A program made the translations under genes and the position numbers. From the NCBI GenBank assembly GCA_903939115.1, contig CAJAFV010000077.1:1-64000 (forward strand): a stretch of 64,000 nucleotides of DNA, written 5' to 3'. A model generated the notes under the pieces. The model had not been told where the DNA came from. It did not search any database and saw only the letters and a list, made by a program, of their open reading frames with translations. How positions within the stretch are numbered: position 1 is the stretch's first letter; each line of letters starts with the position of its first letter. Positions 1-64,000 of this stretch are shown here, piece after piece. The DNA is from an uncultured Geobacteraceae bacterium. GTDB lineage: Bacteria > Desulfobacterota > Desulfuromonadia > Geobacterales > Pseudopelobacteraceae.

Positions 1-231
1 ATGGCCCATGAAATAGTCAAATGCATCTGGCGGGACGACCTGGCAGACGTATCTGATGACAGCCGTGCATTGAGGCGGGTAAAGCAATCGCTTGAAGCCT
101 TTTTTGGTGCCGTGGATGATATTGAAGAAGCGGTCAAGGCGAAACTCCGCAACAAAGCTCCCGGCAGTCGGGATTATGATGTCCTCTATCAGAAATTTTA
201 CCATGACGAAATGGTCCGGAGAGGGTTGTAA
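1..231 (+). CDS. DUF507 family protein, C-terminal part (cut by window edge)
   Basis: The frame is open from base 1, so the gene probably begins before the window; the ATG at base 1 is likely an internal Met. The visible 76 residues fit the C-terminal part of the DUF507 family: a WRDDLADV stretch, a helical middle, and a closing segment with SRDYDVLYQKFYHDEM, where the family usually has a SREWxVLYxKYYxEEM-like pattern. The family's function is unknown. It lies 99 bases upstream of the transglycosylase start chosen here, on the same strand. Identification is by remembered motif similarity only. Confidence 0.6.
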   Translation: MAHEIVKCIWRDDLADVSDDSRALRRVKQSLEAFFGAVDDIEEAVKAKLRNKAPGSRDYDVLYQKFYHDEMVRRGL

Positions 232-330
232 GGGCATATTGCATACTCCCTGTTTTGGTGAGCGATGAAATTAGAAATCTTCACGGCCATGGGCAGACGC
301 TCGCGGCCATTTTCACGAAAGGCGGAATAT

Positions 331-2421
331 ATGTTGCAGCACTCAAGGCCTCTTCTGCTGGCCTTTACCGGAGCTATCTTTCTAACCTTCCCGGTTCTTG
401 CCTCAGCTGCCGATGACTATTTAAACCGGGCTGCAGTGCAGTATCGCGAAAAAGATTTCGGGAATGCCTATGCACTGGCCGGGAAATCTACCGATCTGGC
501 GCACCGGTCATTTGTACGCGGGATGGCTGCATTCCGGTTGGACAAATTTGATGAAGCAGCACTGTTCCTTGCTGAAGCGGAGCAGAAACTGCCGCTGATA
601 GCCGATTATGCTGCTTATTACCAGGCGGAGGCACTGCTGAAATTGAAGCGCTATCCTGCGGCATCTGCCAAAGCGGCCGCTATCCCGTCGGCATTTCCCT
701 CCTCCAAACTGATTCGCCGCTCAGAAAAGCTGAGTGCCGATATTCTCAATGATGCGGGCGATTATAAGGGAGCAGTCAAAGCGTATCAATCTTACATAGA
801 GAAATACACCACGGGTGGTGATGCCATTGATGCCAGTTTTTCTTTGGCGCGATGTCGGGAAGAGCTGGCTGACCTTAGCGGTGCCGTGATGATCTATCGA
901 AGCATCTGGCTTAACAGTCCGGCGTCGCCTCTTGCGGCAAAGTCGCAGGAACGGCTTAAACTGCTGGAGAAATCCCCCGTCAAAACTGCCCCCTATACGG
1001 CTGAAGAGCTTTTGAAGCGCGCCTCCACACTCTACGCCCAGAACGAGTTCAGCGCCTCCCTGAAAACTCTGGAAATGATCCCGGTTGCGTCTCAGCCCCA
1101 GGCCATTTCAAACCGGATTGATCTTCGGACCGGCATGGCCCAGTATCGGCTGCGCCAGTATAAACTGGCTGAAAAGCAGTTTGTCAAAGCCACCGCCAGT
1201 CCGCTGGCCGGAACGCGCTCGGAAGCCAGATTTTGGCTGGCCAAGTCACTTGATCGGCAGGAGCTGAAAGAGCTTGCTCTGACCATGTATCTGGAGTTGG
1301 CTGGTGAGGGGAAAAAACAGGAATTTTCTGACGATGCCCTGATTGAGGCTGCCGGATTACAGCGCGGTCTCGGGCATTACGGTGAAGCGGGTCGGTTGTT
1401 CGATCAGGCGGTCAAAGCTTCTTCTGAATCTAAAACGGTTGCCAGGCTCACCTGGGATCTGGGGTGGTGCCGGTATCTGGCGGGAGAATATCCGGCTGCC
1501 GTTGAAATATTAAAGGGATTGTTAAACGACGAAACCCAGCGGGAAAAGGTCTTGTACTGGCTGGGCCGGACGCTGGAAAAGAGCAGCGACGCTGCTGCGG
1601 CAACATATTACCGCACTCTGCTGGACGAATTCCCTGCCGGTTTCTATGCCACCTGGTATCGTGATCAGAAGGGAATCAAAGACAATCGGGAAGCGCTTGG
1701 CAGTCGCGACGCTCTTACCGAACTCCCCTTCCTGGCAGGATTTGACAAGCCGCGCCTGCTGGCATCTCTCGGTCTGTTTGAAGAGGCACGCACAGAGGCG
1801 GCTGCGGTCCGGAAAAAAATTGGTGAAAAGAAGGGGCAGTTCCCCGCACTCGCCCGGATATTTCTCGAAATGCAAGACTATGGGTCGGCAATCGCCCTGT
1901 TTATGCAAAACCGTCCCGTTGCCTGGGAAAAGGGGACTCTGCCACTCTGGACTGCCGGTTATCCTCGGGCTTACACGGAACTCGTCAGTCAAAACGCCCA
2001 GCTGAACGGGCTTTCGGAAGGGTTGGTATTGGCACTGATCCGGGCAGAAAGCGGCTTTGCCCCGGCTATAAAATCGGGTGCCGGAGCGATCGGATTGATG
2101 CAGATGATGCCTGCTACCGCGAAGATGACCGCCCATGAAAAAGGGGAATTTAATCCTCAGTTGTTGACCGTCCCTGAGTACAATATTCGTCTCGGAACGA
2201 AGCACCTTCACGACTTGATGAAAGAGCAGAGCGGTGATGTTGTCTCAATGGCGGCAGCATACAATGCCGGTTCAGGCGCGCTTGAAAGATGGAAAAAAAA
2301 ATATAAGGGGCTGAGCAAGGATGAATTCATTGAGAATATCCCCTATGAGGAAACCCGCAACTATGTGAAAAAGGTGTACGCCTCTGCGGCGACCTATCGC
2401 CAGTTGTATGGGATTAAGTAA
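331..2421 (+). CDS. slt: Soluble lytic murein transglycosylase with TPR-like repeats
   Basis: Periplasmic enzyme that cleaves the MurNAc-GlcNAc bond of peptidoglycan to give 1,6-anhydro products. The start at 331 gives a compact signal peptide (MLQHSRPLLLAF then a hydrophobic core ending VLASA) preceded by AAAGGCGG. An in-frame ATG at 265 would add 22 residues in front. The middle roughly 500 residues are Ala/Leu-rich helical repeats of TPR type, including a YtfN/BamD-like pattern of paired helices. The C-terminal SLT domain contains IRAESGF with the expected catalytic Glu (residue 595 counted from 265), then GAIGLMQMMPATA and AAYNAGSGA, all hallmark positions. It is followed by a strong hairpin terminator, so it is the last gene of its transcript. 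Confidence 0.93.
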   Translation: MLQHSRPLLLAFTGAIFLTFPVLASAADDYLNRAAVQYREKDFGNAYALAGKSTDLAHRSFVRGMAAFRLDKFDEAALFLAEAEQKLPLIADYAAYYQAEALLKLKRYPAASAKAAAIPSAFPSSKLIRRSEKLSADILNDAGDYKGAVKAYQSYIEKYTTGGDAIDASFSLARCREELADLSGAVMIYRSIWLNSPASPLAAKSQERLKLLEKSPVKTAPYTAEELLKRASTLYAQNEFSASLKTLEMIPVASQPQAISNRIDLRTGMAQYRLRQYKLAEKQFVKATASPLAGTRSEARFWLAKSLDRQELKELALTMYLELAGEGKKQEFSDDALIEAAGLQRGLGHYGEAGRLFDQAVKASSESKTVARLTWDLGWCRYLAGEYPAAVEILKGLLNDETQREKVLYWLGRTLEKSSDAAAATYYRTLLDEFPAGFYATWYRDQKGIKDNREALGSRDALTELPFLAGFDKPRLLASLGLFEEARTEAAAVRKKIGEKKGQFPALARIFLEMQDYGSAIALFMQNRPVAWEKGTLPLWTAGYPRAYTELVSQNAQLNGLSEGLVLALIRAESGFAPAIKSGAGAIGLMQMMPATAKMTAHEKGEFNPQLLTVPEYNIRLGTKHLHDLMKEQSGDVVSMAAAYNAGSGALERWKKKYKGLSKDEFIENIPYEETRNYVKKVYASAATYRQLYGIK

Positions 2422-2441
2422 AGGGATCCCGCAACAAAAAA

Positions 2442-2478
2442 ACGCTCCGTCAGGGTAATCCCGGCGGGGCGTTTTTTT
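2442..2478 (+). terminator. Rho-independent terminator after slt
   Basis: A 10-bp stem, ACGCTCCGTC pairing with GGCGGGGCGT (two G-U pairs), closes an 11-base loop and is followed directly by eight T residues. It starts 20 bases after the slt stop. Confidence 0.9.
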
Positions 2479-2930
2479 TGTTCGTGAAAATTCCTGTTTT
2501 GTCGCGACTCAGCTCACAACAAATAGATTGTCATTTTCAGTGGATTCGCCCTGCTGCCTGCTTAAATTGCAACCATTTCATGGTTTGGGGTCATGGTTTT
2601 GTCCCTCGTTATTTTGATGGATTTGTTTCCTGTCTGTATATGAAGTGCTACCGCTGTCCCCTATGTCGTTGCGTTATGACCTCCCGTCCTGATACCCATT
2701 TCAGCCGAATCCTTGGCTGCAAAGAAACCATCCGCACCTTGCTTGCTCTCCGTATAACAGCGGGCCGCTGGCTCCGCTCTTCCCTGTCTCTGCCTCGCAT
2801 GCGCCATTGGCTGGCAAATCTGAAACGTCACGGACTGGCCCACCTGACTTCCTCTTGGAAAGAAGGGTTGATAACCGCCTTTGACCGTTTGCTTGATATG
2901 CGTTTAGTCCCGGTAAGCCGGTCCATGTAA
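2478..2930 (+). CDS. DUF6431-like zinc-finger protein, transposon-associated type
   Basis: The predicted protein has CLNC near residue 28 and CPLC about 30 residues later, forming a probable four-Cys zinc site. A helical segment follows with GRWL, SLPRMRHWLANLKRH and a C-terminal LITAFDRLLDMRLVPVSRSM. I recall this layout from DUF6431 proteins, which are often found beside transposases; that is recall, not a search. The start is uncertain: the frame opens at a TTG inside the preceding terminator and no good ribosome-binding site is visible, so the N terminus may be truncated or the gene decayed. No transposase or terminal repeats were seen next to it. Confidence 0.5.
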   Translation: MFVKIPVLSRLSSQQIDCHFQWIRPAACLNCNHFMVWGHGFVPRYFDGFVSCLYMKCYRCPLCRCVMTSRPDTHFSRILGCKETIRTLLALRITAGRWLRSSLSLPRMRHWLANLKRHGLAHLTSSWKEGLITAFDRLLDMRLVPVSRSM

Positions 2931-3009
2931 TCCCGCAATAGCGATCACCACATAAGCGCCGGCAAAAAAGCAGCTTGACCATATACTAAAAAATGGTATA
3001 GGATACCTC

Positions 3010-3294
3010 ATGTCATGGATCGTCACATACAGCAAAAAGGCTGAAAAGCAGTACAACAGTTTGCCGACTATAGTACAGGATCGGCTTGACTTACTTACGG
3101 CAGAGATTGAATTATCCGGTCCCACTCGCGGTAACTGGAAAAATTATTCAAAGCTGGAAGGACGAAAAAATCAACACCATTGCCATATTAAAACTGGCAG
3201 GCCGACATACGTTGCTGTAAGGGAAGAAACTGACAATTCAATAAAACTTGTAGAGGTGATATATGCCGGGACTCACGAAAAAGCCCCATACTGA
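3010..3294 (+). CDS. HigB/RelE-like toxin
   Basis: 94 residues with the RelE/ParE-fold layout: MSWIVTYSKKAEKQYNSLP at the N terminus, a helix containing IVQDRLDLLTAEI, a central LEGRKNQHHCHIKTGRPTYV strand region, and a terminal VEVIYAGTHEKAPY strand. Families of this kind are ribosome-dependent mRNA endonucleases or gyrase inhibitors; which applies here is not decided by the sequence. It overlaps the downstream HTH gene by 32 bases, giving toxin-first (HigBA) order. A TATACT box lies 23 bases upstream of the ATG, with AGGA at a normal ribosome-binding distance. Confidence 0.8.
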   Translation: MSWIVTYSKKAEKQYNSLPTIVQDRLDLLTAEIELSGPTRGNWKNYSKLEGRKNQHHCHIKTGRPTYVAVREETDNSIKLVEVIYAGTHEKAPY

Positions 3295-3604
3295 GAATTT
3301 AATTCCGCTTCACCTGATGGTACACCCTGCTAATGTAGACACCATTACACGATATGTTGCGCAGCTTGAAAAGTCTGATTCTACCCCATGGCGTGAGGTT
3401 GCCGGTCGTCGTGGCTGCGTGCCTGCATCAATCTTGCGCGGCAGTAGGAGCAAGGCAGAAATGACACAGACTCGGTTGTCTGAACTTACTGGAATACCCC
3501 AGCGCCATATATCAGAAATGGAGCAGGGGAAGCGTACGATAGGCAAGGAAAATGCCAAGAAGCTGGCAGCAGCATTGAATGTTGATTACAGGGAGTTTCT
3601 GTAG
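3263..3604 (+). CDS. HigA-like XRE antitoxin
   Basis: 113 residues ending in a clear helix-turn-helix of the Cro/C1 type: MTQTRLSELTGIPQRHISEME followed by GKRTIGKENAKKLAAALNVD. The N-terminal 50 residues would be the toxin-contacting part. A GAGGTG ribosome-binding site lies within the toxin gene, six bases before the ATG. Antitoxins of this class neutralise the toxin and repress their own promoter, so the short palindrome-rich stretch just before 3010 is a plausible operator (inference). Confidence 0.82.
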   Translation: MPGLTKKPHTENLIPLHLMVHPANVDTITRYVAQLEKSDSTPWREVAGRRGCVPASILRGSRSKAEMTQTRLSELTGIPQRHISEMEQGKRTIGKENAKKLAAALNVDYREFL

Positions 3605-3898
3605 ACACCTTGAGAAATAAACAGCATCAGGCTTGCGTCGTTGCGCATTTATCCTGTCAAGTCAAGCGTATTGCAGAGGATCGGAAACAGGGACGCACCC
3701 TGCACAAAGTCGTCAGATCAATGCGACGGTACTTCCATATATTTTCGCAGCACATTGTTCATGGTTCTTAGACAATTCAGTGAATATTGCAGTACAACGA
3801 ACGAATCGTTGCCGTAGTCCCAATGTTCCGCCGGAACTTTGTACTCTTGTCGGCGTACAATGTTTCAGAAGAAGAACAGGGGGAAAGGGCAGAAACCG
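3605..3898. other. Intergenic region between two toxin-antitoxin pairs
   Basis: No complete gene is visible. A plus-strand frame near 3790 to 3905 reads YNERIVAVVPMFRRNFVLLS, which looks like the tail of a real protein without its start, so the stretch may be a gene remnant. This is weak evidence and no family was recognised. Confidence 0.3.
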
Positions 3899-4237
3899 TC
3901 AATCCTCCATCATGGTCTTAATTTTATCGACTACTTCAGCCAGAGTTCCTTTAGTGACATTTCCCTTCTTTTCAGCCTCCCGCTCCCGCCAATCCAAACT
4001 TTTAATCTGGTCGGCCAAGATAGCCCCCTTTTTGGGGTTGCCGTCAACCAGGACTTCAAAAGGATAGCCTTTGACTTGGGTAGTCATCGGAGAACACAGC
4101 ATCAGACCGATTCGCTCATTGTATTCAGATGGGGACAACACCAAGGCTGGCCGATGGCCTGAATGCTCGTGCCCAACCTGTGGATCAAAATTAAGCCACA
4201 CAATATCGCCTCGTGCTGGAATGTATGATTTCACCAT
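3899..4237 (-). CDS. mazF: MazF/PemK-like mRNA interferase toxin
   Basis: 112 residues with the PemK/MazF fold signature: IPARGDIVWLNFDPQVGHEHSGHRPALVLSP at the N terminus (the conserved RGDIVWxxFxP and RPALVLS segments), a central PMTTQVKGYPFEV strand and a late AILADQIKSLDW segment. Family members cleave single-stranded RNA at short motifs. It overlaps the upstream mazE-like gene by 7 bases, so translation is probably coupled. It is the second toxin-antitoxin pair in 1.5 kb and is on the opposite strand to the first. Confidence 0.9.
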   Translation of the reverse strand: MVKSYIPARGDIVWLNFDPQVGHEHSGHRPALVLSPSEYNERIGLMLCSPMTTQVKGYPFEVLVDGNPKKGAILADQIKSLDWREREAEKKGNVTKGTLAEVVDKIKTMMED

Positions 4238-4473
4238 ATCTCCTTGCCAACGGGCCTGCCGGTCTTCACTTCTGCATGTATGTTTTCATCAGTTACCTGC
4301 GAAAGTAAATCTGCCATAGAATATTTCTTCTTAACAACCGGCATCAGGATGATATTCCCCTTGTCTCGAACAATATTAATATCAGTATTTGCAGAAATTC
4401 CACACTCTTTTGCAATCACTTTTGGAATCCTAACGGCCAGGCTATTCCCCCATTGATGCGCTTTCGCCAACAT
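4231..4473 (-). CDS. mazE: MazE-like AbrB/SpoVT antitoxin
   Basis: 80 residues. The N-terminal half is an AbrB-type swapped-hairpin DNA-binding domain (AHQWGNSLAVRIPKVIAKECG), and the C-terminal half is polar and likely disordered until it binds the toxin. The order antitoxin then toxin, with overlap, is the usual mazEF order. The roughly 170 bases between this gene and mutS hold its promoter. Confidence 0.88.
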   Translation of the reverse strand: MLAKAHQWGNSLAVRIPKVIAKECGISANTDINIVRDKGNIILMPVVKKKYSMADLLSQVTDENIHAEVKTGRPVGKEIW

Positions 4474-4645
4474 ATCATGCTCACTTTCTTGTCATATTTA
4501 GATTTTTCGTGATGCCAAGAATTAATCTATCAGAGTATATACAAAGTATCAACGCTATAATGACAGTATATCGCTCCGCCTTGAAATGCATGAAACCGTG
4601 TGTTACAACCGAGCACCGATTTCAGCAGGCGAAAGGCACGAACAG

Positions 4646-7258
4646 ATGGCAGAGCAAACACCCATGATGCGACAATATCTGGAGATCAAGTCGGGCTATC
4701 CCGACGCGATCCTTTTTTTTCGCATGGGGGATTTCTATGAAATGTTTCTGGATGACGCGCTGCTGGCTTCACGTCTCCTGGATATTTCCTTAACATCCCG
4801 GAACAAAGGGAGTGGCGATGAAATTCCCTTCTGCGGCGTTCCCTACCATTCGGTTGCTCCCTATATTGCCAAACTGATTGAACTCGGCCACAAAGTGGCT
4901 ATCTGCGAGCAGGTCGAAGATCCGAAACAGGCCAAGGGCATTGTCCGGCGGGAAGTCGTCAGGGTCGTTACCCCCGGCCTTCTGATCGAGTCGGAGAGCC
5001 TGGTCCCGGACGAGAATAACTATCTGCTGGCGCTCTGCGAAGTTTCAGGCAGCAGCTGGGGTTGTGCCTGGCTGGATGTCTCTACCGGTGAATTCCGCGC
5101 TACCGAACAGACAGGTTCGGCGGCTGCGCTGGCTGAAGCGGTCGGGATCAACCCGCGCGAAATTCTTATCTCCGATTCCCTTGACCGCGAAAACCTGCCT
5201 GCCGATCTCCGTGCATTCCTGAACGAACGCATAATTTCCCGCGCCCCGGCCTGGATCTACGATCGCGACTATGCGACGAAGCTTCTCTGTGACCATTTCG
5301 GGGCGGCATCGGTCGAAGCGCTCGGGCTTGAAGGGGCGCCTGCGGCACTGCTGGCCGCCGCCGCGGCCCTCTATTATCTACTGGAAAACCGCAAGTCGGC
5401 GCTGCCGCATATTCGGGATATTATTGTATCCCGGCGCAGTCAGCATCTGGCACTTGACCCTGCCACCCGCCGCAACCTCGAGATCACCGCCAGTATGGCG
5501 GAGGGGAAACGCTCTGGTTCACTGCTCGGGTGCCTTGATCGCACCGGCACGGCAATGGGTGCCCGCCGTTTGAAACAGTGGCTCAGCTATCCGTTGATTG
5601 AGCTTGAGCCGATCAGGCAGCGCCTCGATGCGGTAGCGGAGCTTCTGGAGTCGTCGGATGTGCGTGAAAAACTTACCGCGCGCCTGAAAAACGTTGCGGA
5701 CCTGGAGCGTCTGAACGGCCGAATCGGCATGGCCAGTGCCGGTGGTCGTGACCTGCGGGCACTGCATGATTCACTGGCCCATCTGCCCCCTTTACTCGAT
5801 CTGCTGGCGGGTACGGTGAGCTCTCTGTTGCAGTCGCTGCTGGTCTCTATCGATCCTCTGGATGATCTCCTGCAGCTGATGTCGCGCGGAATTATCGATA
5901 GTCCGCCATTTTCGCTTCGTGACGGCGGGATAATCGCACCCGGATATAATGCCGAGCTTGACGAACTGCGTGCCATCAGCAGTGAAGGTAAAGGTTTCAT
6001 CGCCCGCCTGGAAGCTCAGGAGCGGGCCCGTACCGGTATCTCCACCCTTAAAATCCGCTACAACCGGGTCTTCGGCTATTCTATCGAAATTACCAAAAGC
6101 AATCTGGCTGCGGTACCTGCTGATTACGTCCGGCGACAGACACTCGCCAATGCCGAGCGCTACATCACCGAAGAACTAAAGAACTACGAAGAGAAGGTGC
6201 TTGGAGCCGAAGAACGCATCTGTACGCTCGAATTCACGCTGTTTCAGGAAATTCGGGAACTGGTGGCCGGTCAGGCCGAGCGGATCTCCCGCACCGCAGA
6301 CGGCGTGGCAATCCTTGATGTGCTGCTCTCCCTGGCAACAGTGGCGTATGAACGCAATTACTGTAAGCCGCTTGTTGATAATTCCGCTGTCATTGACATC
6401 CGTGACGGCCGTCATCCGGTGATCGAAGCGATGAAGCTGGGAGAGCGCTTCGTGCCGAACGATACGCTGCTTGATGCTGAAACGAACCAGCTTTTAATGA
6501 TTACTGGCCCGAATATGGCGGGTAAATCGACCTATATGCGTCAGGTCGCGCTGATCACTCTGATGGCTCAGGCCGGCAGTTTCGTCCCGGCCTCTGAGGC
6601 GCACATCGGCATTGCCGACCGGATTTTCACCCGGGTCGGTGCCGGTGACAATCTGGCCCGCGGCCAGTCAACCTTCATGCTGGAGATGATGGAGGCGGCC
6701 GGAATCCTTCGTAACGCCACCCCGCAGAGCCTTATAATCATGGATGAAATCGGCCGCGGCACCTCAACCTTTGACGGTGTTTCAATCGCCTGGGCCGTTG
6801 CGGAGTATATCCACGACACCCCCACCTGCCGTAGTCGGACACTCTTTGCCACCCACTACCACGAGCTGACGGAACTGGCCGTGACCCGGGAACGGATCAA
6901 AAACTTCACCGTAGCAGTGCGGGAGTGGAACGATCAAATTATCTTCCTGCGCACGATCATTCCCGGCGGTGCGTCTCATTCCTACGGTATCCAGGTGGCC
7001 CGCCTTGCCGGCATGCCGTCTGATGTCATCGAACGCGCCAAGGAAATCCTGCGCAACCTGGAAAGTGGCGAGTTTGAAGAAGGTGCCCCACGGTTGGCCA
7101 AGAGCAGCAGGAAGCAGCAACGTGAACAGTCTCCCCAGTTTTCACTGTTTGAAACCAGCGAAGATCAGCTGCGTCAGCGCCTGAAAAAACTTAATATATC
7201 CACACTGACCCCGCTTGAAGCGCTTAACCTGTTGGATGAATTGAAACGGATGGTGTGA
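4646..7258 (+). CDS. mutS: DNA mismatch repair protein MutS
   Basis: Mismatch-recognition ATPase; 870 residues from the start at 4646 ([15 protein letters not shown], matching the family N terminus). An upstream in-frame ATG at 4586 would add 20 unconserved residues. The mismatch-binding GDFYEMF motif (Phe-X-Glu) is at about residues 28 to 34, followed by the connector [14 protein letters not shown]. The ATPase domain has Walker A GPNMAGKS at 621 to 628, Walker B and signature [12 protein letters not shown], and the ATHYHEL switch. The C-terminal tail ends in the LDELKRMV segment typical of the tetramerisation region. No MutL gene is adjacent. Confidence 0.97.
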
Positions 7259-7357
7259 GGTGGGCCATAAACTCATCTCATAAACGTATTGCCAATTGCA
7301 TTTTTTGTAGTAAAGTCTCTTGCGGAATAAATTACCTGTTTTACCTGGGAGGGTTGT

Positions 7358-8155
7358 GTGAAAAAGATTGCCTTTGTATTATGCGTAGTGCTGATTAGTG
7401 TCACTCTTGGCTGGGCGAGCGGCATGAAGAAGAAAAAGCTGCCACCCTACGAGTATGGAAGCGTGACGATCAGCAATTACTCACAACAGGGAGGAATGCA
7501 GCCGGTGCTGTTTGATCACTGGCTGCACCGGCAGTATGCGACGTGCAGGCTCTGCCATGTTGATATCGGTTTCGGAATGACCGCCGGCTCTACAAAGATT
7601 CGGGCAGTCGATAATATGAAGGGCTATTACTGCGGTGCATGCCATAACGGCAAGCAGAGCACGGTTTTCAAAAAGAAGGTATTTGAGTCGTGTGCCAAGG
7701 ATTATAGCAGGGACGATAACAAGCGCTGCACTAGGTGCCATGTCCTCGAAAGAAGCAGCGCCAGAGAAGAAGAATTCGAACGTTTCGCGGGGAGAATGCC
7801 CAAAGAACGGCTTGGAAACGGCATAAATTGGGAAAAAGCAGAGGAACAGGGCCTGGTAAAACCTGTCGACCAACTGGAAGGCGTTTCGGCCATCAAACAG
7901 AAGCTCAAAGTCCAGCCGGACTTTTCACTTAAGTCAAAAGTAGACGGGATGCCGGACATCATCTTCTCGCACAAAAAACATACGGTCTGGAATGGTTGTG
8001 AACTCTGTCACCCGGATATTTTTGTCGGCATTAAAAAGGGAGCGACCAAATATACCATGGTTGATCTCTTTGAAGGCAGATACTGTGGGGTATGCCACGA
8101 CAAGGTCGCATTCCCGCAAACAGACTGCACACGCTGCCATAGCAAGCAGCCATAG
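7358..8155 (+). CDS. Six-heme c7-type cytochrome c
   Basis: 265 residues with a signal peptide (MKKIAFVLCVVLISVTLGWA) and six CXXCH heme sites: CRLCH, CGACH, CTRCH, CELCH, CGVCH, CTRCH. They fall in two triheme halves, each with a preceding FxHxxH-type pair (FDHWLH, FSHKKH) supplying axial His ligands, the c7-type triheme pattern known from Geobacter periplasmic and outer-surface cytochromes. It probably carries electrons in the periplasm. A GTG start follows GGGAGG. It heads an operon with a small exported protein and a paralogous six-heme cytochrome. Confidence 0.92.
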   Translation: MKKIAFVLCVVLISVTLGWASGMKKKKLPPYEYGSVTISNYSQQGGMQPVLFDHWLHRQYATCRLCHVDIGFGMTAGSTKIRAVDNMKGYYCGACHNGKQSTVFKKKVFESCAKDYSRDDNKRCTRCHVLERSSAREEEFERFAGRMPKERLGNGINWEKAEEQGLVKPVDQLEGVSAIKQKLKVQPDFSLKSKVDGMPDIIFSHKKHTVWNGCELCHPDIFVGIKKGATKYTMVDLFEGRYCGVCHDKVAFPQTDCTRCHSKQP

Positions 8156-8163
8156 GATATGCC

Positions 8164-8490
8164 ATGAAAATAAAACCGGGCATAGTTTGTTCTTTTGTTA
8201 TCCTGATAATTACACTGTTGCTGTGCGCTCTGCCGCCGAATGGTGTGTGCGGTGATCCGCCATGGCGGGTGGAATTCGATGAGACCTGCGCCAATACGTC
8301 TTCCGCCATGACCCTCTCTCTGCCTGAACTGCAGGCGCTGATAACGCGATGCGAAAAGCTGGAGAAAGCCATAGAACAACTGGATGAATCAACGCGAAAG
8401 GTGTTCCTGAAAAGAATACTCATGTGCAAAAACCTGTATCAATTTGTACTTGATTCAAAAAAAAGCACACCTGAGAAAACAGCGCAATGA
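8164..8490 (+). CDS. Small exported protein between two cytochromes
   Basis: 108 residues, no family recognised. The N terminus is a long hydrophobic signal peptide (to about NGVCG). The mature part has only two Cys and no heme site, and it is predicted to be helical (SLPELQALITRCEKLEKAIEQL with heptad-like spacing, then RKVFLKRILMCKNLYQFVLD). The start is 8 bases after the first cytochrome stop, and its last 4 bases overlap the start of the second cytochrome (ATGA), so the three are translated together. A partner, maturation or anchoring role for the cytochromes is a guess. Confidence 0.75.
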   Translation: MKIKPGIVCSFVILIITLLLCALPPNGVCGDPPWRVEFDETCANTSSAMTLSLPELQALITRCEKLEKAIEQLDESTRKVFLKRILMCKNLYQFVLDSKKSTPEKTAQ

Positions 8491-9317
8491 AGAGTTCGCA
8501 CGGTATGAAAAATCTGTGTATAGCGGTATTACTCGTGACAACAGTGTTTCTCTGGGGCGGTGACAGTTACGCTGCCGACCGGGCTGAACTCGCAGGCATT
8601 ATTAAGACCATTCCGCCCAACGGGCCATATTGGAAATACGGCACATTGGAAATGCGCCGTAGAACCAAAAAGGCCGGCATGGCCGCAGTCGTTTTCGCTC
8701 ACTGGAGCCATAGAACCCGATATACCTGCCGTGTCTGTCATGAGGAGCTCGGCTTCAGTATGCGTTCCGGCGATACCGGTATATCGAGGGCACAGTATGT
8801 CGCGGGGAAGTACTGCGGAGCGTGTCATAATGGCGTAACAGCCTTTACCGTACAGGAGGGGACGGTACGCCACTGTGACAAATGCCATGTAAAAGAGACC
8901 ACAGCGTTGGAAAAACAGTTCGAGGCGTTTGCCAAGGAGCTGCCGTTTGCTAATTTCGGTAACGGTATTGACTGGTCTGAGGCGATTAAAACCGGCGCGA
9001 TTCATCCCCAAAACGCCCTGACCGGTGAAAAGCCGATCCTGCCGCTCCCGGCGAAACTGAAAGTGCCGATGAAGCTTGGCACTGCGGCGCCACGCAGTGA
9101 TGTGACCTTCTCCCATGAAGAACATTATTTTGAGATGGACTGTTCGGCTTGTCACCCGGACATCTTCAATATCAAGAAGAAGGGTACCAAGGCCTTCAAT
9201 ATGGAAAATAATATCTACGGTAATTATTGCGGGGTCTGCCACATGCGGGTTGCCTTCCCCATGACCGACTGCAAGCGCTGTCATTCGCAAATGTCGGGAA
9301 ACTATGTGCCGCAATAA
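8487..9317 (+). CDS. Six-heme c7-type cytochrome c, paralogue of the upstream one
   Basis: 276 residues with a signal peptide (ending DSYAA) and six CXXCH sites: CRVCH, CGACH, CDKCH, CSACH, CGVCH, CKRCH. The domain plan, heme spacing and FxHxxH elements (FAHWSH, FSHEEH) match the first cytochrome, including a shared FGNGI/LGNGI-xW linker between the two triheme halves, so the two genes come from a duplication. Its start overlaps the small exported protein gene by 4 bases. The RRM gene follows after 12 bases. Confidence 0.92.
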   Translation: MKSSHGMKNLCIAVLLVTTVFLWGGDSYAADRAELAGIIKTIPPNGPYWKYGTLEMRRRTKKAGMAAVVFAHWSHRTRYTCRVCHEELGFSMRSGDTGISRAQYVAGKYCGACHNGVTAFTVQEGTVRHCDKCHVKETTALEKQFEAFAKELPFANFGNGIDWSEAIKTGAIHPQNALTGEKPILPLPAKLKVPMKLGTAAPRSDVTFSHEEHYFEMDCSACHPDIFNIKKKGTKAFNMENNIYGNYCGVCHMRVAFPMTDCKRCHSQMSGNYVPQ

Positions 9318-9329
9318 GGAAAACTGAGT

Positions 9330-9677
9330 ATGGGAATAGAGGTCTATGTCGGGCAGATTTCCGGTTCGGTTAACGAAGATGAACTGCGGAAATTGTTTTC
9401 AGTTGTTGGTACCGTTGCATCAGTTCATCTGGTCATTGATCCTGTTTCGGGAGAATCGCGCGGGTGCGGCTATGTCAGGATGTCAACCGAGGAAGAGGCC
9501 AGAGAAGCCATTGATCTCTTGAACGGGGCCAAGCTCGGTGATCGTCAGATCGTGGTTAAAAATGCCCCGCCGAAAAATTTTGTGAAGCAGGGACCGCCCG
9601 GCGGCGGCCGGGACACCCGTTCTGGCCGTGGCGAACGTCAGCAGAGTACGACAAAGCCTGTAAAAAAGGGGCATTAG
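9330..9677 (+). CDS. RRM-domain RNA-binding protein
   Basis: 115 residues. A single RNA recognition motif covers residues 3 to 80, with RNP2 VYVGQI and RNP1 RGCGYVRM; the tail is Gly/Arg/Pro-rich (PGGGRDTRSGRGERQQ), as in bacterial and cyanobacterial glycine-rich RRM proteins. These bind single-stranded RNA and are often cold-responsive. It starts 12 bases after the second cytochrome stop, so it may be cotranscribed. A weak ACCGG/CCGGT hairpin with four T's follows at 9694 to 9717. A second RRM protein is encoded at 58757 to 59443 and shares the CGYVRM form of RNP1. Confidence 0.9.
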   Translation: MGIEVYVGQISGSVNEDELRKLFSVVGTVASVHLVIDPVSGESRGCGYVRMSTEEEAREAIDLLNGAKLGDRQIVVKNAPPKNFVKQGPPGGGRDTRSGRGERQQSTTKPVKKGH

Positions 9678-9776
9678 CATCGTTTCCCTCCCTACCGGTT
9701 GAATCTTCGCCGGTTTTCTGCTACAAGAACAGCTACTTTCTCCCTCTGGATTTTGTTACCCCGGAAAAAGGACTTC

Positions 9777-11036
9777 ATGAATCGATACCTGCACACATTA
9801 TCCTGCCTGCTGATTTTCTGCCTGCTCATGCCTCTTCCTGTGATGGCGTCCAAAAAGAAAATAGTTGCCTTCAGTGAACAAACCTCCGCAAGCACACGCC
9901 CCCCCGCTGTTCTTAATGAGATGAAGCACTGGTCCAACCCTGATTACACGCGTATTTCGCTCGAGTTTGACCGGGACGTTACCTGGGAAACACACGAGCT
10001 CGGCAAGGGTGCTCCCGGCAAGCCGGGTCGGGTGTATATCGATCTGAAACGAACCAGACTGGGGAAAAGTGTCAAGGATATCACCATCGGTGACGGGTTG
10101 CTGAAAGGTGCCCGTGTTGGACAGTACAAGCCTGAAGTGGTGCGGGTGGTACTGGATACGGAAAATATCAAAGACTATAAAATATTCCCGCTGTCTGATC
10201 CGGCGCGCCTGGTGATTGATGTCCGGGGCGAACGGCCGACGGAAATATCACGTCTGGAGCCGGTTGTCAGCGCCATGCCGGAACGGGTGGTCGTGCCGAA
10301 ACTTGATGAACTGTCCGCTGAAACTGAAAAGAAAATCAAAATTCCGAAAAAACCGCTCATTTCAAAAATAAGACGGATTGTGGTTGACCCGGGGCACGGG
10401 GGGCACGACCCGGGAGCGGTCGGCGCGAGCGGTCTTCAGGAAAAAGATGTCGTGCTGGCGATCGGACTCAAGTTGCGGGAGATGTTCAAGGAAGAGTTGG
10501 GCCTGGACGTCGTCATGACACGTTCGACTGATGTTTTTATCCCGCTCGAGGAGCGTACTGCAATCGCCAATAAGGTGGGTGCTGACCTGTTCGTGTCGGT
10601 ACACGCCAATGCCGCGTCAAACCGTGCGGCATCGGGAATAGAGACCTATTATCTCAATCTGGCCAAGACCGACAAGGTTGCGCAGCTGGCTGCCAAAGAG
10701 AACGGTACATCACTTGAAAAGGTCAGTGTGCTGCAGGCCATTCTGTTCGATCTGATGGCGAATTACAAATTGAACGACTCGGCTCATCTGGCCGATGAAG
10801 TACAAAAATCCCTCCACAAAAAAATCCGCAGCCGTTACAGCGATGTAAAAAATCTGGGTGTCAAGCAGGGCCCTTTCTATGTTCTGGTAGGAGCGTCCAT
10901 GCCGAGTATCCTCGTTGAAACAGCCTTCCTCTCAAATGCGACGGAAGAGTCCCGCCTTAATGACCCCGCCTATCAGGCTATGGCCGCCGAAGGTATTTTT
11001 GAGGGTGTCCGCAGCTACATCATCAGCTTGAAATAA
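9777..11036 (+). CDS. amiC: N-acetylmuramoyl-L-alanine amidase (AMIN + Amidase_3)
   Basis: Periplasmic zinc amidase that removes stem peptides from peptidoglycan during cell separation. The start at 9777 has AAAGGA at the right distance and yields a clean signal peptide (MNRYLHTLSCLLIFCLLMPLPVMA). An AMIN domain lies at about residues 45 to 150 (WSNPDYTRISLEFDRDV). The Amidase_3 domain begins at IVVDPGHGGHDPGAVG, with zinc-binding His and Glu in family positions, SVHANAA in the middle, and LVETAFLSN near the C terminus. The symbol is by domain plan; AmiA/B/C assignment is not certain. Confidence 0.92.
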   Translation: MNRYLHTLSCLLIFCLLMPLPVMASKKKIVAFSEQTSASTRPPAVLNEMKHWSNPDYTRISLEFDRDVTWETHELGKGAPGKPGRVYIDLKRTRLGKSVKDITIGDGLLKGARVGQYKPEVVRVVLDTENIKDYKIFPLSDPARLVIDVRGERPTEISRLEPVVSAMPERVVVPKLDELSAETEKKIKIPKKPLISKIRRIVVDPGHGGHDPGAVGASGLQEKDVVLAIGLKLREMFKEELGLDVVMTRSTDVFIPLEERTAIANKVGADLFVSVHANAASNRAASGIETYYLNLAKTDKVAQLAAKENGTSLEKVSVLQAILFDLMANYKLNDSAHLADEVQKSLHKKIRSRYSDVKNLGVKQGPFYVLVGASMPSILVETAFLSNATEESRLNDPAYQAMAAEGIFEGVRSYIISLK

Positions 11037-11058
11037 GAAAAATAGCACGTAGGGTGTA

Positions 11059-11592
11059 TTACTTCCCTGACGGCTTCTGTGCGAGTGCCTGTGCAATCGT
11101 CACACGCACGTCAGGTTCAGTATTCTCGGTTTGAGACAGGTATAAGGAATTAACCGCTACCAGCAGTGCGTTGAGTTTGTCCAGGTCAACCACGTTTGAG
11201 CCGGGTAGCGACTCTGTTTCGGTGAGGTTGTGCGGGCAGCAGTCGCTGCTGCGGACACCATCGACAGAATAGATGATCGGTAACCCGTGAGTCCGGCAGA
11301 TTATCGGTCTGGCTTTGTAGAGCAGGCAGTGATTGTGCAGCAGGAGTGGGCAGCGTTCACCTTCGGCATGTTCTGCAACGTGCCGAAGAATTTCATCTGC
11401 CTGGAATTCGGGGAGTTTTTTCAGCGATTCCCACATCGCTGCTGCTTCCACAGGGAAAATGGTAATTGAAGTACAACAGGAACTGCAGCCTGCGGAACAG
11501 GTAATCTGATCCCCGAGGAGTTCCGCAATAGCACTGCAGAGTGCATCTACCCGGGAAGTCAGCTTTTTGTAGTTGTCGAGAATGTCGGGCAT
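11059..11592 (-). CDS. YkgJ-like Cys-cluster protein
   Basis: 177 residues. The N-terminal part has CSAGCSSCC, and the later part has CPLL, CLLY, CRTHGLP and CC, which is the CxxxCxxCC layout of the YkgJ/UPF0153 family of putative zinc- or iron-chelating proteins. Function is not established in the family. It lies 20 bases downstream of prfA on the same strand and is likely cotranscribed. Confidence 0.82.
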   Translation of the reverse strand: MPDILDNYKKLTSRVDALCSAIAELLGDQITCSAGCSSCCTSITIFPVEAAAMWESLKKLPEFQADEILRHVAEHAEGERCPLLLHNHCLLYKARPIICRTHGLPIIYSVDGVRSSDCCPHNLTETESLPGSNVVDLDKLNALLVAVNSLYLSQTENTEPDVRVTIAQALAQKPSGK

Positions 11593-11612
11593 TGTGGTAC
11601 CCTCGGAGTAAA

Positions 11613-12683
11613 TTAATTCCCCTCGCTTTGCGCCTTCAAAGCTTCCATCTGATAAAAAGCCCTCAGCGCATCGGTAATTTCAGCAATATCACCCGTCATG
11701 ATAGAATCGAGGCGGTACAGCGTCAGGCCGATGCGATGATCGGTCATGCGTCCCTGCGGGAAGTTGTAGGTGCGGATGCGCTCGCTCCGGTCGCCTGAGC
11801 CGACCTGCTGCTTGCGATTGGCGGCCATTTTCGAATCCTGAGCCTGCTGGATTGTGTCGAGAATGCGTGTCTTCAGAACCTTCATAGCTGTGGCACGGTT
11901 CTTTATCTGACTCCGCTCCTCCTGGCAGGCAACAACCGTGCCGGTTGGCAGGTGGGTAATGCGCACCGCCGAGTCCGTTGTGTTGACGTGCTGGCCGCCG
12001 GCGCCGGAAGAACGATACACATCGATCTTCAAATCATCCGGGCGGATATCGATATCAACATCTTCAGCTTCCGGCATGATTGCCACAGTACAGGCGCTGG
12101 TGTGGATTCGCCCCTGTGCTTCGGTTTCGGGAACCCGCTGAACGCGGTGGGTGCCCGATTCGTACTTGAGTTTCGCGAAAACGCCGGTACCCTCAACGGA
12201 GGCGATGATCTCCTTGTAGCCGCCCCGTTCGGATTCTGACGCCGAGACAACTTCAACTTTCCAGCGGTTGGTGTCGGCGTAGCGCGAATACATGCGGAAC
12301 AGGTCGCCGGCAAACAGTGCTGACTCGTCTCCACCGGTGCCGGCACGGATTTCGAGAATGACGCTCTTGTCGTCGTTCGGATCTTTGGGAAGCAGCAGCA
12401 GCCTGATATCGGCGTCAAGCTGCTCCTTTTCACTCTCCAGGCTCTTCAGCTCGTCTTCAGCCATCTCTTTCATGTCAGGATCAGCCAGCAGTTCCCGGTT
12501 GTCGGAAATATCGGCCAATACTTTCCGATAGCGGCGATAAGCCGCTACCAGTTCGCTCAAGTCTGAATGCTCACGAGAGAGTTTGCGGAACTCCGGCTGG
12601 TTGGAAATAACGGTCGGGTCCGACAGCAGCGCTTCCAGTTCCTGATAGCGCCGCTCCAGTTCTTCTATCTTGTCCATCATCAT
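11613..12683 (-). CDS. prfA: Peptide chain release factor 1
   Basis: Class I release factor for UAA/UAG stop codons. It contains the catalytic GGQ loop in [20 protein letters not shown], the upstream [15 protein letters not shown] segment, and a [17 protein letters not shown] segment between. The codon-recognition PxT-type tripeptide lies between these regions, as in RF1. Length (356) is normal. Three consecutive ATG codons make the exact start ambiguous (12683, 12680 or 12677) and none has a strong ribosome-binding site. prmC, its usual neighbour, is not adjacent here. Confidence 0.95.
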
Positions 12684-13164
12684 ACGTTGTCGTCCATCGC
12701 CAGTTGGCGGTGTTTCTTGTTCCCTTATCAGGCCGGGCAGTATAACCCATTATATCTATCATCCCAAATAAAAAAGGCGCTCATTCTTTAGCGGCTGCGG
12801 AGGCCTGTTTATACAAATTTATATAATAGTATCCAATGGTATACGGCAGTATACGAATAAAACTGGATAATTGTCTTTGAGCTTAAAGGTTTCATCCGCC
12901 TTTATCTTTATTTATCCCTGTAAAAAGCCTTTTATTTAACAGGGCCCTAAAGAGGCCTAAAGGATAAAAGGATAAAAGGATAACGGCAAAGACAAAACGT
13001 TTTTTGCTTAAACTTAATAAATTTTAACAACATTTCGGTCCCGGATCGTCCGGGTTGGGAGTAACGGTGTCAGCAGGATTCAATCTGGGACGGGAAAAAG
13101 ATCATTTTTTTGCCACTGCATCATGATTCTTGAAAAATAGATCTATATGAGGTAGCATCAACCC
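12684..13164. other. Intergenic region with palindromes and an 8-bp repeat
   Basis: No gene is supported. It is AT-rich and contains a GTATAC-GGCA-GTATAC palindrome at 12839 to 12854, a CCCTGT/ACAGGG inverted repeat at 12916 to 12944, and a short tandem run of GGATAAAA units at about 12960 to 12982. The promoter of prfA (leftward) and that of the small ORF at 13165 (rightward) must lie here. Confidence 0.5.
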
Positions 13165-13362
13165 ATGAAAACGACACAGTATAAAATATCTAAAAAATCA
13201 TCATACATCGTCGGAGCACCACTTCCGGGCAAACTGCCAAAAAAGGCGATTGATTTTTTTGCTCATGCAGTGACTCCACGGCGTGCCTTTGAGATTGCCG
13301 AGCAAGTAGAAAGAATTGCCGCAAAGAACAATCCCAACTCACAAGTGAAACGTGCCAGTTGA
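13165..13362 (+). CDS. Small basic protein paired with a GNAT-like gene
   Basis: 65 residues, not recognised. It is Lys-rich with a stretch AVTPRRAFEIAEQVERIAAKNN that looks like one amphipathic helix. Its last 11 bases overlap the start of the following gene, the arrangement expected for translational coupling. Taken with a GNAT-like partner it resembles the geometry of acetyltransferase toxin-antitoxin pairs, but it has no recognisable ribbon-helix-helix domain, so that reading is speculative. Confidence 0.5.
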   Translation: MKTTQYKISKKSSYIVGAPLPGKLPKKAIDFFAHAVTPRRAFEIAEQVERIAAKNNPNSQVKRAS

Positions 13363-13822
13363 GCTGAAACTTGTCAAAGGCGCTGACCTTGCCCCCGGTG
13401 CGTTCCTGCAGCGCTGGCAGTGTCGTCGTTCAGAGATCGTCGCTGTCAAGCAAGCCGCAAAATTTACATCTAATAATCACGCCAGACTACATTCCCTCTC
13501 CGTTAATGGTCTTGATCACGGATTTGTAACCGTCGGCATTCATCAACATCAATATCAGAAACAATTTCACCTGCATGTCATTTATCTTTTTGTATCTGTC
13601 CCATTCAGGAAAAAGAAAATTGCTGAACTTGAAGGTTTGCAAGCTTCTGAATACATGATGGGGAATGTAATTTCACAAGCATTAGAAATGGCAACATTTA
13701 TCCCCCTCAGCTCAATTGTCCTTGAGACCGCTTCAGACAAGCTCTATCCCCTCTATGAATCGCTAGGGTTCTCCAAAGTGCCCGGTATGTCAGGCTGGAT
13801 GTCACTCCCCCTGCCGCATTGA
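13352..13822 (+). CDS. GNAT-fold acetyltransferase-like protein
   Basis: 156 residues. The order of predicted elements fits a GNAT fold: strand pair HGFVTVGIHQHQ and FHLHVIYLFVSVPFRKKKI (position of motif A), a helix containing MMGNVISQALEMA, then SSIVLETASDKLYPLYESLGFSKV, the typical motif-B tail in which Leu-Tyr-x-x-Gly-Phe closes the domain. The classic Q/RxxGxG/A pyrophosphate loop is not obvious, so catalytic ability is uncertain. It overlaps the 65-aa gene upstream. Confidence 0.55.
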   Translation: MPVELKLVKGADLAPGAFLQRWQCRRSEIVAVKQAAKFTSNNHARLHSLSVNGLDHGFVTVGIHQHQYQKQFHLHVIYLFVSVPFRKKKIAELEGLQASEYMMGNVISQALEMATFIPLSSIVLETASDKLYPLYESLGFSKVPGMSGWMSLPLPH

Positions 13823-13855
13823 TCGTTTACGCTAACGTACCGAAGAAAAAGTAAA

Positions 13856-14731
13856 CTAAATAATCTTGTTCAGCGGATACTCTATGATCCCCTCAGCGCC
13901 CAGTTTGATGAGCTCCGGAACAACCCGGCGGACCTCTTTCTCAGACAGAATGCTCTCGATTGAGAGCCAGTCTGAGTTGTAGAGATGCGATACCGTGGGG
14001 TTTTTGAGGCTTGGAAGCAGTCGGGTGATCGCCTCTACCCTGTCGGCAGGTGCATTCATTTTTAAGCCGACCATCCCTTCGGCAGCCAGCGATGATTTCA
14101 GCAGTGTGGCGATCTGGTCGATTTTTGCCCGTTTCCACGGATCTGCCCATGCCGCCTTACTGGCCAGCAGGACCGGTACCGACTCCATCAGTTCACAGAC
14201 GATGCGCAGGCCGTTCGCTTTTATCGTGGATCCGGTTTCGGTTACTTCGACGATGGCATCGCAGAGTCCGTCAACAACTTTTGCCTCGGTAGCGCCCCAG
14301 GAAAACTCGACGGTGACCGGGATATTACGCTCGGCAAAATAGCGCCGGGTAAAGCCGACCAGTTCGGTGGAAATAGTCGCTCCGTGAAGATCTTCCGGTT
14401 TCTGCACCTTTGAATCACCGTTGACTACCAGCACCCAGCGCGCCGGACGGCGTGACACCTTGGAATAGACCATTTCACAGACTTCAACCACGTCAGATTC
14501 ATTTTCGCGCACCCAGTCGCGGCCGGCAATACCGGCATCAATCGTCTGCCGCTCAACATAGCGGGCCATCTCCTGCGGCCGGATCAGTTTGCAGTTCATC
14601 TCGGTATCATCAACCCCGGGAAAATAGCTGCGGGAGGAGATGCTGATCTGCCAGCCGGCTTTCTTGAACAGCCCGACAGTTGCGTCTTCAAGGCTTCCCT
14701 TGGGGATGCCGAAATTTAATACGTTGGACAT
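13856..14731 (-). CDS. hisG: ATP phosphoribosyltransferase, long form
   Basis: First enzyme of histidine synthesis; joins ATP and PRPP. 291 residues, the long HisG form with a C-terminal ACT-like regulatory domain (HisG_C, about residues 215 to 288) that binds histidine, so no HisZ partner is needed. The catalytic part contains [20 protein letters not shown], the substrate-binding [11 protein letters not shown] and [15 protein letters not shown] (PRPP loop). It is 15 bases downstream of hisI on the same strand, with GGGAG before its ATG. Confidence 0.95.
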
Positions 14732-14746
14732 ACTCTCCCTCTCTCT

Positions 14747-15127
14747 TTACGCTTTTTTATAGACTTCGTTCGGATCGAACAGCGGGTTTGAATGCTCCAC
14801 CCATGCCCCGTTTTCCCATTTAACATAAAAACAGCTGCGGTTGCCGGTATGACATGCGGCCGGGCCGTTCTGCCGTACTTTGATGACGACCGTATCGGCG
14901 TCACAGTCGGTCAGCACTTCCATGACATCCTGTGTATTGCCGGACTCTTCGCCCTTCATCCAGTATTTGTTGCGTGTGCGGCTGAAGAACCAGGTTTTGC
15001 CGTCCTTCAACGTCAAATCAAGGGTCTTTTTATCCATAAAGGCCACCATCAGAACTTCACCGTTCTCATAGTCCTGGATAATGGCGGGGATGAGTCCCCC
15101 CATCTTGTCAAAATCGATCTCAATCAC
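14747..15127 (-). CDS. hisI: Phosphoribosyl-AMP cyclohydrolase
   Basis: Third step of histidine synthesis; opens the adenine ring of PR-AMP. 126 residues, single-domain HisI with no HisE part. Motifs: [33 protein letters not shown], the metal-binding [11 protein letters not shown] and a late [10 protein letters not shown] with the zinc-binding Cys and His. The start is a GTG preceded by AAGGAG. A terminator for the upstream kinase lies just before it, so hisI and hisG form their own unit. The other his genes are not in the window. Confidence 0.95.
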
Positions 15128-15173
15128 GGTGCTCTCCTTCTGGCAAAATAAATGGTGCTTTCGTAAAATCTAA

Positions 15174-15208
15174 AAGAAAAACGCCCCGAAATTGTCAGAG
15201 CGTTTTGT
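15174..15208 (-). terminator. Terminator of the kinase gene at 15305, upstream of hisI
   Basis: On the minus strand AAACGCTCT pairs with GGGGCGTTT (with two G-U pairs) around a 9-base loop and is followed by TTCTTTT. On the plus strand the inner pairs become mismatches, so the minus orientation is favoured. Confidence 0.7.
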
Positions 15209-15304
15209 GACGTGGTATTGATAAAAATATTCGTGGCAGCGTCTGCTTCTCTCAAATTCCTAGTCGTTTCGTGTACCATGAATCAGGGACATTGTCAAAA
15301 AATA

Positions 15305-17248
15305 TCACGCCTCCAGTAGAACTCTCCGTATTTCAGCATCAAGCGCGGACATATTGTACGGTTTGCGGATGAAGCCGGAATGGTGATACTCGGTGACGCG
15401 GTCACCCAGTTCATTTTCGTTGAAACCGCTGGCAAGAATCACCATAGCCCCGGGCCTGATGCGGTGCAGTTCAGCCATGGCAGCCAAGCCATCCATATTC
15501 GGCATGGTCAGGTCCATCAATACGAACGTAATCTCATCAGCATGTTCACGGAACTTTGCCACCGCATCAAGGCCGTCACAGGCGGTTATAACCGAGAAGC
15601 CGCAGAGCGACACCATTTTGGTGCAGACCCTCAGGACGGACCTCTCGTCGTCGACAACCAGGACCAGGCCGGACATCGCCTTCTCCGCAGCCACCACCTG
15701 TGCCGGAACTTCAACTTCGTTCAGATACACCAGGGAGGCCGGTTGCGAACCTGCTGACGGAAACAGAGCCCTGAAGGTCGTGCCGATACCCTGACAGCTC
15801 TCCACGTACAGGGCTCCGCAGTGTGTTTTCATAATGCCGAGCACCGCCGACATACCGAGGCCGCGCCCGGTAAATTTGGTTGTAAAGAAAGGATCGAAGA
15901 GGCGTTTCAGGGTTTCCTCACTCATACCGCAGCCGCTGTCACTGACTTCCAGGAATACATAGAGTCCCGCCTCCGGTTTTTCCTCCAGCAGACTGGCATT
16001 CAGAAAAACCTGGTCGCAGTCCTGAACTCCGGTCGCGAGTCTGATGGTACCCGATGGCCCCGTAATGGCTTCTGCCGCGTTTGTGATAAGGTTCATCACC
16101 AGCTGCTGCATATGCGCTTCATCTGCCAGTATGAACGGTAATTCCGGAGAAAGGTCCTGTTCCGTTGAAATCGCGATAGATATGGCCGCCTTCAGCAGAT
16201 CGGAGTTGTCTCGTACCAGTTTATTCAGATCCAGCTCTTTTTTGATAATAATCCCTTTGCCGACATACGTCAGCATCAAGCCGGTTAAAAGAGCCGCACG
16301 TTTAGCCGAATTCATGGCGTTATCGATATATTTTAGCGGTACCGGATTCGCATCAAGCTTCAGTGCCGCCAGTTCCATATTGCCGAGAATTGACTGCAGT
16401 AGGTTGTTGAAGTCGTGGGCAATACCCCCCGCCATAACCCCCAGACTCTCCAGTTTTTGACCATGGAGCGTCTGTCGCTCAATATTCAGGCGCTCTGTAT
16501 GGAGGCGAATATTTTCCTCACCGCGGATCTGCAGCATTTCGGCAAGCCTGTTGATGGCACGCGCCGCTCTGGCCGGTTCATCATCTGATTCAATCGTTAT
16601 CCGTGTGGTAAAATCACCGTCCTGCATAATCTGTATGCCGTGCATCAGGGTATTGAAAGAGCGTGTCAGCTTCTGCAGCACCAGAAAGCTGAGGAGAGTA
16701 ACGGTCAGCCAGAAGATGATGGCGGCGGCAGAGGAAAACAGCGCAATGTGAAGGATGGTGCGTGACAAGTCATCAGTACTTCGTTCAATGCGGACGCTGC
16801 CGATCAGGGCTGTCGCCGTATCGTGTCCTCCAGCCAGACTCTCTTCGACAGAGCCGACCAGAGGGTTGCTGCGAACTTCAGCAGTGTGGCTTATGAAAGC
16901 GGTCGGGGTGGAGCTGTTTTTGCCATTGCCCTGAACTTCGGCCAGTACCGTGCCGTCCGGCGCGGATATCACGACTGCGCGGATTTCAGCGGTTCGGGCT
17001 ACCTGCTCGGCCAGTGTGCGTAATACAGACACGTTCCTGGCATACAGCGGGAGTCGTATTGAATCAGCCAGGTTCTCAGTCCGCAAACCGAGTTGTTCGG
17101 CCGCTTCGTGACGGGTTGTCCGGATTTCCCGGGTGACGTACAGAGCGGTCAGCAGGAAGGCGATCAGGAAGGTTATCAGGGTGAAGATACAAAAAAGTTT
17201 GAATTGGAAGCTGGTGCGGAATTTTGACCATCGTGTCTGTGGTTGCAT
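15305..17248 (-). CDS. Hybrid sensor histidine kinase with receiver domain
   Basis: Inner-membrane sensor of 647 residues from ATG 17248; a TTG at 17263 would add five. Order: TM1 (about 16 to 40), a periplasmic segment of roughly 120 residues, TM2 (about 168 to 192), HAMP, HisKA with the phospho-acceptor His in GGIAHDFNNLLQ (about residue 278), HATPase_c with GMSEETLKRLFDPFFTT and GRGLGMSAVLG, and a C-terminal receiver with VLVVDDE, LMDLTMPNMDG and the Lys in FIRKPY. The HDFNNLL form marks the NtrB/DctB-like kinase subgroup. It is divergent from the TonB receptor gene, whose substrate may be what it senses (inference). Confidence 0.9.
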   Translation of the reverse strand: MQPQTRWSKFRTSFQFKLFCIFTLITFLIAFLLTALYVTREIRTTRHEAAEQLGLRTENLADSIRLPLYARNVSVLRTLAEQVARTAEIRAVVISAPDGTVLAEVQGNGKNSSTPTAFISHTAEVRSNPLVGSVEESLAGGHDTATALIGSVRIERSTDDLSRTILHIALFSSAAAIIFWLTVTLLSFLVLQKLTRSFNTLMHGIQIMQDGDFTTRITIESDDEPARAARAINRLAEMLQIRGEENIRLHTERLNIERQTLHGQKLESLGVMAGGIAHDFNNLLQSILGNMELAALKLDANPVPLKYIDNAMNSAKRAALLTGLMLTYVGKGIIIKKELDLNKLVRDNSDLLKAAISIAISTEQDLSPELPFILADEAHMQQLVMNLITNAAEAITGPSGTIRLATGVQDCDQVFLNASLLEEKPEAGLYVFLEVSDSGCGMSEETLKRLFDPFFTTKFTGRGLGMSAVLGIMKTHCGALYVESCQGIGTTFRALFPSAGSQPASLVYLNEVEVPAQVVAAEKAMSGLVLVVDDERSVLRVCTKMVSLCGFSVITACDGLDAVAKFREHADEITFVLMDLTMPNMDGLAAMAELHRIRPGAMVILASGFNENELGDRVTEYHHSGFIRKPYNMSALDAEIRRVLLEA

Positions 17249-17410
17249 GAAGTACTTTCTCAATAGCTGGATAGTTCTTTGCAGCAGTTATAGATGCAGA
17301 GAATCCTTGGAACAGTCTCAAAAATGAATATCATGACCATATCCTTATAGCAACAAAGATTTGTATTCATTAAAATATGATGTTTGGTCAGGTCAGGAAC
17401 TGAAAGCGTC

Positions 17411-17499
17411 TCGCGCAAAGGCGCAAAGAAAGTCTAATACTATAAATTCATTCGATTTACCTGATTGGAGACATCATTAATCCTTGCGCCTTTGCGCGA
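17411..17499. repeat. 16-bp perfect inverted repeat with AT-rich spacer
   Basis: TCGCGCAAAGGCGCAA at 17411 to 17426 is the exact reverse complement of 17484 to 17499, with 57 bases between. It lies in the 340-base gap between the divergent kinase and TonB receptor genes. It may be a dispersed repeat in this genome or a regulatory site; the spacing is long for a terminator and no T-run follows. Confidence 0.6.
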
Positions 17500-17615
17500 A
17501 AAAATGACTTGTATACAAAGTCAGGAATAACTGCTAGAAGAAACTCGCTCTAAACTAGAAGACGCCGTACAAATCCACCACACGTTTTTTGTTGTTGTCA
17601 TCATTGGGGACTTGT

Positions 17616-19430
17616 TTGCGTCGTATCATCTGCCAAAAACTGTTTTTTGTGCTACTAGCATTCATGCTTTGCGGCACTTTACCTGTTTTTGCCGAAGACG
17701 ATGCGCTTGAAACCCTTGGTTTCATAGAACCGCTCAATAGTACCGTTTCTTCCCGCGCACCAAAGCCACTCTCCCAGACCGCAGAAAATATCACTATCGT
17801 AACGGCTGAGGACATTCGGGCCCTCAACGCTCACACCTTGGCAGACATCCTTGATTCAATTCCCGGCGTCCAACTTCAGCACAACGGTGGACCTGGAATA
17901 ACTGCTTACGCCCTTATCCAGAGCATAAACTTTAACTATGCTCAGGTTTTTATCGACGGAGTTTCGCTCTCTGATGTGGCTAGCAACTTTGCTGATGTGT
18001 CTCTGATACCGGCCCAAATAGTAGAGCGAATTGAAGTTCTCAAAGGGCCGGGATCATCAGTCTGGGGGCAGGCAATGGGAGGGGTGATCAATGTAATCAC
18101 CAAATCCCCTGAAATAAGCCGCTCCCTCAGCGGTTCTGCCACCGCTTCCATTGGTGAACATACAACTACCGACACGCGCGTTGAACTGAGCGGTACGAAC
18201 GGAAAGCTCGGCTACTATCTCTCCGGAGGCTATCTCGGTTCCAACGGGCTGCTCCCAACCATGCAGATAGACTCCAACCACGAATACGCCAAGCTAACCT
18301 ATGACCTACCCAACCAAGGGCAGATATGGGGCACATTCAGCCGTAATCACGCCAGCGCAGGTGATCTGTATGCACTCAAATATGACCTGAAAGAACGTGA
18401 CAAGAAGGATATTCTTTTAGCATCACTTGGTCTACGTTACAATCTTGGCGATGGCTTGGAGCTTGAGTTTGCGGGCCGTCATTCCGACATGCGTCAAGAC
18501 TCTACCTATGCCAACATTAGTGATGGCCTTCCATGGACTCCTACCCTACCGACAAGTACCATAAAGCAAACCGTAGATGGGGTCAGTGCAAAGTTGAACT
18601 GGCGAAAATCGATAAACCTGCTGACAGCCGGAATTGACTTCAACCATAACGTATCAGAGTCTAATAACTCTGACGGTAGTACGTTAAGTCCTTGGAGTAA
18701 AAGGTCTGATCGTTGGGGATTTTTCCTCAATGACACCGTCTCTCTTGGCACCGTAAGCATTACTCCAAGCGCTCGTATTGACAAAACCCAGACTGGCGGC
18801 GATCAGGTCAGTGCGTCTTTGGGCACAACATGGCAGGTGGATAATAATACGCTATTACGGGCCTTCGTTGGACGAGGCTATGGGCTTCCTGATCTTGCGT
18901 TTACATACACAGACCCGGTAAAAATACTTACCACGCAGATAGGCGCTGAAAGTACCGCAGTACCGTACCTCTGGCTCAAAGGCACTCTATTCCGCAATAT
19001 GACCTGGGGGAGTGGCGTCGAACAGCTCCTCGCAATGGGAACCGAACTTGAGGTACGCACCACACCGCTATTCAATACATCCTTGAGTGCAGGTTGGACC
19101 TATACCGATACGCACCGCACCAGCGACAGTTCAACGGTCTACAACGTACCAACTCACACGCTGCTGCTGGGTCTACGCTACGACGATAAGACCTTCCGCG
19201 GCATGCTGGCCGCACGACATATCAATTGGAACGCCGAACCCGACTGGAACGCCAAAGACAGCGGTTTCCTCTGGGACTTGCACTTGGGAGCCACGCTGCT
19301 CAAGCGGGAGAACAGCTCTATGGAACTGTTCTTCTCCGGCCACAACCTCTTTAATCGTGATCAGTATAATCGTGATGTTTTCCCTAACGTACCCCGCTGG
19401 TTCGACGGCGGACTCCGGGTGAACTTCTGA
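17616..19430 (+). CDS. TonB-dependent outer-membrane receptor
   Basis: 604 residues from a TTG start at 17616 with GGGGA five bases before it; other TTG starts lie up to 27 bases upstream. Signal peptide MRRIICQKLFFVLLAFMLCGTLPVFA. The plug domain (about 45 to 165) has SQTAENITIVTAEDIRAL, DILDSIPGV, VFIDGV, IERIEVLKGPGSSVWG and GGVINVITK. The rest is a 22-strand barrel of alternating polar/hydrophobic strands ending in a terminal aromatic-rich WFDGGLRVNF. It imports an unknown ligand using TonB energy. Its stop overlaps the next ATG by one base, linking it to a periplasmic binding-protein-like gene. Confidence 0.9.
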   Translation: MRRIICQKLFFVLLAFMLCGTLPVFAEDDALETLGFIEPLNSTVSSRAPKPLSQTAENITIVTAEDIRALNAHTLADILDSIPGVQLQHNGGPGITAYALIQSINFNYAQVFIDGVSLSDVASNFADVSLIPAQIVERIEVLKGPGSSVWGQAMGGVINVITKSPEISRSLSGSATASIGEHTTTDTRVELSGTNGKLGYYLSGGYLGSNGLLPTMQIDSNHEYAKLTYDLPNQGQIWGTFSRNHASAGDLYALKYDLKERDKKDILLASLGLRYNLGDGLELEFAGRHSDMRQDSTYANISDGLPWTPTLPTSTIKQTVDGVSAKLNWRKSINLLTAGIDFNHNVSESNNSDGSTLSPWSKRSDRWGFFLNDTVSLGTVSITPSARIDKTQTGGDQVSASLGTTWQVDNNTLLRAFVGRGYGLPDLAFTYTDPVKILTTQIGAESTAVPYLWLKGTLFRNMTWGSGVEQLLAMGTELEVRTTPLFNTSLSAGWTYTDTHRTSDSSTVYNVPTHTLLLGLRYDDKTFRGMLAARHINWNAEPDWNAKDSGFLWDLHLGATLLKRENSSMELFFSGHNLFNRDQYNRDVFPNVPRWFDGGLRVNF

Positions 19431-20317
19431 TGCGGCGCCTCGTCCTTCTGATACTCGCCCTGGCGACCCTGCTCCCCTCGCTGGCACAGGCCTACGACGT
19501 GCTGATACTCCAGAGCCGCCGTGATCCCGCCTATGAAGAGGTGCTGAGCGGTTTCCGCAGCGGGCAGAGCCTCTCGCAGCGGGTGGTCGTGCTGGCTGAC
19601 TACGCCGAAGTTGATGTGGTCCGTATCGTTCGTGAGGATCGTCCCCGTGTGATTCTGGCCGTCGGTGATGCCGCAGTGACTGCGAGCCGCCCGATTCAAA
19701 ACCTGCCGGTGATCGCGGTGATGGCTCTCGGCGTCCATACCCGGAAGAATGCCGCCAACCTGACCGGTATCAGCATGTTCGTTCAGCCGGAACGGTATGT
19801 CAGCATGTTTAAAAGTATGAATCTTCGGCGGGTCGGCGTGGTCTACAATGAGGAAAAAAGTGGCTGGTATCTACAACAGGCCCGTAATGCCGCCAGCGAT
19901 GCAGGCATTGAGCTGGTGGTGCGGAAAGTTTCTGCAGCGCGCGAAACAGTTGCTCAGCTGGCAACGCTCGCCGGCAAGGTTGATGCCCTCTGGATGCTCC
20001 CTGATACGACCGCAGTAACTCGTGAGACAACGGAAGCGTATTTCCGTTTCGGACAGCAGAACTCAGTCCCGGTAATCTCTTTTGCACTGAGTTATCTGGG
20101 GCTTGGGGCTGCCGCCATCCTGGAAATAGATCGGGTCGCCCTGGGGCGGCAGGCCTTTGCCCTGGCTGCAAAACGTCTCAAAATCGAAAATAGTGAAAAT
20201 AGTGAAAATAGTGAAAATAGTGAAAATAGTGAAAATATGCCTTTCCGGTTCCCCACAAAAATAAACCGCACGCATAATCCCAAAATTTTTAAAAACCTGG
20301 CAGTGACTCCCGATTAA
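19430..20317 (+). CDS. ABC transporter substrate-binding-like protein (TrpX/PF04392 type) with SEN repeat
   Basis: 295 residues with a signal peptide (ending LAQA). The order of segments fits the ABC_sub_bind family: VLILQSRRDPAYEEVLSGF, RPRVILAVGDAAVTAS, LPVIAVMALG, LRRVGVVYNEEKSGWYLQQ, VDALWMLPDTTAVTRET, VPVISFALSYLGLGAAAIL. No permease or ATPase gene is adjacent, so it may serve the TonB receptor or the neighbouring kinases as a sensor rather than a transporter. Near the C terminus a tandem SEN tripeptide repeat (from a 9-bp DNA repeat) interrupts the domain, but the frame stays open and the last 26 residues still resemble the family's end. Confidence 0.82.
   Translation: MRRLVLLILALATLLPSLAQAYDVLILQSRRDPAYEEVLSGFRSGQSLSQRVVVLADYAEVDVVRIVREDRPRVILAVGDAAVTASRPIQNLPVIAVMALGVHTRKNAANLTGISMFVQPERYVSMFKSMNLRRVGVVYNEEKSGWYLQQARNAASDAGIELVVRKVSAARETVAQLATLAGKVDALWMLPDTTAVTRETTEAYFRFGQQNSVPVISFALSYLGLGAAAILEIDRVALGRQAFALAAKRLKIENSENSENSENSENSENMPFRFPTKINRTHNPKIFKNLAVTPD
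20186..20230 (+). repeat. 9-bp tandem repeat (GAAAATAGT) x5 inside a coding sequence
   Basis: Five perfect copies of GAAAATAGT lie head to tail, followed by a sixth unit differing in its last two bases. Because the unit is three codons, copy-number change adds or removes a Ser-Glu-Asn tripeptide without a frameshift. It lies in the 3' part of the substrate-binding-protein gene. Confidence 0.95.
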
Positions 20318-20323
20318 ACAGCA

Positions 20324-20366
20324 AAAGTCCGTCCATCCTTCGACAAGCTCGGGACGAACGGACTTT
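20324..20366. repeat. Palindromic REP-like hairpin, possible bidirectional terminator
   Basis: AAAGTCCGT pairs with ACGGACTTT; between them is CTTCGACAAGCTCGGGACGAA, a sequence type I recall as a common dispersed palindrome in proteobacterial genomes. It sits between the convergent binding-protein and kinase genes, where it could end both transcripts. Confidence 0.6.
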
Positions 20367-20406
20367 AACGGTCAGTCAGATCGGGGGGGACGGTTGGGTT
20401 TGATAC

Positions 20407-22560
20407 TTATTTTATCGCCTCAATAGTCAGCTCAAACGTTCGCTCCAACTCCGGTAACAACTCCCGGATAGATTCCAGAACGCCATCTTTTGCCGCTGAT
20501 TCAACTTTGCCGGCTATGTCATAGAGAGCGGTAGTGCTGATATTGGCTGCAAGCCCTTTCATCGCGTGGCTGAGGCTGCGGATCGCTTTTACATCGGTAC
20601 CCCGGCAGAGTTCACGCAACTCTGCAAGCTGTTTGGGCAGCTCCTCCATCGATTCGTCAAGAATCATGCGCACAAAATCCTGATCGTCATCCATACGGCT
20701 CAGTAAGTCGGCCTTGTCAAACAGCAGCGATGCGTCAGGCGGGGCGCCCTTCTCCTCCTGCTGCGGCACCTTTGCAGAATCGCCCGCAGTCAGCCATTTT
20801 AACAGGGCTTTCGCCAGCTCATCCTTCTTCACCGGTTTGGCCAGATAGTCATCCATGCCGGCTTCCAGACATTTTTCCCGGTCACCCTTCATAGCATTGG
20901 CGGTCATGGCTATGATAGGCACCGAGTGGTTTCTCACCTTTGATGCCGGATCACGGATTACCCCGGTCGCGACAAAACCGTCCATATCCGGCATCTGGCA
21001 ATCCATCAGGACAATAGCATAATCAATCAACTCCAGCGCCCGGACCGCCTCAAGGCCATTGGCAACAACATCTGCCCTGCAGCCGATTTTGCCAAGAATG
21101 CTTTGCGCCACTTTCTGATTGATGATGTTGTCTTCTGCAAGCAGGATGCGGAATCCACTGAGAGACGCAAAATTTTGCTCCCCTGCAGCGGTTTTATCGG
21201 AAACCTCCGGGGTCAGTTTTGGTGATGTCAGCAGCTCAAGCCGGACGGTAAACCAGAACGTGGAACCTTGTCCCGGTTCACTGAAACAGCCGATTTCACC
21301 CCCCATCAACTCGGCCAGATGTTTGCATATTGCCAACCCCAAACCGGTGCCGCCGTATTTGCGGGAAGTGGTTCCGTCAGCCTGGATAAATGGATTAAAG
21401 ATGATCGCCCGCCGATCATCCGGTATGCCGATGCCGGAATCCTTGATTTCAAAGCGGATTACTGCGAATCCTCCATCCGTAGACACAAGAGATGTGCTGA
21501 CAGTCACTTCACCTTCATGAGTAAACTTGATGGCGTTGCCAACCAGGTTAATGATGACCTGTCGTAAACGGCCCGGGTCCCCCTTCAAATAGTGCGGCAC
21601 GTCGGGAGCAATCAGGCATTTCAGCTGCAATCCGGCGTCTGCGGCCTGATGTTCCAGCAGTTCGGTTGTATCTTCCAGCGTTGTTATGAGGTCAAAGTCG
21701 AGCAGTTCTATGTCGAGTTTGCCCGCTTCAACCTTTGAAAAATCCAGGATTGCATTAATCAGTCCCAGCAGGTTTTCACCGCTTTTGCGTACTATTTCGA
21801 CATATTCGCGCTGCTCTTTGGTCAGTTCCGTATCGAGCAGCATGCCGGTCATGCCGATAACGCCATTCATCGGTGTGCGGATTTCATGACTCATGGTGGC
21901 TAGGAACTCTGATTTAGCCTGATTGGCCGCCTCAGCCATTTCCATAGCTGACTGAAGTTCCTTTGTCCTCTCACTTACCCGTTCTTCCAATAACGAGAGG
22001 TTGGTGCGCAGCAGACTCTGATATGCCATGCTTTCCAGCGCATACGCTGCCGTATAGAGAATAATTGTCAAGACGTCCTGCAGTGATGCATCAAGATACT
22101 CAATATTTTCCGGCATTATTCCTATGAGCATGCCCCGGATACGCTTACGGGTGGCAATGGCATGAAGCATCACAGCGCCTCCGTTTCCGGAAGGCGTTAT
22201 CATTGTCTGACTCCTGTTTAGAGCCCATGAAAAAGTTCCGTCCATGATGGTGCGCTCGACTACACTGCTCAGAACAGCACAGGAATCGGGCGGATAGCAC
22301 ACAACAAGATTGAATGATCCGTCATCCATGCTTTCAAGGCACCCGACAGCCTTCAGGGGGACTACTTTTCTGATTTCGGAAAGTGTTGCTTCAAAAACCT
22401 CTTTATCAGCCCCGGCTTCCCCCAGATTGTTCTGGAATTCTCCACTTGTTGCCAGTGTATCCAGTAACGATACATACTGCCGGTTTGCCTCTTCAAGATA
22501 GGAGTTCCGTTCCAGTAAAGACAATTCCAATTCAGAATACGCTCTACCCTCAGGCTTCAT
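20407..22560 (-). CDS. Hybrid histidine kinase with receiver and HPt domains
   Basis: 717 residues, no transmembrane segment. The N-terminal 185 residues look GAF-like ([23 protein letters not shown], then [11 protein letters not shown]). A coiled-coil linker leads to HisKA with His225 in [16 protein letters not shown], HATPase_c with [15 protein letters not shown] and [19 protein letters not shown], a receiver with [14 protein letters not shown] and [12 protein letters not shown], and a C-terminal HPt domain with [12 protein letters not shown]. The full His-Asp-His relay in one protein lacks a visible output. Its start overlaps the HDOD gene stop by 4 bases (ATGA), so both are made together. 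Confidence 0.92.
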
Positions 22561-23426
22561 AGCGCCTCCGATAATATTGCACAGGTTTCTTCTATCTGCT
22601 TTTCTGACTGTTTGATGATTGTATCAAGCTGATTCACCGGAATATCGAGCCTTTCCCATACGGTATTGTTGAGCGGCGGAATGAGCCAGTTCGCAGTCAG
22701 GCTGTAACCCAAGGTGTGGCACATTATATCCGCAAGGTGGATGGTTGCCGCTTCCAGAGGATACCGTACCGCCTCTGCAGGGGAGTGGTGGAACGCAATC
22801 GGCTCTGAAATATTGAGCGGGATTTTCCATTTGTCCAAAAGAGCGCTCCCTACGGCGCCATGATCGAAACCGAGATGCGCTTGTTCTGAGGCATAATAGA
22901 GTTGGTTCCCGGCTGCCCTCTGCTGAAAAATCTCCTTCATGCTCTCGGGGATCGCACTGCACATCACCAGAATTCCGACGTCATGCAGCATTCCAGCAAC
23001 AAAATAACGCTCCTGATTAACCTCTCTCCGATACGTAGCGATGCTACGCGACAAGATGCCGCAGGCGATGTTATGCTTCCAGAATGATTTCATCTGTAAC
23101 AGTTCACTCGGGATGCTGCTGAAAGAGCCCATGACCGAAACGGCTAACGCCAGATCCCGCAGCTGCTGGGTGCCGATCAACGTCAAAGCTTTGGTGATTG
23201 AATCGATAGTGGTGTGATAGCCGAAAAGCGGACTGTTCGCCAGCTTTAACAGTCGTACCGTCAATCCCTGATCCTCGCTGATAACCCGTCCTATATCGGC
23301 AAGGGAACTGCGAGGATGGTTGATCTTTTCATTCAGTCGATCAAAAAAAAGCGGCAACGAGTATACCGTATGCGTCTGTTCGACGATGCTGTCTATTGTA
23401 GGCGTTTTCGAGCTGTTATCGGTCAT
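22557..23426 (-). CDS. HDOD-domain signalling protein
   Basis: 289 residues. The HDOD domain starts at [22 protein letters not shown] and continues through [50 protein letters not shown]. The HD-like pair in [16 protein letters not shown] is present, but the domain as a class usually lacks full phosphodiesterase activity. Such proteins act in two-component and cyclic-di-GMP signalling. It overlaps the 109-aa gene upstream by 11 bases and the kinase downstream by 4, forming one tight unit. Confidence 0.88.
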
Positions 23427-23745
23427 GCTTCACCTTCCGTATCACAGCCAGGCGCAACAGTTCGCTGATGGCAGGATGTTCGATATCTGCGTGGCAATAC
23501 GCCGGAAGCAGCGTGCTTTTTGCCAGATCCAGCTGTTCCTGGGTGATGCTGTCGGGCAACGTGTTGGTGTCAGCGCCCCCGGCATCGACAATATCAGCTT
23601 CAACGATCCCCCAGGTGCGAAAGATTATGAGATGTTTTGCTTCAATCTCAAGACCTTCACCAAGGAGAAGTCTGCCGCTTTTGTCGAATACGTTGGCAGC
23701 CAGAACCATGCCAGGCACCAGATTATCAATTGCTACCAGTGACAT
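23416..23745 (-). CDS. Small protein with a DUF3391-like N terminus
   Basis: 109 residues, not firmly recognised. The first 55 residues read VPGMVLAANVFDKSGRLLLGEGLEI followed by KHLIIFRTWGIVEADI, the pattern seen at the N terminus of many HD-GYP proteins (a small beta module). Here it stands alone, without an HD-GYP domain. The gene overlaps the HDOD gene, so a role with HDOD in the same signalling pathway is likely by context. Confidence 0.6.
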   Translation of the reverse strand: MSLVAIDNLVPGMVLAANVFDKSGRLLLGEGLEIEAKHLIIFRTWGIVEADIVDAGGADTNTLPDSITQEQLDLAKSTLLPAYCHADIEHPAISELLRLAVIRKVKHDR

Positions 23746-23791
23746 TGAAACACCTCCTGTCGCTTTGATTGCGTATCATTAATAACGCGTT

Positions 23792-26700
23792 TCATTTCGC
23801 CCCCCACCTCTCCAGCATCACCGCCAGATCATCCTTCTTCACCGGTTTCGTCAGATAATCATCCATACCGGCGTCGATGCACTGTTCCCGATCGCCCTTC
23901 ATCGCGTTGGCGGTCATCGCAATGATCGGCACTTTGTGGTTCAATACCTTCGACTCCGGATTCCGGATAATGGCGGTCGCCTCATAACCATCCATCTCCG
24001 GCATCTGGCAGTCCATCAGGACGATGTCGTAGTTGATCAGCTCCAACGCCCGGACAGCCTCAAGGCCGTTGGCTGCGGCATCAGCCTTGCAGCCAAGTCT
24101 GCCGAGAATGCTTTGCGCGACCTTCTGGTTGATGATGTTATCCTCTACCAGAAGAATGCGCAGGTTCGTCATCGACATCCGGTTAGCGGCGATGTCATCC
24201 ACCGCCGGAATCTTTGTCTCTTTTACATCCGCTGACACATCCGGTGTTTTGATCCCGACATCGGGCCTGCATGAAACCCCGGATGTTTGCTTCTCAAACC
24301 GTGCGGTGAACCAGAAGGTGGAGCCTTTCCCCTCTTCGCTCTCGATGCCGATCTCCCCCCCCATCAGCTCTATCAGCTGTTTGCAGATTGCCAGTCCCAG
24401 GCCGGTGCCGCCGTATTTGCGGGTGGTGGAACCGTCAACCTGGGTGAACGGAGCGAAGATTGCGGCACGTCTCTCCTCCGGTATACCTATGCCGGTGTCT
24501 TTGACCTCAAAGCGAATATCCACAAAACCGTTTTCTTCGGATATGAGCGCCGCGCTGATGACTATTTCGCCCTGAGGGGTGAATTTGACCGCGTTGCCGA
24601 CCAGGTTGGTAATGATCTGGCGGATTCTCCCCGGGTCTCCTTTCAGATATTCCGGGACAGCGGGATCAATATGGCAGCTCAGCCCCAGACCGGCTTGTGA
24701 TGCCTGCAGTGCCAGCATCTCAGCAGTCTCTTCCAGTGTGGTCCTGATATCAAAATCAAGTATTTCAATATCCAGCTTGCCCGCTTCAATCTTGGAGAAA
24801 TCGAGGATGTCGTTGATTAACGCGAGCAGATTCTCGCCGCTTTTGTTCACTATTTCGGCGTATTGGCGCTGCTCTTCGGTCAGGTTGCTCTCCAGCAGCA
24901 GGCCGGTCATGCCGATTACACCGTTCATCGGAGTGCGGATTTCGTGACTCATCGTGGCCAGAAACTGACTCTTTGCCAGGGTAGCAGCTTCGGCTTTGTC
25001 TCTGGCGGAGGTGAGCTCCTCCATGATTTTTTTCTTTTCAGTGATGTCTTCCTTGATAGCCAGATAATGGGTGATGGTTCCTGTCTCATCAAGCAGCGCC
25101 GAGATTACGGCATGTTCCCAGAACAGAGTGCCGTCTTTGCTCTTATTGACAAAATCCCCTTCCCATTTTTTCCCCTCCGCGATGGTTGACCACAAATCAG
25201 CATATACTTCAGGCGGTGTTACGCCTGATTTCAGCAAACGGGGGTTCTCTCCAATGGCTTCTTCCGCAGAGTAGCCGGTAAGTTCGGTAAAGCGGGGGTT
25301 GACAAATTCAATGGTTCCCATGGTGTCGGTGATCACGATGGTAACCGGACTCTGCTCGACGGCACGGGCCAGTTTGCGCTGTGTCTCTTCGGCCAGCTTG
25401 CGGAGGGTGATATCGCGCAAGCTGCTAAACAACAGCGTCTGCCCATGCAGTGTCAAGATGGAAACAGAAATATCCGCCCAGAACTCCGAGCCGTCCAGGC
25501 GGCGATGTCTCCATTCAAAGGAATTAATGCCGATGCGAAATGCCTCGGCGATCTTTTCCGAATAGACAGCGGACGAAAGCCTTCCGTCCGGTTGGCGTTC
25601 AGGGGAAAACTGCTCTGGCGTTTGTCCGCAAATCTGCTTCCTGTCGCACCGGAAAAGCGCCTCGGCGGCTCTGTTGCAGTCGATGAAAATACCGACGCAC
25701 ATCAACGTATAAGCGTCCGGTGATTCTTCAAAGATATTTCGGAAGCGAAGTTCACTTTCTGTCAGGTCATGTTCACGCCGTTGTACCTCATTCAGCAGCA
25801 TGTTGAATGAGGCCGCCAGCAGACCCAATTCATCACTGCGACTTTCGTCGAGCCGCTGCCGTTTGTCTGATTCCGGCTGTGCCAGATCGGTAAATTGTTC
25901 GATGTAGCCTGCCAACGGCCTGCTGATACCGATTCCAAGTTTCCAGGCGAGCGCAACAGAGGCCAGCAAAGCCACAAACATGGTTAGCAGGAAAAAATTT
26001 CTGAAGCGGGTGATCGGTTGATACGCTTCGGCAGCAGGATAGTTGGCGGCCAGAATCCAGTCGGTGCTTTGTAGATGTGCGAATGAAACGAGCATATGCT
26101 GCCCTTTGGAGTTGATCGTTTCCCCGGAGCCTTCAAATCCCTCCAGTGCCCTGTCGAACATCTTGTTTATACCTGGTTTTACACTCTGTTTCATGACAAG
26201 AGCCGGATCAGGGTGCACAATTATAGTGCGATCGGTGGCGAACAGATAGAGATAGCCGGATGAGCCGATGCGGGTCTGTCGCAGTGAAGCGACGATGCCC
26301 TGCTTTTCCAGAAGATCAACGCCTCCGCACAAAACTCCTGTTACGGAGCCATCTGCCGCACGAATAAGTGCCGTCATCATGACGACCGGGTGATCATTCA
26401 TCACTGTAACAAACGGAGCAGATATGAAAGGCTTGCCGCTGCTGATACTCTTTTGGAAATAGTCCCGATGAGCTAACGATGTTCCGTATTGATCCGCCCG
26501 TACCGGCATCGAGGCGACCATTATGCCGTTTTTGTCAAGTACGACCAGGCTGTGAGTGAAATAAGCGAACAGGGCAGGGTGGTCTGCAAGCCACTTTTGC
26601 GTGGCGTTAGCGTTGGAGACAATGTCGGGTGGTGTCTCTTTGGCAACATTGATCAAGGCAGTGTGAGCTGTTCTGATCGAGTTGTCAAGATGGCCGGCGA

Positions 26701-26854
26701 TGCTTGAAATCAGGGTGAACTGTTGGTCTGAAATCAGTTTTTTGGTCGTGTGACGGAAATAGTGGTATGTCCCCAACGCAATCAGAGCCAGCAACAGTGC
26801 AATAAACAGGCTGATGGCAAGAACAAGTTTATGTCTGATGCTGTTGAATTTCAT
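23792..26854 (-). CDS. Large membrane hybrid histidine kinase (Cache, HAMP, two PAS, receiver)
   Basis: 1020 residues from ATG 26854, which has AGGAG before it; an upstream ATG at 26884 is less good. Order: TM1 (about 8 to 30), a periplasmic dCache-like sensor of about 240 residues (VVLDKNGIMVASMPVRADQYGTSLAHRDYFQ, then YLFATDRTIIVHPDP), TM2 (about 280 to 303), HAMP, PAS (SELRFRNIFEESPDAYTLM), PAS with a PAC motif (LTGYSAEEAIGENPRLLKSG), HisKA with [15 protein letters not shown], HATPase_c with [19 protein letters not shown], and a receiver with ILLVEDNIINQ and [12 protein letters not shown]. The kinase core is very like that of the gene at 20407, suggesting duplication. Confidence 0.93.
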   Translation of the reverse strand: MKFNSIRHKLVLAISLFIALLLALIALGTYHYFRHTTKKLISDQQFTLISSIAGHLDNSIRTAHTALINVAKETPPDIVSNANATQKWLADHPALFAYFTHSLVVLDKNGIMVASMPVRADQYGTSLAHRDYFQKSISSGKPFISAPFVTVMNDHPVVMMTALIRAADGSVTGVLCGGVDLLEKQGIVASLRQTRIGSSGYLYLFATDRTIIVHPDPALVMKQSVKPGINKMFDRALEGFEGSGETINSKGQHMLVSFAHLQSTDWILAANYPAAEAYQPITRFRNFFLLTMFVALLASVALAWKLGIGISRPLAGYIEQFTDLAQPESDKRQRLDESRSDELGLLAASFNMLLNEVQRREHDLTESELRFRNIFEESPDAYTLMCVGIFIDCNRAAEALFRCDRKQICGQTPEQFSPERQPDGRLSSAVYSEKIAEAFRIGINSFEWRHRRLDGSEFWADISVSILTLHGQTLLFSSLRDITLRKLAEETQRKLARAVEQSPVTIVITDTMGTIEFVNPRFTELTGYSAEEAIGENPRLLKSGVTPPEVYADLWSTIAEGKKWEGDFVNKSKDGTLFWEHAVISALLDETGTITHYLAIKEDITEKKKIMEELTSARDKAEAATLAKSQFLATMSHEIRTPMNGVIGMTGLLLESNLTEEQRQYAEIVNKSGENLLALINDILDFSKIEAGKLDIEILDFDIRTTLEETAEMLALQASQAGLGLSCHIDPAVPEYLKGDPGRIRQIITNLVGNAVKFTPQGEIVISAALISEENGFVDIRFEVKDTGIGIPEERRAAIFAPFTQVDGSTTRKYGGTGLGLAICKQLIELMGGEIGIESEEGKGSTFWFTARFEKQTSGVSCRPDVGIKTPDVSADVKETKIPAVDDIAANRMSMTNLRILLVEDNIINQKVAQSILGRLGCKADAAANGLEAVRALELINYDIVLMDCQMPEMDGYEATAIIRNPESKVLNHKVPIIAMTANAMKGDREQCIDAGMDDYLTKPVKKDDLAVMLERWGAK

Positions 26855-26910
26855 GGTGCTTCTCCTAAAAACAGCACAACACACACGTTGACAGAATACT
26901 CCGCATCCCG

Positions 26911-27309
26911 TCAGGCTATCAGCTTCATATTCCGTAATTCAAGCTCAAGTCTCTGTTTAGTCACCGGTTTTACCAGATACGCTGCGGCACCGCCTACATA
27001 GAGAGAATTCATGATCGTCCTGGGATCATTCAGCGACGAAGTCATGATGGTTTTCACTTCGTCACCGGGGGCTACTCCCGTTAGCTGCTCAAACTCCCGT
27101 ATGTGGCGCAGTGCCTCCTGCCCATCCATATTCGGCATCATGATATCCATGCAGATGAGGTCGTAAGGCCGATTGGCCTCAAGCGCCTTTTTGAATGCCT
27201 GCAGAGCCTCTTCACCGTTGACGGCGGTATCGCAATCAAAATAATCTTCCAAAAACCTGTTCAAAATACTTCGTGAGGCAAAATCATCCTCGACTATCAG
27301 GCATTTCAT
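26911..27309 (-). CDS. Single-domain response regulator (CheY-like)
   Basis: 132 residues, receiver only: acidic pair in CLIVEDDF, phospho-acceptor Asp in YDLICMDIMMPNMDGQ, Thr/Ser switch in KTIMTSS, and the conserved Lys in YLVKPVTK. No DNA-binding domain. It is the first gene of the leftward signalling unit, 56 bases upstream of the large kinase, and is the obvious soluble partner for the hybrid kinases here. Confidence 0.92.
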   Translation of the reverse strand: MKCLIVEDDFASRSILNRFLEDYFDCDTAVNGEEALQAFKKALEANRPYDLICMDIMMPNMDGQEALRHIREFEQLTGVAPGDEVKTIMTSSLNDPRTIMNSLYVGGAAAYLVKPVTKQRLELELRNMKLIA

Positions 27310-27578
27310 ATGATCCTTCTTCGTCCTTTGCCGGGTGGATAACTCCTGCGGTTTATTAGAGCGTTGCAGGGCTTTCGGCAGCTTGTTTTGAAATAAGACA
27401 CGAATGAGTCAGGTGCAATTAGTCGCAATGGTAAAAAGTGACACTTTACATCCACATGTTGAATCAGGCAATGGATATTGTCAGTATGGTTAATCTGGTT
27501 GTCTTGTGAGTTTGCAACAGATATGACTTTTTACTCTTCAGTGCCCATTGAGGTGTAGCCGAACTTGCACCGATAAAA
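27310..27578. other. Upstream region of the signalling operon and host flank of the island
   Basis: No gene is supported. It must hold the leftward promoter of the response-regulator/kinase unit; I could not fix a -35/-10 or sigma-54 pair with confidence. To the right it runs into the tRNA-type terminator and the island end. Confidence 0.4.
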
Positions 27579-27617
27579 CAAAAAAAGGCCAACCAATATA
27601 TGGTTGACCTTTTTTTC
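27579..27617 (-). terminator. Terminator, probably the original tRNA-Met terminator displaced by the island
   Basis: A strong hairpin (AAAAAGG-C-CAACCA against TGGTTG-A-CCTTTTT) with T-runs on both sides lies 4 bases outside the left attachment site. Read leftward it directly follows the copy of the tRNA 3' end, which is where the tRNA transcript would have ended before the island entered. That history is inference; the hairpin is seen directly. Confidence 0.75.
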
Positions 27618-27620
27618 TCG

Positions 27621-27635
27621 AATGGTGGGGTGCAG
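27621..27635. other. Left attachment site (attL), degenerate tRNA 3' end
   Basis: 15 bases equal to the 16-base tRNA-Met 3' end at 42635 to 42650 except for one missing C. Identity stops on both sides, as expected at a recombination core. Confidence 0.65.
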
Positions 27636-27698
27636 TCCATGAAACTAATCGTATAAGTTATTGTATAATAGTGGTATTTGCTGGCAGTTATAATGTGC

Positions 27699-27722
27699 AT
27701 ACCGTCATAAATACCGCTAAAA
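27699..27722 (+). promoter_or_regulatory. Candidate integrase arm-type site, left end
   Basis: ATACCGTCA and AATACCGC elements separated by two bases, then AAAA. The same arrangement occurs at 42504 to 42527 beside the integrase gene. A GTGGTATTT at 27671 may be a further half-site in the opposite orientation. Confidence 0.55.
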
Positions 27723-27838
27723 TATTTTGTGTACGTGGCATTATGCCATAATTTCTTCTGTATAAAAAACACAAGCATCATCCTTTGAGCACGATAAGAA
27801 AGTCCGCCCCTGAATATAATCAAGAGCGGCCTTCTCCC

Positions 27839-28345
27839 CTATAGCAACCCCCTCTCTGTAAAAGAAAGATAGGTACCATCGCCAACTATAATATGATCCA
27901 GCAAACGAATCCCCATCAGTTCCCCGGCTTCGCTCAACCGTTTGGTAATGGCAATGTCTTCACTGCTTGGAGTCGGGTCACCGGTAGGGTGATTATGTAC
28001 ACAAATGATTGCCGCCGCTGACGACAGGCAAGCTGTCATAAATACAGAACGTGGATGAACTATGGACTGGTTGAGACTGCCTACGCTTACCAAGTCCATA
28101 CAGATAATACGATTTTTACCGTCAAGGTGTAGGGTGATAAATTGCTCCTTTGGTTCCTTCATCAGGAACTGGAATGTATCTGATACCTGCTGCGGTGCTG
28201 TGTAGCGTTGTCCGGTCTTCAAGTAGTCAGTAATCTCTTCCTTAACGGCCAAAGTCTCATACACAGCTTTTATCTGCTTGAACTTGATAGTGCGTGGCTT
28301 GGTGGCAACAGTCTCTGCTCCGAATAATGTATCGATGGTTGTCAT
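27839..28345 (-). CDS. radC: RadC/JAB-domain protein
   Basis: 168 residues. The JAB/MPN metal site is intact: VHNHPTGDPTPSSEDI with the HxH and distal Asp, and a VGSLNQSIVHPRSVFMTA segment before it. Chromosomal RadC is about 225 residues and has an N-terminal helix-hairpin-helix; this short form without it is the version usually carried by mobile elements. The family was once linked to repair, but its function remains unsettled. It is the leftmost gene of the island. Confidence 0.9.
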   Translation of the reverse strand: MTTIDTLFGAETVATKPRTIKFKQIKAVYETLAVKEEITDYLKTGQRYTAPQQVSDTFQFLMKEPKEQFITLHLDGKNRIICMDLVSVGSLNQSIVHPRSVFMTACLSSAAAIICVHNHPTGDPTPSSEDIAITKRLSEAGELMGIRLLDHIIVGDGTYLSFTERGLL

Positions 28346-28430
28346 GTTCGTATTCTCCTTTTTAGATAAAAATATAGGGGACGTGTGACCGCCCCCATGT
28401 TAATAAAACCGGCTGGTATGTTGCTGGCTT

Positions 28431-28778
28431 TCAGTTCATATACTCCCTGAACTTCTTGACGATATTCATCGGTGCGGCATCCCTCCAGTTGTTCCCAAAA
28501 TATGATTTGAGGTTCCACTCGCTATCGACAAAGATACTTTCCTGCTCCTCGCCGGTAGTTGCATCGAACACCTCTAACCCGGCATACTCGAATCTGTAAT
28601 TGATACTTAGAACAAAAAGCTGGGCTTCCTCTTTGAAGACGTGTATCTGATCGCTTCTGCCGGCTGCGATAGGAATAACTACTCCCTGCAGCTCAATCAC
28701 GCTGCCTGCATTGATGAGTCTGGTTGTCCTGACCTCCTCCGGCGTTATCAGTCTGATTCTTGGTTTAATTGTCGTCAT
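28431..28778 (-). CDS. Island protein of unknown function (115 aa)
   Basis: No family recognised. The protein is soluble, with strands such as AGSVIELQGVVIPIAAG and FVLSINYRFEYAGLEVFD and an acidic middle (TTGEEQESIFVDSEW). It ends NIVKKFREYMN. It lies between radC and a cluster of very small genes in the same orientation with short gaps, so it is probably cotranscribed with them. Confidence 0.65.
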   Translation of the reverse strand: MTTIKPRIRLITPEEVRTTRLINAGSVIELQGVVIPIAAGRSDQIHVFKEEAQLFVLSINYRFEYAGLEVFDATTGEEQESIFVDSEWNLKSYFGNNWRDAAPMNIVKKFREYMN

Positions 28779-28846
28779 GGCGTCTCCTCCTTTTGTTTGT
28801 TAAATGAAGAGGGCGAAAGTTTGTGTCTCCCGCCCTCGTGGTTTAC

Positions 28847-28954
28847 TTATGACTCCCGCATGGTGAAGCAAACGAAACATTTGCCTTCGCCGTCATCCAC
28901 GGTATAAGCCTGGCACTCATCGCACCAAAAATACATTTGCCAGCTTTTGCTCAT
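28847..28954 (-). CDS. 35-aa Cys-rich miniprotein (zinc-ribbon-like)
   Basis: Reads MSKSWQMYFWCDECQAYTVD followed by DGEGKCFVCF and ends MRES. CDEC and CFVC, 14 residues apart, form a candidate four-Cys zinc site. Its 5' end overlaps the next gene upstream by 38 bases. It is one of three tiny Cys-pair proteins in this 2-kb stretch, which supports it as a real gene. Function unknown. Confidence 0.55.
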   Translation of the reverse strand: MSKSWQMYFWCDECQAYTVDDGEGKCFVCFTMRES

Positions 28955-29120
28955 CTGTTTCTCCCGTTATAGATAAATTTTGCAATCGTTCTACAAACTC
29001 AAATGCTTCAGTTTTGCTTTGACAGTGATGAGGCTGACCATTTATCAGCGCAACCCAGCCAGGGGCTTTGTTCTTGTAGTACCTGCTGGCTTTGATTAGT
29101 TCGTAGTGGAATCGCCTCAT
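28917..29120 (-). CDS. Island protein of unknown function (67 aa)
   Basis: Small basic protein starting MRRFHYELIKASRYYKNKAP with GWVALINGQPHHCQSKTEAFEFVERLQ in the middle, a pattern of two strands and a helix. No family recognised. It overlaps the 35-aa gene downstream. Confidence 0.5.
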   Translation of the reverse strand: MRRFHYELIKASRYYKNKAPGWVALINGQPHHCQSKTEAFEFVERLQNLSITGETDEQKLANVFLVR

Positions 29121-29208
29121 GGCTACCTCCAGATACGCACAAGGGACATTGGCCTGTGTAAGCCGATGCCCCTGTGCGCCAGTTATATTTTGTTTTCAGT
29201 TTGTACGA

Positions 29209-29562
29209 TTACGCCATCTCAGCGATAATCTCCTCCGCTGCGTGTATCGCCAGTTCATCCATGAAATTACTCGGAAGCATCGAAACCACTTTTCCGGCGA
29301 TTTCGCTCATGTCGCAATTATCAGCAACAGCTTGCCGGATGTCGTCCATGTCGAGGTGATCTGTAATATCAGAGATGATGTCGGACTGATCTATTTCGTC
29401 CGCAATATCAGAACTGCTGATATTAAGGTCTGATGCGATGTCGGAGTAATCCAGATTATCGAGTACGGCACTCGCTACTTCACGGACAAGGGTACTGTCG
29501 TTTGCCACTTTATACGCCACGTTTGCTTTCAACTTTTCCATCATCATTTGCTTGAAGTCCAT
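29209..29562 (-). CDS. Acidic protein with repeated Asp-Ile motifs
   Basis: 117 residues, not recognised. From about residue 35 to 80 it is strongly acidic with a recurring (S)DI pattern at 4- to 8-residue steps: YSDIASDL, SSDIADEI, QSDIISDITDHL, MDDIRQAV, then MSEIAGKVV. That spacing suggests a run of short amphipathic helices with an acidic face. Its place next to ArdC raises the possibility of a DNA-mimic type anti-restriction protein, but this is only suggested by charge and context. Confidence 0.65.
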   Translation of the reverse strand: MDFKQMMMEKLKANVAYKVANDSTLVREVASAVLDNLDYSDIASDLNISSSDIADEIDQSDIISDITDHLDMDDIRQAVADNCDMSEIAGKVVSMLPSNFMDELAIHAAEEIIAEMA

Positions 29563-29651
29563 TGTTCTCTCCTTATTGGTGGGTTAGATACGCAAAGAGG
29601 CACTGCCGGTGATGGCGTTGCCTCTGTATTCGCTCGTTATGTGTTTGGTTA

Positions 29652-29768
29652 TTATGGTTTGTCAGCACAACTCCAGCAGTAGATGTGTCCGTTTACAAAT
29701 ACCCAAGGATAAGACCCCCTTTCACCGGAGTCTTCCAGCTCATTCCTGCACTCATAGCAGCAGATCAT
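29652..29768 (-). CDS. 38-aa Cys-rich miniprotein (zinc-finger-like)
   Basis: Reads MICCYECRNELEDSGERG followed by YPWVFVNGHIYCWSCADKP. CYEC and CWSC form a four-Cys site with a 24-residue loop, as in short treble-clef or ribbon modules. Its ATG overlaps the ArdC-like gene's stop (ATGA), so it is translated directly after that gene. Confidence 0.6.
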   Translation of the reverse strand: MICCYECRNELEDSGERGSYPWVFVNGHIYCWSCADKP

Positions 29769-30637
29769 GCCTCAGCCTCCACTTCATCAGGTTGTACGTT
29801 AAGGATATAATCTGCGGCCTTGTGTCCCTGTGCTGCGGCGTGAACAAGTAAAGTTCTGTCGTTCTTCAAGGCTCTAAGCCAACCTTGAATATAAGCAGCA
29901 CTGTTTTCGATGGTGCTGTTCACGATACCAGCATGACCGCAGAGGAACGCGGCACCTGTCTCCGCTATGAGTTCTTCACGGCTGTATTCGTGGCTGCCGA
30001 AGTATGACGGTTCCATTATAGACTTCCTGGCAAGTCTCTTGGCATGGCCGCTGGCGTGGCAAGCCTCATGGAATAGAGTGTTGTAGTATTCCGCCTCGGA
30101 ATCGAATGCTGTATTCTTCGGCAACTGAATATAATCAAGGGTCGGACTGTAGTAGGCTCTGTTGCCGCCATACTTAATTTCAGGCTTCATCGGCATACCC
30201 AGAAATATATTTTCAGCCGATTCGATAGGAGTAAATGGATTACTTACCTCATCAATCGGCGGAGTTATTATGTCTTCACACTGCTCAGCATTGAAAACGC
30301 TGTAGTACCTCAGCAAGGGTATTTTGCCAGTTGTAGCGTTGTCGCTGACGGTATCATCCTTGTCGAGCATCTTCCAGAATATTACTGGCGTGGATTTCTC
30401 ACCTTTCTTGACGTGGCCTCCTAGGTCTGTCGCCTGCTTGTAAGTCATCCAATACGGTGAGCTGAATGGCTGGCAGGCAAGCATGAACAGATTGACTCCA
30501 CGATAGCCTTTCTTGCTGATAAGATTCTTCGGTATTGAAGTTGTACTCTGCCAAGGCTTCTTCCAGGGTACGGTTCCTGCTGCCAAAAGATCCATAATCT
30601 TGTCGTTAATCATGTCGTACACTTTACTGTTCCCCAT
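29765..30637 (-). CDS. ArdC-like antirestriction protein with zinc peptidase domain
   Basis: 290 residues. The N-terminal ssDNA-binding domain (ArdC_N, about 1 to 115) has VYDMINDKIMDLLAAGTVPWKKPW, GYRGVNLFML and YWMTYKQATDLGGHVKKGEKSTPVIFW. The C-terminal domain (about 160 to 270) has the zinc-peptidase motif HEACH in YYNTLFHEACHASGHAKRL and a later SREELIAETGAAFLC. ArdC proteins protect incoming plasmid or phage DNA from restriction. Its strong conservation here shows the element is built to enter restricting hosts. Confidence 0.9.
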   Translation of the reverse strand: MGNSKVYDMINDKIMDLLAAGTVPWKKPWQSTTSIPKNLISKKGYRGVNLFMLACQPFSSPYWMTYKQATDLGGHVKKGEKSTPVIFWKMLDKDDTVSDNATTGKIPLLRYYSVFNAEQCEDIITPPIDEVSNPFTPIESAENIFLGMPMKPEIKYGGNRAYYSPTLDYIQLPKNTAFDSEAEYYNTLFHEACHASGHAKRLARKSIMEPSYFGSHEYSREELIAETGAAFLCGHAGIVNSTIENSAAYIQGWLRALKNDRTLLVHAAAQGHKAADYILNVQPDEVEAEA

Positions 30638-30673
30638 AACGATCTCCTTTCTGTTGGTTTGTGCTTCTGGTAA

Positions 30674-30706
30674 TAAAAAAGCCGATACCTCGTTGTGAGA
30701 TACCGG
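30674..30706 (-). terminator. Terminator after the 66-aa Cys protein gene
   Basis: On the minus strand GCCGGTATCT pairs with AGGTATCGGC around a short loop and is followed by TTTTTTATT. It separates the 66-aa gene from the ArdC-like unit. Confidence 0.8.
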
Positions 30707-30751
30707 CCTGGTGAACGGTTGCGTATGCTGACTGATACGCTGGGAAAGGTA

Positions 30752-30952
30752 TTAGTATCCTGCTGCCACAACGGCACTTTCCATCAGCGCATCATAAGCA
30801 GCTTCTTCCTGGGCTATCAGCAAGTAATAAGCTGCCTCTTCCTTTGCTGACAAATCCAAAGGCTCTGGTTCGCAGTCTCCGCATACTGGACACTGTTCCA
30901 TCTGATAATCTTCATAGCGATAGATCACCATTTCAACATTACATGGACACAT
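30752..30952 (-). CDS. 66-aa Cys-rich island protein
   Basis: The start at 30952 is fixed by a GGAGGA ribosome-binding site. N terminus MCPCNVEMVIYRYEDYQMEQ followed by CPVCGDCEPEP, so two Cys pairs near residues 2 to 4 and 21 to 26. The second half is acidic/Ala-rich helical (KEEAAYYLLIAQEEAAYDALM). No family recognised. The gene has its own terminator. Confidence 0.65.
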   Translation of the reverse strand: MCPCNVEMVIYRYEDYQMEQCPVCGDCEPEPLDLSAKEEAAYYLLIAQEEAAYDALMESAVVAAGY

Positions 30953-31177
30953 AAATCCTCCAAAGATACTAAGATGCTGGCCGAAGCCATTGAATAGCTT
31001 ACAAAAAAGATGCGAAGCATAGACCCTGTTCAAACAGAACAAAATGGATGTAGCTCTGGCTCTGACATAGACCGGTGAAGGGACAAACGACATCAAAGGC
31101 TTGTCCTACTATGGCTTTGAAATGAAGATGGCTTGGCGGTGGTGTGTCTGAAATGTCTGCCTGGGGGGAAATACAGA

Positions 31178-31212
31178 AAGGGCAGTCCAATAGCTCTGGA
31201 ACTGCCCTTACC
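31178..31212 (-). terminator. Terminator after the 74-aa exported protein gene
   Basis: AAGGGCAGT and ACTGCCCTT form a 9-bp perfect stem; on the minus strand it is followed by TCTGTATTT. The T-run is modest. Confidence 0.6.
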
Positions 31213-31248
31213 TGCCTTCTGTTGCCATCAATATAAATATTGTTCTAG

Positions 31249-31473
31249 CTACTTACCTCTGGCTGGATGGCCAACTGCTTTGGCTGACGACACCTTAGCT
31301 GCTGCTTTGTTAGCAGGACGACCTCTGCCAGTAGATGCATGACTACCAGCAGATGTTGATGCTGCCCTTACTGATGCTGGCTTTGCTGCTTCAGCCCTTG
31401 CAGGACTGTAACCTGCAGATGCAAATGTTGCTGACAATGCTACAACTACGAGTGCTACGATAATTCTTTTCAT
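31249..31473 (-). CDS. Small exported basic Ala/Ser-rich protein
   Basis: 74 residues from ATG 31473, which has AGGGAG before it. A signal peptide (MKRIIVALVVVALSATFASA) is followed by a low-complexity mature part of about 54 residues rich in Ala, Ser, Lys and Arg (PASVRAASTSAGSHASTGRG), with histone-like composition. It is probably secreted to the periplasm and likely binds a polyanion or the envelope. It shares a structured leader with the gene at 31688. Confidence 0.6.
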   Translation of the reverse strand: MKRIIVALVVVALSATFASAGYSPARAEAAKPASVRAASTSAGSHASTGRGRPANKAAAKVSSAKAVGHPARGK

Positions 31474-31499
31474 GATGTGACTCCCTTGCATGAGGTATT

Positions 31500-31536
31500 G
31501 GCAACATAATTGCCTTATCCTAAAGGAGCCTTTGAC
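31500..31536 (-). promoter_or_regulatory. Leader element, copy A (two small hairpins)
   Basis: On the minus strand CAAAGGCTCCTTTAG (hairpin AAAGG/CCTTT) is followed by GGCAA-TTATG-TTGCC, 27 bases before the ATG of the exported protein. The same two-hairpin order is found before the gene at 31688 (copy B). Confidence 0.5.
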
Positions 31537-31687
31537 TTGGTTTTAAACAGCTGAAGATGCCATTATTCTTTCTTTATCTATACTATCAGAGAGTCGTGTG
31601 ACTCTGACTGTGCATGTGTGCAGTAGTTGTTATGTGTGTGCCTTAGTGAAGCTAAAGCCTACTCCGAAGAGCAGGCTTATATGCTAA

Positions 31688-31912
31688 TTAATTGATTGCC
31701 AACATTTGCTGACGAGCAAGAAGCTCAGCATGTTGCTGATCTAATGCTAAGAGCGAAATGTCCTTAGTACGGATAGCTGCTTCGTCAACGATCTCGCATA
31801 CTACATTGGTAGCATGGGCGAGGTGATTGATTGCTTCACACAGATTGATGACTGGTGCGAAGAGGCTGCTGAACAGACCTGATGGTGCTGATTGTTTGTT
31901 GATAACATTCAT
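31688..31912 (-). CDS. Island protein of unknown function (74 aa)
   Basis: Starts MNVINKQSAPSGLFSSLFAP and continues VINLCEAINHLAHATNVVCE; the rest is helical (ISLLALDQQHAELLARQQML). No family recognised and no signal peptide. AGGAG lies before the ATG. It shares its leader element with the exported protein gene 215 bases downstream. Confidence 0.55.
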   Translation of the reverse strand: MNVINKQSAPSGLFSSLFAPVINLCEAINHLAHATNVVCEIVDEAAIRTKDISLLALDQQHAELLARQQMLAIN

Positions 31913-31936
31913 GATTGACTCCTGATCAGAGAGTGA

Positions 31937-31975
31937 TATGGCACAAGTGCCATACTCTGAAAGAGCCTTTGCCTT
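31937..31975 (-). promoter_or_regulatory. Leader element, copy B (two small hairpins)
   Basis: On the minus strand GCAAAGGCTCTTTCAG is followed by TATGGCAC-TT-GTGCCATA, an 8-bp perfect palindrome, 25 bases before the ATG. It aligns with copy A at 31500 to 31536 in both sequence and distance to the start codon. Confidence 0.5.
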
Positions 31976-32131
31976 TAAAGTTTGGAGGGCAATTACTTAT
32001 GAGTACGGGGGGGCAGGTCTGTAATCTGAATTGGAGCTACGCAGTACAGGAGTGATACTAATTTTATATTTCCCCAAAAAAGCTGAATAGACGTTCCGCC
32101 TGCCTCATACACTGTGGCAGTGATACTGGAA

Positions 32132-32251
32132 ATGACTTTTGAGCTTCAGAAGGAGATCGACAAACAACTCCAGAGCGACAATCCGGATCGCGCTGGTATT
32201 GATCTCATGATTTCAAAAATTTATGACTTGGCAATCACCGCAATTAGATGA
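32132..32251 (+). CDS. Possible 39-aa small protein
   Basis: A plus-strand frame reads MTFELQKEIDKQLQSDNPDR followed by AGIDLMISKIYDLAITAIR and stop, a composition typical of a real two-helix protein. It has no clear ribosome-binding site and ends 5 bases before the stop of the convergent XRE gene. Uncertain. Confidence 0.35.
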   Translation: MTFELQKEIDKQLQSDNPDRAGIDLMISKIYDLAITAIR

Positions 32252-32255
32252 TGGG

Positions 32256-32576
32256 CTATTTTTCAAATGTGTGTACGATTTTGTATATAATCTGTTGGTA
32301 TTCTTCGCTCACGCCCTTAATTATATCATCTATATCTTTTAGGCGCTTGGCGGGAGTATCCAAATGCATAAAATTGAAGAACTCGTTGATTGGAACTTCA
32401 AGTACTTCTGCTATTTTAGCAAGACGCTCAATTGAAGGCGAATTATACCCGCCTTCAACTCTACTAATATGACGGGGTTCAACTCCAATCATTTCCGCCA
32501 GCTGTTCCTGAGTAAACCCCTTTGACTTCCTGATTTCTCTGATTCGTTCACCCAACAGTTTTTTTATTGGCTTCAT
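32256..32576 (-). CDS. XRE-family transcriptional regulator
   Basis: 106 residues. The helix-turn-helix at residues 8 to 62 is clear: IREIRKSKGFTQEQLAEMIG, VEPRHISRVEGG, SIERLAKIAEVLEVPINEFF. The C-terminal 40 residues are helical and could dimerise. It probably represses island genes; a 28-bp palindrome at 32674 lies about 100 bases upstream of its start and is a candidate operator. Confidence 0.88.
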   Translation of the reverse strand: MKPIKKLLGERIREIRKSKGFTQEQLAEMIGVEPRHISRVEGGYNSPSIERLAKIAEVLEVPINEFFNFMHLDTPAKRLKDIDDIIKGVSEEYQQIIYKIVHTFEK

Positions 32577-32673
32577 ACTCCCTCCAGAGTCGTGAGAGTA
32601 TAGGGTTCTGGAGGGTATTTACATGATGCAAAAACACATGATTACATATATTTATTGTTGTTTTAAAACAAAT

Positions 32674-32701
32674 ATACGACGTTTGACATCATATGACGTA
32701 T
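32674..32701. promoter_or_regulatory. 28-bp imperfect palindrome, candidate operator
   Basis: ATACGACGTTTGAC faces ATGACGTAT with half-sites of the form ATACGnCnTnTGA; 11 of 14 half-site positions are symmetric. It lies about 100 bases upstream of the XRE gene start in a promoter-like AT-rich context. Confidence 0.45.
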
Positions 32702-32974
32702 TGTGCTTGTTATTATATATCAACATTTTTATCTTGTTTATTAGAGACTTTTCCTGTACCGCTTTATCGCAATGTGCGGCAATAAGGCAAAGGCTCCGTC
32801 TTGGTGGCTGGCCGTATATTGCATGACCGAAGAAGATAATAAACGCAATGTCAATGAGTTCATTAGAATCAGTTGGTTCTCTGTTCTCTCCTTGAAATAT
32901 CGTCATATCCTCCGAAATTGCTATGACACTACCCGGCGACAGGTGAATTTTCCGTCCAGTCAAAAAAGCAAGTT

Positions 32975-33020
32975 CCTATCCCTATCCCTATCCCTTCTAT
33001 CCCTATCCCTCCTACCCCTA
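32975..33020 (+). repeat. Degenerate hexamer repeat (CCTATC)n
   Basis: About seven units of CCTATC, two of them altered to CCTTCTATC and CCTCCTACC. It lies about 110 bases upstream of the lipoprotein start at 33128, a distance at which a variable tract could influence its promoter. Confidence 0.8.
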
Positions 33021-33127
33021 TGAAATGGGGAAAAAAGAAGTTCAAGATTTAGAAATGGCTAAAAAAGGCTCGTGCTGTAAATAGCAATAGGTCTCCACAT
33101 ACATTGGTTTATCTCAAGGGGGTTATT

Positions 33128-34495
33128 ATGAAACGTTTAATGATTTTGATGGCGTCTGTTTTTTTTGTTTTTGCTTTATCCGCTTGCGGAGGTGGAGGGA
33201 GTGATGGTGGTAGTAATAGTAGTAGTTTAGACCTCAAAACTAAAATTAATAATTTTTTAATTACAGACTTAACTGGTCAGAACGCTAATTTGCAGTTGTC
33301 GGACTCTTTTAAGTTATCTGCAAATCTTTATACCCCCAACCTTACTTATGTTGATTATGGTGTCTTTGTCAGGTTGACCAATGATTTGAATTCTTCACCT
33401 AGTAGTTTAAATTCATACGAAATTTTTAATAAAGGTTGTCTGGGTAAAGGGGATTGTTCTTATAAGCAAAATTGTTCAATATCTCCTGAAAATAATATAT
33501 TTTACCTCGCTTGTGATGGTTTGAATAAAACAAATATAAACAACATTGTGTCAGTTTTGCCTGTAATGTTATATCTTGAAATAGCAGTATGCTCTAAAGA
33601 TGGTTGTAACTATGAGCTTCAACATATAAAAATCGAAGCTGATAACAAAATTGATAATAATATTGCTTTTGTAAATACTGAAAATGCTAATATTAGTCAG
33701 ACATATACTTCTAATGAAATAACAATTAGAGGTATCAACACTGAAGTTAATATTAATGTTAATCAAGGGAAAATTGTTAAAAATGGTATTATTTTATCTG
33801 GTAAGAATTCAACTGTGGTAAATGGTGATAAAATTTCAGTAATGTTAGACTCTTCTTCATCTTTAAATATTGCAGAATCTATGGTGATCCTAATCGGCGA
33901 TGTCCAGTTAAGTTATTCTGTAACTACAGGAAATAATAAAAACGTTAAAGATTTATCTTTTATAAATACTCTAAATGCTGATGTTGGTAAAACATATCAA
34001 TCTAATACTATTACAATTGGCGGTTTTAACACTGATGTTGTTATTTCTATTAGCAAAGGGTTAATCGTTAAAAATGGTATTGAATTAGGTAGTCAGATAT
34101 CAAAAGTCGCAAATGGCGATAAAATTTCAGTTAAATTAAATTCAGCTTTAAGTTTAGGCGTTACAGAGTCTATGAATGTTATAATTGGTAATACTCAATT
34201 GATATATTCTGTAACTACTGGAAATAATTTAAATTCAGGTTATTCGTTTATTTCTAATGGAATTTATAACAAAGCCGGAACTACTTATTATTATTTAACA
34301 ATGCCTAGTGCTGGAAATATTGATTTCACTGCTAATCTTTCGTCTTCAACAAAAACAATATATGATTTGGCAATGAACAAATTAAATTTGCTAAATGATT
34401 CAGAGACAATTAATTTGTCAGCCGGATCTTATATCATAAAGATTTACAATTATTATAGTAGTGATTCTATAACTGTTTATTCACCGGTATTATAA
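33128..34495 (+). CDS. Lipoprotein with two tandem Ig-like beta repeats
   Basis: 455 residues from ATG 33128 (GGGGG upstream). Signal peptide with lipobox LSAC and then a Gly/Ser linker (GGGGSDGGSNSSS). Residues about 185 to 285 and 285 to 380 are two copies of one domain: FVNTENANISQTYTSNEITI / FINTLNADVGKTYQSNTITI, QGKIVKNGIILSG / KGLIVKNGIELGS, VNGDKISVMLDSS / ANGDKISVKLNSA, ending YSVTTGNN in both. Ile/Thr/Asn strand composition suggests Ig-like beta domains. The gene is much richer in AT than the host genes. A surface or adhesive role is likely; no family was recognised. Confidence 0.7.
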   Translation: MKRLMILMASVFFVFALSACGGGGSDGGSNSSSLDLKTKINNFLITDLTGQNANLQLSDSFKLSANLYTPNLTYVDYGVFVRLTNDLNSSPSSLNSYEIFNKGCLGKGDCSYKQNCSISPENNIFYLACDGLNKTNINNIVSVLPVMLYLEIAVCSKDGCNYELQHIKIEADNKIDNNIAFVNTENANISQTYTSNEITIRGINTEVNINVNQGKIVKNGIILSGKNSTVVNGDKISVMLDSSSSLNIAESMVILIGDVQLSYSVTTGNNKNVKDLSFINTLNADVGKTYQSNTITIGGFNTDVVISISKGLIVKNGIELGSQISKVANGDKISVKLNSALSLGVTESMNVIIGNTQLIYSVTTGNNLNSGYSFISNGIYNKAGTTYYYLTMPSAGNIDFTANLSSSTKTIYDLAMNKLNLLNDSETINLSAGSYIIKIYNYYSSDSITVYSPVL

Positions 34496-34539
34496 TGAAT
34501 AAATATGGATGAAGGGATTAAATCAATTAAGGGGGGGAT

Positions 34540-35067
34540 ATGAAAAAATTACTGTTGTTGGTGGGTGCATGTTGTTTGCTTTTTGCTGGTGGGTGTAGCC
34601 CGAGTCGGATGATAGCTAAGGAACCATGCCCTGATCTTCGAGGAATTAAACCACCTGCGGGCAAGTCGGCATTAGTCGTTGGGCGTACTACTATTTTGGG
34701 GGGTGCAGTAAATATTGACAACTATGTTGATAGAAAATTTACTGGGACAACTCGTGGCAGAGGTTTTTTTGCAACTACGGTTGAGCCGGGCCAACATTAT
34801 GCGGTAGCCGACGCAGAAAATTTTGATTCAGCATTACTTAATTTCGAGCCCGACAAAACCTATTACCTCTTCCAAGAAATTAGAATGGGGATATTGGCAG
34901 CTCGTACTGCATACTCTGTTACAGATGGTGATAAAATGTACTCTGCAATGGATGGGAACTGTCAATTTTTCGAAGTTGATAAAGATGCTAACGTGCCAGA
35001 TCTTAAAGAAGAAAAATTCAATGACATCGTGGCTGATTATAAGAAGGATCATACTGAAGTAAAGTAA
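34540..35067 (+). CDS. DUF2846-like lipoprotein (175 aa)
   Basis: Lipobox FAGGC after MKKLLLLVGACCLL. The mature part has LVVGRTTILGGAVNIDNYVD, GQHYAVADAEN and KTYYLFQEIRMG, the layout I associate with DUF2846 lipoproteins, which display small beta sandwiches. The later lipoprotein at 35336 has a comparable plan. A GGGGGG ribosome-binding site precedes the ATG. Function unknown. Confidence 0.6.
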   Translation: MKKLLLLVGACCLLFAGGCSPSRMIAKEPCPDLRGIKPPAGKSALVVGRTTILGGAVNIDNYVDRKFTGTTRGRGFFATTVEPGQHYAVADAENFDSALLNFEPDKTYYLFQEIRMGILAARTAYSVTDGDKMYSAMDGNCQFFEVDKDANVPDLKEEKFNDIVADYKKDHTEVK

Positions 35068-35103
35068 GAATCAGCACTCGCTATATTGTTTTGGCCAAAT
35101 AAT

Positions 35104-35136
35104 CCCCTACACCCTAAGGGTGTGTAGGGGGTTAAT
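35104..35136 (+). terminator. Terminator after the 175-aa lipoprotein gene
   Basis: CCCCTACACCC pairs with GGGTGTGTAGGGG (one bulge) over a short loop and is followed by GTTAATTTTG. Confidence 0.75.
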
Positions 35137-35335
35137 TTTGTTGCCAGTTCCAAGTATTAATTAACCCTGTCATTGATCTTAAATTCTTACTGCACCAGCA
35201 GCTCAAGAGTCTTTTTTGAGGTGGACGAAGACCGCCAAATCTAGTTGAGTGCAGAAGGTAAGTAGATTGGCGTTGTGCTCATCTGTGAGGAGCTAGTTTC
35301 CATGATGGTTTAAATTTCTCGGAGAGGGATACATT

Positions 35336-35785
35336 ATGAAAAAATTATTTTTTGTTTTACTTGTTTTGTTTGTTTCTGGTTGTGCTACTGTAGTTCCTTA
35401 CAAAAACCTTAATTTAGATACGACATCAAATTTCAGAACTCCGGCACAAGGTAAAGCTGGCATATATGTTTATCAATGGAAAACCGGTATTTTTGGCGCA
35501 GGCATGGATGTTGGTTTTGAAATTAAGGGATTACCAGAGGTCTTTCTAAATACTGGTGAGTATTGTTATTTTGAAGTGGCTCAAGGAGCGTATGAGTATA
35601 AATTTAGGGGGGGAATTTTTAAGCAATATTTTCCTGTTAAATTTGAAGTAAATCAAAATTACTTCTTTAACGCAAAAATTTCTAACTTTAGTGACTTCGT
35701 TTACCTAGTAAGAAGTCAGACAGAAATCGACGAAGCAAAAAATAACATACTGACCGAAAGGTATGAATTGTGTACTAATGATTAG
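35336..35785 (+). CDS. DUF2846-like lipoprotein (149 aa)
   Basis: Lipobox VSGC after MKKLFFVLLVLF. The mature part has GKAGIYVYQWKTGIFGAGMD, FLNTGEYCYFEVAQGAYEYKF and VNQNYFFNAKI, a plan matching the lipoprotein 270 bases upstream and the DUF2846 family as I recall it. An AGAGGG ribosome-binding site precedes the ATG. AT-rich like its neighbours. Confidence 0.6.
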   Translation: MKKLFFVLLVLFVSGCATVVPYKNLNLDTTSNFRTPAQGKAGIYVYQWKTGIFGAGMDVGFEIKGLPEVFLNTGEYCYFEVAQGAYEYKFRGGIFKQYFPVKFEVNQNYFFNAKISNFSDFVYLVRSQTEIDEAKNNILTERYELCTND

Positions 35786-36209
35786 GCTGTGTCGTGGTAC
35801 ACTTAGGTGTTATGTTTGAGACTGTCAAATTGCCAATATCTCGAAACTTGGATGCCAGCTTTTAGTACATTTTAAAGTATTATAAAAGTTCCCAGTTTAT
35901 GAAGCAGATACTCTATTTAACTGTGTTTGCACTTCTATCAAAGATGTTTTTCTAAAAACGTTAGCTGCCATGTAAATTGCAATGTAGTCGAAATATAAGA
36001 AATATACATATTTTGGATATATTCAATATATTATGTATTTGAATATATTTTATTTAACATGTCTTTAATCTGAAGCAGTGTCACGGTTGACTGCATTACG
36101 TACGCCACCACCCGTGCCAGAAACAAATGAGCAGGTACTTGCAATAACATTTGCGGGTGTCTGCTCTTTGCTTTATGTTTTGTGAATCAATTATACAGGG
36201 GAGTCGTGT
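35786..36209. other. Intergenic region with two hairpins
   Basis: No gene seen; very AT-rich. A 10-bp perfect stem (ATATATTCAA/TTGAATATAT) lies at 36017 to 36048, and a second hairpin (GAGCAG/CTGCTC with T-rich flank) at 36129 to 36166. The latter probably ends a rightward transcript; the former may be a protein site. Confidence 0.5.
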
Positions 36210-36365
36210 TTGGAAACATTGCTGCAGCAGCTTGAAGAATCATTACTCACCCAAAGCAGGCCGGTACAGGTTGCATTCCATATTTACGAGCTATTAAGCA
36301 AGGCTGGTTACGATGATGAGTCGATACAGGAAGTGTCTGAGGCGCTGTCAGATATTGTTGCCTGA
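36210..36365 (+). CDS. 51-aa small protein upstream of argO-like gene
   Basis: TTG start with GGGGAG nine bases before it. The protein is acidic and helical: METLLQQLEESLLTQSRPVQ, VAFHIYELLSKAGYDDESIQ, EVSEALSDIVA. It contains no Cys. It ends 38 bases before the exporter start used here (2 bases before an alternative GTG), so the two are probably cotranscribed. No family recognised. Confidence 0.5.
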   Translation: METLLQQLEESLLTQSRPVQVAFHIYELLSKAGYDDESIQEVSEALSDIVA

Positions 36366-36403
36366 TAGTGGGGGATGCTTTGCAGTTATTACATCTTGAG
36401 TCT

Positions 36404-37015
36404 ATGATACCTAATTTCATTGCCGGGTTCTTGTCCGGAGCCGCCTTGATTATCGCCATCGGCGCACAGAATTCATTTGTCTTGCGGCAGGGCATCCGGC
36501 ACGAACATGTATTGTCAATCGTCCTTGTCTGTGCCTGCGCAGATGCTTTGTTGATAGCGGCAGGTATTGCCGGTCTGGGGACATTGATCAAGTCAGTGCC
36601 GTTGGTTTTGGATGTTACGCGCTATGGTGGGGCAGCCTTTTTACTGATATATGGATTGATTGCTGCGCGACGCGCTCTTCAGCCTCACCTGCTCAAAGTA
36701 GATTCAGGAGTCGGAACTTCCTTCGGAGCTGCCATAGCAACTTGCCTTGCTTTCACCTTCCTTAATCCTCATGTGTATCTGGATACGGTGGTTCTCCTTG
36801 GTTCTTTAGCCAATCAGTATGGAGACAGAGGACGTTGGGTGTTCGGAGGAGGTGCTACTGCTGCTAGTTTTGCTTGGTTCTTTGCCCTTGGCTATGGGGC
36901 GCGCCTGCTTGGTCCACTTTTCAGTAAATCTATCGCGTGGCGAGTTCTGGACTCGCTGATAGCCTTTATCATGCTTGGTCTGGGAATAACACTGCTCGTG
37001 GGGAAAACTGCATAA
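36404..37015 (+). CDS. LysE/ArgO-type amino-acid exporter
   Basis: 203 residues from ATG 36404; a GTG at 36368 would add 12. It shows the six-helix LysE plan: FIAGFLSGAALIIAIGAQNSFVLRQGI (the conserved GAQN-x-x-VLRQG motif), VLVCACADALLIAAGIAGLG, and FTFLNPHVYLDTVVLLG, which carries the NPHxYLDTV motif found in ArgO/LysE. It exports basic amino acids or related compounds. It is a cargo gene in a mobile element. A second LysE-family protein is encoded at 49113, in host DNA, of the RhtB-like subgroup. Confidence 0.85.
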   Translation: MIPNFIAGFLSGAALIIAIGAQNSFVLRQGIRHEHVLSIVLVCACADALLIAAGIAGLGTLIKSVPLVLDVTRYGGAAFLLIYGLIAARRALQPHLLKVDSGVGTSFGAAIATCLAFTFLNPHVYLDTVVLLGSLANQYGDRGRWVFGGGATAASFAWFFALGYGARLLGPLFSKSIAWRVLDSLIAFIMLGLGITLLVGKTA

Positions 37016-37340
37016 CCCATATCCCACTGAACGCAACACAAGCTGTTTTTTCTATGCGGCGGCAGCACCCCGTACAAGCCCGGCCAGTCACTAATTTCTC
37101 GAACCCATAGGCTACTATGCCTTTGAATAAATAACGTCTACATCCTGCTGAATACCTTATAGCCTCTACACATTGATTGTCTTAGCAGAGTATAGGTTCG
37201 ATGCCGTTCGTCTCTTGTAGGTAGCCATACAGAAGCAGATTGTTGTCGATATGCAGACGAATGTATCATTATTCACCTGCAGGGCTTGACCGTGAAAATA
37301 GGCGGCAAGGTGTTACCCTTGCCGCCCTGTGATAACGTCT
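37016..37340. other. Intergenic region with a 10-bp hairpin
   Basis: No gene seen from 37016 to about 37340. At 37301 to 37326 GGCGGCAAGG pairs with CCTTGCCGCC over 6 bases; on the minus strand it is followed by TATTTTC and would end leftward transcripts from the primase-helicase side. Confidence 0.5.
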
Positions 37341-37550
37341 CTATTGCGCTATATCTGGCTTAACCTGCCATGCCTCAACAATCTCACGGCGGGCATTTTC
37401 AATTGCCAGCTTCAACTCCTTCAATGAACGGACTTCTGTTCAACACCATGACCTTCTGGACCGCCTGTTCGATGTGATACGAAATATTTTTCCGGCGGCC
37501 AGGTAAGCTCTTCTTTCTGGGTACGCTGCCAACATAATTATTATGCTACC
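37341..37550 (-). pseudogene. Possible frameshifted small gene downstream of the primase-helicase
   Basis: Two reading frames on the minus strand join into one sensible protein: RKKSLPGRRKNISYHIEQAV and then, one frame over, RSLKELKLAIENARREIVEA, ending VKPDIAQ. Neither frame alone has a start and a full length. The pieces could be a decayed DNA-binding or accessory protein. Low confidence; a sequencing error would look the same. Confidence 0.3.
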
Positions 37551-40072
37551 TCCGGGACAAAATCAGATTCATTGAAAGAGATAATGTCGAGAGTCACATT
37601 ACCCGTCATTTCGTCATCTCCCTTATAGGGAGAGATGACGGATGACGGTTGGTAATGCCCGTCATCTTTCTGCAAAAATGACGGTAAAATGACGGATGAC
37701 GGTTCAGGCATTACTAAGGTTACAAGATTGTTAATTTCACGGATCGATTGTTTTTCTGTGAGACTCTTGAATGCGTTCAAGTAAGCGTTTTTGATAGTAT
37801 TGGTTTTGTCACCAGGTTTTAATGTCCGCCGCTTGGCGTAAAACTGTTCGCGTAAATCATCAATTAAGATTCCGGTTGGTTCGGCCTCAAGCAGGTTGAC
37901 AATAAACTTCTCTTGAACGGTGTAAACAGGCTTGATGTGTTTTACAGACCTCTCCCCATACTCAACAATGCATGAGGTAATGGGAATACCATTATTATCA
38001 GTCCCACCGGTTTCAACCTGGACTAGCTTAAACTCTAGTGGTGGCGGTGGTTCGCCGTCCTTCAGCTTTGTATAAGTGAGCAAACCTTTGTTGCAGAGGA
38101 TTTCAAAATCACAAGCGGCTTTCAGTGCCGACGATCCCCGTGATCGTCCTGACTTCTCTGCATCGTTACCCGTATGATGTACGATAATGATTGTTGATTC
38201 TGGGAATTCTTCACGTAAGCTGTCGGCAATGTAGACGAAATATGACATCTCTTTGGTGCTGTTTTCATCTCCCTTGATATGACGCGCTAATGTATCAACA
38301 ATAATCAGTGCAACCTTTTTACCGGACTGCTTTTCAAGTTCTCGCGCTTGCTGAACAGAAGGAGTTAATTCAGCTAGTTCGAATTGGATGGCTTGGCGGG
38401 TTGTATGGAAAAGGGGAGGGTCAAGCTTACCGTGCTTGAGTAACCATGCTTTAACACGACGACGTAAAGCTATGTTTCCTTCTCCAGAGTAATACAGCAC
38501 TATGCCCTGGTCGCATGGTGTACCATTCCAAGGCGTGCCATTAGCTATTGAAAGAGCCATGTCCAGAGCAACAAAAGATTTTCCATCCCCAGAAGGGCCG
38601 AACAGTTGCCCGGTGGTTCCAGCCTCAATAATGCCTCCGAGGATAGTATCTTTCTCGTCAGGCAGTAACAGCAAATCGGCTACAGAAATAAATGGTTCAT
38701 CCTTGACTGCAGTGGGAAAAATGCCGGTTGGAGTGGTAGAGGGTGTTTTAACCTGTTCTCCATACCCGAGCGTTGCAAGCTCCAGAGCTGCGGCAGAATA
38801 GTTACCACCGTGGTGAACCAGAGCATAGGCACTGAACGGACTGTAACTCTTTCCGCATTCAAACGGCAACGCTTCGGCTGAGCTTGTAAGGCAGTAGAAA
38901 ACTCCTGACTCATCAAAGACGGTTCCAGAGATACCGCTCTGTTTGCCGGGGCGGGTATAGTGCGTTTTACCCTCTTCTTCTTCTGAGAGCGTCCAGCCTT
39001 GTGACAGCAGTATCGGGCCACAAAATTCACGGCTGTTGTAATCATCGCCTGGACGAGTACCTGTAATACTTACAGCATCTGTTGAAATATTTTCTGGCTG
39101 TATGTCGATCTCTGCAGGTAGTGACGGAAAATCAGCGGCTTCAAGAGGGATACCAGTAATGTGTCGATACTGATAAAACTCTTCTCCGCCTGGTGGGCAT
39201 GCTGGTGTATAGAACAGTTGCGCCGGTTTCCGTGACGCAGGGTCGATATTACCAATACGATCATCAAAAAAATCAATGATCCTCTCCAGAGCTGTTTTTA
39301 AAACCTTTTTACCATCCCCTATTATGGGCGACTGCAGGAGGATGTAGGCGCGATACTTCGGTTTTTCAATAGAATGACTGTATGAGGTATGAACGACACA
39401 TTCATAAACTTTCAGTAGGTTGCAGAGTTCATCAAAGGTGTATTTACTTTCGTCAATGTCGAGAGGAATAATATGCAACTCTGACATGTCGGCAAGCTTC
39501 TTTGTACCGGGTCGTGAGAATTTACCGGCGAATATTGCAGTACCATCTTTCTGTTTATCGCGAATACTTTTCTCTGCTGAATTATATTCATGCAGAGGAA
39601 GCGCGCCTCTAACCTCCGGTGTCTGAAAAGCCGCGACAAACTCATTCCATGCGACACTGACAACCACCGGGTCTGTGTCAGAGTATGAAGTTACTTTACT
39701 TATTGTTATGATAGGTGAGATGTCGCCGGGGTAAACAACATCTTCACTCTGAACTGTGGCGACTGCATGAACAAATTCCGGCTTAGAACCATTCTCTGCA
39801 ATTTGATCTAATTCAAGGTCATGGAGTTGATCTACTTCAACCTGTAGCTGGTCTGTGGTCGTGGATGGCTCAAGGAACGCCACAATTTTTGCTTTGTTCC
39901 AACCATGCGTCCCCTGTTGTATGGGTGTTGTCGGTATATTTTCTTTTTTTGCCTTAGCTACTGCAAGAGCACGTAGTTCTGGTAATGCCTTAGATTTAAG
40001 GCACTCACAATGCTGCAGGGTCGGTACAAGCGAAATAGATGGTTTGGTAATTGTGGTGGCAGTCTTACGCAT
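37541..40072 (-). CDS. Primase-helicase replication protein
   Basis: 843 residues from ATG 40072, preceded by AGGGGG. The N-terminal half looks like a PrimPol-type domain: PLDIDESKYTFDEL, VVHTSYSHSIEKPKYRAYILLQSPI, NIDPASRKPAQLFYTPACPPG. The C-terminal half is a RepA/DnaB-like AAA_25 ATPase: Walker A GPSGDGKS, Walker B VALIIVDTLARHIKGDE, then TIIIVHHTGND and SRGSSALKAACD. Elements with integrase and AlpA commonly use such a protein to replicate once excised. Its start overlaps the 86-aa gene upstream by 8 bases. Confidence 0.85.
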   Translation of the reverse strand: MRKTATTITKPSISLVPTLQHCECLKSKALPELRALAVAKAKKENIPTTPIQQGTHGWNKAKIVAFLEPSTTTDQLQVEVDQLHDLELDQIAENGSKPEFVHAVATVQSEDVVYPGDISPIITISKVTSYSDTDPVVVSVAWNEFVAAFQTPEVRGALPLHEYNSAEKSIRDKQKDGTAIFAGKFSRPGTKKLADMSELHIIPLDIDESKYTFDELCNLLKVYECVVHTSYSHSIEKPKYRAYILLQSPIIGDGKKVLKTALERIIDFFDDRIGNIDPASRKPAQLFYTPACPPGGEEFYQYRHITGIPLEAADFPSLPAEIDIQPENISTDAVSITGTRPGDDYNSREFCGPILLSQGWTLSEEEEGKTHYTRPGKQSGISGTVFDESGVFYCLTSSAEALPFECGKSYSPFSAYALVHHGGNYSAAALELATLGYGEQVKTPSTTPTGIFPTAVKDEPFISVADLLLLPDEKDTILGGIIEAGTTGQLFGPSGDGKSFVALDMALSIANGTPWNGTPCDQGIVLYYSGEGNIALRRRVKAWLLKHGKLDPPLFHTTRQAIQFELAELTPSVQQARELEKQSGKKVALIIVDTLARHIKGDENSTKEMSYFVYIADSLREEFPESTIIIVHHTGNDAEKSGRSRGSSALKAACDFEILCNKGLLTYTKLKDGEPPPPLEFKLVQVETGGTDNNGIPITSCIVEYGERSVKHIKPVYTVQEKFIVNLLEAEPTGILIDDLREQFYAKRRTLKPGDKTNTIKNAYLNAFKSLTEKQSIREINNLVTLVMPEPSSVILPSFLQKDDGHYQPSSVISPYKGDDEMTGNVTLDIISFNESDFVPEVA

Positions 40073-40325
40073 GACGTACCCCCTGCCGGTTGCGGTGGTC
40101 ACGAATACGGTCGCCTATGTACCTACATGCGGCAACAAACGACTGAACAGGTACGCCTCTGTTCCCCATGTAATCTTTACATGATGTTTCAAGTTCGGGT
40201 GTCCAAGCGAATTCTGCATCCAGTCCGCCATCCGGACGAGGTACAAAATTGCAGGTAAAGCCGTATGCCAATAGATAAGCTGTGTTGTTTCTGTCCTTAA
40301 TCGTCAGTGTCTTTGTCGGGTTCAT
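40065..40325 (-). CDS. DUF5659-like small island protein
   Basis: 86 residues: NTAYLLAYGFTCNFVPRPDG, then a Trp and Cys-containing middle (AWTPELETSCKDYM) and a terminal helix FVAACRYIGDRIRDHR. The first half resembles DUF5659-type small proteins as recalled. It lies between the AlpA-like gene (2-base gap) and the primase-helicase (8-base overlap), the usual position of small replication accessory proteins. Confidence 0.55.
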   Translation of the reverse strand: MNPTKTLTIKDRNNTAYLLAYGFTCNFVPRPDGGLDAEFAWTPELETSCKDYMGNRGVPVQSFVAACRYIGDRIRDHRNRQGVRHA

Positions 40326-40327
40326 GA

Positions 40328-40567
40328 TTACACCCCCACTGAAATCAGCTTACGAATGTCTTCAACACGCCAGCAGGTAGTCCGCTCTCCGAGTCTAATT
40401 GGCTGCGGATACCGACCTGAAGCAACTCCAGCCCACCAAGACGACTTACTAACAGGGACAATCGGTGCAATCCCTTCCTTTTTGTTCCCAACGATCTGCG
40501 ACAACCTCACTAGACCGTGTTCTGGGAGGACGTTCTGTACAACCTTTGTTTCTTCTTCATTTTTCAT
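40328..40567 (-). CDS. AlpA-like transcriptional regulator
   Basis: 79 residues with the AlpA/MerR-like winged helix pattern: HGLVRLSQIVG at the start, SKSSWWAGVASGRYPQPIRLGERTTCWRVEDIRKLI in the core, where W/Y-x-x-V-x-x-GR-x-P-x-P-x-x-L-x-x-R-x-x-x-W is the hallmark. AlpA proteins activate the integrase gene or act as excision factors. First in a leftward run with the 86-aa gene and the primase-helicase. Confidence 0.85.
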   Translation of the reverse strand: MKNEEETKVVQNVLPEHGLVRLSQIVGNKKEGIAPIVPVSKSSWWAGVASGRYPQPIRLGERTTCWRVEDIRKLISVGV

Positions 40568-40589
40568 GATCTGCCCCTTTAAGTGAGCA

Positions 40590-40636
40590 ACAAAAAAGCC
40601 TGCATCAAACTCTAAGCAAATAAACGCTCTTAGAAT
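40590..40636 (-). terminator. Long imperfect hairpin terminator
   Basis: On the minus strand AGCCTG pairs with CAGGCT, with a further inner pairing of AATTCTAAGAGCG against CGCTTAGAGTT-like bases, followed by TTTTTTG. It separates the 119-aa gene from the AlpA-like gene. Confidence 0.6.
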
Positions 40637-40741
40637 TCAACACAGGCTCTCTGATTAGTCCTTGCGGGTTCAGTAGTTTGTTGTGTTTGTATGGTTCTGA
40701 TTAGTCCGTCAGTGTAGCTGGCCGGGTTCAGACTCAGTCAA

Positions 40742-41101
40742 TTATTTAAGTTCTATTCTAATCTGCGTTATTACTCCTTTGAACTTATCAATAGTAACAA
40801 AACCGAAAATATCGTGGATGTAATCGAGTTTGCTTAAAAGATAATTGCATAACTCTATTTTTTCATCTTTAGGGAGTATAAGATCACGAAAGCCTCCCTG
40901 AGTCATGTAATAACTGTATTCACCATCAGACTTAGACTTCCAGTAATTTGACGAATAGTAAGTCTCTCCTACTATCCGGTGGTTAATGTCAAGTTTACCA
41001 TCAGGCAATCTTTGTAAGATTGTAATTATCGTCCCAGATAACTCCTCAGCTGAGGGGGTGTATTCAAAGTTGTCTGCATAAAATCCGTCAACTGTTTGCA
41101 T
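40742..41101 (-). CDS. Island protein of unknown function (119 aa)
   Basis: Start chosen at ATG 41101 (MQTVDGFYADNFEYTPSAEE); an upstream ATG at 41143 would add 14. Soluble, with strands such as IITILQRLPDGKLDINHRIV and ETYYSSNYWKSKSDGEYSYYM and a terminal VTIDKFKGVITQIRIELK. No family recognised. It lies 90 bases downstream of the integrase gene. Between it and the AlpA-like gene a TCTGATTAGTCC sequence occurs twice (40650, 40696). Confidence 0.5.
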   Translation of the reverse strand: MQTVDGFYADNFEYTPSAEELSGTIITILQRLPDGKLDINHRIVGETYYSSNYWKSKSDGEYSYYMTQGGFRDLILPKDEKIELCNYLLSKLDYIHDIFGFVTIDKFKGVITQIRIELK

Positions 41102-41191
41102 GAACACATGATAATACACACCTAATGGACGTGTCAAGACCAATTTACATTATACAGGTCTCCAAACTACATCAACCACAACATATTGTGT

Positions 41192-42457
41192 TTATGCAGC
41201 AATCTTCTTAAACGGTATTACCTTCGCCCCTAGCTTCAGGCCGTCCAGATATTCAGACCAGACCTCCATCATCTTCTTGCGTTCTGGTAGGTGGCTGGTT
41301 CTGTTGTAAGCACGCCCTAGTGCGTCACGGACCGCGTGTGCGAGCTGGTGTTCGATGTAGTCAGGGCGGAAGCCTAACACCTCATCAAGGATCGTTCTTG
41401 CGCAAGCTCTGAACCCGTGCCACGACATTTCATCTTTATATCCCATCCGGATAAGTGCTGCTGTAATAGCTCCTTCACTCATTGGTTTTAGTGGTGTGCG
41501 GTGGCCGGGGAAAATAAATTTGCTGTGACCTGTAAGTGGCTGGAGCTGTCGCAAAATATCAACCGCCTTCCTGCTTAACGGAATACAGTGAAACTCTCCT
41601 TTTCGTTTTGCCTTTTCTTTTGCAGTTAGCTTCATGCGTTCCACAGGGATATTCAGCTCAACGGTTTCAAAATCCACCTCACTCCATTCGGCTTTTCTCA
41701 AGTCGCCGGGACGGCAAAACCATAAAGATGCGAGTTGCATAGCGCACTTGGTGACGAAAGATCCCTTAAACTCGTCTATAGCGCGCAGGAGATGCGTTAA
41801 TTCTTTTGGGTCTGTTATTGCGGGGAGATGGTGCTGTATTGGATCAGTTGTCAAAATATCTCTTGGTTTCAAACCTTCCAATGGGTTCCGATCAATGCGT
41901 TCAGTCGCAACACAATAACGCAAGATCATATTCAGGCTTACATAAATCCTACGCGCAGATTCGGGTGCGCGCTGTTCTACCCTGTGTAAAACTGACTTAA
42001 TATCTGTCAATCTGATCTCAGTAACAGGTTTTGCACCGATCCAAGGGAAAATATTTTTTTCGAGGCGTTCGAGTGTTGTTTTAGTGTGGCTGCCGGACCA
42101 TGTAGCCGAATTGATTGTGTGCCATGCTCTTGTTATGACTTCAAAAGAGTTGTTGTTCTCGGCATGGACTGATGCTTTCTGGGCTTTCTTAATCTCGCCG
42201 GGGTCAATGCCATTCGCCAGCAGCTTCTTTGCTTCCTCCCGGCGTTGTCTGGCATCGGCAAGGGATAGGGTAGGGTATGCACCAAAAGAGGTTGTTTTAC
42301 GCTTATCGTTGAAGCGGTAATCCATTCGCCATAGCTTGCCTCCGGTTGTGGTGACCAGCAGATACAGTCCCCCACCGTCAGCAATCTTGTAATCGCTCTC
42401 TTTTGGCTTGTAGTTCTTAACTTGGATATCAGATAAAGGTGCAATCCTTTTAGGCAT
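41192..42457 (-). CDS. int: Tyrosine recombinase (P4-type integrase)
   Basis: 421 residues from ATG 42457, which has AAAGGAG; an upstream frame to 42568 overlaps the candidate arm sites and is unlikely. The N-terminal DUF4102 arm-binding domain has IADGGGLYLLVTTTGGKLWR and LADARQRREEAKKLLANGIDPG; a SAM-like core-binding domain follows. The catalytic domain has Arg in LWFCRPGDLRKAEW (where TGxR is commoner), SWHGFRACART with H-x-x-R, and QLAHAVRDALGRAYNRTSHL with the terminal His and nucleophile Tyr. It acts on the tRNA-Met 3' end 180 bases away. Confidence 0.93.
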   Translation of the reverse strand: MPKRIAPLSDIQVKNYKPKESDYKIADGGGLYLLVTTTGGKLWRMDYRFNDKRKTTSFGAYPTLSLADARQRREEAKKLLANGIDPGEIKKAQKASVHAENNNSFEVITRAWHTINSATWSGSHTKTTLERLEKNIFPWIGAKPVTEIRLTDIKSVLHRVEQRAPESARRIYVSLNMILRYCVATERIDRNPLEGLKPRDILTTDPIQHHLPAITDPKELTHLLRAIDEFKGSFVTKCAMQLASLWFCRPGDLRKAEWSEVDFETVELNIPVERMKLTAKEKAKRKGEFHCIPLSRKAVDILRQLQPLTGHSKFIFPGHRTPLKPMSEGAITAALIRMGYKDEMSWHGFRACARTILDEVLGFRPDYIEHQLAHAVRDALGRAYNRTSHLPERKKMMEVWSEYLDGLKLGAKVIPFKKIAA

Positions 42458-42474
42458 GGCGTTTTCTCCTTTTT

Positions 42475-42528
42475 GGCGGTATCCACTTTGATGGTTTGAC
42501 GGTATACCGTCACGAATACCGCCAAAAC
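42475..42528. promoter_or_regulatory. Integrase arm-type sites, right end
   Basis: GGCGGTAT at 42475, GACGGTATACCGTC centred near 42504, and AATACCGCC at 42515 form a set of repeated half-sites in both orientations just upstream of the integrase start. The unit at 42504 to 42527 matches 27699 to 27722 at 21 of 24 bases. Confidence 0.55.
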
Positions 42529-42576
42529 TCGTGGATTCAGCCATATCATAATGAACTAGGTTGGACAATAGATATA

Positions 42577-42605
42577 AAAAAAGCCCCTATTTTCAAGGGG
42601 CTTAA
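42577..42605 (-). terminator. Terminator between tRNA-Met and the integrase
   Basis: On the minus strand AAGCCCCTT pairs with AGGGGCTT across GAAAAT, followed by TTTTTTATA. It lies inside the island and now ends the tRNA transcript that lost its original terminator. Confidence 0.8.
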
Positions 42606-42634
42606 GGACTTGTCCGGACGGTACCGGACTATTT

Positions 42635-42650
42635 AATGGTGGCGGTGCAG
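42635..42650. other. Right attachment site (attR), 3' end of tRNA-Met
   Basis: The 16 bases include the encoded CCA and the 3' acceptor strand. The left copy at 27621 to 27635 lacks one C. Integration leaves this tRNA whole. Confidence 0.65.
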
Positions 42651-42713
42651 AGATTTGAACTCCGGACCTAGCGAATATGAGTCGCTTGCTCTAGCCAACT
42701 GAGCTACACCGCC
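42637..42713 (-). tRNA. tRNA-Met (CAT), integration target
   Basis: 77-nt cloverleaf with encoded CCA. Acceptor GGCGGTG/CACCGCC; D arm GCTCAGTTGGCTAGAGC; anticodon stem AGCGA/TCGCT with loop CTCATAT, anticodon CAT; T arm CGGAG-TTCAAAT-CTCTG. The normal 1-72 pair marks an elongator-type Met tRNA; a tRNA-Ile2 with lysidine-modified CAT cannot be excluded by eye. Confidence 0.9.
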
Positions 42714-42722
42714 ATTTGAAAA

Positions 42723-42752
42723 CGCCCCTTAGGTGGTAATACCGAAGGGGCG
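42723..42752 (-). terminator. Hairpin between the two tRNA genes
   Basis: CGCCCCTT pairs with AAGGGGCG around a 14-base loop; on the minus strand it is followed by TTTTC. It may end the fMet transcript or serve as a processing site. Confidence 0.6.
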
Positions 42753-42761
42753 AAAAATTTT

Positions 42762-42838
<77 letters not shown>

Positions 42839-42930
42839 ACAAGTGAACCCGACTTATAACAGGATAACGGGAAGCCTGTCAATAAAAAAGTTTGCTACGT
42901 ACCATTTTTTTAGACAGAACGACAAAAAAA

Positions 42931-43731
42931 TCAATCTTTGTCAGGGATTACAATTGACCCTTTGCCGAGTTTTGCCGCGAGTTCTTTTGCCGAATCCGCA
43001 TCAAGGTGCTTGCCTACACGCACTCGATACCAGGTGCCTTTGTCTCCCAGATGAGACTCCACGATACCGACACTATATCCTTTTGCAGCCAGTTTGCTGC
43101 GCAATGCCTCTGCTTCTGACCTGAGACTGAATGAAGCGACCTGAACAGTGAGACTACTGTTTTCCGGTCGTGTGCTGGTAGCCTGTTTTGTCGGAGCGGC
43201 CTTGACCGGCTGGTCCTGAGTGGCTTCATCCTGTTGGGGCAGGGGAGGTTTGGTAATGTTGGTGGGCATGGCTGCCTGCAGAGGTACCTTTGCCGTCTTC
43301 TCCTCTTTTGTATTAATTCCGCTACCCAGCGTATTACTTCTCTGGCCGCTGGGGAGTGTCTTGTAAAAGCTGAGCGGCGGATCATTAGCCGGTGGTGCCC
43401 CTGGAGCAGATGGCTGTTGGGTGGCACTGTTGCCCGCCTGTGGCTGTGGTTCCGCAACAGGCGGTGCCGGTCGCTGAACTGGCGGCTGAGCTTTGACCTG
43501 TTGCGGACTGTTTTCGAGGCTTTGCTGCTCCATTGCCGCCTTAAAGGCTTTTTTTGCAGAACGCTGGGAAAGGAACCAGCCGCTGCCAAAGCCGATGCTG
43601 AGGCAGAGGAAGCCGGTAATAAAGACGGCAATCAGTACGCCTCCGGAAGACTCTTTTCGAGGGCGGTTCTGACTGCTGTTCCCCTGAGGAACGCTGCACG
43701 ACTTTTTTGGTTCACTATAATCAATACGCAT
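42931..43731 (-). CDS. SPOR-domain membrane protein
   Basis: 266 residues: a short cytoplasmic N terminus, one transmembrane segment (GVLIAVFITGFLCLSIGFGSG, about 32 to 52), a long Pro/Gln/Ala-rich linker, and a C-terminal SPOR domain (about 190 to 262) with LTVQVASFSLRSEAEALRSKLAAKGYSV and WYRVRVGKHLDADSAKELAAKL. SPOR domains bind denuded peptidoglycan glycan at division sites. It lies 12 bases downstream of argS, a common position for such genes in this group. Confidence 0.9.
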   Translation of the reverse strand: MRIDYSEPKKSCSVPQGNSSQNRPRKESSGGVLIAVFITGFLCLSIGFGSGWFLSQRSAKKAFKAAMEQQSLENSPQQVKAQPPVQRPAPPVAEPQPQAGNSATQQPSAPGAPPANDPPLSFYKTLPSGQRSNTLGSGINTKEEKTAKVPLQAAMPTNITKPPLPQQDEATQDQPVKAAPTKQATSTRPENSSLTVQVASFSLRSEAEALRSKLAAKGYSVGIVESHLGDKGTWYRVRVGKHLDADSAKELAAKLGKGSIVIPDKD

Positions 43732-43743
43732 GGTGTGCCTCCG

Positions 43744-45435
43744 CTACATCCGTTCCGGTGCTGATATGCCCAGGATAGAGAGGGCGCTTTTCAGGGTTTG
43801 AGCGGTCCGCTTCAGCAGGTACAGTCGGGCTTCAGTTAATTTCAGATCTTCGCTAATGACACGGTTTTTGTTGTAGAAGCTATGGAAACAGCTGGCCAGT
43901 TCACTTAAGTAATAGGTCAGACGATGAGGTTCAAAATGAACAGCGCTATCATCAACCGTGTCGGGGAGTGCCGCCAGAAGTTTGATCATCTGGAGATCCT
44001 CCGGTGTAGAGAGGCAGGCCAGGTCGCCTGGCGCCGGCTTTTCGGGTGCGATGAAGCCTTTCTCGGCAGCGTTGTCAAAAATACTGCAGATGCGGGCGTG
44101 GGCATACTGGACATAATAGACCGGATTTTCATTGGTCTGCTGTTTCGCCAGGTCGATATCGAATACCAGTTGGGCATCAGGCTTGCGCATCAGAAAAAAG
44201 AAACGGGTGGCATCACGGCCTACTTCATCGATCAGGTCCCGCAGCGTTACATAGCTGCCGGCCCGCTTGGAAATTTTTACCTCTTCTCCGCCGCGCATGA
44301 CGGTCACCATCTGGTGCAGCACATACTCGGGCCATTCCTGTGGAATCCCGATGTCAAGGGCCTGAAGACCGGCGCGCACACGGGTAACGGTACTGTGGTG
44401 ATCGGATCCCTGTTCGTTGATAACCCGGGTAAAGCCGCGTTCCCACTTAGCCTCGTGATAGGCAACATCCGGTACAAAATAGGTGTAACTGCCGTCAGCT
44501 TTACGCATGACACGATCTTTGTCGTCGCCAAAATCTGTCGAGCGAAGCCAGAGAGCGTTATCCTGCTCATAGGCATGTCCGTTGGCGATCAGTTTTTGTA
44601 CAACGGCCTCGACTCTTCCCTCGCTGTAGAGTGCCGATTCCAGCGTGTAGACATCGAATTTTACATCAAACGCTTCAAGGTCCAGGTCTTGCTCGCGGCG
44701 CAGCCAGGCGACTGCAAAGTGGCGGATGTCATCAATGTTCTCAGGTTCTCCGCAGGCGGTTGTATGCAGGTCTGCGGCCTCTACGGTTTCCCGGGCCAGA
44801 TAGGCTCTGGCCACATCCTTGATGTATTCACCCTGATAGCCGCCTTCCGGCCACCGCGGGTCGTCAGGTTCGATGCCGAGGCAGCGCAGCTGCACAGAAA
44901 GGGCGAGATTGCTGATCTGGACACCGGCGTCGTTATAATAAAATTCGCGTGTCACATCCCAGCCGGCGGCATCAAGGACACGGCAGAGAGTGTCGCCGAT
45001 AGCGGCCCCCCGGCCGTGACCAATGTGCAGAGGTCCGGTCGGATTGGCGCTGACGAACTCAACCTGCACCTTCTTCATGGCTCCGCTGGTGGTCCGGCCA
45101 TACCGGTCACCCTCTTTCTCGATCTCAAGAAGCGTGGCCTGCCATGCCGCTGGCGACACAAATAAATTGATGAACCCGGGGCCGGCGATTTCGCTCTTGG
45201 CCAGAAGCCCATCGCTGTCGCCTAAGTATTTTATGATGATATCAGCGACCTGACGAGGTGCCTTGCGTTCCCCTTTGGCTAACTGCATGGCGATGTTACA
45301 GGAAAAATCTCCATGTTCCGGATTGGCAGGATGGCCGATGATAATGGATGGTAGCGGGAATGTCGTCAGTTCTTGTGCCGCGTGGGCTTTAAGCAGTGCA
45401 GATTCAAGCAGGGGGGCTATTCGGTTTCGCATCAT
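43744..45435 (-). CDS. argS: Arginyl-tRNA synthetase
   Basis: 563 residues, normal length for the class I enzyme. N-terminal additional domain; the HIGH motif is in [20 protein letters not shown], and the C-terminal anticodon-binding DALR domain has [14 protein letters not shown] is replaced by KISKRAG, within the accepted variation. A long rightward frame on the other strand (43924 to 45165) is an antisense shadow. Followed by a SPOR gene. Confidence 0.97.
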
Positions 45436-45599
45436 TGTTTTGGCTGCTCTTTCTGGTTGGTGACGGTGTCATTTTCTGTAATATCTTTAATGCTGACATC
45501 CCGGGAAAAATCAGGGCATCTGGCCCCGTTATCCTGGATACTGAAGCGTTTTGAGCAGTTTTCACGCCAGGCACAGACGGCGCAGCTTTGTCGTGACAT
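45432..45599 (-). CDS. 55-aa Cys protein between argS and ftsB-like gene
   Basis: Start at 45599: [20 protein letters not shown] followed by [20 protein letters not shown], four Cys in CxxC, C and C positions. Its last 4 bases overlap the argS start (ATGA), so the two are cotranslated. I recall similar small proteins at this place in related genomes. Likely metal-binding; function unknown. Confidence 0.6.
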
Positions 45600-45615
45600 C
45601 GTTCCGACCTCACAA

Positions 45616-45918
45616 TTACGGTTGTTTCTTTTCCTGCGGGAACTGGTAGATAACTTCATTGCTGCGCACAAGACCAAAATCTTTACGAGCAATGCTTTCA
45701 AGGTAGCGACGGTCTGATTTAAGCGCCACAATTTCACGCTTCATTTTTTCATTGTCAGTTTTGCTGTCGGCAAGGCGCGCTTCTATTTTGTTCTTGTCCT
45801 GTTTTAGTTCAAAAATCCGCAATAAACCCTTGTCTCCAAAAAATGTGAAGAACAGGACGAATGCCAGGCACCCGGCCGGAATGAAATACATCTTTTTTTG
45901 AAGGGGCAGAGTAAACAT
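45616..45918 (-). CDS. ftsB: FtsB/DivIC-like septum formation initiator
   Basis: 100 residues: one transmembrane segment (FIPAGCLAFVLFFTFFGDKG) followed by a coiled coil (LKQDKNKIEARLADSKTDNEKMKREIVAL) and a terminal short domain with YLESIARKDFGLVRSNEVIY, the LExxAR-x-x-x-GxxxxxE pattern of the family. It would act in the divisome with FtsL/FtsQ. It starts one base from the end of the upstream uxs-like gene, forming a tight run. Confidence 0.85.
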   Translation of the reverse strand: MFTLPLQKKMYFIPAGCLAFVLFFTFFGDKGLLRIFELKQDKNKIEARLADSKTDNEKMKREIVALKSDRRYLESIARKDFGLVRSNEVIYQFPQEKKQP

Positions 45919-46854
45919 TTACCCTTTCCTGATCCTTTCGGCAAAATATGCCGCCGTAGTTTTGAGCCCGTCATTCAGAGCGACCGCAGGTTCCCATGCC
46001 AGCATTTTTCGAGCCAGGGTAATATCAGGCTGACGCTGTTTCGGATCATCCTGTGGCAGCGGCTGAAAAATAATCTTTGACTTCGAGGCCGTTATTGTAA
46101 TGATTTTTTCAGCAAACTCAAGGATTGTATTTTCCACCGGGTTACCAATATTAACCGGGCCGATAAATCCATCACATTCCATCATACGGATCATCCCGTC
46201 AACTAGGTCGGAGACATAGCAGAATGAGCGGGTTTGAGAGCCGTCGCCATAGACGGTGATGTCCTCATTGCGGAGAGCCTGCAGGATGAAGTTTGAGACG
46301 ACGCGACCGTCATTTTCGGCCATGCGCGGGCCATAGGTGTTGAAGATGCGTATAATGCGGATGTCTACGCTGTTCTGGCGGTAGTAATCCATCATCAACG
46401 TTTCAGCAACCCGTTTCCCCTCATCATAGCAGCTGCGAATGCCGATCGGGTTGACGTTGCCCCAGTAATCCTCGGTCTGCGGGTGTATATGGGGATCGCC
46501 GTAGACTTCAGAGGTGGAGGCCTGCAGGATACGGGCCTTGACCCTTTTAGCCATGCCGAGCATGTTGATGGTGCCCATGACGCTGGTTTTTGTGGTTTTT
46601 ACCGGGTTGTACTGGTAGTGGATCGGGGAAGCGGGGCAGGCAAGATTGTAAATGCGATCCACTTCAAGCAGAATCGGCTCGGTTATATCGTGCCTGACAA
46701 GCTCGAAGCGATGGTTGTCCATCAAATGTATGATGTTGTTTTTGCTGCCGGTGAAGAAGTTGTCAAGGCAGATGACGTCATGCCCTTCGTTCAGGAGCCG
46801 TTCGCAGAGATGTGAGCCGACAAAGCCGGCGCCGCCGGTAACCAGTATGCGCAT
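45919..46854 (-). CDS. uxs: UDP-glucuronate decarboxylase (UDP-xylose synthase)
   Basis: 311 residues, extended SDR with NAD-binding [10 protein letters not shown] at residues 7 to 16. Catalytic Tyr/Lys are in [13 protein letters not shown]. Other family marks: [21 protein letters not shown] and [20 protein letters not shown]. It converts UDP-glucuronate to UDP-xylose (or the 4-keto pentose). The next gene upstream makes its substrate, and one base separates the two genes. Confidence 0.9.
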
Positions 46855-46855
46855 A

Positions 46856-48202
46856 TTATTTTACTCCGCCGCTGCAGCGTCCGAGCGGGACATACGTAAA
46901 GCCGTTGGCAGCCATCCGGTCAGGTTTGTACAGGTTGCGACCATCCACGACAATCGGCGATCTGAGGGCAGTCTTGATGCGGTCAAAGTCCGGATTACGA
47001 TATTCGCTCCAGTCCGTGATGATCGCCAGGGCATCAGCTCCGTCCAGGATAGCATATTGGTTGCTGCTGTATTCGATCCTGTTGCCGAAATAATGCTGGG
47101 CTTCTTTGAGCGCTTCCGGATCATGGGCGCGCACTGTGGCTCCTGCAGCAAGCAGGCGCTCAATGATGGTAATGGCCGGAGCTTCGCGCATATCGTCGGT
47201 ACGGGGTTTGAAGGAGAGTCCCCAGCAGGCGACAGTGCGACCGACCAGTGGCCGCTCTTCGTCGGGGGAGCTGAGCAGTTTGATCAGTTTGTCGGCCAGG
47301 ACCTCTTTCTGGTGTTCGTTGACCTCTTCGACCGCTTTCAGCAGCAGGAAGTCATAGTTGGACTCTTCGGCGGTTTTTATGAGGGCTTTAACGTCTTTGG
47401 GGAAACAGGAGCCACCGTAACCGGGGCCGGGGAAAAGAAAGTCGTAGCCGATGCGGGTGTCAGAACCGATCCCCTCACGAACCGCCATAACATCTGCCCC
47501 CATCCGTTCACAGAGTCCCGCTATCTGGTTCATGAAGGAGATGCGTGTGGCGAGCATGGCGTTGGCGGCGTATTTGGTCATTTCGGCGCTGCGGATATCC
47601 ATGACGATCATGCGGTTCTGTTTGCGCATGAAGGGGTCGTAGAGCTCTTTCATTATTTCAGCGGTACGGACGTTGTCGCAGCCGATAACGACGCGGTCCG
47701 GTTTCATGAAGTCATCTATGGCGGCCCCTTCCTTGAGGAATTCGGGGTTGGAAACAACATCGAATTCCAACTCTGCAGCACGGGTCGTCAACTCTTCCTG
47801 GATTGCGGCACGAACCTTGTCGGCGGTACCGACCGGGACGGTTGATTTATCAACAATTATTTTGAAGCCGTTCATGGTGCGGCCGATATCGCGAGCGACA
47901 CCAAGGACGTATTTGAGGTCGGCTGAACCATCTTCACCCGGAGGGGTACCAACGGCGATGAAGCAGACCAGGGAGGCTTTGACCGCTTCCTCCATGTCGA
48001 CGGTAAAAGAGAGGCGCCCCTCGGACTGGTTGCGCACGATCATCTCTTTGAGGCCCGGTTCATAGATCGGGATGATACCCTGTTTAAGGTTGTCAATTCT
48101 CGCGTGGTCGATATCGACGGCGATGACGCTGTTGCCGCTTTCGGCAAAACAGGCTGCAGCCACCAGGCCGACATAGCCGGCGCCAAAAATACAAATTTTC
48201 AT
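46856..48202 (-). CDS. ugd: UDP-glucose 6-dehydrogenase
   Basis: 448 residues. Makes UDP-glucuronate from UDP-glucose with two NAD. N-terminal Rossmann motif [17 protein letters not shown]; central [15 protein letters not shown]; the catalytic Cys in [17 protein letters not shown]-terminal [14 protein letters not shown]. Immediately upstream of uxs, so the pair provides UDP-glucuronate and UDP-xylose for surface polysaccharide. The long opposite frame at 46652 to 47845 is a shadow. Confidence 0.95.
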
Positions 48203-48267
48203 AAACCTCTCCCGAAGTGATTTTTATTTGGTACTCTATAGCACACTATCCATCTGAAATTCCAGGT

Positions 48268-49113
48268 TTAAGCGCAATCAGTATTGTTTTTTAATCTCAG
48301 TGCCTCACTATACGCCTCACTCCGTGAAACTCCTGAAATTACGGCGGCCTGTTTTGCGACATCTTTAATTGAAAGCGTGCCGTCAGCCATCAAGCGATCC
48401 AGGACATGTTCCAGAGACTCATGCTCCGGTGGCACATCAGCCCCCGGTGCGATTAAAAGCACCACTTCACCGCGCACAATGCCGTGCGAAACAGCATCGA
48501 TAACCTCCGATACGCTGCCGCGGATGCACTCTTCAAACATCTTGGTAAGCTCCCGCGCAACTATCACCTGCCGTTCACCCAGCAGTTCGCGAATATCGGT
48601 GAGGGTATCTGCCAATCTATGGGGGGCTTCATACAGTACCAGTGTGCCGGGGAGGGCGCTCATTCCTGAAAGAAAGGTGCGGCGTTTCCCCTGACGGGAT
48701 GGTGGAAAACCGGCGAATGTGAAGGTATCGGTCGGCAGGCCTGACGCAGAAAGGGCCGTGATGGCGGCACATGCTCCCGGAAGCGGAACGACTGGAATCC
48801 CTTCGGCTACAGCATCGCGAACCAGTTGATACCCCGGGTCGGAGATGCAGGGGGTGCCTGCATCAGATATCAGCGCCACCGATTTTCCCTGGCGCAGCGC
48901 ATGTAGGATGCGCTCCCCTTTGATCTGCTGATTGTGGTCGAAATAGGAGGTCAGTGGCTTGGATATGCCAAAGTGGTTGAGGAGTTTGAGCGAGTGCCGG
49001 GTATCCTCGGCGGCGATCAGATCAACCTCGCCAAGAATACGTACCGCCCGATAGGTCATGTCTTCGAGGTTACCGATCGGCGTGGCGATGATGTACAGGG
49101 TAGGGGGCGTCAT
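48268..49113 (-). CDS. rsmI: 16S rRNA 2'-O-methyltransferase RsmI
   Basis: 281 residues. Methylates C1402 of 16S rRNA with SAM. Motifs: LYIIATPIGNLEDMTYRAV at the N terminus, AAEDTRHSLKLLNHF, LISDAGTPCISDPGY (the SAM-binding GTP-SDPG segment), VPLPGACAAITALSASGLPT and FAGFPPSRQGKRR. Length is normal for the family. It starts on the last base of the LysE gene's stop (1-base overlap). Confidence 0.96.
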   Translation of the reverse strand: MTPPTLYIIATPIGNLEDMTYRAVRILGEVDLIAAEDTRHSLKLLNHFGISKPLTSYFDHNQQIKGERILHALRQGKSVALISDAGTPCISDPGYQLVRDAVAEGIPVVPLPGACAAITALSASGLPTDTFTFAGFPPSRQGKRRTFLSGMSALPGTLVLYEAPHRLADTLTDIRELLGERQVIVARELTKMFEECIRGSVSEVIDAVSHGIVRGEVVLLIAPGADVPPEHESLEHVLDRLMADGTLSIKDVAKQAAVISGVSRSEAYSEALRLKNNTDCA

Positions 49114-49739
49114 CAGCGTTGTGCCAGCGCCAGTTTAAGCGCAAGGCCGGCAAAAATAGCCGCTGCCGCGCGATTGAGCAGTTTCTGGGCAAACGCTGAT
49201 TTCCGGAAATACTCGCCAAACACTCCGGCCAGAAGGCTGATAGCCCCGAAAATTACGATTGTTGCAATGATAAAAATACCCCCCAAAAGCAGGATTTGCG
49301 TAGGCAAAGAGCCTTTCGCCGGATCGGCGAACTGAGGAAGAAAGGCGAGAAAAAAGATCGACACCTTGGGGTTGGTGATATTCATGATGATGCCGCGCCG
49401 ATAGAGGACGCCAGATTTGAGTTGGTCAACGGCTGCCGTCGCACCGGTTACGGTTCCGGCACGGAAGGCCTGCCACGCCAGATAGAGCAGATATCCTGCA
49501 CCGGAAAATTTCAGGATGGTGAAGGCCACTGCCGATGCCTTGAAAAGAGCTGCCAGTCCGAACGTCACCGCAGTCGTGTGAAACAGCAGTCCGGTGCAGA
49601 GACCGAGCGTAACGAGTAGGCCTGCTTTGCGTCCCTGCTGTGCCGCCTGAGTCATGACAAACAGGTTGTCCGGCCCGGGAGAGAGCGCCAGCAGGATCGA
49701 GGTGGAGAAAAATATGAGCACGGTCTTTGGGTCAAGCAT
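49113..49739 (-). CDS. LysE/RhtB-family exporter
   Basis: 208 residues from ATG 49739, which has AGAGGA in front; the open frame further upstream overlaps the start of rlmI on the other strand. Hallmarks of the RhtB subgroup: STSILLALSPGPDNLFVMTQ at the start (SPGPD), AAQQGRKAGLLVTLGLCTG, and NITNPKVSIFFLAFLPQFAD in the middle. Six hydrophobic segments. It likely exports small amino acids or homoserine lactone-type compounds. Confidence 0.88.
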   Translation of the reverse strand: MLDPKTVLIFFSTSILLALSPGPDNLFVMTQAAQQGRKAGLLVTLGLCTGLLFHTTAVTFGLAALFKASAVAFTILKFSGAGYLLYLAWQAFRAGTVTGATAAVDQLKSGVLYRRGIIMNITNPKVSIFFLAFLPQFADPAKGSLPTQILLLGGIFIIATIVIFGAISLLAGVFGEYFRKSAFAQKLLNRAAAAIFAGLALKLALAQR

Positions 49740-49863
49740 GAATATCCTCTGCCGTTTGTGAAAGTAATTTTTGCCATAATGGTGTACAAGGAAATGGCTG
49801 TCAAGCATGACGGCTGAAATTAATTCCAACCTTGCAACCAGTTGCGCAGGCAAAGGACTCTCC

Positions 49864-51039
49864 ATGACCAGAATAACTCTTAACAAAAATGAAGATCGTC
49901 GTATCAAGTCCGGACATCCCTGGGTCTTCAGCAATGAAATCCGCGAAGTTACCGGGGACCGTTTTGCCGGGATTGCTGCCGAGCTGTATGACGCCGCCGG
50001 CGGTTTCATTGGTATCGGCCATTATAATCCGCATTCGCTGATCGCCTTCCGGCTGGTTTCCCGGCAGCGGGAGGATATCGACAGCGTGGAGTTCTTCGAA
50101 GGGCGGATTGCCGCAGCTTTGGCTCACCGTCAGGCCCGTTATCCCGATTTGACCACCTTCCGGGCTGTCTATGGCGAAAGCGACTTCCTGCCGGGGTTGG
50201 TGGTGGACAGATACGGAGACTACCTCTCGCTGCAGCTCCTTTCTGCCGGTATGGAGTGCCGGCGCGAGCAGATTATCGCGGCACTCCGGAACGTGTTGGC
50301 GCCGCTCGGCATTATTGCCCGCAACGACGTGAGCGTCCGCAAGTTGGAAGGGCTGGAAGAAACGGTAGAGATTCTGTGGGGTGACATCCCCGACCGGGTT
50401 GAAATGGTTGAGAATGGACTCCGCTTTCAGGTAAGCCTTCGGGAAGGCCAGAAAACGGGCGGGTTTCTCGATCAAAAACAGAATCATCTGCTGCTGCGTG
50501 AAATCAGTGCCGGAAAAAAAGTTCTCGACTGCTTCTGCTACACCGGCGGCTGGGCGGTGCATGCGGCCGCTTTCGGAGCGCTGTCTGTGCTGGGAGTGGA
50601 TATTTCCGCGCGGGCTGTGGGGCAGGCGAGCAGTCATGCCAAGCTGAATAAAATGTCCGACCGGGTACGTTTTGAGGAGTGTGATGCCTTTGAACGGTTA
50701 CGTTCGCTGCAGCAGGAAGGGGAACGTTTCGGGGTGATCGTCATGGACCCCCCCGCCTTTGTCAAAAGCCGCAAGAACATTGCCGAGGCGACAAAAGGGT
50801 ATCTGACCGTCAATCGCCGGGCGCTGGAACTGCTGGAGCCGGGCGGCTATCTTATCACCTGCTCCTGCTCGTATCATATGGGTCGCGAAGCGTTTCGCGA
50901 CATGCTGATTCAGGCGGCCCGACTGGCAAAACGTGAGGTGCGGCTGGTGGAAACATGCTCTCAGGCGGCGGACCATCCGGTGCTGCTGTCGTTTCCGGAG
51001 TCGGAATATCTGAAATGTTTTGTGCTGCAGGCGGTCTGA
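49864..51039 (+). CDS. rlmI: 23S rRNA methyltransferase RlmI-type (PUA + SAM domain)
   Basis: 391 residues from ATG 49864 (AAAGGA); a distal ATG at 49807 is less likely. PUA domain at 1 to 80 (NKNEDRRIKSGHPWVFSNEI and AAGGFIGIGHYNPHSLIAFR). The methyltransferase part has VLDCFCYTGGWAVHAA (SAM motif I), FGVIVMDPPAFVKSR and GGYLITCSCSYHMG. RlmI methylates C1962 of 23S rRNA in E. coli; the exact target here is inferred from the family. Confidence 0.9.
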   Translation: MTRITLNKNEDRRIKSGHPWVFSNEIREVTGDRFAGIAAELYDAAGGFIGIGHYNPHSLIAFRLVSRQREDIDSVEFFEGRIAAALAHRQARYPDLTTFRAVYGESDFLPGLVVDRYGDYLSLQLLSAGMECRREQIIAALRNVLAPLGIIARNDVSVRKLEGLEETVEILWGDIPDRVEMVENGLRFQVSLREGQKTGGFLDQKQNHLLLREISAGKKVLDCFCYTGGWAVHAAAFGALSVLGVDISARAVGQASSHAKLNKMSDRVRFEECDAFERLRSLQQEGERFGVIVMDPPAFVKSRKNIAEATKGYLTVNRRALELLEPGGYLITCSCSYHMGREAFRDMLIQAARLAKREVRLVETCSQAADHPVLLSFPESEYLKCFVLQAV

Positions 51040-51042
51040 TCT

Positions 51043-52761
51043 GTGCTTCTCGTCCTGCTTGTACTGGCGTGTCTCTCTGGTTACCCTGCGTCCGCATCTG
51101 CTGTAGAGATTGACGTTACATCCCAGCCGACCATTGTGGTCGGCGGCGACCGGGATTACCCGCCGTATGAATTTCTCGACAAGGATGGCCGGCCGTCCGG
51201 CTATAATGTCGATCTGACCCGGGCGATCGCCGATGTCATGGGGATGAAGGTCGAGTTCCGGTTCGGCGGCTGGTCGGAGATGCGCAACGCACTTATTGGC
51301 GGCTCAGTCGGCGTTCTGCAGGGGATTTCCTACTCGGAAGAGCGCACCAGAACCCTCTCGTTTTCCCCTCCGCACACCATCATCAATCATGCCATTTTTG
51401 CCCGCAAGGAGACTCCTGCGGTCAGTACGATTGAAGAGCTGCGCGGCAAGGAGATAGTCGTGTTCCGTGACGGCATCATGCACGATTATCTGGCTTCGCT
51501 CGGTTTCGAAAAAAACCTGATAATGACCGAGACACCGGCTGATGCGCTGCGCTTGCTGGCGTCCGGGAAGCATGACTATGCCGTACTTGCCATGCTCCCC
51601 GGCATGTACATCATCCGCGAACACAAGCTGACCAATCTGGTGCCGGTGGCCAGGAGTATTTCTACCCAGAGATACTGCTATGCAGTCAGGAAAGATAATG
51701 AAGAGCTGCTGGCCCGCTTCAACGAGGGGTTGGCGATTCTGAAGAAAACCGGACAGTACCAGGAAATTTACAATCGTTGGCTGGGGGTGCTCGGTCCGCC
51801 GAAAGTGACCTGGGAAAAGGCTGCCTGGTACGGTGCTATTGTGCTGGGACCACTGCTTATGGTTCTGGCCGGTACGGTGATCTGGTCCCGTACGCTGCAA
51901 AAGCAGGTCGCCGAGCGCACAGAAGAGCTGGCGCTGGAAGTAGCCGAGCGGAAACGTGCGCTGGATGAATTGAAGCTCCATCAGGACAAGCTGATACAGG
52001 CCGACAAGATGGCTTCCCTCGGTATTCTCGTGGCGGGAGTGGCGCATGAGATCAACAACCCGAACGGGCTGATCCTGCTCAATATGCCGATCTTGCGTGA
52101 GGTGTACCGCGATGCGGAGGAGGTTCTTGAAGAGCGCTATATAAACCAGGGTGATTTTACCCTGGGTGGGCTGCCGTACTCACGCATGCGCGACGAAGTC
52201 CCCCATCTGCTGGAGGAGATGCAGGAGGGGGCCAATCGAATCAAGCGGATTGTGGAGGAGCTGAAGGACTTTGCCCGGTTGGACAGTACGGCGGCAGTTG
52301 AACCGGTTGACGTCAATGCCGTAGTGAAGGCGGCTGTCCGCCTCGTTGATTCATCGCTTCGATCTTCGACAAAGCGCTTCGAAGCAAGTTATGCCACCTC
52401 ACTCCCCACCATTCTCGGCAGCGCCCAACGGATTGAACAGGTAGTCATCAATCTGATTTTGAATGCCTGTCAGGCGCTGCCTGATATGGAGCATGGCATC
52501 TCGGTGACCACAAGTCACGATCAGGCTGCCGGAACAGTTGTCCTCACCGTGACAGATGAAGGGTCCGGTATTGCCCCCGGGCATTTTTCCCACCTGACCG
52601 ACCCCTTTTTCACCACCAAGCGGGAAAGCGGCGGCACCGGACTCGGCCTTTCGGTTTCGGCCACCATTGTCAAAGAGCATAATGGTACTCTGGAATTTGC
52701 ATCAACTCCCGGGGTCGGGACAACCGTGACCCTGGCACTTCCCCAGACTGCGAGGAACTAA
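51043..52761 (+). CDS. Sensor histidine kinase with SBP_bac_3 periplasmic sensor
   Basis: 572 residues from a GTG start 3 bases after the rlmI stop. Signal/anchor (MLLVLLVLACLSGYPASA), then a periplasmic solute-binding domain (about 28 to 245) with VGGDRDYPPYEFLDKDGRPSGYNVDLTRAIA, GVLQGISYSEERT and AVRKDNEELLARFNEGLAIL. One transmembrane helix (about 262 to 283), a coiled coil, HisKA with GVAHEINNPNGLILLN, and HATPase_c with VINLILNACQAL, DEGSGIAPGHF and GGTGLGLSVSATIVKEH. It is paired by position with the sigma-54 regulator next to it, so it likely senses a carboxylate or amino acid. Confidence 0.93.
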   Translation: MLLVLLVLACLSGYPASASAVEIDVTSQPTIVVGGDRDYPPYEFLDKDGRPSGYNVDLTRAIADVMGMKVEFRFGGWSEMRNALIGGSVGVLQGISYSEERTRTLSFSPPHTIINHAIFARKETPAVSTIEELRGKEIVVFRDGIMHDYLASLGFEKNLIMTETPADALRLLASGKHDYAVLAMLPGMYIIREHKLTNLVPVARSISTQRYCYAVRKDNEELLARFNEGLAILKKTGQYQEIYNRWLGVLGPPKVTWEKAAWYGAIVLGPLLMVLAGTVIWSRTLQKQVAERTEELALEVAERKRALDELKLHQDKLIQADKMASLGILVAGVAHEINNPNGLILLNMPILREVYRDAEEVLEERYINQGDFTLGGLPYSRMRDEVPHLLEEMQEGANRIKRIVEELKDFARLDSTAAVEPVDVNAVVKAAVRLVDSSLRSSTKRFEASYATSLPTILGSAQRIEQVVINLILNACQALPDMEHGISVTTSHDQAAGTVVLTVTDEGSGIAPGHFSHLTDPFFTTKRESGGTGLGLSVSATIVKEHNGTLEFASTPGVGTTVTLALPQTARN

Positions 52762-52763
52762 CC

Positions 52764-54182
52764 ATGCCCTCATCCCTGTATCCCCATTTCGGTGTTCTCC
52801 TGGTTGATGACGAACCGGCCTGGCTTCGCTCGCTGCGGCTTACGCTGGAACGCTCCGCCGGCATCACCAACATCATTACCTGCCAGGATAGTCGTACTGT
52901 TATGGCTTTGCTGGAACAGCACGAAATCGGGCTTGTGCTGCTCGATCTGAATATGCCGCATCTGAGCGGTGACCAGTTAATCGGCCTGATCGCCGAGCGC
53001 CATCCGGAAATTTCGGTTATCGTCATAAGCGGTATGAACCAGATTGAAAGTGCGGTGAACTGCATTAAACAGGGAGCTTTTGACTATTTTGTCAAGACGG
53101 TTGAAGAGGATCGGCTTGTCAGCGGCGTGCTGCGGGCGATCCGGGTGTTGGAACTGGAGCGGCAGAATCGTGAGATGTCCAGCAGGATGCTGTCGGGTGA
53201 ACTAAAACACCCTGACGCCTTTGCCGGTATCATCACGACTGATCGCGCCATGCATGCCATCTTTTCCTACATCGAAGCGGTCGCTCTGAGTGCAGAGCCG
53301 CTGCTTATTCTTGGCGAAAGCGGCGTCGGGAAGGAGCTGATTGCCAAAGCCGCCCATACTCTGAGCGGCTGTCGCGGTCAGCTGGTTTCGGTAAATGTGG
53401 CAGGATTGGACGATGTTGTTTTTGCCGACACGCTGTTTGGGCATCTGCGCGGGGCCTTCACCGGAGCCGACCAGCCACGGCGCGGTATGATTGAGGAGGC
53501 GACTGACGGTACACTTTTTCTCGATGAGATAGGTGATTTAAGCATCGCTTCACAGGTAAAGCTGTTGCGCCTGCTGCAGGAGGGGGAATATTTTCCGCTC
53601 GGCAGTGATCGACCGAAACGTCTGAAAGCGCGGGTGGTGGTGGCAACACACCAGAATCTTGCGCTCAAGCAGGAGGCCGGCTCATTCCGGCGCGATCTCT
53701 ATTACCGTCTCTGCACCCATCTGGTGCAGGTTCCGCCGCTGCGAGAGCGCAAAGGAGATCTGCCGCCGCTGCTGGACCATTTTCTTGAAGATGCTGCCCG
53801 CGCCCTTGGCAAAAAGAAACCGACCCCACCGCGCGAACTGCTCCAGCTTTTGGCAACCTACGCGTTTCCCGGCAATGTCCGGGAGCTGAAGGCGCTGGTA
53901 TACAATGCCGTCAGCGTTCATCGCGACCGGGTTCTTTCGATGGATACCTTTCTAAAGACGATTATTCGCAGCGATAATAAGCAGTCCCCGCCTGCCGCTT
54001 CTCAAGCGGAAAAAAATCTCTATGCCGGTCTCGAACGCCTGCCGACCTTTGGTGAGGCGGCAGAACTGCTGGTTGAAGAGGCCATGACCCGCGCCAAAGG
54101 CAATCAGACCATCGCCGCCCGTCTGTTGGGGATTTCGCAGCCGGCTTTGAGCAAGCGGCTGAAGTTGCGTGGGATTGTGTAG
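52764..54182 (+). CDS. dctD: Sigma-54-dependent response regulator (DctD/NtrC class)
   Basis: 472 residues. N-terminal receiver (VLLVDDEPAWLRSL, phospho-acceptor in VLLDLNMPHLSGDQ, Lys in YFVKTVEE). Central AAA+ domain with Walker A GESGVGKE, the sigma-54-contacting GAFTGA loop, Walker B TLFLDEIGDL, and RRDLYYRLCTHLVQVPPLRERK. C-terminal Fis-type HTH: EEAMTRAKGNQTIAARLLGISQPALSKRLK. It starts 2 bases after the kinase stop, and its target is very probably the sigma-54 promoter of dctA 240 bases downstream. The symbol is by context. Confidence 0.93.
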   Translation: MPSSLYPHFGVLLVDDEPAWLRSLRLTLERSAGITNIITCQDSRTVMALLEQHEIGLVLLDLNMPHLSGDQLIGLIAERHPEISVIVISGMNQIESAVNCIKQGAFDYFVKTVEEDRLVSGVLRAIRVLELERQNREMSSRMLSGELKHPDAFAGIITTDRAMHAIFSYIEAVALSAEPLLILGESGVGKELIAKAAHTLSGCRGQLVSVNVAGLDDVVFADTLFGHLRGAFTGADQPRRGMIEEATDGTLFLDEIGDLSIASQVKLLRLLQEGEYFPLGSDRPKRLKARVVVATHQNLALKQEAGSFRRDLYYRLCTHLVQVPPLRERKGDLPPLLDHFLEDAARALGKKKPTPPRELLQLLATYAFPGNVRELKALVYNAVSVHRDRVLSMDTFLKTIIRSDNKQSPPAASQAEKNLYAGLERLPTFGEAAELLVEEAMTRAKGNQTIAARLLGISQPALSKRLKLRGIV

Positions 54183-54184
54183 GC

Positions 54185-54222
54185 AAATCCCCCCTAACCC
54201 CCCTTTGAAAAGTGGGGGACTG
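54185..54222. repeat. Palindromic REP-like sequence after the regulator gene
   Basis: A CCCCCC-rich arm, CCCCCTTT, faces AGTGGGGG across GAAA. I recall this AATCCCCCCTAACCCCCC type of sequence as a common dispersed palindrome in bacteria. It may also end the regulator transcript. Confidence 0.55.
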
Positions 54223-54244
54223 AAATGCCTTCCCTTTAAGGGTC

Positions 54245-54277
54245 ATAACCTTGGTTATTGTTCATAACCGAGGTTAT
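54245..54277. promoter_or_regulatory. Tandem palindromic activator sites (UAS) for dctA
   Basis: ATAACC-TT-GGTTAT at 54245 to 54258 and ATAACC-GA-GGTTAT at 54264 to 54277: two near-identical 14-bp palindromes whose centres are 19 bases apart, about two helical turns. They lie about 160 bases upstream of the -24/-12 promoter, the classical geometry for an NtrC-class activator. Confidence 0.8.
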
Positions 54278-54423
54278 GACTATCTAACACTTTGAATATA
54301 CTGAATAAAACGCGTTTCATCCCCGCAGTGCCACTTTCCCGGTTATACCTCTTACAGCATCGTAAACAGTGTGAAATTTTAAATATTGTAACAATAACAT
54401 ATGGTTGAAAATGTATACACTTT

Positions 54424-54439
54424 TGGCACTCCAATTGCT
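54424..54439 (+). promoter_or_regulatory. Sigma-54 promoter of dctA
   Basis: TGGCAC, five bases, then TTGCT: both consensus elements with the correct GG-GC spacing. The start of transcription would be near 54449 and the ATG of dctA is at 54496. Confidence 0.85.
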
Positions 54440-54495
54440 CATCTATCGGCATAATCGATGTTCACACCGTCTGAAGAAGGAAAAGGAGCCACACC

Positions 54496-55818
54496 ATGAA
54501 CGGGAAAAAGTTTTATCAGCATCTGTACTTTCAGGTATTGACCGCGATCAGCATAGGCATCTGTGTCGGACACTTCTACCCTGAAACCGGGACCGCCATG
54601 AAACCGCTTGGTGACGGCTTTATCAAACTGATCAAGATGATCATCGCCCCGGTTATTTTCTGTACGGTGGTAACCGGTATCGCCGGCATGGACGACATGA
54701 AAAAAGTCGGTCGAGTCGGGGCCAAGGCGCTGCTCTATTTCGAGATTGTTTCGACGCTGGCGCTGGCAATCGGCCTGCTTGTCGTTTCGGTCATTCAGCC
54801 GGGAGTCGGGATGAACGCCGATGTCACCAAGCTGGACACCAAGGCATTGGCAACCTTCACGGCCAAGGCGCAGGGGCACAGCACGGTTGACTTCCTGATC
54901 AATATAATACCCAACACGGTTGTTGATGCTTTTGCCAAGGGCGATATCCTGCAGGTGCTGTTCTTTGCCCTTTTCTTCGGCTTTTCACTTTCCATGCTCG
55001 GTCAGCGCGGCAAGGTGGTCTTCAAGCTGATCGACGATATTGCCCATGTGCTGTTCGGCATAGTTAACGTCATCATGAAGGCTGCTCCGATAGGCGCTTT
55101 TGGTGCCATGGCCTTTACCATCGGTAAATTCGGCCTTGGCTCATTGTCCAAGCTTGGCATGCTGATGGGGAGTTTCTATCTGACCTGCCTGCTGTTTGTC
55201 TTCATTGTTTTGGGGACTATCGCCAAAATGTGCGGATTCAGCATCTTCAAGTTCATCAGATACATCAAGGAAGAGCTGCTGATCGTGCTGGGCACCTCTT
55301 CGTCCGAATCGGTTTTGCCGCGGATGATGGCCAAGCTGGAGAATCTCGGCTGCACCAAATCGGTCGTCGGCCTTGTTATTCCGACCGGTTATTCCTTCAA
55401 CCTTGACGGTACCTCCATTTACCTGACCATGGCCGCTGTTTTTGTTGCTCAAGCTACCAACACTCAGCTGACTCTGATGCAGACGCTGACGATTCTGGGT
55501 GTACTGCTGCTCACTTCCAAAGGAGCCGCCGGCGTTACCGGCAGCGGTTTTATAACCCTGGCAGCAACGTTTGCCGCCATCCCAACCATCCCGGTTGCAG
55601 GTCTGGCGCTGATCCTTGGAATCGACCGGTTTATGTCGGAAGCCCGCGCCCTCACCAACCTGATTGGCAACGGTGTGGCAACCGTGGTGATCTCGCGCTG
55701 GGAAAATGAACTTGATATGACCAGGATGGCGCAGATCCTGAACAACGAAACCGAACTTGAGGCAGAAGAGCCGGAGTTGGTTATGGAAGGGGAGCCGGCC
55801 AGGGTTGCTGCAGAATAA
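54496..55818 (+). CDS. dctA: C4-dicarboxylate:cation symporter DctA
   Basis: 440 residues with eight or more hydrophobic segments in the glutamate/dicarboxylate symporter plan. Motifs: [20 protein letters not shown] at the start, [18 protein letters not shown], the serine-rich [13 protein letters not shown] (hairpin 1), and [23 protein letters not shown] with [17 protein letters not shown] near the substrate site. It imports succinate, fumarate, malate or a relative. AAAGGAG precedes the ATG. Control by the adjacent sigma-54 regulator is expected. Confidence 0.96.
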
Positions 55819-55851
55819 TTCCAATTCCAGAAATATCAACGGGAGTGAATC

Positions 55852-56328
55852 ATGAAAAAAAACATTGTGATTGCAATAGTAATCGGATTAATGAGCATGT
55901 TCCTCTGCGCTGGTCTGGCATGTGCCGCCGGTAAGGATGATGCGAAGTCTCTGGTAAAACAAGCGGCCGCCTTTGTGAAATATCAGGGAAAAGGGAAAGC
56001 ACTGGCCGAGATCAGCAAGCCGAAAGGGACGTTCGATAGGGGTGAGACATACGTCTTCGCGTACGATCTTCAGGGCGTTATGGTCGCGCACCCGAAAAAC
56101 CCTGCTCTGATCGGTAAAAATCTGAGCGACGTTCCGGACAGTGACGGTAAATTATTCCGTAAGGAAATTGTCGAAAAAGCGCGGGTAAAGGGTTCAGGAT
56201 GGGTCGATTATCTGTATCTCAATCCGGAAACAAATGAACTTGAGCACAAGACAACCTACCTGCTGAAGGTCGGTGACATCATTTTATGCTGCGGCGTGTA
56301 CAAGGAATACAGCCACGACGGCGATTAG
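55852..56328 (+). CDS. Secreted single-Cache-domain protein
   Basis: 158 residues: signal peptide (to LACAAG) and one Cache-type domain, with ALAEISKPKGTFDRGETYVFAYDLQGVMVAHPKN, GKNLSDVPDSDGKLF and GWVDYLYLNPETNELEHKTTYLLKVGDIILCCGVY, the single-Cache pattern usually found as the sensor of kinases and chemoreceptors. Here it is free in the periplasm, 33 bases after dctA with GGGAG before its ATG. It may bind the same dicarboxylate and assist DctA or the sensor kinase (inference). Confidence 0.85.
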   Translation: MKKNIVIAIVIGLMSMFLCAGLACAAGKDDAKSLVKQAAAFVKYQGKGKALAEISKPKGTFDRGETYVFAYDLQGVMVAHPKNPALIGKNLSDVPDSDGKLFRKEIVEKARVKGSGWVDYLYLNPETNELEHKTTYLLKVGDIILCCGVYKEYSHDGD

Positions 56329-56358
56329 GCACTACTCTCAGATACGTGGAGATACTCG

Positions 56359-56550
56359 ATGGCCAACAGACAGAAAGAAAACCCGCGCTACAATGTCGTG
56401 TCGCTGCGGATCACTGATGCAGAAAAAGCGGCACTTGACGAGGTAATGCGGCGCACCCGGAAAAGTCTGTCAATGGTGATGAGAGAGGCAATTGTGCTTT
56501 ACTCTCATGAATTAACCCTTTTTTCCAGCACGCCGCGGCATTATATCTGA
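56359..56550 (+). CDS. Small ribbon-helix-helix-type DNA-binding protein
   Basis: 63 residues: VVSLRITDAEKAALDEVMRR then TRKSLSMVMREAIVLYS, one strand and two helices as in Arc/CopG proteins. No partner toxin is visible beside it. It lies 31 bases after the Cache gene and before a terminator, so it may be the last gene of the dctA operon and regulate it. Confidence 0.6.
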   Translation: MANRQKENPRYNVVSLRITDAEKAALDEVMRRTRKSLSMVMREAIVLYSHELTLFSSTPRHYI

Positions 56551-56605
56551 AAAGAACATGAGGTCGTTGGACGAGTACACACTGCCATGTGTGCTCCTTT
56601 CGGGA

Positions 56606-56636
56606 GCCGGGGAGCTGTTTTCCCCGGCTTTTTTGC
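56606..56636 (+). terminator. Terminator of the dctA operon
   Basis: AGCCGGGGA pairs perfectly with TCCCCGGCT around GCTGTTT and is followed by TTTTTT. Confidence 0.9.
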
Positions 56637-56702
56637 AGCGAACTGAGGCAGGAGTAATTTTCATGACACATTCTGTCATACAGCTGTGGTACCCTTTTCA
56701 CC

Positions 56703-57989
56703 ATGATTACCCTTCCCCTCGAACAGCGGCTGGAAATTCTGGCCGATAGCGCCAAGTACGACGTCTCCTGCTCGTCGAGCGGCAGCAGCCGTGCCGGTAA
56801 AGCCGGCACAGTCGGCAGTACCGCGTCCAGCGGCATCTGCCATACCTGGACTGCCGATGGCCGTTGCATTTCCCTTCTGAAAATACTCCTCACCAATGCC
56901 TGTATCTACGACTGTGCCTACTGCCTCAACCGTCGCTCCAACGATATTTCCCGCGCCGCCTTCACCTCTGATGAAGTTGCTGATCTGACGATGAACTTCT
57001 ACCGCCGCAACTATATTGAGGGGCTGTTCCTCAGCACCGGCGTGATCCGCAGCGCCAATTACACGATGGAACAGCTGATTGCCGTAGCACGGCGGCTGCG
57101 GGAGGTGGAACGCTTCAACGGTTATATTCATCTTAAGCTGGTGCCGGGCGCCGATCCACTGCTGATCGCCCAGGCCGGGCGCTATGCCGACCGGGTCAGC
57201 ATCAATATTGAACTCCCCAGTCGCCAAAGCCTCGCGCTTCTGGCGCCGGACAAGCCGCGCGAGTCGGTCATCAACCCGATGCGTCAGGTCAGCGGTTTGA
57301 TTGTTGAAGCCAAAGAAGCCCGTACAAAGTCGCGACGTGCGCCCCGTTTTGCGCCCGCCGGGCAGAGTACCCAACTGATTGTCGGAGCGACGCCGGAAAG
57401 CGACCGCGATATCATCACCCTGACTGAGGGGCTGTACAGCAAGCTGGAGCTGAAGCGGGTCTACTACTCCGCGTATATTCCAGGTTCTAACGACAGCCGT
57501 CTACCTGCTTTGCCAACGCCGCCGCTACTGCGGGAACACCGCCTCTATCAGGCTGACTGGCTGCTGCGCTTCTACGGTTTTTCTGCCCATGAACTGCTGG
57601 ACGAAGCGCGCCCCAATCTCGATATGCGCTTTGACCCGAAGAGCGACTGGGCGCTCCGCCATCTGGAGCTTTTTCCGGTGGAGGTCAATCGCGTCGAGTA
57701 TGAAGTGCTGTTGCGGGTGCCGGGTATCGGTGTCCGTTCTGCCCAGCGGATTGTTCAGGCCCGGCGCGGCACCCGTCTCGGCGAGGTTGAGTTGAAAAAG
57801 CTGGGAGTGGTGCTGAAGCGTGCGAAATACTTCCTGACCGCTGGCGGCCGATACCTTGGGGGCATCAGGCTGGACGGCCCGCATCTGATGGAGCGAATGC
57901 TGGCGCCGACCCGACGCCCGGCACGGCTTGATCAGCTGGAACTGTTTGCTGTGATGCCGGATGCTTCAGCGCTGACAGGGGAATTGTAA
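56703..57989 (+). CDS. Putative DNA modification/repair radical SAM protein
   Basis: 428 residues. Radical-SAM iron-sulfur motif in CIYDCAYCLNRRSND (CxxxCxxC), followed by an IEGLFLSTGVI strand and a (beta/alpha) barrel. A C-terminal helix-hairpin-helix, VPGIGVRSAQRIVQARRG, points to DNA binding. This matches the family named rSAM-linked-to-UDG (COG4277) from recall. The substrate and reaction are unknown. Stop and next ATG overlap by one base with the partner gene. Confidence 0.88.
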   Translation: MITLPLEQRLEILADSAKYDVSCSSSGSSRAGKAGTVGSTASSGICHTWTADGRCISLLKILLTNACIYDCAYCLNRRSNDISRAAFTSDEVADLTMNFYRRNYIEGLFLSTGVIRSANYTMEQLIAVARRLREVERFNGYIHLKLVPGADPLLIAQAGRYADRVSINIELPSRQSLALLAPDKPRESVINPMRQVSGLIVEAKEARTKSRRAPRFAPAGQSTQLIVGATPESDRDIITLTEGLYSKLELKRVYYSAYIPGSNDSRLPALPTPPLLREHRLYQADWLLRFYGFSAHELLDEARPNLDMRFDPKSDWALRHLELFPVEVNRVEYEVLLRVPGIGVRSAQRIVQARRGTRLGEVELKKLGVVLKRAKYFLTAGGRYLGGIRLDGPHLMERMLAPTRRPARLDQLELFAVMPDASALTGEL

Positions 57990-58753
57990 TGACGGTTTTC
58001 CGCTACGACGGCGGTTTTGAAGGTTTTCTCTGCGCAGTGGGCGACTGCCTGGAAGCGGGGGAGAAACAGCCGGAATTTGTGCGGGATGGCGATGTTTATA
58101 GTTCCGGGCTCTTTGCCGGTGATATCCATGAAGTTACAACGGTGCGGGAAACTGCGTTGATGTTGCGGAAGCGTTTTGTCAATGCGGTCTCGCAGGAGGC
58201 GTTTGCCACGGCGCGTTATGCCTTCCATAGCCAGAAAGCGGGGATTGAGCTGCTCGTATGGCGTTATCTCACGCTGGGCCTACAGGTGGGGAGGCGCGTG
58301 TGTCTGATGCTGACTGAGGAACCGGTACACTCGGTTAACCTCATTGCCCGACATGTGTCGCATGAAGCTCATAAGTACAAGGGGTTTGTGCGATTTCGGG
58401 AAGTAGAAACCGGATTTCTGTACGCCCGGATTGAGCCGGAGGCTGATATCCTGGCGTTCATTGCTCCCCACTTCGTCGGTCGGGTCGGCGACCGCCGCTG
58501 GATGATTCATGACCTGCAGCGCAATCAAGCAGCGCTGTATGATCTGAAGTCCTGGCGTCTGGTGAAAAACATTGAATTGACTGCCGAGCCGACTCTCAGC
58601 GCGACCGAACACGACTATGCCGCTCTGTGGCAGCGCTATTTTCAGCGCCACGCCATTGCAGAGCGGCATAATCCAAAACTGCAGCAGAAGCATGTCCCGC
58701 TGCGCTATAGAAAACACTTGCCGGAATTTGAGCCGGACAACGATTCCCTTTAA
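57989..58753 (+). CDS. DUF4130-type DNA metabolism protein, partner of the radical SAM gene
   Basis: 254 residues in two parts: an N-terminal domain (RYDGGFEGFLCAVGDCLEAG, about 1 to 90) and a DUF4130 part (NLIARHVSHEAHKYKGFVRF, then FIAPHFVGRVGDRRWMIHDLQRNQAALYD). In many bacteria this protein is fused to a uracil-DNA glycosylase domain; that domain is missing here. Always found with the radical SAM gene, and the pair is thought to act on DNA damage (family inference). Confidence 0.85.
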   Translation: MTVFRYDGGFEGFLCAVGDCLEAGEKQPEFVRDGDVYSSGLFAGDIHEVTTVRETALMLRKRFVNAVSQEAFATARYAFHSQKAGIELLVWRYLTLGLQVGRRVCLMLTEEPVHSVNLIARHVSHEAHKYKGFVRFREVETGFLYARIEPEADILAFIAPHFVGRVGDRRWMIHDLQRNQAALYDLKSWRLVKNIELTAEPTLSATEHDYAALWQRYFQRHAIAERHNPKLQQKHVPLRYRKHLPEFEPDNDSL

Positions 58754-58756
58754 CTC

Positions 58757-59443
58757 TTATCTCCGCCCTTTTGACGGTGGTCGAGGGCCGTCTCCCTGGC
58801 GTTTGGCAGCGGGCGGCCGTCCGGGGCGTTTCGCGGCAGACGCAGGACGGTCACCAGCGGCAGCATCTTTGGTCGCTTTGGGGCGGAATTTTCTGACCGC
58901 TTCTTTTGCAGCAGAAGAACGACCGGTCTTTGTCGCTTCCTTAACTAAAGGTCGACTGCTCTTCGCAGGTTTTGCTGCAGCCGGGCGAGTGCTTACGGCA
59001 CTACTCTCGGCAGTTACCGGACGTGTTCCTGGCGGACGTGCCCCTGACGGACGTGCAGATGCCGTTCTGGTAACGGCTGGACGACTCGTTGCTGGGCGTG
59101 CAGCCGCAGGACGTGCAGTAGCAGGACGTGCAGTAGCAGGACGTGCGCCGGTCGCAGGTTTTCTCTTGACGAACGGTGTCTTTGCCGGACGGTCCTTCTG
59201 TGGTACGGCGATGCTGACGACGATGCAGCGGTCAATCAGATACGTGCCATCCAGGGTTTCGACCACCTCGTTCAGGTTTACCTCTGACAGCATCCGCACG
59301 TAGCCGCACCGCTTGAATTCTCCGGTCTGTTCATCGACGATCAGATGTACGGAGGTAACAACACCCATAATCTCAAAAAGTTTGCGGAGATCTTCTTCGG
59401 TAGCCTGTTCAGAAATATGTCCAACATAGAGCTCTTTTGCCAT
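58757..59443 (-). CDS. RRM-domain protein with basic Ala/Arg/Pro tail
   Basis: 228 residues. RRM at about 1 to 82 with RNP2 LYVGHI and RNP1 KRCGYVRM. The remaining 145 residues are low complexity, with recurring ARPAT/ARPAA units and Lys/Arg, and a matching 15-bp DNA repeat (TGCAGTAGCAGGACG type) in the plus strand near 59100 to 59145. The tail resembles those of nucleoid or RNA-condensing proteins. Shares RNP1 form with the protein at 9330. Convergent with the DUF4130 gene. Confidence 0.88.
   Translation of the reverse strand: MAKELYVGHISEQATEEDLRKLFEIMGVVTSVHLIVDEQTGEFKRCGYVRMLSEVNLNEVVETLDGTYLIDRCIVVSIAVPQKDRPAKTPFVKRKPATGARPATARPATARPAAARPATSRPAVTRTASARPSGARPPGTRPVTAESSAVSTRPAAAKPAKSSRPLVKEATKTGRSSAAKEAVRKFRPKATKDAAAGDRPASAAKRPGRPPAAKRQGDGPRPPSKGRR
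59100..59146. repeat. 15-bp tandem repeat in the RRM tail
   Basis: About three copies of a GCAGTAGCAGGACGT unit in a row; each encodes ATARP on the minus strand, so length change would keep the frame. Confidence 0.7.
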
Positions 59444-59531
59444 GTGTATGGTCCTTGTACGTTATAATATGTCTTTGGTGCGTCAGAGTCCAGATTACCG
59501 GTCGATGAGAGGCAGCGAACCGGGGGCTGAA

Positions 59532-60299
59532 TTATGGCGTTCCCTTACGGTTGATGGCGAACGGACCCCAGGATTGATCAATTGACATCAGCTCCAGGGT
59601 GTTGACGTTGACGTGCGGAGGCTGACTGGTAATCCAGCGCACTGTTTCAGCGATATCCTCTGCGGTCAGCGGTTCGGTGCCTTGATACACTCCGGTAGCT
59701 TTCTCTTCATTGCCTTTAAAGCGCACTTTTGAAAATTCTGTTTCTGCCATGCCGGGCTGAATGCAGGAGACCCGTACCCGTGTGCCGAGCAGATCACAGC
59801 GCAGGTTGCGGGAAAACTGGGTGACAAAGGCTTTGGTGCCGCCATAGACATTGCCGCCCGAATACGGCCAGTCGCTGGCTGTCGAGCTGATATTGATAAT
59901 GTGGCCATGGTTACGGGCTACCATGCCGGGGAGTACGAAGCGGGTGCAGTACATTACCCCCTTGATATTTGTATCCACCATGGTATCCCAGTCATCAAGA
60001 TTCACCTGGTGTGCCGGCTCCAATCCCAGAGCCAGGCCGGCGTTGTTAATCAGAATATCGATTGAACGGAAGCGTTCCGGCAGGCCTTCAACCGCCCCCT
60101 GCACAGCCTCCCGGTCACGGACATCAAGTGGAATAATATGGACATCGGCGACTGCTGCCAGCTCTTCCTGCAGCTTCAGAAGTGGATCAATCCGCCTGGC
60201 GGTGAGAATCAAGCGATTCCCATCGCTGGCAAATATCCGGGCACAGGCCGCGCCGAATCCTGCTGATGCTCCGGTAATGAAAATCGTTTTTCCGCTCAT
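59532..60299 (-). CDS. SDR-family oxidoreductase (YdfG-like)
   Basis: 255 residues. Classical SDR: cofactor motif TGASAGFGAA at residues 9 to 18, NNAG in IDILINNAGLAL, catalytic Ser in ISSTASDWPYSGG and Tyr/Lys in YGGTKAFVTQ. The region after PYSGGNVYGGTKAF matches the NADP-dependent 3-hydroxy-acid dehydrogenase subgroup (YdfG), including the C-terminal LTAEDIAETVRWITSQPPHVNVNTLELM. Substrate not known in detail. Confidence 0.88.
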   Translation of the reverse strand: MSGKTIFITGASAGFGAACARIFASDGNRLILTARRIDPLLKLQEELAAVADVHIIPLDVRDREAVQGAVEGLPERFRSIDILINNAGLALGLEPAHQVNLDDWDTMVDTNIKGVMYCTRFVLPGMVARNHGHIINISSTASDWPYSGGNVYGGTKAFVTQFSRNLRCDLLGTRVRVSCIQPGMAETEFSKVRFKGNEEKATGVYQGTEPLTAEDIAETVRWITSQPPHVNVNTLELMSIDQSWGPFAINRKGTP

Positions 60300-60317
60300 A
60301 CGTCCTCCCGTATCATT

Positions 60318-60366
60318 GTAGGAGCGGCATGTTGCCGCGATTATCGCGTCTATAAGACGCTCCTAC
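60318..60366. repeat. REP-like palindrome
   Basis: GTAGGAGCG faces CGCTCCTAC with an inner GCCGCGA/TCGCGTC arm, the TAGGAGCGGC-type repeat I recall from many bacterial genomes. It lies between the SDR and pseudouridine synthase genes. Confidence 0.6.
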
Positions 60367-60375
60367 GTCAAACAT

Positions 60376-61254
60376 TTATACCATCCGATATAACGTTTCC
60401 AGCAAAATGTCGCGCCCGATACCCCTCAGTTCACAGAGATTCAATAGTTCATCTGATACGGGAGCAGATACAGTCAATTTCCCCGCTTCAGCCAGAATCA
60501 GTGATGTTCGAAATGAGTGCAGGGCAAACCCTGATAATTCCGGTATATCTCCGCCGCTATAGCGTTTGTCACCTATAATCGGATGACCGACTGCAGCAAG
60601 ATGGCGGCGGATTTGATGCATCCGGCCGCTGATCGGGGTCACCGCCAGCAGGGAACAGTTCTCGCCGGCCAGCAAGGTGCGGTAGCGGGTCTCGGACTCT
60701 TTTTCATCCAGCGGTTCGGTGATGACTCCGTGTTCTTCAGGAGTTCCCCATACCAATGCCAGATAGAGCTTGTCAAGGCCGGTATCTTTAACCTGACGCC
60801 CGTAGATGCCGGCCGAACTGGAGCTTTTGGCCAGAATCACCGCTCCCGAGGTGCCGCGATCCAGGCGGTTAACCGGGTACAGTTTGCAGCTGGTCTCGCG
60901 CTGAATCATATAACCCTGACCGACGTCCACCAGATTCTCTTCACATTCGGCAGTGCGGTGCATCGGCAGACCGGCCGGTTTGTTGACTATCATGATCAGG
61001 CCATCTTCAAAAAGAATGTCCAGAACCGGTCGGGTAGGGTTGATATAGCCGGCTGTAGCGCCGCTTTCCTTGAGGGTAACGGTATCGTGGTTCACAAGCA
61101 GAGTATCGGGGGTGACAATGGTGCCGTTGCACTTGGCCGCCCCGTTTTTTATCAATTTCCGGGCATAGCCGAACGGTGATGTCGGCATGAGGGTGCGCAG
61201 GTAACTTTCCAAACGTCGGCAGTGATCCTGGTGGGTTATCGTAAAGGTGAGCAT
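60376..61254 (-). CDS. RluA-family pseudouridine synthase
   Basis: 292 residues from ATG 61254. N-terminal S4-like domain (CRRLESYLRTLMPTSPFGYARKLIKNG), then the catalytic domain with VNKPAGLPMHR, the invariant Asp in PVNRLDRGTSGAVILAK, and ISGRMHQIRRHLAAVGHPIIGDKRYSG. It isomerises uridine in rRNA or tRNA; the exact site cannot be read from the sequence. Follows the DUF1385 gene by 25 bases. Confidence 0.92.
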   Translation of the reverse strand: MLTFTITHQDHCRRLESYLRTLMPTSPFGYARKLIKNGAAKCNGTIVTPDTLLVNHDTVTLKESGATAGYINPTRPVLDILFEDGLIMIVNKPAGLPMHRTAECEENLVDVGQGYMIQRETSCKLYPVNRLDRGTSGAVILAKSSSSAGIYGRQVKDTGLDKLYLALVWGTPEEHGVITEPLDEKESETRYRTLLAGENCSLLAVTPISGRMHQIRRHLAAVGHPIIGDKRYSGGDIPELSGFALHSFRTSLILAEAGKLTVSAPVSDELLNLCELRGIGRDILLETLYRMV

Positions 61255-61279
61255 AGGTATGATTATCTCAGGTGCCGGT

Positions 61280-62227
61280 TTATACAACCAACCGGTCGTC
61301 CTTGAAGCCGGCATTTACTTCCAGCGCTTCGTTCATGGCACGAATAGCGACTTCAAGCTGGCTGTCATCAGGCTCGCGAGTGGTCAGGCGCTGCAGCGCC
61401 AGACCGGGGGTGATTATCATTTTAACAAGCGGATGGTTGTCGTGGGTGGCGCTCCATTTAAGAAATTCATAGGAGATGCCGGCAATTATCGGTAGCAGCA
61501 CGATCCGCGAACCGGCTTTGAGGTAGAATGGCCAGAGTTTGGGGATCAGTGAAAATACGGCGATACTGACTAGCATTACGATCAGAAGAAAACTTGTCCC
61601 GCAGCGAGGGTGCAGTCGGCTGTAACGCCGCACGTTCTCAATAGAGAGCTCATCACCGGCCTCGAAAGCAAAGATCGACTTATGCTCGGCCCCGTGATAC
61701 TGAAAAACCCGCTGAATATCCTCCATCCGTGAAATAACCCAGATGTAGAGCAGAAAGACAATTACCCGGATGACGCCATCCACCAGATTAAAGACGATAT
61801 TGTTGTCGCCGATAACCGGTGTTAACATTTTTGTCAGATAGAGCGGAAAGAGAAAAAACAGGCAGATACCGAAGCCGAAGGCGATTGTCATGGTGCCGGC
61901 CATAGCCCACGAAGAGAGGTCACTTTTCCCCTCTTTGCCGCTCTCTTTATTCTTCGCACTCTCTTTTTCTTTTTCATCTTCAGTCATCGCTTCGGTGGCG
62001 GAGAAATTCAGCGCCTTGATGCCGATGATAAGGGAGGTAAAGAGTGCGACGGCACCGCGAATAATCGGCAGTTTTACGATCGGAAAACGCTCGGAAAGCG
62101 GCACAACCAACTCTTTCTTTACGACAATCTCACCGTCAGCCCGGCGAACAGCTATGGCCACCGAGCGGGGCGCACGCATCATTACGCCTTCAATAACCGC
62201 CTGACCGCCGACATATATCTTGCTCAT
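61280..62227 (-). CDS. DUF1385 membrane protein
   Basis: 315 residues from ATG 62227. The family start motif is intact: KIYVGGQAVIEGVMMRAPRS. It has a hydrophilic acidic/Lys stretch (about 105 to 125), then at least three hydrophobic segments (WAMAGTMTIAFGFGICLFFLFPLYL and others), plus a cytoplasmic QYHGAEHKSIFAFE and HPRCGTSFLLIVMLVSI motif. The role is unknown. In Geobacter-type genomes it usually sits between rpmE and prfA; here thyX precedes it and rluA follows it. Confidence 0.88.
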   Translation of the reverse strand: MSKIYVGGQAVIEGVMMRAPRSVAIAVRRADGEIVVKKELVVPLSERFPIVKLPIIRGAVALFTSLIIGIKALNFSATEAMTEDEKEKESAKNKESGKEGKSDLSSWAMAGTMTIAFGFGICLFFLFPLYLTKMLTPVIGDNNIVFNLVDGVIRVIVFLLYIWVISRMEDIQRVFQYHGAEHKSIFAFEAGDELSIENVRRYSRLHPRCGTSFLLIVMLVSIAVFSLIPKLWPFYLKAGSRIVLLPIIAGISYEFLKWSATHDNHPLVKMIITPGLALQRLTTREPDDSQLEVAIRAMNEALEVNAGFKDDRLVV

Positions 62228-62243
62228 ATAACCTCTAGTGTAG

Positions 62244-62936
62244 TTATTCCAGATTCTTGTAGAATTCTCTGACTTCGGTCGTCTGCCCACAGCAGAACTT
62301 ACCTTCCGGGCAGGGGCCGCCAACGCATCCGGGACCGGCCTGGCGGAAAATAATGGGCGCGATTCTTTTTACCAGTCTCAATATCTCGACGCTCATTTCG
62401 CGTATTTCCCACTGGGCACGCTGGCAGCAGCGCAGGGCAAGAAAGTGGAGAAGTTCACGGGCGTTCATGGTCATGATGATTTTTGTTTCTGTGGCGTTGG
62501 GCAGAATATAGCGGGCATCTTCCGCTGGAATTCCCATCTCGATCAGCTGGGCGTACGCCTTGTGAACAGTTTCTGACATAAAAGCGAATATCTGCCGTGC
62601 TTCGGGATTCTCGGCAATGGTGTCCGGCATGATTGAGGTAAACTCTTCTTTATGCGAAACATAACGCTGGGACTGCTGAGAAAACGAGGCGATGCGATGT
62701 CGTACCAGTTGATGCGTGGTAACGCGGGAAATCCCCTCAATGCCGAAGGTAAACGAGGCGTGTTCAAGTACCGAGTGGTGACCGAGTGACATAATTTTGT
62801 CCAGAAAGGACTCAATATCTGAAGCCGCCAGCTTTTCCCGCAATTCATCAATGGAGGTCGGTGAGTAACAGAGACGGGCAGCCAAGGCTACCGTACGTTC
62901 AGGGTTGGGTGTGTGTTCGATCAGGGTGACATTCAT
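62244..62936 (-). CDS. thyX: Flavin-dependent thymidylate synthase
   Basis: 230 residues. ThyX signature RHRxxSxxxxSxR is present in HQLVRHRIASFSQQSQRYV; an N-terminal TLIEHTPNPERTVALAARLCYS and a FGIEGISRVTTHQ segment match the family. The C-terminal CVGGPCPEGKFCCGQ, with several Cys, is an extension of uncertain role. It makes dTMP from dUMP with FAD and NADPH. No ThyA gene is in the window. Confidence 0.95.
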   Translation of the reverse strand: MNVTLIEHTPNPERTVALAARLCYSPTSIDELREKLAASDIESFLDKIMSLGHHSVLEHASFTFGIEGISRVTTHQLVRHRIASFSQQSQRYVSHKEEFTSIMPDTIAENPEARQIFAFMSETVHKAYAQLIEMGIPAEDARYILPNATETKIIMTMNARELLHFLALRCCQRAQWEIREMSVEILRLVKRIAPIIFRQAGPGCVGGPCPEGKFCCGQTTEVREFYKNLE

Positions 62937-63040
62937 GGTGTCCTGCTCGAGCCATGCTCAGGTTTAGCGATGGTCATTTCAGAAACCGGCATGCTCCGTT
63001 TAGTGGCGTCGCTCCTGAAACAGTCTCTTCAGGAGAAAAA

Positions 63041-63072
63041 AAAGGGGTTTTGCCTTGCGACAAAGCCCCTCT
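63041..63072 (-). terminator. Terminator after rpmE
   Basis: On the minus strand AGGGGCTTTG pairs with CAAAACCCCT and is followed by eight T's. It separates rpmE from thyX. Confidence 0.85.
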
Positions 63073-63094
63073 CAAGAGTTTACAGAACGATCTG

Positions 63095-63295
63095 TCAGAT
63101 CTGACCGTAACGTTTTTTGAAGCGCTCAACACGTCCTGCGGTGTCAATCAGTTTCTGCTTGCCGGTGTAGAACGGGTGGCAGGCTGAACAGATCTCAGTG
63201 CTGATCTCTTTTTTTGTGGAGCGTGTCTGGAATGTATTACCGCACTGGCACTTAACGGTAATCTCGGAATAATCTGGGTGGATACCTTCTTTCAT
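63095..63295 (-). CDS. rpmE: 50S ribosomal protein L31
   Basis: 66 residues, zinc-binding type: CQCG and CSAC supply metal ligands with [18 protein letters not shown] at the start and [20 protein letters not shown] at the end, the ribosome-facing portion. It lies downstream of rho with a 100-base gap, as in related genomes. Confidence 0.97.
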
Positions 63296-63396
63296 CTCTT
63301 CCTCCTTCAGTAGTGCTTTACGACGTACGTAATCAATTATGAATAGTAAAGTATGAACATAGCTAGTTTGGAAATATTTTGCAACAACTTTATTCG

Positions 63397-64000
63397 TTAT
63401 TTCGACATTGAATCGAGAAAAACCTGATTGGTCTTGGCTTCCGAAAGTTTGTCGAGGAGGAACTCCATGCTGTCGACAACGTTCATCGGGTGGATAACTT
63501 TGCGCAGAATCCAGATCCTGTTCAGCGAAGTTTTCTCGATCAGCAGCTCTTCTTTGCGGGTTCCCGATTTGTTGATGTCAATGGCCGGAAAGGTTCTCTT
63601 CTCAACCAGTTTGCGGTCAAGGTGCAGCTCCATGTTGCCGGTACCCTTGAATTCCTCAAAAATGACATCATCCATCTTGCTGCCGGTATCGACCAGCGCG
63701 GTGGCAATAATCGTCAGAGAACCGCCCTCTTCAATATTACGTGCCGCACCGAAGAAACGCTTTGGTTTCTGGAGTGCATTGGCATCCACACCGCCGGTCA
63801 GGATCTTGCCGGAAGGAGGTAATACCGTATTGTATGCTCGTGCCAGGCGGGTAATCGAGTCAAGCAGGATGACGACATCCTTTTTATGCTCCACCAGTCG
63901 CTTGGCCTTTTCGATGACCATCTCCGCAACCTGGACGTGACGTGTCGCCGGTTCGTCAAAGGTTGAGGAGACAACTTCGCCCTTAACCGAACGCTGCATG
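63397..64000 (-). CDS. rho: Transcription termination factor Rho, C-terminal part (cut by window edge)
   Basis: Only the last 200 residues are in the window; the Met at the right edge is internal. The ATPase core contains [20 protein letters not shown] (Walker B) and [22 protein letters not shown], the Q-loop/R-loop region around [22 protein letters not shown], and the C-terminal [30 protein letters not shown]. Rho is the RNA-dependent helicase that ends transcripts; the family match is unmistakable. Confidence 0.96.

What the first reader, a model, noticed from the sequence alone, without database searches (positions are those of the whole stretch)
28847..30952. Three tiny four-Cys proteins interleaved with ArdC
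Genes of 35, 38 and 66 residues (28847, 29652, 30752), each with two Cys pairs, lie in one 2.1-kb stretch around the ArdC-like gene. The 38-aa gene overlaps the ArdC stop by ATGA, so it is translationally coupled to it. Miniproteins of this kind are easily missed in annotation and could be ArdC partners or anti-defence factors.
Basis: partly seen in the sequence, partly recalled or inferred. Interest (0 to 1): 0.6.

Follow-up and report, generated by a model that had tools for sequence, protein, structure and literature searches.

The report
Tiny zinc-finger proteins paired with ArdC
A small mobile DNA island in a Geobacter-like bacterium carries very small, probably zinc-binding proteins, one of them apparently made together with the anti-restriction protein ArdC; relatives of that pair persist under selection in related bacteria, so these look like real genes, most likely helpers in getting past host DNA defences, though what they do is untested.

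Summary
On the minus strand, ORFs of 35, 38 and 66 aa flank an ArdC gene, and the 38-aa ATG overlaps the ArdC stop (ATGA). Three such Cys-motif ORFs in 2.2 kb exceed chance (0 of 2000 shuffles gave two). Seven are intact, differ mainly at third codon positions and carry a Shine-Dalgarno; one is broken. The 35-aa frame recurs at three other sites, the 66-aa at one.

Related ArdC-RadC islands carry other tiny four-Cys families. One overlaps the RadC stop in 16 of 28 loci. Four-Cys mini-ORFs: 30 sense, 4 antisense in 26 loci I chose; 16 and 5 in 29 unselected ArdC loci.

The 38-aa model resembles half a LIM domain (treble clef). No library family covers them at its cut-off.

Most likely they are accessory establishment/anti-defence factors, the 38-aa one acting with ArdC. 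That is inferred: 70 of 80 named ArdC loci show no such neighbour, one intact 38-aa gene sits beside a truncated ArdC, and zinc binding and expression are untested.

The parts
30752..30952 (-). 66-aa protein, CxC...CxxCxxC plus a C-terminal helix; upstream of ArdC
   Evidence: GGAGG 4 nt upstream; 58% identical relative (residues 1-52) upstream of the second ArdC in the same genome; Zn_ribbon_TFIIB 16.9 bits against a cut-off of 22
30679..30709 (-). terminator-like hairpin in the ArdC leader
   Evidence: leader folding z below -2 in 14 of 20 ArdC loci examined
29765..30637 (-). ArdC (ArdcN ssDNA-binding domain + MPTase-PolyVal zincin domain with HExxH)
29776..29780 (-). GGAGG Shine-Dalgarno inside the last ArdC codons, 7 nt before the 38-aa ATG
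29652..29768 (-). 38-aa protein (family F1), predicted treble-clef finger Cx2C-x23-Cx2C, ATGA overlap with the ArdC stop
29596..29625 (-). intergenic hairpin between the 38-aa and 117-aa genes
   Evidence: a matching hairpin follows the 38-aa gene in the second island of this genome
29209..29562 (-). 117-aa protein, only a sub-threshold ArdA match (E 0.043)
   Evidence: family in 4 of 26 loci, one a remnant
29136..29179 (-). intergenic hairpin before the 67-aa gene
28917..29120 (-). 67-aa protein, one Cys, overlapping the start of the 35-aa gene; absent from the third island of this genome
28847..28954 (-). 35-aa protein (family F2), Cx2C-x11-Cx2C
28809..28837 (-). hairpin before the 115-aa gene
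28431..28778 (-). 115-aa protein of unknown function, family in 12 of 26 loci
28377..28396 (-). hairpin before RadC
27839..28345 (-). RadC (JAB domain)
27580..27616 (-). strong terminator-like hairpin after the RadC end of the gene group
37541..40102 (-). AAA_25 ATPase of the same presumed mobile element (RepA-like by recall)
41192..42568 (-). tyrosine integrase (Arm-DNA-bind_3, Phage_integrase) beside a tRNA gene

Best explanation
Shown: the stretch is an ArdC-RadC gene group next to mobile-element genes, and the 38- and 35-aa ORFs are conserved under protein-level selection (the 66-aa one less surely). The 38-aa gene is placed to be translated straight after ArdC by stop-start coupling. Inferred from the model and the Cys pattern: the 38-aa protein is a single zinc-bound treble-clef finger. 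Inferred: ArdC protects incoming DNA of the element against host restriction (known for plasmid ArdC, PMC7213743). The 38-aa finger is made in a set ratio with ArdC and works beside it, most likely by binding ArdC or its DNA complex and adjusting its DNA-binding or protease activity. The 35-aa protein, and in relatives the RadC-coupled finger, are separate accessory factors of the same establishment module, swapped in and out as cassettes.
For: The 8 copies of the 38-aa family in 141 genomes all lie beside ArdC or an ArdC remnant (6 and 2); ATGA overlap in 5 of 7 intact copies, Shine-Dalgarno 6-7 nt upstream in 7 of 7. Invariant C4, C7, L11, Y20, W22, Y30, C31, C34. In three separate pairs, 42 of 75 differences fall at the third codon position (P 4.6e-5 against one third); dN 0.155 against dS 0.756 for the window and its sister copy. 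The family sits behind ArdC in two separate ArdC groups of the tree. Model pLDDT 82.5 with hairpin-then-helix order; PDB neighbours mostly LIM domains, best TM 0.70 by query length but E 0.71. A different 60-aa four-Cys ORF holds the same ATGA place in G024. Another finger family overlaps the RadC stop in 16 of 28 loci.
Against: No experiment or interaction evidence of any kind. 70 of 80 named ArdC loci show no such neighbour downstream, and 20 of 29 ArdC loci in the own family's genomes show no four-Cys mini-ORF nearby. None of the 12 other members of the window's ArdC group in the tree has the 38-aa gene, though for some little downstream DNA was held. In G038 the 38-aa gene is intact although its ArdC is only a C-terminal piece joined to an integrase (recombination or assembly fault not told apart). 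In 2 of 7 intact copies another 67-74-aa ORF lies in between and itself overlaps the ArdC stop. No ArdC-finger fusion in 160 loci. Stop-start overlaps are common in compact mobile DNA (recalled).
Confidence: 0.42

Rival explanations
1. Independent anti-defence microproteins: each finger inhibits a different host restriction or defence protein. They share the operon with ArdC because all must be made right after entry, and the set rotates through an arms race.
For: Families differ between islands at the same places and are narrowly spread: 38-aa in 7 of 141 genomes of the order, and only the own genome among 395 of the phylum sample; RadC-coupled finger family in 26 of 141, and 1 of 395. Two islands of the same genome differ by gain or loss of a block holding the 35-, 67- and 117-aa genes. 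An intact 38-aa gene beside a truncated ArdC. ArdC lies among highly variable establishment genes in pLS20-type plasmids (passages of PMC8708921).
Against: No copy of the 38-aa family was found away from ArdC or an ArdC remnant (8 of 8), more than a freely moving inhibitor would need. No Lar or PADLOC defence model matched the three proteins.
Confidence: 0.35
2. RNA- or DNA-binding regulators of the island: the fingers bind the hairpins that precede most genes here and set termination or translation, in the manner of the small zinc protein Com of phage Mu (recalled).
For: Strong hairpins, some terminator-like, lie in the gaps before the 117-aa, 67-aa, 115-aa, RadC and ArdC genes; leader folding reaches z below -2 in 14 of 20 ArdC loci against 2 of 20 coding controls.
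Against: Such hairpins also occur at ArdC loci where no finger was seen (for example L004, L009, L068); they vary in sequence; no RNA family matches. Nothing ties a finger to a hairpin.
Confidence: 0.12
3. Passenger genes: small translated zinc-finger proteins of mobile DNA with no functional tie to ArdC, adjacent only because mobile elements are compact.
For: Four-Cys mini-ORFs also follow ArdC in 11 of 70 viral loci with 1 kb or more downstream (not compared with each other). In the 29 unselected ArdC loci of the own family the sense excess is modest: 16 against 5 ORFs, 9 against 5 loci.
Against: Persistent adjacency of the 38-aa family with ArdC across two ArdC groups, and of the other finger with the RadC stop.
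Confidence: 0.11

Closest known systems
Plasmid ArdC (R388/pSa), solved as 6SNA
   Same: The window ArdC has both ArdC domains and matches 6sna/6i89 over residues 6-278.
   Different: A coupled finger gene is not mentioned in the passages read of PMC7213743; here ArdC sits in a RadC island of an integrase-bearing element.
Establishment regulons of pLS20-family plasmids (PMC8708921, passages read)
   Same: ArdC lies among highly variable genes, most of unknown function.
   Different: Bacillus conjugative plasmids with promoter-repressor or long repeated leader sequences; the word zinc does not occur in that main text.
Lar/Ral restriction-alleviation proteins (recalled)
   Same: Small proteins of mobile DNA; Lar carries Cys pairs (recalled).
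   Different: No Lar Pfam match to the three window proteins; only a chance-level Lar-like PHROG match (E 0.24) for the relative of the 66-aa protein.
One-domain zinc-finger micro-proteins of Haloferax (PMC6562870, abstract read)
   Same: Single-domain zinc-finger proteins under 70 aa with their own genes.
   Different: Haloarchaeal; the abstract names no tie to ArdC or RadC; the match to the solved small CPxCG protein 8q5b is at noise (E 1.1).
Polyvalent proteins (PMC5512222, passages read)
   Same: ArdC-N, MPTase and RadC/JAB domains meet in mobile elements.
   Different: There the domains are fused in multidomain proteins; here they are separate genes with separate tiny fingers. 'Zinc ribbon', 'treble clef' and 'small protein' do not occur in that main text.

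Membership tests
ArdC anti-restriction family (window 29765-30637) | ArdcN domain plus MPTase-PolyVal domain over the curated cut-offs | tested here: met
   115.1 bits (cut-off 22.6) and 129.4 bits (cut-off 27.5)
ArdC anti-restriction family (window 29765-30637) | zincin active-site HExxH | tested here: met
   H190, E191 and H194 invariant in 22 aligned sequences
ArdC anti-restriction family (window 29765-30637) | protection of transferred DNA from restriction | not testable with these tools
   needs a conjugation or restriction assay
RadC (window 27839-28345) | RadC-like JAB domain over the cut-off | tested here: met
   PF04002 148.1 bits against 22.1; TIGR00608 143.3 against 133.85; the stricter equivalog model NF000642 is not reached, 155.2 against 180
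Treble-clef zinc fingers (38-aa protein) | two conserved CxxC pairs | tested here: met
   invariant C4, C7, C31, C34 in 7 sequences
Treble-clef zinc fingers (38-aa protein) | knuckle, beta hairpin, helix carrying the second Cys pair | tested here: inconclusive
   model has strands 22-25 and 28-31 and helix 32-35, pLDDT 82.5 but pTM 0.51; LIM neighbours with E 0.71 or worse
Treble-clef zinc fingers (38-aa protein) | zinc bound | not testable with these tools
   needs metal analysis of the peptide
Zn_ribbon_TFIIB (66-aa protein) | score over the Pfam cut-off of 22 bits | tested here: not met
   16.9 bits; its relative 18.2 bits
Lar restriction-alleviation family | match to the Pfam Lar model | tested here: not met
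   no Lar model among matches up to E 1 for the three proteins (HMMER filters drop most weak matches)
ClpX zinc-binding domain | sequence-profile similarity to the ClpX finger | tested here: not met
   hhalign probability 4.2, 9 columns, against the ClpX-type finger of the same genome
ArdA (117-aa protein) | score over the Pfam cut-off of 27 bits | tested here: not met
   14.9 bits

The most novel reading that the evidence does not exclude
A slot system in Geobacterales mobile islands: interchangeable four-Cys microproteins, each stop-start coupled to one of two metalloenzymes (ArdC or RadC) and carried on cassettes bounded by leader hairpins, act as plug-in specificity subunits that tune ArdC and RadC against the defences of the current host.
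Probability: 0.2. Interest if true: 0.78.

Novelty: new variant of a known kind. Interest (0 to 1): 0.5.

Why it matters
ArdC lets plasmids enter restricting hosts (PMC7213743), and the listings and the passages read named no partner protein for it. A conserved, translationally coupled microprotein gives a direct candidate that can be deleted without touching ArdC. The RadC-coupled finger offers a similar handle on RadC, whose role in DNA repair is disputed (passages of PMC5512222). None of the families tested has a match over cut-off in the libraries searched, so they would be easy to overlook.

Tried and rejected
Known-family assignment: no match over any curated cut-off for the 35-, 38- or 66-aa proteins in Pfam or NCBIfam, only weak hits in PHROGs (E 0.057 or worse) and none in PADLOC; related fingers likewise in Pfam and PHROGs.

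ClpX-finger mimic: suggested by two 'ZBD' chains among the Foldseek neighbours (that these are ClpX is recalled). Rejected by profile comparison with the one ClpX-type finger of the own genome.

Rosetta-stone test: no ArdC in 160 loci carries a CxxC tail or a four-Cys head.

Wider spread of the 38-aa family: no relative confirmed in viral contigs, no match in plasmids, only the own genome among 395 genomes of the phylum sample. RadC-coupled finger: no match in plasmids. Phage records were not searched for the fingers.

RadC regions of two Desulfuromonadia plasmids (pPRO1, pSD): no related finger by the pattern used; the one hit in pSD (12251-12409 of L264) lies away from RadC.

Known RNA for the leader hairpins: only tRNA, plus two sub-threshold matches over the tRNA genes, up to E 1; the radC and STAXI motifs of PMC2864571 (passages read) did not appear.

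Integration boundary: the direct-repeat search gave no clear att pair. A short partial match to the tRNA 3' end near 27621-27635 needs a one-base gap, so the ungapped search reported only the tRNA site. Not claimed.

Structure of the 66-aa protein from one sequence: pLDDT 66.6; only the C-terminal helix is usable.

Limits of the counts. The 26 loci were picked by me; L224, L225, L226 and L231 came in through finger hits or a partial ArdC, and about a dozen same-family ArdC loci were left out. The unselected set (29 of the 30 loci, L030 overlapping L028) gives the smaller excess: 16 sense against 5 antisense ORFs, 9 against 5 loci. In one search the pattern missed the RadC-coupled finger of L065 and L067, which one search lists. 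The 28 loci are 28 of 30 fetched (two short partial matches dropped) of 36 matches; in 7 of the 28 my ORF finder saw no such finger, and several are close relatives. The codon test used three of the 21 pairs, sharing no sequence. The tree count leaves out 13 unlabelled rows, some lying inside the groups.

I lowered the best explanation from 0.45 to 0.42 and raised two rivals by 0.01-0.02.
Full report
Setting. The window lies in a 4.76-Mb, 99-contig genome. Its nearest named ArdC relatives come mostly from Geobacterales/Desulfuromonadales such as Geotalea, Geomonas and Geobacter; a few are metagenome bins under other names (Falkowbacteria, Clostridia), which may be binning faults (inference). 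The stretch belongs to a region of lower GC that also holds an AAA_25 ATPase, an HTH regulator and a tyrosine integrase beside a tRNA-Met gene, so I take it as an integrated mobile element. No clear att repeat was found.

Observation. On the minus strand the order is 66-aa, ArdC, 38-aa, 117-aa, 67-aa, 35-aa, 115-aa, RadC. The 35-, 38- and 66-aa ORFs are at the stated places, and the 38-aa ATG shares ATGA with the ArdC stop. Two of the three have five Cys; the ones kept in relatives are four. Three such ORFs in this stretch are beyond chance (none of 2000 shuffles had even two). Each tiny gene has a Shine-Dalgarno-like sequence 4-7 nt upstream; that of the 38-aa gene, GGAGG, is written into the last codons of ArdC.

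Conservation of the 38-aa frame. A profile of seven members (A2) finds 8 copies in 7 of 141 genomes of the order, all in the same genus, and only the own two copies among 395 genomes of the phylum sample. Six lie beside full-length ArdC. In G038 an intact copy lies beside a C-terminal ArdC piece joined in frame to an integrase. In G021 the copy is broken by a stop codon and lies beside an ArdC remnant. Of the 7 intact copies, five overlap the ArdC stop by ATGA; in the two others (G037, G038) a 67-74-aa ORF without the Cys pattern takes that place and the 38-aa gene follows. All 7 have AGGAG or GGAGG 6-7 nt upstream. Between three independent pairs, differences by codon position are 21, 12 and 42 (P 4.6e-5 for the third against one third); the window and its sister copy give dN 0.155 and dS 0.756. 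The ArdC tree puts six bearers in two separate groups (two label changes at least, 13 unlabelled rows not counted; 7 of 500 shuffles as low), so the gene was either lost in between or moved while keeping its place.

The other two. The 35-aa family occurs at four sites: the window, a third RadC island of this genome (no ArdC found in the 9 kb held), and the ArdC contigs of G047 and G024. Window against third island: differences 2, 2 and 16 by codon position, a strong sign of protein-level selection. Five further hits (G001, G002, G011, G048, G049) score E 0.0069 or worse and were not counted. The 66-aa protein has one relative, upstream of the second ArdC of the same genome (58% over 52 residues); third positions differ most there too (17, 14, 39). 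This is the weakest of the three.

Beyond the given coordinates. In 26 ArdC/RadC loci that I chose, four-Cys ORFs number 30 on the sense strand against 4 antisense over 84,290 bases; 16 of 26 loci have one, against 3 of 26. In the 29 unselected ArdC loci of the own family's genomes the figures are 16 against 5 ORFs and 9 against 5 loci, so the excess seems to belong to one part of the ArdC tree rather than to ArdC in general. Clustering finds four such families in three or more loci: the 38-aa, the 35-aa, a 47-76-aa one (EDYYPPDD) and a 68-110-aa one with the motif HGIRYG; the 66-aa, a 60-aa and several 36-53-aa ORFs come on top. The HGIRYG family is in 26 of 141 genomes and 10 of 29 genera of the order, and in 1 of 395 of the phylum sample, itself of this order. 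In 28 loci examined, 20 have RadC on the same strand within the fetched stretch and 16 show a stop-start overlap with RadC. An ordinary Shine-Dalgarno was seen in 6 of these 16, most others having a G-rich stretch instead. So ArdC and RadC each have a stop-start coupled finger in part of the loci. Further away such neighbours are uncommon: 10 of 80 named ArdC loci have one within 1.5 kb downstream, 7 of the 10 being of the Geobacterales-like set, and 11 of 70 viral loci with 1 kb or more downstream do.

Cassette exchange inside one genome. The window and the second island align over 27789-28792 and again over 29596-30805; the block between, with the 35-, 67- and 117-aa genes, is absent from the second island. 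In the third island the 35-aa gene follows directly where the 67-aa gene stands in the window, the junction lying at the start codons; its 117-aa gene is a remnant.

Fold. The 38-aa model (three sequences; pLDDT 82.5, pTM 0.51) has a beta hairpin followed by a helix at the second Cys pair. PDB neighbours by Foldseek are mostly LIM domains, best TM 0.70 by query length, but with E-values of 0.71 or worse, as one may expect for 38 residues. Weak Pfam hits are RING-type fingers, below cut-off. I read this as a single treble-clef finger; zinc binding is inferred.

Function. Plasmid ArdC binds ssDNA, has a metalloprotease domain and is needed in the recipient to get past HsdRMS (title and passages of PMC7213743). 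RadC-type JAB domains share mobile elements and fusions with ArdC-N domains (passages of PMC5512222), and ArdC sits among variable establishment genes in Bacillus plasmids (passages of PMC8708921). On this background the fingers most likely serve establishment. For the 38-aa protein the constant tie to ArdC favours an ArdC-linked role, the G038 case speaking somewhat against; for the others, swapping and narrow spread favour independent inhibitors. None of this has been tested by experiment.

Novelty. Searches of the paper library for ArdC with antirestriction or metalloprotease, ArdC with zinc ribbon or small protein, zinc-finger small proteins with restriction alleviation, Geobacter with antirestriction or genomic islands, radC with antirestriction and small zinc and leading-region anti-defence showed, in the listings seen, no description of these families or their coupling; the library lacks most subscription journals. 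In the leading-region anti-defence paper (PMC11541004) the words zinc, ArdC and RadC do not occur in the main text.

Verdict. A real and slightly larger phenomenon than reported: new microprotein families in a known kind of module, limited to one bacterial order as far as seen, with an untested function.

Noticed in passing
window 28377-28396, 28809-28837, 29136-29179, 29596-29625, 30679-30709 (minus strand): Strong hairpins lie in the gaps before most genes of the group; leader folding of ArdC reaches z below -2 in 14 of 20 loci against 2 of 20 coding controls, sequence varying, no Rfam match. The one before ArdC looks like a terminator with little room for a promoter before the start codon, so attenuation or a single-strand promoter is conceivable.
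   Followed up: partly
L233, L236, L239, L259, L260, L240, L241, L243, L244, L245, L262, L248, L249, L250, L254, L255: A second four-Cys protein family (motif HGIRYG) overlaps the RadC stop codon by a stop-start pair in 16 of 28 loci of the order.
   Followed up: yes
L032 155-1270 (G038): An ORF joins integrase domains in frame to the C-terminal part of the ArdC protease domain, directly before a 74-aa ORF and a 38-aa-family gene; a recombination product or an assembly fault.
   Followed up: partly
L070, L078, L093, L223, L225: A 118-120-aa family ending in CxxCPDA...C.H...C is a further Cys protein of these islands; the member tested has no Pfam match up to E 1.
   Followed up: no
L227, L226 and window 27789-30805: Three RadC islands in one genome differ by gain or loss of small genes, one junction at the start codons.
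   Followed up: partly
window 27621-27635 and 42635-42650: Short near-match to the tRNA-Met 3' end at the far side of the presumed element, a possible att remnant; needs a one-base gap and was not confirmed.
   Followed up: partly
window 29209-29562: 117-aa acidic protein with sub-threshold matches to anti-restriction ArdA in Pfam (E 0.043) and an anti-restriction PHROG (E 0.05); could be a distant DNA mimic.
   Followed up: no
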